Part shown: positions 1-31,055 of the stretch, piece after piece | Numbering within the stretch: position 1 is the stretch's first letter | Layout of the letters: every line of letters starts with the position of its first letter | Source of the DNA: a virus | Virus record (IMG/VR): IMGVR_UViG_3300020455_000063 | Coordinates: 1-31,055 of that record | Reading direction: 5' to 3' (one strand) | Length of the DNA stretch: 31,055 nt | The notes under the pieces: generated by a model | What the model was told of the DNA's origin: nothing | Database searches by the model: none | The model's input: the letters and a program-made list of their open reading frames with translations, nothing else | Translations under genes and position numbers: made by a program

Positions 1-48
1 TTTCTTATCCTGATTACAATAGTATTCACCTGGAGGACACTTCTTCAT
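1..48 (-). CDS. Start of a small Cys-containing ORF (partial, continues past the left edge)
   Basis: An ATG at 48 opens a frame that runs off the window, visible as MKKCPPGEYYCNQDKK. The C-P-P-G-x-Y-Y-C pattern resembles the N-terminus of very small Cys-motif proteins seen near terminase genes of marine T4-like phages, possibly a metal-binding or disulfide knuckle, but only 16 residues are visible. A late promoter ends 22 bases upstream, which supports a real gene. No strong Shine-Dalgarno precedes it. It could be a small gene before gp17; it does not look like a gp17 N-terminus. Confidence 0.55.
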   Translation of the reverse strand, partial: MKKCPPGEYYCNQDKK

Positions 49-70
49 TAAAAAATAGACTCTGTATGTT

Positions 71-78
71 TATTTATC
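71..78 (-). promoter_or_regulatory. Predicted T4-type late promoter at the end of the coiled-coil gene
   Basis: GATAAATA on the minus strand, overlapping the stop codon of the coiled-coil gene (GGA TAA ATA) and ending 22 bases before the ATG at 48. It fits the spacing at gp8, gp13 and gp15. Confidence 0.55.
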
Positions 79-1792
79 CTAACGCAATTGCCAAACCTAA
101 TGTTGCTTTCTTACCCAATTCAGTAAGAACATTCGTAGATCCTATTGTAATAGATTCATGTGCGGTTAATATACCACAAGTTGCAATACCTACAAAAGTA
201 GAAACTCCAGTAACCTTTAAATTTCTAGCAGTTGCTTCATCATATACTATATCACCACTAACATTTAAATCGCCACTTAAAGTAAGATCAACACCAGTAC
301 ATCCAGCAGCCAATTCATCTGCAGCACCACCAATTGCTGTGCTTGCAATACCTACCCATTTTTTAGTAGATGCCTCATATATCAACATCGTTCCATTAGT
401 AGTTGCTGATCCTACAACAACATCATCAAGGTCATATATTTTTCCAGCACCACCTCCACCAATGGAGTATAATTGTTGCTCAACTCTATTAACAAACAAT
501 CTATAGTTTGCTGCTAAGTCCTTTAATGTAGCAAACTTTTGTCCAGTTGGAGTAAGAGGATCATCACCCTGTTTTTCTTCTGGGTCAGGCATTATTGGTC
601 GATCATTTACGATCTCCATATCTTCTTTTAATATTTGCTGCTTACCTTTTATTTCTTCAACAATTTTATACAATTCAGCAATACTTGCAGATGTTTCTTT
701 TTCTAATTTAGAAACATCTTTTTTCATATCCCTTCTAAGTTCATGGATATGATCATCATAGTATTTTACTTTAGGAAGATTTGCAATTTCTTCTTTTAAT
801 CCACCCAAGTAATTTTCAAAAACTTTATTAGCTTCGTAATTTTTATCTTGTGTTTCTGTTATTTGTTTTTGGATATTTTGATTTAATTTATTATATTGAC
901 TAAGAATATTTTTCTTTAATTTCCTATCATCATCTTTATAACCATGATGAATATCCCAAATTTTAATAGCAGTTTCTTTTAATTCTTCATAAATTTTATC
1001 CTTCGTTTCTTTAAGATTATTTTGTGCTTTTTCAAACTCAACTTTATTTTCAAAATCTTTTAAATCAAAGTTTTCAGCAATCTCAGAAACTTCTTGATTT
1101 ATTCTATCTCTAATACCCTTTATATTATCACCAACTTTAACAAAGTCATCATCAATCACACTAAAGGTTTTTCCAATCCATGAAAAATCAGGAACTTCAT
1201 TTACCTCATTTACCCACTTAGGGAACTGAGGAATAGAATCCCTAACTTGTTCTATTTTTTCATCTAAAGAAACTATATCATTATCATAATACTTAACTTC
1301 TGGTAATGATTCTTTTAGAGAAACTAACTTACCTTCAAGTTGTTGTAATTGCTCATCATAATATTTTACCTCTGGAAGGTTTGCAATATGATGTTTTACA
1401 TTTTCAATCTGTTCATTAATGTCTTCTACTTCTTCATCATAATATTTTACCTCTGGAACTGCAGAAATATCTTCTTTAACTTGTTCAACATGTGTAGATA
1501 ATTGCTCAAGTTCTTTATCATAATATTTTATCTCTGGAATGTCAGGAATACTTTCCCGAACATCATTTACCATCCGAACTAATTCAGACCATTCAGGTGC
1601 TTTTACAATATCGGTGACTTCTAAAAATGCATTACCGTTTGCATCTTCAATAGTAATACTATCTTCTACTTCTTCTTCTACAAATTCTTCTACGGATGGG
1701 AGTTCTACCGTTTCTTCTTCTTTTAAAAATTGTTCGACTGATGGTAAATCACTTTCAGTGAAATCATCTAGTGACGGTAACTTATCCGACAT
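74..1792 (-). CDS. Coiled-coil fibre/whisker-like virion protein (572 aa)
   Basis: I recognise the type (structural proteins of marine T4-like phages between the terminase genes) but not a named function. The acidic N-terminus carries three LPS(L/V)(D/E)x-F repeats: LPSLDDF, LPSVEQF and LPSVEEF. Residues about 85-345 are long coiled coil, with five copies of (I/V/L)P(E/K)(V/I)KYYD; the first three are 27 residues apart, the fourth follows after 24, and the fifth lies near residue 336. The C-terminal third turns beta-rich: a GGGGAGKIYDLDDVVVG segment with TMLIYEASTKKWVGIAST, like the LDDV...YD...W motif of phage fibre proteins, then SGDLNVSGDIVYDEATARNL. No membrane or signal segment is seen. 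A trimeric fibre or collar whisker analogous to T4 fibritin is the best guess. T4 wac lies elsewhere (before gene 13) and I see no direct fibritin motif. Confidence 0.78.
   Translation of the reverse strand: MSDKLPSLDDFTESDLPSVEQFLKEEETVELPSVEEFVEEEVEDSITIEDANGNAFLEVTDIVKAPEWSELVRMVNDVRESIPDIPEIKYYDKELEQLSTHVEQVKEDISAVPEVKYYDEEVEDINEQIENVKHHIANLPEVKYYDEQLQQLEGKLVSLKESLPEVKYYDNDIVSLDEKIEQVRDSIPQFPKWVNEVNEVPDFSWIGKTFSVIDDDFVKVGDNIKGIRDRINQEVSEIAENFDLKDFENKVEFEKAQNNLKETKDKIYEELKETAIKIWDIHHGYKDDDRKLKKNILSQYNKLNQNIQKQITETQDKNYEANKVFENYLGGLKEEIANLPKVKYYDDHIHELRRDMKKDVSKLEKETSASIAELYKIVEEIKGKQQILKEDMEIVNDRPIMPDPEEKQGDDPLTPTGQKFATLKDLAANYRLFVNRVEQQLYSIGGGGAGKIYDLDDVVVGSATTNGTMLIYEASTKKWVGIASTAIGGAADELAAGCTGVDLTLSGDLNVSGDIVYDEATARNLKVTGVSTFVGIATCGILTAHESITIGSTNVLTELGKKATLGLAIALG
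750..1540 (-). repeat. Five PEVKYYD repeats in the coiled-coil protein
   Basis: Copies lie at about 1517-1540 (IPEIKYYD), 1437-1460 (VPEVKYYD), 1355-1380 (LPEVKYYD), 1285-1310 (LPEVKYYD) and 755-783 (LPKVKYYD). Each is followed by an acidic heptad-like helix (KELEQL, EEVEDI, EQLQQL, NDIVSL, DHIHEL). The Pro starts a new helix and the repeat marks joints between coiled-coil segments. Confidence 0.85.
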
Positions 1793-1836
1793 GGTATTAG
1801 TAATTGATATACTTTGGGATTCCTCTCCCCTTAAAT

Positions 1837-2265
1837 TTATTTATCTTCTTCCTTTACTCCATTTTTTAACAACTTAGCAAGTTCAGCTGTTGAACCTACA
1901 AACAATGCATTATTAACTGTATTTGGTCCTTTTTGTGGAGAATCTTCATTAACATCTTTAACTTTCTTCTGAAGATCCATTAACTTGTCAGTAGCATCTG
2001 AAACACTCTTAATCAACTGTCCTGCGACTTCATATGCCCTTGGCATCTCACTGTCCTGTGCAAGTTCAAGAATACCATTAATAGCTTCCTGACCCTTTTC
2101 TATGATGCTGTAGAGATTACCACGAGTATACTCATAATCTTTTTCAATATCATCTTTAGTTAACCTATCAGGTTTTTGTATTCCTACAGGTTCCTTAATT
2201 TCGGTTTGATCCACTTCAACTTCAGTTGGTGTAATATTGAAAGCATCATCTAAATTGTTTTTCAT
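1837..2265 (-). CDS. gp16: Terminase small subunit gp16
   Basis: A 142-residue homologue of T4 gp16 (164 residues), the ring-forming regulator that presents DNA to the large terminase gp17 during headful packaging. The match rests on the central helical segment (DYEYTRGNLYSIIEKGQEAI, then NGILELAQDSEMPRAYEVAG and QLIKSVSDATDKLMDLQKKV) and on its position after gp15. The N-terminal 35 residues are acidic and probably disordered. The C-terminus AELAKLLKNGVKEEDK is short. No catalytic residues are expected in this subunit. The ATG abuts the gp15 stop; ribosome binding relies on GGA only a few bases away, so coupling to gp15 is likely. The last codons and stop (GAT AAA TAA) form the late promoter of the next gene. 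gp17 is not the next gene here, because a coiled-coil protein intervenes. Confidence 0.87.
   Translation of the reverse strand: MKNNLDDAFNITPTEVEVDQTEIKEPVGIQKPDRLTKDDIEKDYEYTRGNLYSIIEKGQEAINGILELAQDSEMPRAYEVAGQLIKSVSDATDKLMDLQKKVKDVNEDSPQKGPNTVNNALFVGSTAELAKLLKNGVKEEDK
1838..1845 (-). promoter_or_regulatory. Predicted T4-type late promoter over the gp16 stop
   Basis: GATAAATA on the minus strand, made of the last Asp-Lys codons and the TAA of gp16. It ends 45 bases before the ATG of the coiled-coil gene, about twice the distance seen at the other late promoters. The leader contains GGGGAGAGGAATCCC, which can form a 4-bp GGGA/TCCC stem. Confidence 0.55.
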
Positions 2266-3282
2266 TTATCCATTCCAAGTAGAAGTTCCACTAAATCCAA
2301 AGTCATCTCCTTCCTCTACCAAAGCATTATCAGTAGAAGTAATGGATTTGACTGATGTACCATTTATATGAGCAAGTTTGGTTGTACCATCCTGACCCCT
2401 CTTAACAGTAATCTTATTACTATCAGCATCCTTAGATTTAACGTAAACTTCTTCCCCACCAATATCTAAGTAAACACTAGTAGATCCTGAAGATGCATCA
2501 ATATTAGTTACATCATTAACAGCAATAACAGTTTGAGTCTTAGTTATATCCTCTGCCAAGTTGGTAAGAACTGTTCCATCATAGTTCTGAATTGCTCTAG
2601 GAACAACAGAGTATGTAAGATTGCGTTGTGCGTTGGATGTATCTGTACCAGTAAGATAGTTGACTGTAGACTTGGTAATGATATCTTTGGAAGCATCTGC
2701 AACAGGACCAAAGAGGTATGTCTTAGCAGTAAATCTTAGAGTATACATAAGCACTCTTCTTGATTCAAAGTCTCCTTCATAATCATCCTGCATAGTAATA
2801 TTTTCAAGAACTATAGGAATATCTCTTTTCTCTTTTATAGAACCAACTAAATTTACTGTAAGGTTATAAGATGGTTGAAAATATGGTAATATCTGTTCTA
2901 TGATTTGTAATGCATCATCATTTAATTTACACATAACAGCAAGTTCAAATTGCATATTATAAGGAACTGGCATATAAACTTTCTTCTCATCAGGAGTATC
3001 TGAATCTGGATTCTGAACTACAATTTTTTGAGTAGTAGTAACTTTTCTAGAAGGATCATAAGTCAATCCAGTAAACTCAAAAGACATCCTTGGTAAAGAC
3101 AAAGATGTGGCTTTATTAAGATCAGGTGATTGAGTTAATCTTGCTAAAAACTTTTGAGTAGGTCCATAAGCAAGAGGAACCCTTAATGGTGAACCATCTT
3201 GTTTGATGGATATACTATTGAATAGAGTACCAAAACCAATAATGGTCCTCCTCAAAATTTCGTTATAAAAATATTCAAACAT
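2266..3282 (-). CDS. gp15: Tail completion / sheath-stabilising protein gp15
   Basis: A 338-residue homologue of T4 gp15 (272 residues), the tail terminator ring that caps the tube and sheath and joins the neck. Recognisable features are the N-terminus MFEYFYNEILRRTIIGFGTL, the VPLAYGPTQKFLARL segment, LPRMSFEFTGLTYDPSRK, the YMPVPYNMQFELAVMCKLND block and QIIEQILPYFQPSYNLTVN. After about residue 225 a C-terminal extension follows. It contains a module with IGGEEVYVKS, ITVKRGQDGTTKLAHINGT and SVKSI, close in pattern to segments of gp7 and the DUF4815 protein. The start ATG (3282) has AGGA at 8-base spacing. Its stop is followed directly by the gp16 ATG (TAA ATG), with no intergenic base. Confidence 0.9.
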   Translation of the reverse strand: MFEYFYNEILRRTIIGFGTLFNSISIKQDGSPLRVPLAYGPTQKFLARLTQSPDLNKATSLSLPRMSFEFTGLTYDPSRKVTTTQKIVVQNPDSDTPDEKKVYMPVPYNMQFELAVMCKLNDDALQIIEQILPYFQPSYNLTVNLVGSIKEKRDIPIVLENITMQDDYEGDFESRRVLMYTLRFTAKTYLFGPVADASKDIITKSTVNYLTGTDTSNAQRNLTYSVVPRAIQNYDGTVLTNLAEDITKTQTVIAVNDVTNIDASSGSTSVYLDIGGEEVYVKSKDADSNKITVKRGQDGTTKLAHINGTSVKSITSTDNALVEEGDDFGFSGTSTWNG

Positions 3283-3303
3283 TTTTACAGTCCTAGTATC
3301 TTA

Positions 3304-3311
3304 TATTTATG
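3304..3311 (-). promoter_or_regulatory. Predicted T4-type late promoter upstream of gp15
   Basis: CATAAATA on the minus strand, overlapping the gp14 stop codon (CCA TAA ATA) and ending 21 bases before the gp15 ATG. An AGGA ribosome-binding site sits between them, 8 bases before the start. Confidence 0.6.
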
Positions 3312-4749
3312 GAATTCCAAATGGGTTCTGCTCACTAAAGTCTAAAATATCATCTGCAGCAGATTCTATATTAACATTATCAGCATATCCATCCTCTGGA
3401 GGATCTTCACTAACGATCCTTAATGCATGAACAGCACCAGAAGTTCCTCCAGTTATATCTTCTCCAATACTAAACATTCCAGAAACATTTGCAACCTCTA
3501 GAACGTTTGTAGTAGCACTCCATGTTCTTACTCTTCCTGTTACACCTGTAATAGATCCAGTAACAACTTCATTAAACTTGAAGTTGCCACTATTATCAAG
3601 TGAAGGATCACCAATAGTAATTGTTGGACTAGATGTATATCCAGCACCAGCATTAGTAATATTGATGGCAGTAATGGTTCCAGCAGAACTTACGACTGCT
3701 TCAGCAGTTGCCCGTGTATTTGCTGCACCAACAGGTGCAGTAATAGTTACACTAGGTGCTGTAGTGTACCCAGAACCAGCATCAGTAAGTGTAACGATAC
3801 CAACTGCCCCATCACCTATAAAGACTGTTCCAGCAGCACCTGAACCCCCTCCACCAGTAATCTGGAGTGTAGGTGCAACAGTATACCCAGAGCCTGGATT
3901 TGTGATAACAACCTGTTGAACTGATTTGAGATTATCACTTATATTTAAGTTGCATACATTAATCCCACTAATCATCGTGGCAGTAAGAATACCTGTAACC
4001 TTACCAGCAGGAGCAGAACTCACTCCAATTGTTGGAATAGCACTATATCCACCACCTCTATTACTAATATTAATTAACCTAATAGATCCTTCAGTATTAA
4101 ATCCAACTTCAGCAGTAGCAGTTGCTCCAGTTCCTACAAGTGTAAGAGTCTGAGAATACCCAAGGAGTGTAGATGTACTTCCATCTTCTGCTATTCCATC
4201 AGAATCTTCTCCAGTTAGAATATCATCAATTTCATCTACACCAGTATCGATAACTTCATCTTCGTAACGGAAGAGTTCACACTTAAGAGTATATACATAT
4301 GTCTTCTGAAGTTGATAGAATGGTTTCTCATGTTCTACATACTTAATCTCAAATAAACGATCACCTAATGGAAAATAAACTAGATCACCCTCTTTAGGTC
4401 GGGTAGTTAACTTTACATTAGATTCGTTTTTAAGTAATGGTTGAATATATGTTTCCCATCTTTCTCTAGAAATAACAAGAGTCACTTCATTCGTCTGTTC
4501 AATACCAAACTTAGATAGTAATGTAGGATTATCTGCATAACCATCAAAGTTGTCAATATATGCTTCTAATGGATAAGAATCATTAAACTTTGATTTTACA
4601 ACTTCTCTTATTACCGTTTTTTCTTCCATATATTTTCTAGGAAGATAATGTATCTCGACACCATACATCCTCAACTGTTCGTTGATTAAATCCTGAACTA
4701 AATTCTGTTCAGATCTTGCACCTTGTTGAAAAAACGGATTAAGTGCCAT
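3307..4749 (-). CDS. gp14: Neck protein gp14 with inserted G-x-GY repeat region
   Basis: A homologue of T4 gp14 (256 residues), the partner of gp13 in the neck. The gp14 core is residues 1 to about 185: MALNPFFQQGARSEQNLVQD, then IHYLPRKY, the KFNDSYPLEAYIDN block, LLSKFGIE, EGDLVYFPLGDRLFEIKYVE and LKCELFRYEDE. The short C-terminus ILDFSEQNPFGIP also belongs to the core. Between them about 270 residues are inserted. They hold four G-x-GY modules (GGGYSAIPTIGV, GSGYTVAPTLQI, GSGYTTAPSVTI, GAGYTSSPTITI) and a module reading GRVRTWSATTNVLEVANVSG near residue 405. The same module types occur in gp7, gp8 and the DUF4815 protein, so they were probably spread by duplication or recombination. The gene overlaps gp13 by one base; an AGGA lies only 2 bases before its ATG. 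Its stop overlaps the gp15 promoter. Confidence 0.88.
   Translation of the reverse strand: MALNPFFQQGARSEQNLVQDLINEQLRMYGVEIHYLPRKYMEEKTVIREVVKSKFNDSYPLEAYIDNFDGYADNPTLLSKFGIEQTNEVTLVISRERWETYIQPLLKNESNVKLTTRPKEGDLVYFPLGDRLFEIKYVEHEKPFYQLQKTYVYTLKCELFRYEDEVIDTGVDEIDDILTGEDSDGIAEDGSTSTLLGYSQTLTLVGTGATATAEVGFNTEGSIRLINISNRGGGYSAIPTIGVSSAPAGKVTGILTATMISGINVCNLNISDNLKSVQQVVITNPGSGYTVAPTLQITGGGGSGAAGTVFIGDGAVGIVTLTDAGSGYTTAPSVTITAPVGAANTRATAEAVVSSAGTITAINITNAGAGYTSSPTITIGDPSLDNSGNFKFNEVVTGSITGVTGRVRTWSATTNVLEVANVSGMFSIGEDITGGTSGAVHALRIVSEDPPEDGYADNVNIESAADDILDFSEQNPFGIP
3595..4075 (-). repeat. Four tandem G-x-GY beta modules inside gp14
   Basis: The repeats are at residues about 228-245, 283-303, 319-340 and 362-382. 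Each follows the pattern N/D-(R/P/A)-G-(G/S/A)-GY-(S/T)-x-x-P-(T/S)-(I/L/V)-x-(I/V). The second also has a following Gly-rich GGGGSGA. On the plus strand each copy is marked by a tatayccas-like string (atatccacc, atacccagag, tacccagaac, atatccagca). Confidence 0.8.
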
Positions 4750-5600
4750 TATCCTATCATATCAAGTGGAGGAAGTTCATAAGTATTAGACATTTGTTCT
4801 CTGATGATTTCTAAATCTTTTTCTGCATCATCATAGATTTGTCTACCATTTAATTCTACCCCACCAGGCAATTTAACACCTTGGAACTTAAGTAAATTTT
4901 GACCCCACTGTCTTTTCATAAGAGCAGTAGCATATTTCTTCAAGAATGAATCATTCCATACTCTTCCATAATCATTAGGATTTAATTGACTGAAACAATC
5001 AATAACCAAGTAATCATTCTTAGAAACACTACCCCAATCAATATCAAGATATAATCTATCCATTCTTTTATTAAATCTTATTTGCTTCTCTGTTGTCAAT
5101 AAAAAATTGATATCTTCAAGATATGTTTTAGTCATGGCATAGGTCAACAATTCTGTTGCACCCCAATAATATATGTCATTTAAAAACATCTGATATTTAA
5201 CACTAAACATATTATTTGTCATAGTGTTAGTACCATCAAAATGATATATCTTTGTTACACCAATAACTGATGGTGGAATTTGTAAAAAGTTGCTATTTTC
5301 ATAATAAGTAAAAGTTACATCTGATCCAGCAATATCAGCAGTTGCTGTTGTAGTTGTTATTCCAGTTTGCTTTTTACCAGATTCCATCGAGGCTCTTCCC
5401 CGATCAATATCATCTTGAGTTATTTTATATTTAAGATATGTTTGTGCAACACCATCAAAATGCCTCTCCTGAAAGTATTGAACTGCATCATCTATCACAT
5501 CTTCTACCTGTTCATCAGCAATATTAATTTCCAGCACTGGAGCACCCAGTTGCCTTTTGCAATAGTTTACAAATTCTGTCCTATTTGATGGAGATGCCAT
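4749..5600 (-). CDS. gp13: Neck protein gp13
   Basis: A 283-residue homologue of T4 gp13 (309 residues), which forms the head-to-tail neck ring with gp14 after DNA packaging. The N-terminus MASPSNRTEFVNYCKRQLGA, followed by PVLEINIADEQVEDVIDDAV and QYFQERHFDG, is characteristic. So are the segment ending YWGATELLTYAMTKTYLED, the LDIDWG block, and the C-terminal motifs LMKRQWGQNLLKFQGVKLPG and GRQIYDDAEKDLE. The length is close to T4, with no added beta modules, unlike its neighbours. The start ATG at 5600 has an AGGGG 11 bases upstream and a late promoter over the preceding stop. The stop overlaps the gp14 start by one base (TAATG), which points to coupled translation of the two neck proteins in equal amounts. 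Confidence 0.9.
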   Translation of the reverse strand: MASPSNRTEFVNYCKRQLGAPVLEINIADEQVEDVIDDAVQYFQERHFDGVAQTYLKYKITQDDIDRGRASMESGKKQTGITTTTATADIAGSDVTFTYYENSNFLQIPPSVIGVTKIYHFDGTNTMTNNMFSVKYQMFLNDIYYWGATELLTYAMTKTYLEDINFLLTTEKQIRFNKRMDRLYLDIDWGSVSKNDYLVIDCFSQLNPNDYGRVWNDSFLKKYATALMKRQWGQNLLKFQGVKLPGGVELNGRQIYDDAEKDLEIIREQMSNTYELPPLDMIG

Positions 5601-5621
5601 GTATACAATTACCCCTGAATA

Positions 5622-5629
5622 TATTTATG
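5622..5629 (-). promoter_or_regulatory. Predicted T4-type late promoter upstream of gp13
   Basis: CATAAATA on the minus strand, matching the late consensus. It overlaps the stop codon of the 134-aa gene (CCA TAA ATA) and ends 21 bases before the gp13 ATG. Confidence 0.6.
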
Positions 5630-6029
5630 GTGCAGAAGCTATGCCAGTATAAACTAGAATATTTCCATTTACTATATTGTAGATTGATGCTCCAGAACTT
5701 ACTAAAACATTATACTCATATCTTCCTTCCGAAAGACTTGTGGTTGCAGTTGATCCCATAGAGATGTCAAATATACCACCACCAGCACTTGTAAATCCTA
5801 CACTAAAAGTTCCTGCTGCAACTGTTGTAGCAGCTACACCTGCACTTTTTTGCATCTGAGCAGATCCTGTCCAAACTGAAGTAGTAGTTAATCCTTGAAA
5901 ATCAAAAGCAACATCAGACGTATCAACTACAGTAAAAGTAGTTTTAAAATCTGTGCCAGTATAAATGGTTAGATTAGCAGCATATGGTACACCTGCAGAT
6001 GGGTCAAATGTTAAATTTTTACTTGCCAT
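5625..6029 (-). CDS. Predicted small beta-rich virion protein (134 aa)
   Basis: I do not recognise a named family with certainty. The sequence is polar, Thr/Ser/Gly-rich and lacks cysteine. It alternates hydrophobic and polar residues (for example YAANLTIYTGTDFKTTFTVV, then GIFDISMGSTATTSLSEGRY and YNIVNGNILVYTG), which fits an all-beta domain such as a baseplate or fibre adaptor. The (G)xFDISM...L..GRYEY(N)V pattern resembles small structural proteins that define what can be displayed or bound in other phages' baseplates, but this is inference. The ATG at 6029 overlaps the preceding gene by 11 bp and is preceded by AAAGGA at good spacing, the best ribosome-binding site in the window. Its stop carries the late promoter of gp13. 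Confidence 0.7.
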   Translation of the reverse strand: MASKNLTFDPSAGVPYAANLTIYTGTDFKTTFTVVDTSDVAFDFQGLTTTSVWTGSAQMQKSAGVAATTVAAGTFSVGFTSAGGGIFDISMGSTATTSLSEGRYEYNVLVSSGASIYNIVNGNILVYTGIASAP

Positions 6030-6243
6030 TGACCAGTTCCTTTAATAGAGATTTTATTTCACCAATCTCACCTTTTAAATTAGCAAGATCTTGTTCCATA
6101 GATTCCACTCTTTCATTTTTTAAATTTTTTGCATTTCTAGATGCAATATAATGTTGATAATCCAAAGAATTTATGTTAACAATTGTACCTGTATGAGGAT
6201 CCCTTGCGAGATCCTTATGTCCTTCAATATTGTAAGGTTCCAT
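6019..6243 (-). CDS. Small conserved-type protein with C-terminal coiled coil (74 aa)
   Basis: A small, charged protein of unknown function. It starts MEPYNIEGHKDLARD, followed by HTGTIVNINSLDYQHYIASR, and ends in a leucine/isoleucine heptad segment (MEQDLANLKGEIGEIKSLLK) predicted to be a coiled coil. Proteins of this form (GHK-L-RD...G-I-(I/V)-N, then a Q/H-Y segment and KSLLKEL) are familiar near baseplate genes of marine T4-like phages. I chose the ATG at 6243 because it follows the upstream TAA by one base (TAAAATG). A TTG three codons upstream would overlap the DUF4815 gene by 8 bp. Its 3' end overlaps the next start by 11 bp, indicating translational coupling. It may be a small virion or assembly-assisting protein; the sequence does not say which. 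Confidence 0.7.
   Translation of the reverse strand: MEPYNIEGHKDLARDPHTGTIVNINSLDYQHYIASRNAKNLKNERVESMEQDLANLKGEIGEIKSLLKELVNGK
6033..6044 (-). promoter_or_regulatory. Ribosome-binding site of the 134-aa gene
   Basis: The minus strand reads TAAAGGAACTGGTCA immediately before the ATG at 6029, with the AGGA core 8 bases upstream of the start. It lies inside the coding end of the upstream small gene, which supports coupled translation and decides the start codon. Confidence 0.6.
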
Positions 6244-6244
6244 T

Positions 6245-9200
6245 TTAAGCAAGAGCCATTACACGTAGATCTTTAACTTTTGGAACAAATACCTGACTTG
6301 TAGATGTTAGTAGAAGTTTTATTCTATAATATCTAAAGGTGGGTAGTTTATCTGCTGTAAATGTAAACTCCTTAAAGCTTGCATTATCACCAAATCCATA
6401 TTGACTTGATGGAATAATAACCCTATCAGGCAATCCATCACTATTTTGTCTAGCAATCATTTCACCCCTACTGTTAAGATTATCAAATCCAGGGAAAGGA
6501 GTGAATATTGGTTCAAATCCAGGATCATTTCCAACCGCATAGAATGCTCTAATTTTAGCATGTGGGTTAACATGACCCGATAATATTATCTTAATTGAAG
6601 TAGCAGCACTTTCTAATTGAAGTTCTTTTGTAAGATACTGACAAGCAGTAGGATCATCAGTAACAGATTTTACTCTACTATCTGTAGCAAAGTTACTAAC
6701 CACACTATTGACTCTATTGTTTGTAAGAATGGTACTTACTCTTTGACTATCAATTACTGGACTTACTTTAGGATCAGTAGTTGCAAGAGTTAATCTCATT
6801 TGTAGAGACTTATTACCCTCAACTTGATCTAATTTTTCATCTTCATTAATCTTAGAATAAATTGCTCTTGGTGTGTCAAGATAATTTGGTTCACCTATTG
6901 CAATAGATTCAAATCCTTCATCAATATACGAAGTTTCATTTCCACTGATACTTGTTGCAGAAGTGGTTCTTATTTCACATCCTATATTAGTTCCTGTAGT
7001 AGTAACATTTTGAACTATTGGAGTAATAACTTCAAATGGCATATTTTGTGTTGCCTTTGTTTCATATCCTCCACATGACTTGGTTTGATTTAAGTATAAT
7101 TTAGGGAATCCAACATCATTACTTCTATCATCATTAATAGTTCCAATTCCAGTCATATCAAGTTTGATATTATAAGAATCGAAAGTAATTGATCCAGAAG
7201 TAGATGTTGATGTAGTAGTTGAAAGTCCATGAGTTGCATTTATTCTCTTCAAACTGACCCCACCAAGTTCATACTTATAAACAGGAGTTCCCACAGAATA
7301 ATCAACTTTATCATCACCCCTAGCAGAGATGCTAATCACATTACCAACTACATTATTATATTCAACAATTTCTTTTCCAATTTTAACATAACCTCTATTA
7401 GTTGTACCAACTCCAACATTTTCAAAGTTTGTATATACAGTTGCATCATCAACAGTAAATGAAGCTTCATTACCAGTTTCCAATGCAATACTCAATTTAG
7501 ATGGTTTAATATCAGATTGAACATCAGATAATTTAACCCTATTTTGAGTAGAATACATTCCATGATTCTTATGATTCACTTTAATGTGCAAACCATCAGA
7601 TTCAACATCAATAGAACTAATTTGAACGTCACCACCATTAACATATCCAAGTTCAGTTTTAATTCCAGAACTGTTTGTATAGAATAGTGTGTTAGCAGTA
7701 CCAACAACAAATTCACCTTGAACATTATCAATAGTTAATTCGTTAGTCATTCCTATGCCAGTAATACTAAATCTAGCATTACGTCCAACAGTTCCACTAC
7801 CACCTGTAGAAATTCCAATAGTAGTAATACCAAGAACATCTCCTACAGAATATCCTGTACCACCATTAGTAATAGTAGCAGCAGCTGCAACTCCATTGTT
7901 TACATAAACATTAGCAACTGCTCCTTTTCCAGTGCCTGTAATAGTAACTAGATTTACACTACCAAATGTTTGATTACCATCAAGAGGTGTATATCCAATA
8001 CCAGCATTAGTAATATTTAAACCAGCGGGAATAATAGATCCACCAGCACCAACAATATTACCTTCGGCCATTGTTCCATCTTGAATAATGGTATTACCCA
8101 TTTCATAACTATCACCAACAGTTTGATCAAGACCAACTCTTATTTTTCTAGAACTTAGAATTATTGAATCTGGTTGTAGAGTAGGAATTTGATTATTTCC
8201 TACAGTCAATTCTGGATTATAAAATTCAATAGTGCCTGATGTCTCAAACTCTGCTCTATACATTGTAAATTTCAAATCTTCCCATTGACTTGGTTCCCAT
8301 GTAGACGCATTTTGAGACTTGAAGAGAGAACCTAAGTATGGTTGGTTGGAAATAAATGTATCAGTTAATAGATCGGTTTCACCAATTCTTGAAATATAAA
8401 CACTATACTTAGTAGAGTTAGATGCTAAAGCTACTGCATATTCAGTATTATTACCTTCAAGATAAACAGGTGCTTTAAAAGTAACTGTTGTTGCTATAGA
8501 TCCATCTGCAGAAATATTAACTTCTGCAGGATCTAATACAATTTCAGAGAAAGGAAGAACATGTTGTGTTGGTAATCCATTCTTCATAGATCTAATTTGG
8601 AATACCACAGGTATGTCCATATCATCTTTTGTTCTGAAGAATACGTCACACTTGGTAACAAATATTCCACCAGGATCTTCAACTAAGAATGATTGAGCAA
8701 GAGGGTCATACCATCCAATAATTTGTTGAGTAGTGTTATCTGCAATTATTTCACTTGAAAGAACTTCAGTTCCAAGAGTTCTATTAACATTCCTATCTTG
8801 GAATTGTTGTCTTTGTTCAACTCTTGCATTTCTAACAGAAATAATATTCTCTTGAACACTTTCTAATGTTCCAGCAGATGTAAATGTTTCATCAGTAACA
8901 GTTGTAGCATTATCAGGATTGTTGTCTGCATCATTAGTTAATGTAAGAACTTTACTTCCTGTCTCAAATCTTGGGAAACTAATATTGTTGGGATTAGGGA
9001 TATAGAAGGATCCACCACAGAATGCACCAATATCAGAAAGAAGTTGGACTTCATCGATAGTTGCAATTGCACCACTACTCTGACCTCTTAAAACCATTCC
9101 AGATTGAACCCAACCATAATAAGATCCTTGTGGTTCATTGGATAATGAGAATGTATCTATATTCAAGATATTAGAAGTAGATGAATAAGATGCAGGGAAA

Positions 9201-12200
9201 CTCTGATTTGTATAAGGGTTTTCTGCAAAAACCTTAGTAGGGATATTATATGGTCCTTCTTTATGATTTGACTGTGCTACTCTAAATCTAATTTCAGGTA
9301 AACTTTCAGCAGTTATTTGACTGAGACCTGTTGGATTAACCATTCCTCTAACAGTTTCACCTACTTGGAAAGATCCAGATGTCATAGAAATTTGAAGGAT
9401 CTTAGGCACACAATACTTAGTGACATCTTGACCATCAAAGAAAGCATACAGTTTTGTTAGAGGTTTAAGTCTCTTAGCAATAAATTCAACATTTCTAGAT
9501 CTCATGAAAGGAACGAGATCTCTACTTACAACTCTATCACCAACTGAAGTTCTCTCAAATGATTCAGTAACCAATGTCTGAGTACCTGTTCTATTCTCTA
9601 CACCTTGTTCGGTTATTGTTCTTACAGTTTCTCTATCTACACGATTAATTGTTTCTCTAATTCTTCTAGCAGGGTTTCCAAATCCACCACTAAAGTTGTT
9701 AATCCAACCACCCATTCCAAAGACACGAGTTTGATTAGAAATAGTAGTATCTCTCGTAGTATCATTAGTTGTTGTTCCTGTCCATGTAGTCTGCCATGAA
9801 CCCCAAGTTACTGGTCCAAATCCAGTCTGTGCATCTATTTCACCATTATCAACCATTCTATTATAAACGGATTGATAATCACCTTCCACATTAATAATTT
9901 TAGGTTGTAATCTAGCAGTATCAACCCATGTATCAGAAGATGGTGTGATCTCCATAGTTCCTTGCCAGAAACTAATTAAGAAAGGAGTAACACTTTCAGA
10001 CCTTGTAGCAAAACTTTGCTTTAACCATTCAACTTCAGAATAATCTAAAGTTATAATATCATTTTTCTTTCTTACATTTATTCCTTCAATTGTAGAAAAA
10101 TTAAGATCGTCTGTAGGATCATTACCAACAACTGGTCCAAAAATTAAATCAACAGAGTTGGTATAATGTCTTGGTCTTAATTCTTTATTTTTAGGATCAA
10201 TACTATTATTAATAGGAATTCCTTGTTCTTGAGTTTTGAATCCAGTAAAATTATCAACAAAGAATCCAGACTTAAATCTATTCAATCCATCACTATCAGA
10301 TACAAAAAGATTTGCTGTATTAGTTTCCAATAAAGAAAGAGTTGTGTAATATTCAAGGTTCTTAATTCTATTCTCAAGATTTTTAATATCAGACATCGTA
10401 AATCTCTTACGATCTAAGAAATCAATCTGTGCTCCAGCAACATTATAAAGATATGGTGGAAGTCGAACAGTAGCTATTTCAATAGCACCATCAACAGGAA
10501 CAGGTTTTTGTGGATCTTCTCCAGGATCTCCATATTTTATTTGAAATTGACCTTCCTTACTTAAGAATATTCTATCAATTCTTCCAAGATAGAATGAATA
10601 ATCAATCAATAAAGACTCATCAGATGCTAAAATATTAGGAGCAGAGTTTCCAGATGCATTAAAGTTTCTTCCTTTAAATTCAAGTGGAGATCTATCTCCT
10701 TCAGAAACAGAAGTTACTTGAGTTGCTCTTGGTCTGATATCAATTATATCAGAGTTAGAAGTTCCATCAAATTTTGGAATATCTATTCCATAATCATATT
10801 GATCATAAGAATTAGAAGTTATAAAATCACCATTATCTCCAGCATCGAACGATCCATTAGAATAGAATATTTTTATCTTCTTAGATGGGGAATCCGAATC
10901 AAATTTTCTTTTAATTTGACCAATATTGTAAATAGTTGACTGTTGACCATCTACAAATGAGAAATTTGGAGATATGTCAAAACTTGGAGAATCTAGACTT
11001 GAAACTACTGCACTAGAACCAGATTCTTGGAAATTTACAATCTCTCCTTCTGTAAATAAATGTTCATTTTGATAAATTATAGTAATTTGACTATCACTTG
11101 GTTTTTCTGCAACCATTGCAACAGCATCACTAGATTGACCAATTATTTGCTCACCAATAATTAATTCATTTGTCGTTGTAGATTGTGTTACAATCGAAGA
11201 AAGATTAACTTTAGGTGATGATGGATCACTAGTATCTGCTGATTCATATATTGATAATACTTCTATAATATCAGCATCATTTATAGAAATATTTTTATCT
11301 TGAACTCTTGTCCCATATGGATAAGCACCATAAGTTAATCCATCATTTAGTGTTGTAGTTCCTATACCAGAAGCAGCATCTTTAGAGAAATTAACAACTA
11401 CCGATTTAACCCTATTTCTTATTTTCTGTTTTGCCTTTGGTTTTTGCTTCTTAAGAGTGGCAATTAAAGTTGCTCCTTTATTTGCAGCAGGAGGATCAGT
11501 TAAACCACGAATTTGGCAAGTATTTCCAGATCCAAAATCAAATTGATCTTCTGTCAATTCATGAGTTTTACCATCTGCACCAATCAAAGAATATCTCTTT
11601 GGAGTGAATGGTTGAAAACTTTCGTTAGTATCTACTGTAGGAACAGGAGTTTCAAATCTGCCACTACTAATATTAACCTTAAAAGTTTTTCTTATAACAA
11701 CCGAAGCACCAGTTAAATCAACATTAGATATATTTGACTTAGAAAGTCTTGTGACTAAAGTATTATCAGTAGAAACATCAAATTTAGTTGATAAAACTTT
11801 TAAATCACTTACTTCTTTATATTGTGCGGTTGATGTAATACCAGCAGCTGCAGATACGGTGGGTAATCCACCATTACATACACCACTTACAGTGGCAACA
11901 CCAACAACAGAAACAGAATTTGAAGATACACTAATAACTCTTGCTAAAATAGGATCTTCAGATATTGTAAGATCACTATATTGAATAAGATTACCAATAG
12001 TAGTAATACCTGGAAAATTAGGATTAGTACTTTGTATTACAGTTCCAGCAGCTCCCTTATCTACCCCAACTGTAGCAATACCAACATCAAATAAAGTAGA
12101 TGGAATTATATTTGCACTAAAAGTATTAATACCAATAGTATTATCATCAGTTCCATAAAGAGACTTGACATCAGAAACTGTATAGTCAGTAATCCCTATT

Positions 12201-13861
12201 GCAGTTCTTCCATTATTAATACCATTAATTATTAATGGTTCATCTGCAATAAAATTACCATTTTTCTCATAAACAGTTAATCCCACTCCAGAAGTAACGG
12301 ATCCAACAAGAAAAGCAGTTGCTCCACTATTTTTTCCTTCAATAAAAGCAGGAACAGATTGTGTTATTGGTTGATTTAATGTAAGTTCACTAAAAGTTTG
12401 TACATCATATAGTGATAAATCCCACTGATTTTTAGATCTATCACTTTCTGCAACTTCATACGTACCTGATTCTAATCTAAAATCATACACTCTTGCAACA
12501 CCAATTTCTTGTCCTGGTGCTCCTTCAGAGTTTACACCAACTCTCTCATCCCTTAAACTTAGAACATATGTACTACCAATACCTACTGTGGGAGTTCTAA
12601 AGACACTATTGATTTTAAATGTTGGACCAGTATTATAAATTATTGATTGATCTTTTAATGTGTTTATATCTCTTGGTTTAGGTACATCTAGGAATGTTGG
12701 ATTAAGTGTTTCAATCTCATAACCTTTAACATAAGCTTTACCTGGAGATAATTTATATAATGCTAAGTCGTCACTTGGCGTTTCTCCACCTGGTGTAAAT
12801 TGACCTGCATTAAATACTCCTCTGTTTCCAATATTATCATTTAAAGATTCTAGAAGAGTAATATCAAATGGTTTTACATCATAATTACCACTTTCATCAT
12901 AAGTTCTTCTTGCAAGAGTATCAGTTAGATCAAAATTCTTTGAATATACACCACTAAATCCACCAAGAGCAGCTCCCCCTGCAGATCCTTTTCTTTGAGT
13001 TCTAAGGACACCATCATTTATTACTGCCAATTCAACAAAACTATTATCATCAAAATCATCAGTAGATTTTTTAAATAAACTTAAGGATATTTTTAATCTA
13101 TCAGCACCAGGTGCAGAATAATTATTAAATCCTTGTGAATTATCATTTAAACTTTCATCTATATCTGCATTTATTATTTCCTCATTTACAAATAGTCCTA
13201 CCCTATAACTTGGAGAATTGTTATACTGATCGAGAATAAGAGTTTCTTGATTTACATTACAGAATTGTCCACGAACAAAATATACACCATTTTGAATTTG
13301 AAAAGATGATCCAGTTACAGCAGCATTATTAGACACTGTAGTTCCAAATGGAGCACCAGCAGAAATTGCAGTATTGCCCAATAATCCTGAAGTTATTATT
13401 TCAGAACATGTTAACTCTTCTCCATCAGAAAATACTTGAGTAGAATTATTTGATGTGTTAGATGATATATAATTTATATAAAGAGTAAGTTGACCCCTTT
13501 CAGAATTCTCTGCTAATAAAACACTATCTACAACAGCACTTACACCAGACCTCTGACCTGTTATTTTTGTTCCAATTAGTTGATCAACATAAGCTGATAC
13601 AGGAACTCCTTGATAATTATTATTAATTTGTATACCATAATATATACGATTATAACCAGTATTACCAGGTATTACCTTTGCACCTTCTTTAAAAAAATGT
13701 TGACCAAACTTTTCAATCTGATTTTGCAGTATGGACTGTAAAGCTGTTAATTCTCTAGCTTGAACAGGATATCCTGGCTTAAATAAAACCCGATAAAAGT
13801 CATCAGACGAATCATAATCGTCAAAATATGGGGATACATTTAAGTTGGTTTGCTGTGGCAT
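6245..13861 (-). CDS. Giant DUF4815 virion structural protein (2538 aa), probable peripheral baseplate/fibre connector
   Basis: The N-terminus (MPQQTNLNVSPYFDD, then FKPGYPVQARELTALQSILQ and GQHFFKEGAKVIPGN) is that of DUF4815 proteins, which are frequent in marine T4-like phages downstream of gp8. Other segments typical of these proteins are LKPLTKLYAFFDGQDVTKYC near residue 1470 and FLVEDPGGIFVTKCDVFFRT near 1725. The C-terminus ends RYYRIKLLLTSTSQVFVPKVKDLRVMAL. A Thr-rich stretch lies near residues 1350-1390 and G-x-GY modules near 1950-2005. T4 has gp9-gp10-gp11-gp12-wac at this position; none is recognisable here, so I infer that this protein takes over part of the peripheral wedge and fibre-attachment role. 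It has no signal peptide or membrane segment. No Shine-Dalgarno is visible before the ATG at 13861. Which T4 protein, if any, it is homologous to is unresolved. Confidence 0.82.
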   Translation of the reverse strand: MPQQTNLNVSPYFDDYDSSDDFYRVLFKPGYPVQARELTALQSILQNQIEKFGQHFFKEGAKVIPGNTGYNRIYYGIQINNNYQGVPVSAYVDQLIGTKITGQRSGVSAVVDSVLLAENSERGQLTLYINYISSNTSNNSTQVFSDGEELTCSEIITSGLLGNTAISAGAPFGTTVSNNAAVTGSSFQIQNGVYFVRGQFCNVNQETLILDQYNNSPSYRVGLFVNEEIINADIDESLNDNSQGFNNYSAPGADRLKISLSLFKKSTDDFDDNSFVELAVINDGVLRTQRKGSAGGAALGGFSGVYSKNFDLTDTLARRTYDESGNYDVKPFDITLLESLNDNIGNRGVFNAGQFTPGGETPSDDLALYKLSPGKAYVKGYEIETLNPTFLDVPKPRDINTLKDQSIIYNTGPTFKINSVFRTPTVGIGSTYVLSLRDERVGVNSEGAPGQEIGVARVYDFRLESGTYEVAESDRSKNQWDLSLYDVQTFSELTLNQPITQSVPAFIEGKNSGATAFLVGSVTSGVGLTVYEKNGNFIADEPLIINGINNGRTAIGITDYTVSDVKSLYGTDDNTIGINTFSANIIPSTLFDVGIATVGVDKGAAGTVIQSTNPNFPGITTIGNLIQYSDLTISEDPILARVISVSSNSVSVVGVATVSGVCNGGLPTVSAAAGITSTAQYKEVSDLKVLSTKFDVSTDNTLVTRLSKSNISNVDLTGASVVIRKTFKVNISSGRFETPVPTVDTNESFQPFTPKRYSLIGADGKTHELTEDQFDFGSGNTCQIRGLTDPPAANKGATLIATLKKQKPKAKQKIRNRVKSVVVNFSKDAASGIGTTTLNDGLTYGAYPYGTRVQDKNISINDADIIEVLSIYESADTSDPSSPKVNLSSIVTQSTTTNELIIGEQIIGQSSDAVAMVAEKPSDSQITIIYQNEHLFTEGEIVNFQESGSSAVVSSLDSPSFDISPNFSFVDGQQSTIYNIGQIKRKFDSDSPSKKIKIFYSNGSFDAGDNGDFITSNSYDQYDYGIDIPKFDGTSNSDIIDIRPRATQVTSVSEGDRSPLEFKGRNFNASGNSAPNILASDESLLIDYSFYLGRIDRIFLSKEGQFQIKYGDPGEDPQKPVPVDGAIEIATVRLPPYLYNVAGAQIDFLDRKRFTMSDIKNLENRIKNLEYYTTLSLLETNTANLFVSDSDGLNRFKSGFFVDNFTGFKTQEQGIPINNSIDPKNKELRPRHYTNSVDLIFGPVVGNDPTDDLNFSTIEGINVRKKNDIITLDYSEVEWLKQSFATRSESVTPFLISFWQGTMEITPSSDTWVDTARLQPKIINVEGDYQSVYNRMVDNGEIDAQTGFGPVTWGSWQTTWTGTTTNDTTRDTTISNQTRVFGMGGWINNFSGGFGNPARRIRETINRVDRETVRTITEQGVENRTGTQTLVTESFERTSVGDRVVSRDLVPFMRSRNVEFIAKRLKPLTKLYAFFDGQDVTKYCVPKILQISMTSGSFQVGETVRGMVNPTGLSQITAESLPEIRFRVAQSNHKEGPYNIPTKVFAENPYTNQSFPASYSSTSNILNIDTFSLSNEPQGSYYGWVQSGMVLRGQSSGAIATIDEVQLLSDIGAFCGGSFYIPNPNNISFPRFETGSKVLTLTNDADNNPDNATTVTDETFTSAGTLESVQENIISVRNARVEQRQQFQDRNVNRTLGTEVLSSEIIADNTTQQIIGWYDPLAQSFLVEDPGGIFVTKCDVFFRTKDDMDIPVVFQIRSMKNGLPTQHVLPFSEIVLDPAEVNISADGSIATTVTFKAPVYLEGNNTEYAVALASNSTKYSVYISRIGETDLLTDTFISNQPYLGSLFKSQNASTWEPSQWEDLKFTMYRAEFETSGTIEFYNPELTVGNNQIPTLQPDSIILSSRKIRVGLDQTVGDSYEMGNTIIQDGTMAEGNIVGAGGSIIPAGLNITNAGIGYTPLDGNQTFGSVNLVTITGTGKGAVANVYVNNGVAAAATITNGGTGYSVGDVLGITTIGISTGGSGTVGRNARFSITGIGMTNELTIDNVQGEFVVGTANTLFYTNSSGIKTELGYVNGGDVQISSIDVESDGLHIKVNHKNHGMYSTQNRVKLSDVQSDIKPSKLSIALETGNEASFTVDDATVYTNFENVGVGTTNRGYVKIGKEIVEYNNVVGNVISISARGDDKVDYSVGTPVYKYELGGVSLKRINATHGLSTTTSTSTSGSITFDSYNIKLDMTGIGTINDDRSNDVGFPKLYLNQTKSCGGYETKATQNMPFEVITPIVQNVTTTGTNIGCEIRTTSATSISGNETSYIDEGFESIAIGEPNYLDTPRAIYSKINEDEKLDQVEGNKSLQMRLTLATTDPKVSPVIDSQRVSTILTNNRVNSVVSNFATDSRVKSVTDDPTACQYLTKELQLESAATSIKIILSGHVNPHAKIRAFYAVGNDPGFEPIFTPFPGFDNLNSRGEMIARQNSDGLPDRVIIPSSQYGFGDNASFKEFTFTADKLPTFRYYRIKLLLTSTSQVFVPKVKDLRVMALA

Positions 13862-13867
13862 GATTTT

Positions 13868-15424
13868 TTAAAACTGCAAAACTATTTTGATATCTTCTTT
13901 TTGGTTTATTGACCGAGTAATAGCTGGTCTATTATCAACAAAAATAATATTTCCTGAGTATTTTTTAACCTCTGGATTAGCAATACCTTCAGTAAAACTT
14001 TGGCCAAGATAATATGTTCTATTATTTAGAACGGTAGAGAGACCCGTAAATCCAGTATCAATTTCTAAAGTAGATCCAGATGATGGGGTAATTTCAACAT
14101 TTCCTCCAGTACTAGGAGATGCAGTAAATGCATTCAAATTAAATCCATATTGTGGTTCTGTTAGTGCCGTTCCCACAGTATTAAAACCTGCAAGAGTCCT
14201 ATCTTGCCAATATTTTAAAACTCCAGTAGTTGAATCATAATTAACCACTCTTCCTACTGCAGTAGATCCAGTTGCAATGGTCTGTGTAATATAAGAATCT
14301 GCAGTAAATGTAGCAGAACTATATCCAGTTCCTGTTAATCTCAAAGCACCAAGAGAACTTGCTTTATCTGAAGTTAAAAGTGATGTAGAATCGAATTGTT
14401 GAGGATTACATACAACACCAACTCTTGCAATATCATTACCAGTTATAAAATCTGGATTTTCATTATCATTTTCAATTCTAGAATATAAAAGAACATTATA
14501 AGCACCAAGTTCTCTATAAATGTTAGAACCATGTCCACCTTGAGGAGGAATAATAACATCAAACAAAGGTCTCGTGCTTCCAGTAGGAACACTACCTGCA
14601 TCTAAATCAACACTTCCATAAGTATATCCAGATCCTTGTTTAGAAACAACTATACTATCAACTTGTTGGTCATTAGTAGTTGTAATAGTACACTCTGCTC
14701 CTGATCCATCTCCCTTAATAGGAACATTTCGATATTCGGTTCCACCCACAGGACCAATACTTACTCCCCTATTAGTCACGGTTATAATTTTAATAGATCC
14801 ATCTACAGCATTATCTCTCACTGATGCATTATCATTACTAGTCTCCCAATCTTTCGGGACTGGCATAAAATCTGTAGAATCAAATTTTACAATATCTGAA
14901 GGTTTAATTGTGTAAAGATATTTCCAAATATAATTATCCCCACTACTTCCAGCAGACCTTGGTTCTAAATCAGTAAAAGTTGGTTCATCTAATGATGGTC
15001 TTCCATTAGGATTATCAGGATCTGTACCATTTTGAAGGCATTCATAAACCCTATAATCACTGTTTATGACATAATAAGTTGTTGTATATAAATTGGTTGC
15101 ACCTGAAACTGGAGCAGTATTTGTTCTACTATAATCTCCCCTATACATGTCATAGGTAGTACCTGATGACCATACTCTTTTAGTTATAACTTGTTTTGCA
15201 TCTGTTGCATTTATTTTTTTCAACGCAATTATACTATCCCAATAATTACTTTCTTCCGAAAAACTATCTTTAGGGGATGGTGGAGTTGTATTCCAATCAG
15301 TCGCAACATCAGTAGGATTGGGTAATCCAACAAAAGAATAATATGCATTTGTACTAGAACTCACTCCAGCAACAAAATTCTTCGCATTCAATATTCTAAT
15401 CTGATCAGTTATTATAGCAGCCAT
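13868..15424 (-). CDS. gp8: Baseplate wedge protein gp8
   Basis: A 518-residue homologue of T4 gp8 (334 residues), a wedge subunit that binds gp7 and gp10 in T4. The recognisable part is the N-terminal half: MAAIITDQIRILNAKNF, the SYWDSIIALKK-like segment NYWDSIIALKKI, RVWSSGTTYDMYRGDYS, YYVINSDYRVYECL and the YIWKYLYTIKPSDIVKF block near residue 170. The extra length comes from inserted beta modules. One is a G-x-GY unit (KQGSGYT, near residue 260) preceded by GDGSGAECTITT; the other is a GRVVNYDSTTGVLKYWQD segment near 385-400 that resembles modules in gp14 and gp7. The ATG follows a late-promoter element by 19 bases, with only a weak ribosome-binding site. The stop is 6 bp before the DUF4815 gene, so the pair is one unit. 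Confidence 0.88.
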   Translation of the reverse strand: MAAIITDQIRILNAKNFVAGVSSSTNAYYSFVGLPNPTDVATDWNTTPPSPKDSFSEESNYWDSIIALKKINATDAKQVITKRVWSSGTTYDMYRGDYSRTNTAPVSGATNLYTTTYYVINSDYRVYECLQNGTDPDNPNGRPSLDEPTFTDLEPRSAGSSGDNYIWKYLYTIKPSDIVKFDSTDFMPVPKDWETSNDNASVRDNAVDGSIKIITVTNRGVSIGPVGGTEYRNVPIKGDGSGAECTITTTNDQQVDSIVVSKQGSGYTYGSVDLDAGSVPTGSTRPLFDVIIPPQGGHGSNIYRELGAYNVLLYSRIENDNENPDFITGNDIARVGVVCNPQQFDSTSLLTSDKASSLGALRLTGTGYSSATFTADSYITQTIATGSTAVGRVVNYDSTTGVLKYWQDRTLAGFNTVGTALTEPQYGFNLNAFTASPSTGGNVEITPSSGSTLEIDTGFTGLSTVLNNRTYYLGQSFTEGIANPEVKKYSGNIIFVDNRPAITRSINQKEDIKIVLQF

Positions 15425-15443
15425 TTGGACAGAGATTTTTCTT

Positions 15444-15451
15444 TATTTATT
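15444..15451 (-). promoter_or_regulatory. Predicted T4-type late promoter upstream of gp8
   Basis: The minus strand reads AATAAATA, matching the NATAAATA element used by gp55-type late sigma factors in T4-like phages. It lies in the 37-bp gap between gp7 and gp8, 19 bases before the gp8 ATG. Similar spacing recurs at three other junctions in this window. It is the only one of the five candidates not overlapping the upstream stop codon. Confidence 0.6.
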
Positions 15452-15461
15452 AATGATTTGA

Positions 15462-18400
15462 TCAAGGAGTTTTATATTGATCATATTTAAGGGAAGCAGA
15501 TCTTCTTACCACTGGTGAAGTAGAAATTCCACCTGTTCCTCCTAAAGTATATGCATTATAAGTATTACTCTCAGATCTAGAGGTGAGGTTGATTTTACCC
15601 CAACTATATGATCCAAAATAATTGCCAGTTTGAATACCAGCACCACTGAAAGTAGGCCATTGACCACTCCAAGTATTGAAGTTAGTTACTTTCACAAACA
15701 CCCTATTAAGATGAGTTGTACCTATTCCTACACCCGTAGTTCCAACTCCAGTTGCAGTTTGAACTATTTCATAATTATTAACTTCATAAACGTTATTTAG
15801 GAATTGTGTTCCCACTCCAATAACAGCACCACCAGTATCTACAGAATTTATTGATGTAGTTGCACTACCAACTGTAGAATTATTAACTATAAAGAAATCA
15901 CCTGTAGATATTCCACTAATAGTAACTGCAGTACCAGTAATATTAGAATCTCTTAAATCTGATGTAAGAGGAATATGTAAATCAAATATTAATTGATAAT
16001 TTGTCGTTCCAGCTCCAACTGTAGTAGTACCAAATCCAACAATAATTCCAGAATCACCCTGATAGTAATCAACCTTATTTTCTTCTTCAGACCAAGCAGG
16101 AGGACTGATAAGAACCATTGGTGGATTTGATGATGTATATCCAGCACCAACACTTGTAAGTGCGATACCAGTAATAGTTCCAGCAGCACCAATTATTGGA
16201 GTACCATAGGCAAGAGTGGATGTTGTACCAACACCAACCTCATTACCACTTAATGATGTAGTAGCAAAACTAACTGTAGCAGTACTATAACCAACACCAC
16301 CAGTAGAAATAGCAACAGAAGAAATTGTTCCTAAACCAGATACAATTGCAGTGCCAGCAGCACCAATCTTATCTTCTTGAGAAATTAATTTAACTTTCTT
16401 CTGGAAAACAAAGTCATTAGCAGTTGGTGATACATTATTAACCTCATCATATGGATCAAAATATGGTCTTGCATTTTCAACATAAATGACAGTTGATCCT
16501 ATTCCAACAGATTTAATAATAGGTGAATAAGGATTAATAACAGGTTCATAGAGTTCTCTATCTTTACCTACACCTTTTTCATTAATAATCTTATCTTCAG
16601 TTTGTCTACACCAATTGACTGGTCTTTTCAAATTAGAATTGTTACTATTTCCTGGTCCATAATATGGAGGAGTAGAAACAACATCTGTAGAATCAACACT
16701 AATAGGAACCCTTGCAGTTTCTTGTAACCAAGTATCTTGAGTTTGCAAACGACCAACCGTTAAATCATCACCTTCTTTTACAGTTTCAATAACTTTTCTT
16801 TCAACAACGTCTTGAGATCCAGTTCCTTTATAGAAAACAATTTCAATTGTATCACCAATCTTAGGTGATTCAGTGAATGTAATCACACTACCACCAGGGA
16901 ATTTATATCCTTTACCAGGAACTTGAGGGATACTATTAACAAAGACTAATAAAATATCTTCAACAACAATCTTAGATCCTTTTTTAGCAACAATAGAAAC
17001 TGATTCACCATTGACGGTTAATGGGAATTCAGTTTTACTTCCATCAATAAATCTTTCAACATTATCGAGAACTTGTAATTCACCAACAGACCATCCAGTA
17101 AATTCATCATTAAAAACTTTTTCAACATCAACTATAAACTCTGTGAAAGTTTTATTTGGATCAGTTGGAATACCTGTAGTGCCACCAATAGGAACTGTTA
17201 ATTTTTCAAGATTACCATAACCACTACCAGTATTTTGAATAGTAAATTGAACTACACTAGAACCTTGACCAACCACGACATCAATAGTAGCACCATCTCC
17301 AATTCCTGAAGATGTGTCACTGTAGGTTAAACCAATACCACTATATGATAATGGATCATCAATAACTACTTCACTATATCCTTCAACTACTCCACCTCTA
17401 GCATATTCATGATTTCTAGTTGATATTCCAGTTTGAGTTTCAAATGTCTTACTATTAATAACATGTAAGATTTCACTTCCATTTGCTGCAACATCTTCTT
17501 TACTTGCTGAATTGTTATTCAACCGAGGAGCAATAATAGCAGACTGAACTGATCCTAATCCAACATAGAAAGTGGGAACAGTAGAAACACCAATATTAAC
17601 TTCAAATGTAGTAGTTCCTACACCAACAGCAGTAACTGTAGTTCCTGTGTAATAAGGATCTGGTTTTCTAGGATATCTATGAACAGATGCATAATTATCT
17701 CTTGAGCATCTAAAGGATAAAGATTCAGTTTTTATACCAATACTTTGTCCTGTGCGTAGACTATGACCTGCACCAATACTTACTGTTAATATTCCAGAAT
17801 TAGCACTATATGAAGCAGTAGAGATGCTGTAAAGAGCAGTCTTAGATGTTCCTACATTAAGAGTAATAGTATCATCTGTTTTTGAATCAATGTTAATAGA
17901 AGTGCTAAATCCTGGATCAGTATATCTTGGATAAGGATGGATTGTTGCATAATCATCAAATTCACATCTAAATCTTAAACTATCTTGCTTTAATCTTACA
18001 CTAGTATCTGCAGATAATCCATGACTAGCAATAGAAAGAACTAAAGATCCTGTATCGGGATTATAAGTAGCATCACTAACGTTATGAGTTACAGTTGCAG
18101 AAGTTCCAACATAGACAGTAATCGTGTTTGCTGTATATCCTGTAATTGCAGTAGTAATTCCTGCAATAGGATCTGTTGAACGAGGATAAGGATGATTTGA
18201 AGTATGACTATCCATCGAACAAGTAAATACAATACCACCTGTAGCAATTCCAATAGTATTACTATCAGAAAGACCATGAGAAGGAATAGTAAGAACTAAG
18301 TTTCCAGTTCCTGCATCATATGTTGCATTAGTAGCAGTTGTTGTTCCAACACCTGTTACACTTACACTTCCAACACCAGAACTTACAAATGTATGATTAT

Positions 18401-21400
18401 AATCACCACCACTAATAACGGCAGCAGGGTCTGATCCAATAAATCTATGAGCATATGAACCACCAGCAACTATAGCACCAGAAGTAGCAGATACGAATTG
18501 GTGAGTAAAGTTATCACTATTAGCAGCATATCCCACATCAATTGCAATGTCTCCATCATTATGTGTAAGTCCATTAGCAACTGCACTAACAAAACTATGA
18601 ATTCCAGTATAAGTTGAAGGTGCTACAGGAAGAACATTAACTCTGAATGTATTTGTAGTTACATTAGAAACTACTATCCACTGACTAGCAATCGTATCTG
18701 ATTTTCTAGGATATGGATGTGAAGTAGCATAATTATCCTTAGCACAAGTAAATATTAAAGAGTTGGGTTCAAACTTAACTTTATCACCATTAGAGATGCC
18801 ATGACTAGCAGAAGTGACTGTCATGATCCCAGTCGTAGGACTATAAACTGCACCTGTTACAGTTTTTTTAGCACCATCTTTAGTAATCTTAACTGCAGTA
18901 TGATATGCAGAGTCTTGTCCTCTTGGATAGTAATGAGTAGATGCTCCACCATCTAGACCACATGTAAATGCTAGTCCAGTAAAGATAACAACACTCTTCT
19001 GACCACTAGTTGATAATCCATGACCAACAGCAGTCGTAACTGTCATAATACCAGAGATATTATCATAGACTGCAGTATGAATACCAACTCTAGGTGAGTA
19101 ATCACAAGTAAATGCAATACCAGAAAGTCTTACTTCATCACCAACCGATAATCCATGATCAGTCTGTGTTGTTATTGTAGAAATACCAGTAACTGAACTA
19201 TATCCAACATTTGCAACTTTTCTAGGTGAATAGAAAATGTGATCAGCATTAGTAACAGCAATTCCTGTAATATGTCCAGTTGTAATTTGTGCTGTTCCTA
19301 TTCCGATTACATTTGTACCTTTACGACTTAGAGTTTGTATACCAACATTAACAGTTTGAATACCTGCTCTATAACCAGAACCACTATTACCAATACTAAT
19401 AGACTTAATAGTACCACCAGCCGCAACGGTAACGGTTCCACCTGCTGCCACTAAAGGTTGATATCCAAATCCTTCACTAGAACCAACAGAAATTAATACT
19501 CCACCTTTAGGTAAATTTCCCACATTTACATCAGACGTAGAACTTCCCGTACCAGTAAATGAAATTGTTGTAACACCAACAGTAGGATCTTCTGTTATTG
19601 TAAATTCATTAGTTGCACCTGAAGTTTGATAGACATCATTAATAAGAACAATTGCAGTGTCAGTAACAATTCCTGAAATATTAGAACCACCAGACTGTAA
19701 AGTAAAGTCAGATTTTTGACCATTAAATTGTGAGGATAAACTATCAAAAATATAGTTTCTCCAATATGGTTCATTTGCAGTATCTGGAACACCAGAACGC
19801 ATAAATGTTCTTCCTTCAAAACTAGATCCCGTTGCAATTCCTGTCCAATCCCTAGAATCTGGTGGATTTGTAGAGGTGCTTAAAGGAACATTTCCATAAG
19901 GTGCTTCTACAAAGTTTATCGTATTATCAACAATATTATAATTACCATCTACCTTAGTTACTACAGTTCCTGTTCCATATCCTGCTAAAGTAGTTCCAGC
20001 CCAAGATCTTCTAACTCTAATAATATTATCATTTCCAGCAATACCAATAGAGTCAAGTCTAATAATCTCATTACCTATTTTAATCAAATCACCACCATAG
20101 AATGACGTAATTCCTGCAAACTCCAATTCATCATCAGTAGTAAATACTTGATCTGTTAAATGTGTAGTAACAGAAGTGGAGACAATAGGAGATTGGATAA
20201 TATTATCTAAAGAAATTATAGCTTTTTTATTCTGGTTAATAGCATTAAAACAGTGAGAGGTTCCAATACCCACACTTGTAAGATCAACCACCTCTGGGAC
20301 GGTCTGAAGTGCCTTAGCAGCACTTTCTGCAATCTTAATGGTTTCATCATCAATCTTAACTGCAAATACTTTACTTGGTAATAAAGTAGTTGTACCAACA
20401 CCAACAAATCCATCTGTGCTGGCAACACCAATTGCCATCGTATAACCACTACCAGGATTAGTGTAAATAAGTTCTTCACCAGTAACAAAGAAATGATTTG
20501 GTAAATTAATGCTATTAGTATCAGTATTAAGAATACTAGTGCTACTACCATCAAATGGTTTTCTAAAAATTGGATCACCTTTATGTGACAATCCAAATGC
20601 TCTTAATACAGCACTTTCAGTTCCCGTATACTCACCAAAACCACTTTCTATGGTTCCGTTATTAAAATCAATAGTATCCTTAGTATCATCTTGTATTCTT
20701 ACAGCACTGAAGTATACATTGACTTGAGCATTGATACTTGCTACTGGGGTAAAGAGTAATGAAACAGTTCCAGCAGAAGATACCTTTGATCCAAAAGTTC
20801 CAAGTCCACTTGCCGAAACATTAGAACCAACATTAGCAAATTCTACATCAAATGTTTCTGTTGAAGTTTCTGAAATATAATCAGTAACTGTAGCAAATTC
20901 AAACATTTCATAAGCTTGATTTGTAGCATCAGTAACTTGAACAACACCATAACCTGCTTCATATTCAGATGGCCATTGACCAACAGTAGTAATTCCAGGA
21001 GAAGAAGAAGAGTCAATTGATGTTGTTCTAGATTCTAATCTAGCATGTTTAAGATCAACTGTTCCAATTCCACTATATGCAGAATCTGCCATACCAACAA
21101 GAATGGTATTAATAACTCCAGTAGTTCCTATACCAACTTCTGAATTAGCAATAAAATCAACCTTCAATTCTGTTCCATCAATATAACCACGATAAGTTCC
21201 TAAACCACCAATCGATTCTGCACTATTAATAGTCGTCAATCTACCATATTCCATCAAATCTACATCAGTTCCATTATGAATTATATTAAGTTGATTATAC
21301 TCATGTTCTATACCACTAACATCTGGATTAATATTAATAATTACTTTGGCAGATCTATAAGTACTTGCAATACCTACAATCGTTGTAGTTCCAGTACCAG

Positions 21401-24400
21401 TGCCTATTGTTACACTCTCAGAATCAATTAATGTTCTACCAATCACAGTGCTTCCAGTGCTTAATAGATTATCATCAAGATTATAAGAAATACTTGCAAC
21501 CCAATAATCATTAACAGAAAAGTTTTCTGGATAGAAATTTAAATTACCTTCACTTCCAGCAATAGCAAAATCAAAATCTCCTTGATCATAAACTGACTCA
21601 ACTCTACCATATTGGTTAATATATCCAAAAGTGCTATCATGAATAATATCAACAATCATTAACTGTCGTTGTCCACCATATCTCTTATCTCTAACATAAG
21701 TAATATATTTTACTGCTCTTCTATCTGCTAATGTCCATCTAGCAACAGTACTAAATCTAGTTGCTCTTGGATTACTATTAAATGTTCCACTAAAATTATC
21801 TATAGAAACCACTCTATTTCCAACTGATTCAGAATAGTCTTTTAATATTCTACTTGAGAAAGTTATCTCATTGGAAACAGAATCATCTAAATTAATCTGC
21901 AATGCATTCTCAGATACTAAATCAAAATCATATACACAATTCAAATCACCCTTACCATAGAGATCATTTACTACAGAAACATCAGATAACTCTGTAGATA
22001 AACCAACTTTAACAGAAGCAGTTGATTCTAATTGATAATCAGAAAATTTCTTAAATCCTAATGTATGGTTTAAAGCTGAAACAGGATCATTCCATGTTTC
22101 AATATCAACTCTGGAACTTAAAGAGTATGAAAGATTTTGATAATAATCACTATCCTGCACTCTTTGCAAATTGCTATTAAGATATCCAGAATCAGTTTCC
22201 CATCCCTTTTCTACTCTAGAAGTTGCATTTAATTTAATATAGGAATCAAAAGTTTTTATAGATGAAGCAAGACCTTGCGTTGAAGAACTTAATCCTTTTA
22301 AAACATCATTAATTATAAATCCATCAGTATTGCTAACTCTTAAAATACCAGTATTTGGATTCCAATTTTGAACAGTACCTCTAGTTCTACTAATAGATCC
22401 TTCAACTACTTCACTATTAGCAAAATCATTGGGTTTTAATTTAATATCAAAAGTCGGCATAAATTTCTCAGGAACAATTCTTCCAGAAGAATTGATAAAA
22501 TCATATGTTCCTGCAGAAAGACCAGGAGCTTCCCCTACAAAATAATCTGAAAGATTATATGTAACAGTTCCAATACCACCATAATTTTGATCAACTGCTG
22601 TTATAGTAAAAAGTTTGTAATCATAATTTTCGGAGTTGTATCCTTTTGCAGATGTACCAATCCCAACACCCACACCTTCTACAAATACTTTATCACCAAC
22701 TGCAATTGGGAAAGTATCAGCAGTACTGAATCCAACAGATAATTGTATCGTTACATCATAATTTACTGTATTAAATCCAACGGTAGCAATTCCTACACCA
22801 TTACTATTTCTATCAGTAATAATTCTAGCAGGAGCATTGCTAATACCTTTAGTATTTTTAAGAATTTCTACATTTGGATTTCCTAGTGTATACTTTAGAT
22901 CAGCATCTAAAATAGGTTTATCTGTTTTACCATCAATAAGAATTAACTCTGGAGCAGATATATATCCTCTTCCGAAAGATGTTATTCCAATAGATTCAAT
23001 AGACATCAAAGCATCTATTTTAATAATCTGTGGTAAAGCTGTATCTGGTTTTATTGTAGTATCAGATGCAAAATCATATCCAATATCCTTAACCTTTATT
23101 TTTTTAATTTTTCCTACAGAAGTACTTCTTGCTTCAATAATTGCACCACTACCAACTTCAGTAGTAATTGTGGAAATACCAGGAAGATCATAATAATTTC
23201 TACCTTTACTTGTTATTTCAAATTCTGAAATAGCACCATATGCAGTTGGACTATCAGTTTCGTAAGATATAATTGAAGTAGTTCCATAAGAAAGTCTTTC
23301 TGGAGATTCTCTTAATGTATATGTAAATTCATTCGTAGATCCAACGGTAATTCTTTGCTTACCATTATAATCACTGTTAACTATTTGTACTTCACTACCA
23401 TTCAAAACTTCAGAATCTACATTGATCTCCTTTTTAACATTTGGTAAAGTGCTCTCAACGATTGGATCTAAAGTATAGTAAATGTTTTCTGGAACATCAT
23501 CAGTAACTGATAAAGTTACTTTAGCATCATCGGATACACCTGCAGTTCCACTTCTTGTAACATTAAAAACAGTAGACTGTGGAGAAGTTTCCCATTGTTT
23601 TGTTAAATTCTTATCACTATAGAAATTTAATAAAAATGCAGGATAGTTTGTAGATTGTGCAACATATCCTAAAGATTTATCAGAAAGATCAAATTCAACA
23701 AAAGAATTTTTATATGCTTTTAATGGAGGATTGATTAAATTTATTGTTCCTGAAGAAGTGCTAGTAATTCCTATTACATCTGGTTTTGATTCCTTTGCAT
23801 CATAATCAGTATTAGTTAATTTAAACTTATCACTATCAATTTTTACAATATAATAAATTCCATTATTACTTAAACCACCTGCAGGAGTTGATGCAGTATG
23901 AATAATTTTATCTCCAGTCGTATATCCATGATCAGTTATTGTAAATGCATTAGTAGTTGTATTAACACCAGAAGCAGTAAATGATTTTGGATTAACTATA
24001 AGTCTTCTATTGTAATCATTATACTTAACAGTCACTGTTGTAGTAAGACCAGATACTACATTCATATAAACATTTTCATAGTTTAATAAACCATGACTTT
24101 GACCAGTCGAAACAGTAGCACTGGTTCTACGAATTTCTCCAGTAATTACATTATAATTAGTTTTAAAACTATGATAAACACCAGTACCCAATCCAGAGAA
24201 GAATACTGTTGTACTACCTCTCTGTGTGCTTGCAATGCCTACAAAAGTACCTGTACTACCTAAACCAACTTTAACGGTGGATATACCTATCAAGTCTTCT
24301 GTAATAACTCCAGCATAAAGTGTCTCACCATTTGTTAATGTAGTTATTCCAGTATATGCAGCATCTACTCCATCCCATCTAATATTAAGACCCTCTCCAG

Positions 24401-27400
24401 CATTAGGAGAATATGTCAATTTATCACCTGTTTTTAATCCATGATCTGGAAGATAAATTGCTTTTGTTTGAATAAACAATTGAGTTAATCCAATTCCAGG
24501 ATTACTAAATGCAATTGTAGTTCCAATACCAACTCCCGATCTTGTACCTAATCCTACAGAATCAACAGGATTAAAATAAATTTGATTGTTTATTCTATAT
24601 TCATAATCAGAACTAAACCCAGAATTAATAGTAAGTCTTCTTGGTTTTTCAAGAATTTCTGAAGTTACTGTATGAGAAACTCCCGTAACTCCATTGATAG
24701 ATCTAAGAACTCTAATTCTTGAAAGAAGGGGTTCTAGATTTAATACTTTTATCGTTTCTGTTCCAATTCCAAGAAGATCATTAGATTGAAGTTTTGATAG
24801 ATCTCCACGAACATCAATATGAGTTACTATACCCGTAGCACCATCAGTTCCAATAGCAACAGCAGTTGTTCCTAATCCAATTACACTAAGTCTAGTAGAA
24901 GTAATTCCAGCATTATAAATTCCTCCAATCTGTGAAGAAGTTGTAGATAACCCAGTAACTGTAATAATATCACGATTAACCCATTGATGAGGTTCTGTAG
25001 AAACAATACTATAAATTCCTTTCTGACTTGAAGGATATATTTCAACATTGGTTATACTACTAGTAGCAGCACTTACACTACTTACTGGTTTACCAAGAAG
25101 TAGTGAAACTGAAGCGGCTGCATTATTCCCTTTAGTATTTGCATTATCAAATACTACCTTATCACCAACTTGGTAATTCTTACCACCAGTTTCAATTCCA
25201 ATACTCTCAACAAAACCTGGTTGAGTTCCAATAACATCTATAGTTTGAGATAACTTATCGGGTAATGGCATGTATGGATAATACACCTTATCATCATATA
25301 TCAAATTATAAGGTGTTGTATTTCTACACCACTTACTATTATTCAAATCATAACTATCTTGATTTGAAGAAACTAAGAAGTTAAAATCATTAGGAGTAGA
25401 ATAATAATTTTTACCAATCAAATAAGGGAATACTGGTAACTTATAAGTATTAAATTGTCCACCTTGCTCAGAACCAGAATCATCAATTGTTGCAAAATAT
25501 GCATAAGTTCCACTTGGGAATTGTGGAGTTACACAAAATCTTCCATTATTCTCATCCAAAATAGTTTCATCACTTACCGATTTGTAAGTATAATCATCAG
25601 TAAAGAATCCTGGAGGAAAAATACTTAAAGGTGGTCTATTTTCCTTAATTGTAGATTCTTCAATATATCCAGATTTCATCTGGGTTACTGTTCCACCTGC
25701 TTTCTTAATATAACCATAAGGACCATAAATTGGATTTCCATCATAAGCCCATCCAATAATTGGAGAATGGTTGTCTGATGGAACTTCTTGCCCATTAACC
25801 TTTTTTAAATCTGGTTCACCAAATAAAGATTTTCCTTCTTGATTCGTTGCATAAATTGTTTGTCTTAATTTTCTTGGTGCATATAAATGATTATATTGCA
25901 ATTCAATATTACCATCTTTTATAAATCCATCATCATCTGAAATTTGATTAGTTTGATAATATTTCTCAAATAAATTAACATTCCATTTTTGGAAATTAGA
26001 TCGAATCTTATTACCAGTTCCTGCAGAAATGACATCAATGGATGTATTGTCTTTAGAATATCCAGATCCTTTATGAATTATATTAACACTATCTAAAACA
26101 TAATTAACAGTTGTTCCTATACCAATTGACGAAGCATTTCCATTAAGATCAACTATTTTAAGAATAGGTGTTATAACCGCACCTACCCCATCACCATTTA
26201 ATTGTAAATCTGGTGGTGAATTATAATTCTCACCTTTATTCTCTACAACAACTTCACTAATTTTACCATTAGGATCAACAATAGGTGTTAACTGTGCATT
26301 CGATCCAGATAATAAAGTTATTTCAGGTTCTCTAATAAAGTTAATAATTTCAGATGAACCATATCCAACTCCATTATTAGATAAATGGATAGATGTTACT
26401 TCACCTCTGAATATAGGTTGAACCTTAAGTTCAAAAGTTTCAGATCCTACTGAATTAATACCAACATCCCCATCAATAGTTACAGTAATATCCTGATAGT
26501 TAAAATTATGAGTTCCTACTCCAATAGAAGTAAGAGGTCTATATTGCTTAGTCTTATGATAGAAATCACTAGCAGTGGTTCCTACTCCAACACTCGATAG
26601 ATAGAAACTATCATCATTTTTCTTGGTAACATAAAAATCAGTAGAAGTGGTAAGTCCTGCTATTGGTGTTCCATTACAAGTATAAGTAACAATTTCTCCA
26701 GATTCATAATCATGATTTTTAATATCAATACAATTTAAAGAAGTGTTTATACCTGCAGGAACAGCAGTTCTTTTTTTATTTTGATATCCTGCTCCACCAG
26801 AAAGTATATTGATAGATTCAACTATGTTTTTAGTTTCAACAGATTTTATAAATTGTTTTCCAATTCCTTTAGATGTTAATGCAATTGTATTAATACCTGC
26901 TAGAACACCTGCTTCATCTTTATGAAGTCTTATTGTAGTTCCAGCAGTTCCTACGAGAGCAGCATAATAAGTTGCACTTGTAGTAAGTCCACCAATAACT
27001 TGTTGCCCATCAGTAACATATATTACTTTCTCTGCATTTTTAAATTTATGGTAAGTGGTGAATCCAATTGTAGAAGGTAAAGTATCACCATCAAGACCTA
27101 TTCTAGAAGATCCTGCTTCAAAAGAAACAGAATGATCTATAGATTGCATATTTACAGAAACACGAGCACCTGATCCATTACCACCTTCAATTTTCAATGT
27201 AGGTGGTTCTTTATAATCAAAACCTGCATCAATAATTCTCATCTCCTTTAAAGATCCAGATATCGCAGCATATCCAGTAGCTGCAATACCAACAGAATCT
27301 TTAATATGTAAAAAAGGAGGATTGATTACATCATATTCTTTTCCACCAGCAAGAACATCTATACTTTCAAGTTTTCCATAATGAACCTGATCAAAAGATT

Positions 27401-29642
27401 TGTAATTTAAAATCTCTACTCCATTTACCAATATACCAGTATGTCCAGGAGTTGTTTCATATACAGTCCCACTATTATCAGGTGGACAAACTTCTCTTAA
27501 TAATTTTTGTGATTTTAAACTTTTATTATTAAATTTAAATGGTGAAATTTTATTATCAGTTACAATACCAGTTCTTGTCTCATCAGTATCAACATTAATA
27601 AATTTTTCAGTATAAAGATCAGAACCACTCTTAGCAAATTTAAGTGTTGTTGAATTTACTCTTTTAACAAAGTAAAGACCCTCATCCATTAAAGATGACT
27701 TAACAACAAAATTGTCTATGGAAGTGCCACTTGTGGGATCTACATAAGAATCATTAATAATTTGTGGTGTATAATAAATCGAATCACCAGTATAGAATCC
27801 ATGATCAAAAATAGGAACACCAGAAGGAGTAGTGGTTGAATTGGTTATAATTTCATACTCATCTCCACTAAAACTTCCACTAAATATAATTTTTCCATCA
27901 TTAACACCCAATGATTGAGATCCATAAGTTGGAATAGATGGTGATGCTATAAGTAACTTATCTGTTCCTTTCTCCTTATATACATTCTGCACATTTGTAG
28001 AAAAGTCAGAAGCTTCAGGAAAATTAATGGCATTTGTTTTTAAAATTTGCCTTTCAACTGTATAGCTTAAAGTAGTATTAACCTCACCTTGACCCTTTAT
28101 AATAAATGCTCTACGAGAAGTTAATTGAGTTATATCTGATACAGGTAAATTACGTCCATCACTACCAACCAAAATAGCAACAGATTTATCTCCTATTTTA
28201 AAATCATGATCGGTAGTTAATATAATCTCATAAGTCCAATCAGATGTATCTTTGAGAGTAATACTCTCAACTTGATATACTGGAGAAACATTATAGAACC
28301 ATTCTTGTACTCTAAATCCAGTATCTCCAATTCCTAAAGTTTTAATTTTTATAGTATCATCTTTTTCAAAAAGACAATTAGTATTTTCATAATCAAACGT
28401 ATCAATTACTGAGGTAATTCTTACTTCAATAGTTTCATCCGAATCAATAACAGATTTTCCATATGCAAAAGTATTAATACCAATAGTTTCACCACTTAAA
28501 ATAGTCTTTCCAATTCCACTAAGTCCAAAAAATTGAGTTAGACTTTTTGATGTATATGAACTTACCCCTATAGTATTATCAATATATTTAAAATACAATT
28601 CACCAGCAGTACCAAACCCAACTGTAGAATCAACATCAATATATGTAAGACCTGCACCAACCTCTCCAATCAATCTTGTTCTAGGTGGTGTAATAAAAGT
28701 TCCGTATGTAGATCCCTCAACTCTAGAATCTCTATTATAACCAGCATCAATACTTAATTTATAAAATGTAGTTCCTGCACTAACATTAATAGGTTCTACA
28801 TGAGTTATTGGTGCATATGCTTTTTCAATACTCTGATCTTTATATGCATCTTGAAATAATGTAGATAATTCAAGATTAATTGGATCACCAGAAATTGGTT
28901 CTACAACAAAATCTTTTGTTATTTTATAATTTGCATTAGATGGTGTAAAAAGAAATTCAGATGGTCTTATAATTTTTACATTTTCATTATATAAAGCTTT
29001 AAATAAAATTTCAAAACCCCTATCAGTTCCTTTACTTAGATAAAAGTCTTTTGATTGTTTTATGAAAATATTTTGATCTAAATCTGAAGATAATTTTCTT
29101 GCTTCAAATCCTGGAGTAAGTTGATGTTTAGTCTTAACTAAAAATTCTTTAAGGAAGAGAGAACTTAAATTTTGTATAGAAACACCCTTATCATGCTCTT
29201 CTGCAGTAGTAGATTCAAATACTAATTCTTCAGGATTAATATCATTTTGATATGAACTAACACCAACAAATCCCCTAACACATCCAGTAAAAGCAAATGT
29301 AGTTATTCCAGTATAAGTAATGATTTCATTATTAATTTTCAACAATCCATAAGAATTTGGGAAACCCAAAGTTCCAGTGGGATTCTTTTTCATATCAACT
29401 TCAATTATGTCATTACTGAAACCTACAGAAGCACCCAATCCAACGTATTCAGTAAGACCAACCTGTTCACTAACTTTTGTATATTGATCAATATTTTGAA
29501 CCAAATCAATTGGTCCACCTTGATATTCTTGTCCTTGATAATACGACTTTAAAAATTCAGCAACTAATGGATAGTCGGATCTAACATATCCAGGAAGCTG
29601 ATTTTGAACAATGTTATTGAGCTGAATTCTTTTTGTAGACAT
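15462..29642 (-). CDS. gp7: Giant baseplate wedge protein gp7 with YHYH domain and tandem beta modules (4726 aa)
   Basis: Recognised as the T4 gp7 (wedge initiator) homologue by its place between gp6 and gp8, and by its N-terminus, which starts MSTKRIQLNNIVQNQLPGYV and runs through a conserved block to about residue 260. T4 gp7 has 1032 residues; this frame has 4726 without a break. A YHYH domain lies near residues 1280-1430, with the HSPIIGWAYDGNPIYGPYGY core starting near residue 1292. Repeated G-x-GY modules (such as NPGSGYT, NTGSGYG) and GIGTT/VGVGTT strings are scattered throughout. Residues about 3475-4025 hold six tandem modules with F-(T/R)-C and H-x-YPR motifs, interrupted at about 3680-3755 by a His-Phe repeat. 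The conserved end includes YYGPGNSNNSNLKRPVNWCR and VVRRSASLKYDQY. I see no membrane segment or signal peptide. No Shine-Dalgarno is evident before the ATG (29642), which follows gp6 by 17 bp. A fusion of gp7 with fibre-like sequence is possible, but I see no boundary that shows it. Confidence 0.85.
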   Translation of the reverse strand: MSTKRIQLNNIVQNQLPGYVRSDYPLVAEFLKSYYQGQEYQGGPIDLVQNIDQYTKVSEQVGLTEYVGLGASVGFSNDIIEVDMKKNPTGTLGFPNSYGLLKINNEIITYTGITTFAFTGCVRGFVGVSSYQNDINPEELVFESTTAEEHDKGVSIQNLSSLFLKEFLVKTKHQLTPGFEARKLSSDLDQNIFIKQSKDFYLSKGTDRGFEILFKALYNENVKIIRPSEFLFTPSNANYKITKDFVVEPISGDPINLELSTLFQDAYKDQSIEKAYAPITHVEPINVSAGTTFYKLSIDAGYNRDSRVEGSTYGTFITPPRTRLIGEVGAGLTYIDVDSTVGFGTAGELYFKYIDNTIGVSSYTSKSLTQFFGLSGIGKTILSGETIGINTFAYGKSVIDSDETIEVRITSVIDTFDYENTNCLFEKDDTIKIKTLGIGDTGFRVQEWFYNVSPVYQVESITLKDTSDWTYEIILTTDHDFKIGDKSVAILVGSDGRNLPVSDITQLTSRRAFIIKGQGEVNTTLSYTVERQILKTNAINFPEASDFSTNVQNVYKEKGTDKLLIASPSIPTYGSQSLGVNDGKIIFSGSFSGDEYEIITNSTTTPSGVPIFDHGFYTGDSIYYTPQIINDSYVDPTSGTSIDNFVVKSSLMDEGLYFVKRVNSTTLKFAKSGSDLYTEKFINVDTDETRTGIVTDNKISPFKFNNKSLKSQKLLREVCPPDNSGTVYETTPGHTGILVNGVEILNYKSFDQVHYGKLESIDVLAGGKEYDVINPPFLHIKDSVGIAATGYAAISGSLKEMRIIDAGFDYKEPPTLKIEGGNGSGARVSVNMQSIDHSVSFEAGSSRIGLDGDTLPSTIGFTTYHKFKNAEKVIYVTDGQQVIGGLTTSATYYAALVGTAGTTIRLHKDEAGVLAGINTIALTSKGIGKQFIKSVETKNIVESINILSGGAGYQNKKRTAVPAGINTSLNCIDIKNHDYESGEIVTYTCNGTPIAGLTTSTDFYVTKKNDDSFYLSSVGVGTTASDFYHKTKQYRPLTSIGVGTHNFNYQDITVTIDGDVGINSVGSETFELKVQPIFRGEVTSIHLSNNGVGYGSSEIINFIREPEITLLSGSNAQLTPIVDPNGKISEVVVENKGENYNSPPDLQLNGDGVGAVITPILKIVDLNGNASSIGIGTTVNYVLDSVNIIHKGSGYSKDNTSIDVISAGTGNKIRSNFQKWNVNLFEKYYQTNQISDDDGFIKDGNIELQYNHLYAPRKLRQTIYATNQEGKSLFGEPDLKKVNGQEVPSDNHSPIIGWAYDGNPIYGPYGYIKKAGGTVTQMKSGYIEESTIKENRPPLSIFPPGFFTDDYTYKSVSDETILDENNGRFCVTPQFPSGTYAYFATIDDSGSEQGGQFNTYKLPVFPYLIGKNYYSTPNDFNFLVSSNQDSYDLNNSKWCRNTTPYNLIYDDKVYYPYMPLPDKLSQTIDVIGTQPGFVESIGIETGGKNYQVGDKVVFDNANTKGNNAAASVSLLLGKPVSSVSAATSSITNVEIYPSSQKGIYSIVSTEPHQWVNRDIITVTGLSTTSSQIGGIYNAGITSTRLSVIGLGTTAVAIGTDGATGIVTHIDVRGDLSKLQSNDLLGIGTETIKVLNLEPLLSRIRVLRSINGVTGVSHTVTSEILEKPRRLTINSGFSSDYEYRINNQIYFNPVDSVGLGTRSGVGIGTTIAFSNPGIGLTQLFIQTKAIYLPDHGLKTGDKLTYSPNAGEGLNIRWDGVDAAYTGITTLTNGETLYAGVITEDLIGISTVKVGLGSTGTFVGIASTQRGSTTVFFSGLGTGVYHSFKTNYNVITGEIRRTSATVSTGQSHGLLNYENVYMNVVSGLTTTVTVKYNDYNRRLIVNPKSFTASGVNTTTNAFTITDHGYTTGDKIIHTASTPAGGLSNNGIYYIVKIDSDKFKLTNTDYDAKESKPDVIGITSTSSGTINLINPPLKAYKNSFVEFDLSDKSLGYVAQSTNYPAFLLNFYSDKNLTKQWETSPQSTVFNVTRSGTAGVSDDAKVTLSVTDDVPENIYYTLDPIVESTLPNVKKEINVDSEVLNGSEVQIVNSDYNGKQRITVGSTNEFTYTLRESPERLSYGTTSIISYETDSPTAYGAISEFEITSKGRNYYDLPGISTITTEVGSGAIIEARSTSVGKIKKIKVKDIGYDFASDTTIKPDTALPQIIKIDALMSIESIGITSFGRGYISAPELILIDGKTDKPILDADLKYTLGNPNVEILKNTKGISNAPARIITDRNSNGVGIATVGFNTVNYDVTIQLSVGFSTADTFPIAVGDKVFVEGVGVGIGTSAKGYNSENYDYKLFTITAVDQNYGGIGTVTYNLSDYFVGEAPGLSAGTYDFINSSGRIVPEKFMPTFDIKLKPNDFANSEVVEGSISRTRGTVQNWNPNTGILRVSNTDGFIINDVLKGLSSSTQGLASSIKTFDSYIKLNATSRVEKGWETDSGYLNSNLQRVQDSDYYQNLSYSLSSRVDIETWNDPVSALNHTLGFKKFSDYQLESTASVKVGLSTELSDVSVVNDLYGKGDLNCVYDFDLVSENALQINLDDSVSNEITFSSRILKDYSESVGNRVVSIDNFSGTFNSNPRATRFSTVARWTLADRRAVKYITYVRDKRYGGQRQLMIVDIIHDSTFGYINQYGRVESVYDQGDFDFAIAGSEGNLNFYPENFSVNDYWVASISYNLDDNLLSTGSTVIGRTLIDSESVTIGTGTGTTTIVGIASTYRSAKVIININPDVSGIEHEYNQLNIIHNGTDVDLMEYGRLTTINSAESIGGLGTYRGYIDGTELKVDFIANSEVGIGTTGVINTILVGMADSAYSGIGTVDLKHARLESRTTSIDSSSSPGITTVGQWPSEYEAGYGVVQVTDATNQAYEMFEFATVTDYISETSTETFDVEFANVGSNVSASGLGTFGSKVSSAGTVSLLFTPVASINAQVNVYFSAVRIQDDTKDTIDFNNGTIESGFGEYTGTESAVLRAFGLSHKGDPIFRKPFDGSSTSILNTDTNSINLPNHFFVTGEELIYTNPGSGYTMAIGVASTDGFVGVGTTTLLPSKVFAVKIDDETIKIAESAAKALQTVPEVVDLTSVGIGTSHCFNAINQNKKAIISLDNIIQSPIVSTSVTTHLTDQVFTTDDELEFAGITSFYGGDLIKIGNEIIRLDSIGIAGNDNIIRVRRSWAGTTLAGYGTGTVVTKVDGNYNIVDNTINFVEAPYGNVPLSTSTNPPDSRDWTGIATGSSFEGRTFMRSGVPDTANEPYWRNYIFDSLSSQFNGQKSDFTLQSGGSNISGIVTDTAIVLINDVYQTSGATNEFTITEDPTVGVTTISFTGTGSSTSDVNVGNLPKGGVLISVGSSEGFGYQPLVAAGGTVTVAAGGTIKSISIGNSGSGYRAGIQTVNVGIQTLSRKGTNVIGIGTAQITTGHITGIAVTNADHIFYSPRKVANVGYSSVTGISTITTQTDHGLSVGDEVRLSGIAFTCDYSPRVGIHTAVYDNISGIMTVTTAVGHGLSTSGQKSVVIFTGLAFTCGLDGGASTHYYPRGQDSAYHTAVKITKDGAKKTVTGAVYSPTTGIMTVTSASHGISNGDKVKFEPNSLIFTCAKDNYATSHPYPRKSDTIASQWIVVSNVTTNTFRVNVLPVAPSTYTGIHSFVSAVANGLTHNDGDIAIDVGYAANSDNFTHQFVSATSGAIVAGGSYAHRFIGSDPAAVISGGDYNHTFVSSGVGSVSVTGVGTTTATNATYDAGTGNLVLTIPSHGLSDSNTIGIATGGIVFTCSMDSHTSNHPYPRSTDPIAGITTAITGYTANTITVYVGTSATVTHNVSDATYNPDTGSLVLSIASHGLSADTSVRLKQDSLRFRCEFDDYATIHPYPRYTDPGFSTSINIDSKTDDTITLNVGTSKTALYSISTASYSANSGILTVSIGAGHSLRTGQSIGIKTESLSFRCSRDNYASVHRYPRKPDPYYTGTTVTAVGVGTTTFEVNIGVSTVPTFYVGLGSVQSAIIAPRLNNNSASKEDVAANGSEILHVINSKTFETQTGISTRNHEYARGGVVEGYSEVVIDDPLSYSGIGLTYSDTSSGIGDGATIDVVVGQGSSVVQFTIQNTGSGYGNLEKLTVPIGGTTGIPTDPNKTFTEFIVDVEKVFNDEFTGWSVGELQVLDNVERFIDGSKTEFPLTVNGESVSIVAKKGSKIVVEDILLVFVNSIPQVPGKGYKFPGGSVITFTESPKIGDTIEIVFYKGTGSQDVVERKVIETVKEGDDLTVGRLQTQDTWLQETARVPISVDSTDVVSTPPYYGPGNSNNSNLKRPVNWCRQTEDKIINEKGVGKDRELYEPVINPYSPIIKSVGIGSTVIYVENARPYFDPYDEVNNVSPTANDFVFQKKVKLISQEDKIGAAGTAIVSGLGTISSVAISTGGVGYSTATVSFATTSLSGNEVGVGTTSTLAYGTPIIGAAGTITGIALTSVGAGYTSSNPPMVLISPPAWSEEENKVDYYQGDSGIIVGFGTTTVGAGTTNYQLIFDLHIPLTSDLRDSNITGTAVTISGISTGDFFIVNNSTVGSATTSINSVDTGGAVIGVGTQFLNNVYEVNNYEIVQTATGVGTTGVGIGTTHLNRVFVKVTNFNTWSGQWPTFSGAGIQTGNYFGSYSWGKINLTSRSESNTYNAYTLGGTGGISTSPVVRRSASLKYDQYKTP
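17570..19220 (-). repeat. Six degenerate tandem modules (C-x8-H-x-YPR) within gp7
   Basis: Residues about 3475-4025 of gp7 contain six units. Each begins Y-(S/D/N)-x-x-(T/S)-G-(I/N/S)-(M/L)-T/V, followed by (S/G)HGLS or similar and a core such as LIFTCAKDNYATSHPYPR, IVFTCSMDSHTSNHPYPR, LRFRCEFDDYATIHPYPR or LSFRCSRDNYASVHRYPR. Five units keep Cys and His nine positions apart. The first unit, at the right-hand end near 19100-19220, keeps FTC but is shortened before the His. Units are about 75-90 residues long. At the DNA level the signature is a recurrent ggatawggatg-like string on the plus strand (for example near 17670, 17930, 18185 and 18710). Confidence 0.8.
18380..18603 (-). repeat. His-Phe repeat (H-x-F-V/I-S/G) between tandem modules of gp7
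   Basis: Between the third and fourth C-x8-H modules, gp7 contains four copies of H-x-F-(V/I)-(S/G)-(A/S): IHSFVSA, THQFVSA, AHRFIGS and NHTFVSS. The last two are each preceded by GG-(S/D)-Y. The spacing suggests short beta strands or a beta-helix rung with aligned histidines. Function is unknown. Confidence 0.65.
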
Positions 29643-29659
29643 TTTATAAATTTTCTATC

Positions 29660-31055
29660 TTAGTAGGATGAACCAGAGGTTGAAGGACTTGTAGTAGATG
29701 TAGTAGATGTAGTAGATGTAGTTGTAGTAGGAACTATGGAAGTTCCTCCTGTTGCTGCAGTAACGTTACGTCCACCAGCACGAACTAAACTACCATTTGC
29801 ATAACTTGAAGAAGTAATGTAATTAGAACCAGAGGGATCTAATCCAGAAGCAATTTCATCAACAACCATTTCAAAATTACTGTTATTAATATCTAGTTGT
29901 AAATAAAGATCCTGTAATCCAATAACATCATTAGAAAGAGGACATGCTGATATTTCAATAACAGTCTGCCCATCTTTAAGCATTCCAGATTGTACGTTAA
30001 TTGGATTGAGAGTAACAACCCCTTTTTTATAATCAATTGTCCCAACATTTCTCTTAACAATTTTTGGAGATTGTGAATCTATTGTAGGAACGGAGAATAG
30101 AAATAAAGATCCATTTATCTTATTTGTATTTGGAATATCTGCAATATAAACATCATCCATTATTCCAGCAATTCTAAATGCGGATGATTTAATATTATAA
30201 CCACTCATCCTTTTAATATAAAATTCATTACCAAAACCAATAGAATACTCTGCAAAAGAATTTAATACAACTCTTAAGTCTCTTCTCATGAAAAGTGTCG
30301 TTATATTAGAAGTTATTGATTCATTACTATTATCAATAAGTGATAAAAACTTACTATATTTAAATCTAGCACCATACTTATTCATTTCTGTTGATTCTGA
30401 ATACTTATTAGCATTATTTTGAACAATACTAGAAACTGTTTCAGCAGATTCGGCAAGATTTGAGTTAAAATATATTTTTGAATCAACTTCAAGGTAAAGA
30501 TACTTCAAATCAAGTATTTCTGGAACAATTCCTGCTACTGCATACTTCTTCAACTTCAATTTCATCTGTTCTTTAACCAAATTTGGAAGAAAATCCCCAT
30601 TTTTTGGTTTTATACTAATAAACACCTTTCCAAATTGAGGTGGAATTAAATCTTCACCACCAAAAACAGAAATTGACTCTGTTTCAGGAAAAATTTTTGC
30701 TGGAATTAGTGATTCATAGTCATTTGCTGTAATTGCTCTATTTTGAGAAGCATAAATTCGTGGAGCAAACTTTCTAACTGACTCAACAGACTCAATTGTC
30801 TCTCCGCCAGCAGCAGTTAGACCAGTTGTAAGCAAAGAAATGCCAGTTGTTACATTATAAGTGTTTGCATTACGTGTATATTGAATTCTTCCTGAAAAAT
30901 TGAAAGAACTTACTCCATTTGCTGCATCACCACTAGAAGTAATGTAATTAATTGTTATAAAATTACCATCTTCAAGTTCTTTTCCAAAAATTCCATCTCC
31001 AAAAAATATTTCATATCTTTCATCTTCAATTTCTTGTAAAAAATAAACTTTTGAG
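29660..31055 (-). CDS. gp6: Baseplate wedge protein gp6 (C-terminal part, 5' end outside the window)
   Basis: This is the C-terminal 464 residues of the T4 gp6-type wedge protein, which dimerises to form the inner ring of the baseplate. The frame is open to the right window edge, so the first visible Met-like codon (a TTG at 30835) is not the start. The upstream residues include YEIFFGDGIFGKELEDGN followed by SGDAANG, the FGDG...G..(I/L) pattern of the baseplate-J/gp6 family. Then come a RKFAPRIYASQNRAITANDYE segment and a PPQFGKVFISIKPKNG segment, both typical of gp6. T4 gp6 is 660 residues, so roughly 200 N-terminal residues are probably missing. The C-terminus is a Thr/Ser tail encoded by a 9-bp tandem repeat, which I do not associate with T4 gp6. 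Only 17 bp separate its stop from gp7, with no clear promoter, so the two are probably cotranscribed. Family identity is recognised from memory of the motifs, not searched. Confidence 0.88.
   Translation of the reverse strand, partial: SKVYFLQEIEDERYEIFFGDGIFGKELEDGNFITINYITSSGDAANGVSSFNFSGRIQYTRNANTYNVTTGISLLTTGLTAAGGETIESVESVRKFAPRIYASQNRAITANDYESLIPAKIFPETESISVFGGEDLIPPQFGKVFISIKPKNGDFLPNLVKEQMKLKLKKYAVAGIVPEILDLKYLYLEVDSKIYFNSNLAESAETVSSIVQNNANKYSESTEMNKYGARFKYSKFLSLIDNSNESITSNITTLFMRRDLRVVLNSFAEYSIGFGNEFYIKRMSGYNIKSSAFRIAGIMDDVYIADIPNTNKINGSLFLFSVPTIDSQSPKIVKRNVGTIDYKKGVVTLNPINVQSGMLKDGQTVIEISACPLSNDVIGLQDLYLQLDINNSNFEMVVDEIASGLDPSGSNYITSSSYANGSLVRAGGRNVTAATGGTSIVPTTTTSTTSTTSTTSPSTSGSSY
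29692..29727 (-). repeat. 9-bp tandem repeat encoding the Thr/Ser tail of gp6
   Basis: On the plus strand TAGTAGATG occurs three times in perfect tandem (29692-29718), followed by a degenerate copy TAGTTGTAG (29719-29727). Read on the minus strand the array encodes the TTS-type tripeptide repeats in the C-terminal tail of gp6. Because the unit is a multiple of three, gain or loss of a copy would keep the frame and only change tail length. Confidence 0.85.

Follow-up and report, generated by a model that had tools for sequence, protein, structure and literature searches.

A giant protein between gp8 and gp13 of a marine phage is a version of a recognised tail-baseplate protein family and not a fusion of five T4 genes

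Results

Gene content and order of the locus

The window analysed here is a whole record, a virus fragment of 31,055 bases, and the analysis of that genome is confined to it. All genes discussed lie on the minus strand and follow the order gp6 (partial), a gp7-type giant of 4726 aa, gp8, a DUF4815 protein of 2538 aa (hereafter the giant), two small open reading frames (ORFs) of 74 aa and 134 aa, gp13, gp14, gp15, gp16 and a fibre-like protein of 572 aa (Table 1). The giant is encoded by an uninterrupted ORF of 2538 codons. ORF calls and profiles confirmed the original prediction that between gp8 and gp13 the window holds a single protein of this size plus two small ORFs, and inspection of T4 confirmed that the same slot there is taken by gp9, gp10, gp11, gp12 and wac.

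Table 1 Features of the window around the giant.
Feature	Coordinates	Strand	Basis or remark
Candidate fibre gene, coiled-coil fibre-like protein, 572 aa	74..1792	-	after gp16; phrog_28263 'tail fiber protein' 4.5e-32
gp13-type neck protein	4749..5600	-	phrog_211 5e-50; downstream of the giant
Possible fibre-assembly factor, 134 aa	5625..6029	-	phrog_1084 / phrog_3304 (3.6e-15, 4.2e-15)
Small coiled-coil protein, 74 aa, phrog_473, A511 gp107 family	6019..6243	-	directly 3' of the giant
DUF4815 / VrlC-VriC / gp106-TmpG family protein, predicted peripheral baseplate protein, 2538 aa	6245..13861	-	DUF4815 9e-55, phrog_358, phi812 chain 5e-42, folds
C-terminal beta-sandwich domain of the giant, residues 2383-2538	6248..6715	-	9euf_0 alignment
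Lectin-like beta-sandwich of the giant, residues 1719-1872, best conserved domain	8246..8707	-	VIA-align
gp8-type baseplate wedge	13868..15424	-	PF09215 1.3e-13, phrog_438 3.1e-166; upstream of the giant
gp7/gp8 junction, 37 bases, empty; slot of a gp9/10-type connector in other phages	15425..15461	-	
gp7-type giant baseplate wedge protein, 4726 aa	15462..29642	-	phrog_2885, 3834.7 bits; S-SM2 counterpart called gp7

Judged by gp15, the nearest complete isolates are the Synechococcus phages S-SM2 (68.7%), Bellamy (68.2%) and SynMITS9220M01 (65.2%), in which the gene order around the giant is identical, plus one more small ORF of about 60 aa. Closer still is Marine virus AG-345-E15, a single-cell record available in fragments (giant 87.5%, gp15 94.7%). 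The 4726-aa gp7-type protein, the largest of the window, carries a YHYH domain (residues 1286-1387, 3.4e-21).

Two neighbouring genes could be related to fibres. Both PHROGs families matched by the 134-aa protein are labelled 'L-shaped tail fiber protein assembly', and the identical label occurs at the identical place in S-SM2 and Bellamy; the match to the LtfC family of Pfam reached only 0.021 and lies under the LtfC cut-off. As far as these family matches go, the protein is possibly a fibre-assembly factor. The 572-aa gene after gp16 is a candidate carrier of the missing fibre function. S-SM2 and Bellamy have an annotated tail fiber protein where the window has this gene.

The giant is related to DUF4815 proteins over its whole length

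DUF4815 was found in three stretches of the giant above the Pfam cut-off (186.5 bits, cut-off 30) and was the only Pfam family detected at E ≤ 0.05, while phrog_358 spans residues 1-2538, i.e. the whole length, with 2080 bits. Members of the family are named VrlC or VriC in cyanophages and Ackermannviridae and gp106 or TmpG in Herelleviridae. VrlC is the RefSeq name of the counterparts in S-SM1 and S-SM2 (phrog_358, T4-GC 400), which, like the giant, occupy the slot between gp8 and gp13, have a similar length and match over their full length. A tblastn search with the giant retrieved 1534 phage records, with 392 matches covering 80% or more of the query; among the matches listed, the names were mostly those of Synechococcus, Staphylococcus and Salmonella phages, together with others. 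The sequence search of the PDB (E ≤ 1) returned a single distinct sequence, the DUF4815 protein of the phi812 baseplate, in five stretches. In the PDB this chain appears as a single protein with a length of 1152 aa, whereas the DUF4815 homologue of phage 812 isolate K1, the record of a host-range mutant, is annotated as two adjacent ORFs of 619 and 531 aa (L009:11686-15143). DUF4815 above the cut-off was also observed in the Synechococcus elongatus genome that served as a control, where it perhaps belongs to a prophage or a tail-like particle.

Alignment with the homologues of P-RSM1, P-TIM68, Melnitz-2, Ag3 (VriC) and Listeria phage LP-124 revealed conserved blocks along the entire giant. Ag3 VriC aligned with 1571 of the 2538 residues (467 identical) and LP-124 with 1094 (272 identical), the remaining residues being insertions. 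About half of the giant's residues are insertions of cyanophages and marine phages that are absent from the homologues of Gram-positive phages.

Profile comparisons with hhalign extended the relationship to both halves of the protein. Residues 1-1200 matched A511 gp106 (99.6% probability), the first ORF of phi812 (99.7%) and Ag3 VriC (100%), and residues 1339-2538 matched A511 gp106 (99.9% and 74.6%), the second ORF of phi812 (99.9%) and Ag3 (100%). The profile signal of the phi812 C-terminal domain was almost nil (1.4%), and homology at the C-terminus therefore rests on the fold and on the A511 match of 74.6%.

The giant and T4 gp9 to gp12 and wac

The original prediction held that the giant replaces the T4 block and may be a one-protein peripheral baseplate. 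With regard to replacement, what stands is the position, with no gp9-gp12 or wac gene between gp8 and gp13; it is also the only likeness that we found to this T4 block. The profiles of the giant matched T4 gp9, gp10, gp11, gp12 and wac with a probability of at most 1.1%, i.e. at the level of the controls T4 gp13 and gp15 (at most 0.6%); with T4 gp7 and gp8 included, the ceiling was 1.2%. The N-terminal domain of gp9/10 (PF07880, T4_gp9_10_N) was not found in the giant (hhalign at most 0.5%), the giant was unmatched by the profiles of T4 gp11 (PF08677) and gp12 (phrog_910) in the Pfam and PHROGs searches, and T4 contains no DUF4815.

Homologues of gp9-gp12 elsewhere in the genome, which the original prediction had named as counter-evidence, were sought in the window and in relatives. 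The window had no match to the gp9/10 N-domain profile, the gp10 family or the fibritin C-domain. Profile searches of the nearest complete relatives (S-SM2, Bellamy and SynMITS9220M01) for PF07880, the gp9/10 N-domain, gp10, gp11, gp12 and the fibritin C-domain likewise recognised none, so that the counter-evidence was not seen there, although the gp9/10 N-domain profile is blind to strongly diverged connectors; T4 was recovered as the positive control in every gp9-gp12 and fibritin search. Among the 8 records searched for gp11 and gp12 only T4 had them, and among the 9 searched for the fibritin C-domain again only T4. PF07880 is also absent from Ag3, LP-124 and phi812; Ag3 contains one short match of 23 residues to the gp9/10 N-domain profile (E 9.5e-4), which was not counted as a connector. 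Fibre modules without the gp9/10 N-domain (phrog_677) occur, for example, in Bellamy at 33636-34154 and 105131-105613. Sullivan 2010 (PMC3037559) placed gp7, gp10 and gp12 among the genes that belong to the core of non-cyanophages alone, with the expectation that cyanophages have diverged copies of them.

Four complete DUF4815 genomes, namely P-RSM1, S-SM1, P-TIM68 and Melnitz-2, encode a protein with the gp9/10 N-domain between gp7 and gp8, and thus the giant and a gp9/10-type connector coexist. The match of these four genomes to the gp10 family is limited to the first ~40 residues, and the connector of S-SM1 is already called gp9 in RefSeq. S-SM1 differs in this respect from the S-SM2 clade, in which no gp9-like connector was found at the sequence level. 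With the gp9-like protein of P-RSM1 as query, we obtained matches in 329 phage records, 287 of which covered 80% or more of the query, and all of the records are named cyanophage, Prochlorococcus, Synechococcus, Methylophilales or 'Marine'.

Taken literally, the idea of a one-protein peripheral baseplate would mean that gp9, gp10, gp11 and gp12 are fused or replaced in one giant. The location between gp8 and gp13 and the fact that the window lacks all five genes agree with it, but the profile probabilities are as low as those of the controls, connectors co-occur with the giant and its full-length DUF4815 homology extends to phages outside the T4 group, which makes this reading scarcely credible and leaves the one-protein baseplate without support. 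A fusion of gp9 to gp12 as such was rejected on the basis of the profile comparison and the co-occurrence with connectors.

The gp7/gp8 junction

We examined the junction in 114 IMG/VR loci in which gp8 adjoins DUF4815 and at least 3 kb lies above gp8. In 42 of them the C-terminus of gp7 stands directly against gp8, with no gp9/10-N ORF in the examined stretch; 30 carry a gp9/10-N ORF upstream of gp8, no locus shows both states and 42 show neither (41, 28, 0 and 42 of 111 after removal of three duplicate pairs), numbers that do not represent population rates because similarity to DUF4815 proteins guided the choice of loci. With 37 bases between the two genes, the window falls into the class with gp7 against gp8. 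As judged from these sequences, the junction is a polymorphic slot where a gp9/10 connector comes and goes. In other relatives, as noted in connection with the loci L053, L076, L086, L088 and L089, the slot is filled with gp9/10-N connectors and fibre genes.

Such empty junctions could point to a functional take-over in the S-SM2/Bellamy clade: without being descended from gp9, gp10 or gp11, the DUF4815 protein would, with its pyramid and the neighbouring proteins, cover their jobs as well, namely fibre docking and the trigger of contraction. This would be in line with the 42 junctions in which gp7 abuts gp8 and with the three complete relatives that lack matches to the gp9/10 N-domain, gp10, gp11, gp12 and the fibritin C-domain. 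However, the DUF4815 protein is about as long in phages with a connector (P-TIM68 2624 aa, P-RSM1 2409 aa, S-SM1 2390 aa) as in the window without one, and so shows no domain gained upon connector loss. In addition, divergent connectors may escape the profiles, and fibre modules are located elsewhere in the genome, as in Bellamy. We therefore regard a take-over as unlikely. The same doubt applies to a fuller form of it, in which the clade of S-SM2, Bellamy and the window would have lost the connector, gp11 and gp12, and in which nothing but the pyramid, its gp107-like partner and the neighbour of 134 aa would couple fibres or receptors to baseplate switching; if true, a T4-type wedge core would be run by a periphery of the SPO1/A511 type. 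We rather propose that fibre docking in the clade of S-SM2, Bellamy and SynMITS9220M01 depends on something unrecognised, and in many relatives on a gp9/10-type connector.

Predicted fold of the giant

AlphaFold2 models were built for residues 1-1200 (pLDDT 86.1) and 1339-2538 (pLDDT 84.8) from alignments of 108 and 107 rows, respectively. Each half had only three Foldseek matches at E ≤ 0.001, the phi812 baseplate chains 9euf_0, 9eui_Q and 9euj_G. The comparison of predicted segments with gp9, gp10 and gp11, as suggested in the original prediction, thus led to phi812 chains as the only confident fold matches; the three T4 proteins were not named among the best 50 matches listed per fold search, beyond which unlisted families may still lie. 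In VIA-align, most of the C-terminal half superimposed on residues 678-1151 of the phi812 chain (Z 19.5, 438 aligned, rmsd 4.7) and the N-terminal half on the same protein with Z 14.3 (340 aligned, rmsd 8.7).

The lectin-like domain aligned with 9eui_Q at Z 21.4 (rmsd 1.6, 149 aligned, 34% identity) and with the lectin-like domain of Cwp84, 4ci7_B, at Z 11.3 (rmsd 3.0, 132 aligned), a match already published for homologues of Bacillus phages (PMC11406892). For the C-terminal beta-sandwich, the alignment with 9euf_0 reaches the last model residue of the giant and residue 1151 of the chain; similarity to Eph ligand-binding domains (Z ~6.5) falls in a range that the tool calls common.

An insertion domain at residues 881-960 could be superimposed, over 72-73 residues, on baseplate chains of a Klebsiella phage (Z 8.4) and of T4 (Z 8.1, rmsd 2.1 over 72 residues; Foldseek E 0.053). 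The T4 chain is as long as gp7 and, with its 1004 residues, is presumably this protein. It has been proposed for pelagi- and cyanomyophages that VrlC stands in for T4 gp7 (PMC7029224), and the resemblance of the 72-residue barrel to this chain would fit. Yet a separate gp7-type gene adjoins gp8 in the window, its counterpart bears the name gp7 in S-SM2, and comparison of the giant's profiles with T4 gp7 gave at most 1.2% probability, so that we do not favour this role and consider it very unlikely. A barrel module with an SGAxAxV-like motif is common to residues 875-964 of the giant (10970-11239) and residues 372-442 of gp14 (3307-4749; iE 1.2e-5); the motif was not found by sequence in T4 gp7.

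A small coiled-coil protein follows the giant

The 74-aa ORF directly downstream of the giant has the N-terminal motif RD..A(I/V). A TTG start (to 6252) is less likely than the ATG, since the latter corresponds to the start codon of most relatives. We collected 175 DUF4815 ORFs whose 3' end is intact and is followed by over 500 bases of sequence, and judged the small ORF by a length rule; it was present in 170 of them. A profile of 14 members matches 163 of the 170 small ORFs (151/158 without the seeds), and 177 of its 183 matches in all ORFs examined lie no more than 120 bases from the end of a DUF4815 ORF. A511 gp107 and a 52-aa ORF of phi812 are members of the family, which follows DUF4815 in three phage groups, namely cyanophages, Ackermann-type phages and the Gram-positive phages of the A511/phi812 kind. 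The place of the small protein in phi812 was not found because the PDB sequence search with the 74-aa protein returned only chance matches to coiled coils. According to a review, A511 gp107 may belong to the gp106 pyramids (PMC9863714). From its location and distribution we regard the 74-aa protein as a probable partner of the giant.

Discussion

Family membership, homology over the full length, the fold match to phi812 and the conserved neighbours characterise the giant as a DUF4815 protein. We are largely confident that it is a peripheral baseplate protein of the VrlC/VriC/gp106/TmpG family, forming a gp106-like pyramid at the rim, in a T4-like cyanophage near S-SM2 and Bellamy. The closest comparison is with A511 gp106 and the phi812 DUF4815 protein (9euf, 9eui, 9euj), which share the conserved blocks, the fold in both halves and a small ORF directly downstream; in A511 the order gp106 - gp107 equals that of the giant and its small ORF. 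These proteins have 1151-1152 aa, whereas the cyanophage giant is longer by about 1,400 residues, which are spread over several insertions. The Ackermannviridae member Ag3, a Shigella phage, shares the order VriC - small ORF - ORF - gp13, but its VriC has 1612 aa and is flanked by tail spikes, unlike the giant of the window.

These relationships agree with previous predictions. T4-like phages with VrlC were predicted in 2019 (PMC6630229) and in 2020 (PMC7029224) to have double-layered baseplates, the second publication covering pelagi- and cyanomyophages. Ackermannviridae are described in a review as being without gp9-gp11 and gp12, and their VriC may form prongs (PMC11721090). For A511, with its double-layered baseplate, trimers of gp106 are reported to form pyramids, which reorient towards the cell once the fibres have bound, and gp106 works alongside gp104, gp105 and gp108, which are wedge and fibre proteins in their own right (PMC9863714). 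Among the literature matches listed, no title indicated a structure of a double-layered baseplate in a cyanophage.

By analogy with A511 and phi812, the giant would be a trimer located at the rim, would swing and might bind sugars. Most likely, three copies would build a pyramid or prong at the rim of the baseplate, fastened to the wedge or to the proximal part of a fibre, and the lectin-like domain and the C-terminal beta-sandwich would lie farthest out. Once the fibres have bound, these pyramids would swing against the surface of the cell and hold the baseplate in place for contraction, in the way reported for A511 gp106. The small coiled-coil protein of 74 aa may help the giant to fold or may be part of the pyramid, while fibres would be docked by other proteins and not by the giant.

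We met no description of the small-partner family or of the junction pattern in the literature, in which they were not specifically sought, and claim no priority. An empty gp9-gp12 slot with a giant inside is tempting to read as a fused baseplate rim, a misreading that the present analysis corrects: the giant belongs to a family of tail-baseplate proteins that had been recognised before, here in its marine phage form, and is not a fusion of five T4 genes. The DUF4815 protein is common to T4-like marine phages, Ackermannviridae and phages of Gram-positive bacteria with double-layered baseplates, and the solved phi812 chain provides a template for the giant. DUF4815 and the gp107-like small protein represent a conserved two-gene unit, which, together with the connector that is switched on and off at the gp7/gp8 junction, points to cultured cyanophages worth imaging for docking without gp9-gp12.

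Follow-up and report, generated by a model that had tools for sequence, protein, structure and literature searches.

The window (i.e., the whole 31,055-nucleotide stretch of viral DNA analyzed here, from record IMGVR_UViG_3300020455_000063) encodes a gp7-like baseplate protein that appears to hold, at one fixed point, an optional array of β-barrel beads of about 85 aa each. Taken as a whole, our reading is that the beads are exchangeable, that the conserved Cys/His hairpin within each is a structural motif, and that the array is probably a host-facing spacer or adhesin; we give this reading a probability of roughly 55%.

The source of the window is a relative of T4-like marine cyanophages, and its PHROG matches and gene order identify the region as baseplate and neck. 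The gp13 to gp15 DNA is 69 to 73% identical to that of cultured cyanophages and 93 to 94% identical to fragments of the single-cell marine virus AG-345-E15. The gene order gp6-gp7-gp8-VrlC-gp13-gp14-gp15 matches that of S-SM2, with a 2538-aa protein in the VrlC position, and gp16 was also identified from PHROGs and gene order. The gp7-like gene (positions 15462 to 29642, minus strand; 4726 aa) lies between gp6 (phrog_219, upstream) and gp8 (phrog_438, downstream), which is the position of T4 gp7 and is the same in S-SM2, Bellamy, and SynMITS9220M01. PHROG 2885 (baseplate wedge subunit) covers aa 2 to 3815 of the protein (E = 0). Synteny and PHROG 2885 thus bear out the original prediction that the modules reside in a gp7-like baseplate protein. 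Compared directly, the protein and T4 gp7 are only weakly similar: T4 gp7 is the top PDB match by sequence for the N-terminal 500 aa, but with an E value of 0.032 over 35 residues, and the Pfam Baseplate_wedge profile (PF23786) scored 14.5 bits against a cut-off of 27. Because T4 gp7 has been reported to be absent from the compared phage groups (pelagimyophages and T4-like relatives) and apparently replaced by VrlC (PMC7029224), the name, which derives from synteny, the PHROG, and the annotation of relatives, should be held loosely. The same protein contains a YHYH domain (PF14240; E = 3e-21; positions 25482 to 25787, minus strand; aa 1286 to 1387). At positions 74 to 1792 (minus strand), the window encodes a 572-aa tail-fiber-like protein with short, partial PHROG matches; at this place, the S-SM2 genome carries its own tail fiber gene.

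Five exact copies of C-x8-H-x-YPR occur in the 4726-aa protein, with Cys at aa 3561, 3633, 3808, 3893, and 3979, and the pattern was seen in 0 of 2000 shuffles of this protein; an additional Cys upstream (aa 3513) sits in an FTC core without the His and YPR. The count of six modules, five of them with the full motif, therefore stands as five exact copies and one shortened copy. Cys is as rare as had been claimed (16 residues in 4726 aa, 6 of which are within modules). All six modules are read from the minus strand. Module 1 (19089 to 19217; aa 3476 to 3518), detected by an HMM match, is a hairpin-less GIAFTCDY variant that is conserved in relatives. It is followed by module 2 (18870 to 19082; aa 3521 to 3591; C3561, H3570, YPR) and module 3 (18630 to 18863; aa 3594 to 3671; C3633, H3642, YPR). 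Module 4 (18099 to 18338; aa 3769 to 3848; C3808, H3817, YPRSTDP) has tblastn matches in cyanophages, module 5 (17844 to 18083; aa 3854 to 3933; C3893, H3902, YPRYTDP) is the copy modelled with AlphaFold2, and module 6 (17583 to 17825; aa 3940 to 4020; C3979, H3988, YPRKPDP) closes the series. The description of the modules as tandem applies well to modules 4, 5, and 6, which are spaced by 85 to 86 aa, but the series is not even, since modules 3 and 4 are kept apart by about 100 aa of a different HxFVSA..GG repeat (18339 to 18629, minus strand; aa 3672 to 3768), recognized in the sequence as HQFVSA, HRFIGS, and HTFVSS. In relatives, a similar FVSA stretch replaces the first hairpin in some modules. 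Module 1 is not simply a decayed copy, because the form SGIAFTC(D/N)Y recurs across many relatives. A recent tandem duplication in the window was also rejected, as its modules share 38 to 44% identity with one another versus 52 to 70% with modules of other phages.

The six modules are confined to a variable cassette (17370 to 19247, minus strand; aa 3466 to 4091) that is absent in four of the closest cultured relatives. The conserved flanks on its left (19368 to 20642, minus strand; aa 3001 to 3425) and right (16143 to 17369, minus strand; aa 4092 to 4500) share 46 to 60% and 42 to 62% identity, respectively, with gp7 proteins of close relatives that carry 0 to 10 modules. The Bellamy protein aligns with aa 1 to 3465 of the window protein through its aa 1 to 3438 (56%) and with aa 4092 to 4723 through its aa 3451 to 4065 (59%), and it has 12 aa where the window protein has 626. 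No module is present in gp7 of S-SM2, Bellamy, P-TIM68, or SynMITS9220M01; the copy numbers found at this fixed site are 0, 2, 4, 6, 7, 9, 10, and up to 13. Relatives with both flanks and modules hold 1 to 10 or 13 copies, with every module between the flanks. Since relatives carry 0 copies between conserved flanks, the array is optional for gp7. The best match of a module lies in its own protein in only 14 of 527 cases, which points to renewal of the array by exchange, or to an old and diverged array, and not to recent duplication. The variation from 0 to 13 copies between conserved flanks and the closer kinship of modules to those of other phages than to their neighbors together argue for an exchangeable accessory.

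Beyond this site, the module is widespread in viral metagenomes, where its codon pattern was found in at least 120 IMG/VR stretches. A tblastn search located it in 264 phage records, all of them named as cyanophages, Synechococcus or Prochlorococcus phages, or marine viruses. Matches per whole isolate genome ranged from 0 to 20 (S-SM2, 0; S-RIM8, 1; P-HM2, 10; Sf-FS3, 12; P-SSM4, 14; P-SSM2, 17; P-RSM6, 20), and the module is present in proteins annotated as short tail fiber, structural protein, and tail protein. In a scan with the DNA pattern, the bacterial and archaeal genome contigs with the module were nearly all from marine metagenome-assembled genomes or single cells, and these matches are probably phage sequence. 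A 188-kb contig (NZ_RMVE01000006.1) in the assembly of the flavobacterium Nonlabens xiamenensis carries cyanophage modules; the assembly also includes a photosystem reaction-centre gene, on the contig numbered C10, and the module contig is a probable contamination from a cyanophage or cyanobacterium. In the single-cell Prochlorococcus AG-418-C09, a 189-kb contig (QCLS01000003.1) has modules at three places, which suggests phage DNA from an infected cell. The module has no match in Pfam or NCBIfam, and the PHROGs that contain it are unnamed or generic, in agreement with the earlier view of an unnamed domain. No published description of the module was found, which is weak evidence of absence because subscription journals lay mostly outside the literature search.

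Residue conservation was assessed chiefly in isolate genomes, which are a fairer sample than contigs because C, D, H, YPR, and DP were preset in the pattern used to scan the contigs. In the isolate modules, Cys was present in 54/54, Tyr, Pro, and Arg each in 52/53, the Asp at +16 in 51/53, and the Asp at +3 in 44/52. The His position held His in 37/54 and Lys in 13/54; the pair proposed as invariant is thus often Cys/Lys in relatives, and the two residues were not conserved together in isolates as a metal-binding motif. Among the modules of viral contigs, Lys replaces His in about 17% while C, D, YPR, and D are mostly kept, and in those with an ungapped motif, Asp and YPR remain where His is exchanged for Lys. 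The shortened GIAFTC(D/N)Y variant likewise retains Cys without His or YPR. In another variant, GIAFTC...GITTTIFPDPQQSYTV, Cys is retained and FPD takes the place of HxYPR; it occurs at six loci, in each about 145 aa into its own open frame. Exactly one Cys is present in 465 of 527 modules, and Cys makes up 1.4% of residues within modules versus 0.4% outside in these Cys-poor proteins. Because both the His-to-Lys exchange and the GIAFTC(D/N)Y variant leave Cys in place, Cys goes with its strand and not with His.

An AlphaFold2 model of module 5, made with an alignment of 108 sequences, is a small β-barrel of seven strands (pLDDT, 90.1; pTM, 0.77). A three-module model has the same strands in all three units, with lower scores (pLDDT, 77.9; pTM, 0.50) at which the relative orientation of the modules is not trusted. 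In the single-module model, strands 44 to 47 (LRFR) and 56 to 59 (IHPY) border a short turn that starts at Cys48, and strand limits matched end to end would pair Leu44 with Tyr59, Phe46 with His57, and Cys48 with Thr55. Mean-field direct coupling analysis (DCA) of 612 modules (effective number, 529) gave couplings between columns 37 and 50 (8.9 SD), 39 and 48 (5.8 SD), and 35 and 52 (2.1 SD). The resulting register, with pairs 40-47 (Cys-Thr/Ser), 38-49 (Phe-His), and 36-51 (Leu-Tyr), agrees with the model strands, although some of these sequences also went into the model, so that the two registers are only partly independent. The second strongest coupling (10.1 SD) links Arg53 and Asp56. The His column couples with columns 47 and 51 on the same strand face and with 42 and 43 in the turn, and the Asp at +3 shows covariation with sites on the His-bearing strand. 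Cys and His should therefore share one hairpin face as diagonal neighbors; as for the question raised earlier of whether the two face each other, it is Phe, not Cys, that should lie directly opposite His.

From the covariation and the model strands, the hairpin between barrel strands may be written as (L)x(F)xC, an xxD turn, (T/S)x(H/K)xY, and PRxxDP. One strand would point its Leu, Phe, and Cys to the same side as the Thr/Ser, His/Lys, and Tyr of its partner, and the Arg-Asp pair follows the hairpin; side-chain geometry is predicted from this register. Because the paired strand residues face one way and the Arg-Asp pair comes next, we infer that the motif serves chiefly to lock the hairpin structurally, with His and Lys interchangeable and Cys as a putative buried, nearly irreplaceable packing residue. 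Against this, the near-total conservation of Cys exceeds what is usual for a plain packing residue. The beads would form an elongated arm, and the variability of the array and its protein context make a host-facing spacer or adhesive arm, and not the wedge core, its most likely role.

A metal site, in which Cys, His, and a nearby Asp or His would bind a metal such as Zn or Fe in every module, agrees with the expected placement of Cys and His on one hairpin face, with the covariation of the Asp at +3, and with the presence of both residues in most modules. It is nevertheless highly improbable: the exchange of His for Lys leaves the rest of the motif standing, which rules out an obligate His ligand; the GIAFTCDY and FPD variants hold Cys without the His/YPR set; and there is one Cys per module as a rule. 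An obligate pairing of Cys and His, whether around a metal or as a direct cross-link, as in the original prediction, accordingly finds no support, since His varies while Cys, Asp, and YPR mostly stay and the hairpin-less variant has Cys alone. The ligand-binding surface of that prediction is a candidate reading, and its placement of the modules along a baseplate arm is conjectural. A covalent or redox role for Cys (i.e., disulfides that join modules or chains, or a cross-link from Cys to Lys or Tyr that arises in oxic seawater once the cell has lysed, giving a rigid arm) would suit the unbroken conservation of Cys in otherwise Cys-poor proteins and the alternation of His and Lys with a nearly invariant Tyr close by. 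Still, such a role is unlikely: the single Cys of most modules excludes a disulfide within the module, Cys is kept in single-module proteins as well (S-RIM8), and the covariation names no partner, as Cys hardly varies. Less likely again is the fuller version in which Cys forms a covalent posttranslational link (joining it, for example, to the alternating Lys, to a Tyr that hardly varies, or to another chain) and the bead array is self-stabilized in a new way, with a copy number tuned at the one gp7 site to suit the host surface.

Two narrower functional readings are possible, each on a tentative footing. The hairpin surface might bind a sugar of the host surface: endosialidase barrels, which are implicated in polymer binding, are among the nearest folds, the fold occurs in a cyanophage protein annotated as endosialidase, carbohydrate-binding Cthe_2159 matches were obtained (weak and below the cut-off), and the copy number of the array varies. 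The predicted register, however, turns variable residues outward, and the conserved residues look structural. Alternatively, the array might be a pure length spacer without a ligand, its copy number setting the reach of the C-terminal part of gp7. Conserved flanks, free copy number, and interleaved unrelated HxFVSA repeats fit such a spacer, which alone accounts for the array variability equally well; conservation of one face is stronger than a spacer would seem to require, which fold stability might explain.

The structural proteins of marine cyanophages are very large and mostly unexplained, and one recurrent building block of these proteins is now delimited, together with its probable fold and a map of its residues that can be falsified. 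A single baseplate-protein site shows its gain, loss, and multiplication, so that copy number can be tested against host range and adsorption, and the Cys-His pair is kept from being filed as a metal site.

The module is a probable hairpin-bearing relative of the FCCH and endosialidase barrels, as judged from the model. Its leading neighbors in VIA-align 2 were E1 FCCH domains, endosialidase barrels, and tail-tube domains (Z, 5.4 to 6.3; 65 to 68 of 90 residues), where a Z of about 6 is modest and values below 8 may reflect a common arrangement; the roughly 20 unaligned residues fit a hairpin insertion. Foldseek returned nothing below an E value of 0.001 from the PDB; among viral models, the module itself came up in baseplate, tail, and fiber proteins of cyanophages (TM up to 0.93), with an S-PRM1 endosialidase ranking lower. 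An iota-carbonic anhydrase match of the module profile to PDB sequences (E = 0.0023) was summed from three weak stretches, each with an i-Evalue of at least 12, and was dismissed as chance.

Compared with known systems, the module resembles the small β-barrel FCCH domain of E1 ubiquitin-activating enzymes (PF16190; Uba6/Uba1; Z up to 6.3, rmsd 2.5, 67 aligned) and shares its HGxxxGDxV half, to which the sequence match is restricted, ending before the Cys hairpin. That match stays below the cut-off (best member, 21.3 versus 29.5 bits; none for the window module), and the module has no ubiquitin context. Hairpin-less FCCH-like repeats elsewhere in the gp7-like protein (e.g., near aa 1905) align over the same half (21 columns). 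The β-barrel of phage endosialidases (PF12195; EndoNF, K1F, and phi92) is probably alike in fold (Z, 5.9 to 6.0; 68 residues; for EndoNF, Z 6.0, rmsd 2.7) and also belongs to phage host-contact proteins. Its profile matches 6 of 108 relatives (best E, 2e-4) and not the window module; identity is 12 to 13%, the Cys/YPR hairpin is apparently extra, and the window protein has no sialidase. Siphophage tail-tube domains (FCWL1, 9jlf; T1, 9l0f) share a barrel of about 70 residues (Z, 6.0 to 6.3; 22 to 25% identity) but are too short for the hairpin insertion and form another part of the virion. PHROGs 5342, 701, 1276, and 18802, matched by 101 to 105 of 108 members, include the module, yet they are whole-protein clusters, none of which defines the module or motif. 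T4 gp7, the baseplate wedge initiator, corresponds to the window protein in synteny and in PHROG 2885 and matches it weakly at the N terminus; it has 1032 aa, whereas the window protein has 4726 aa with additional YHYH, barrel, and cassette regions.
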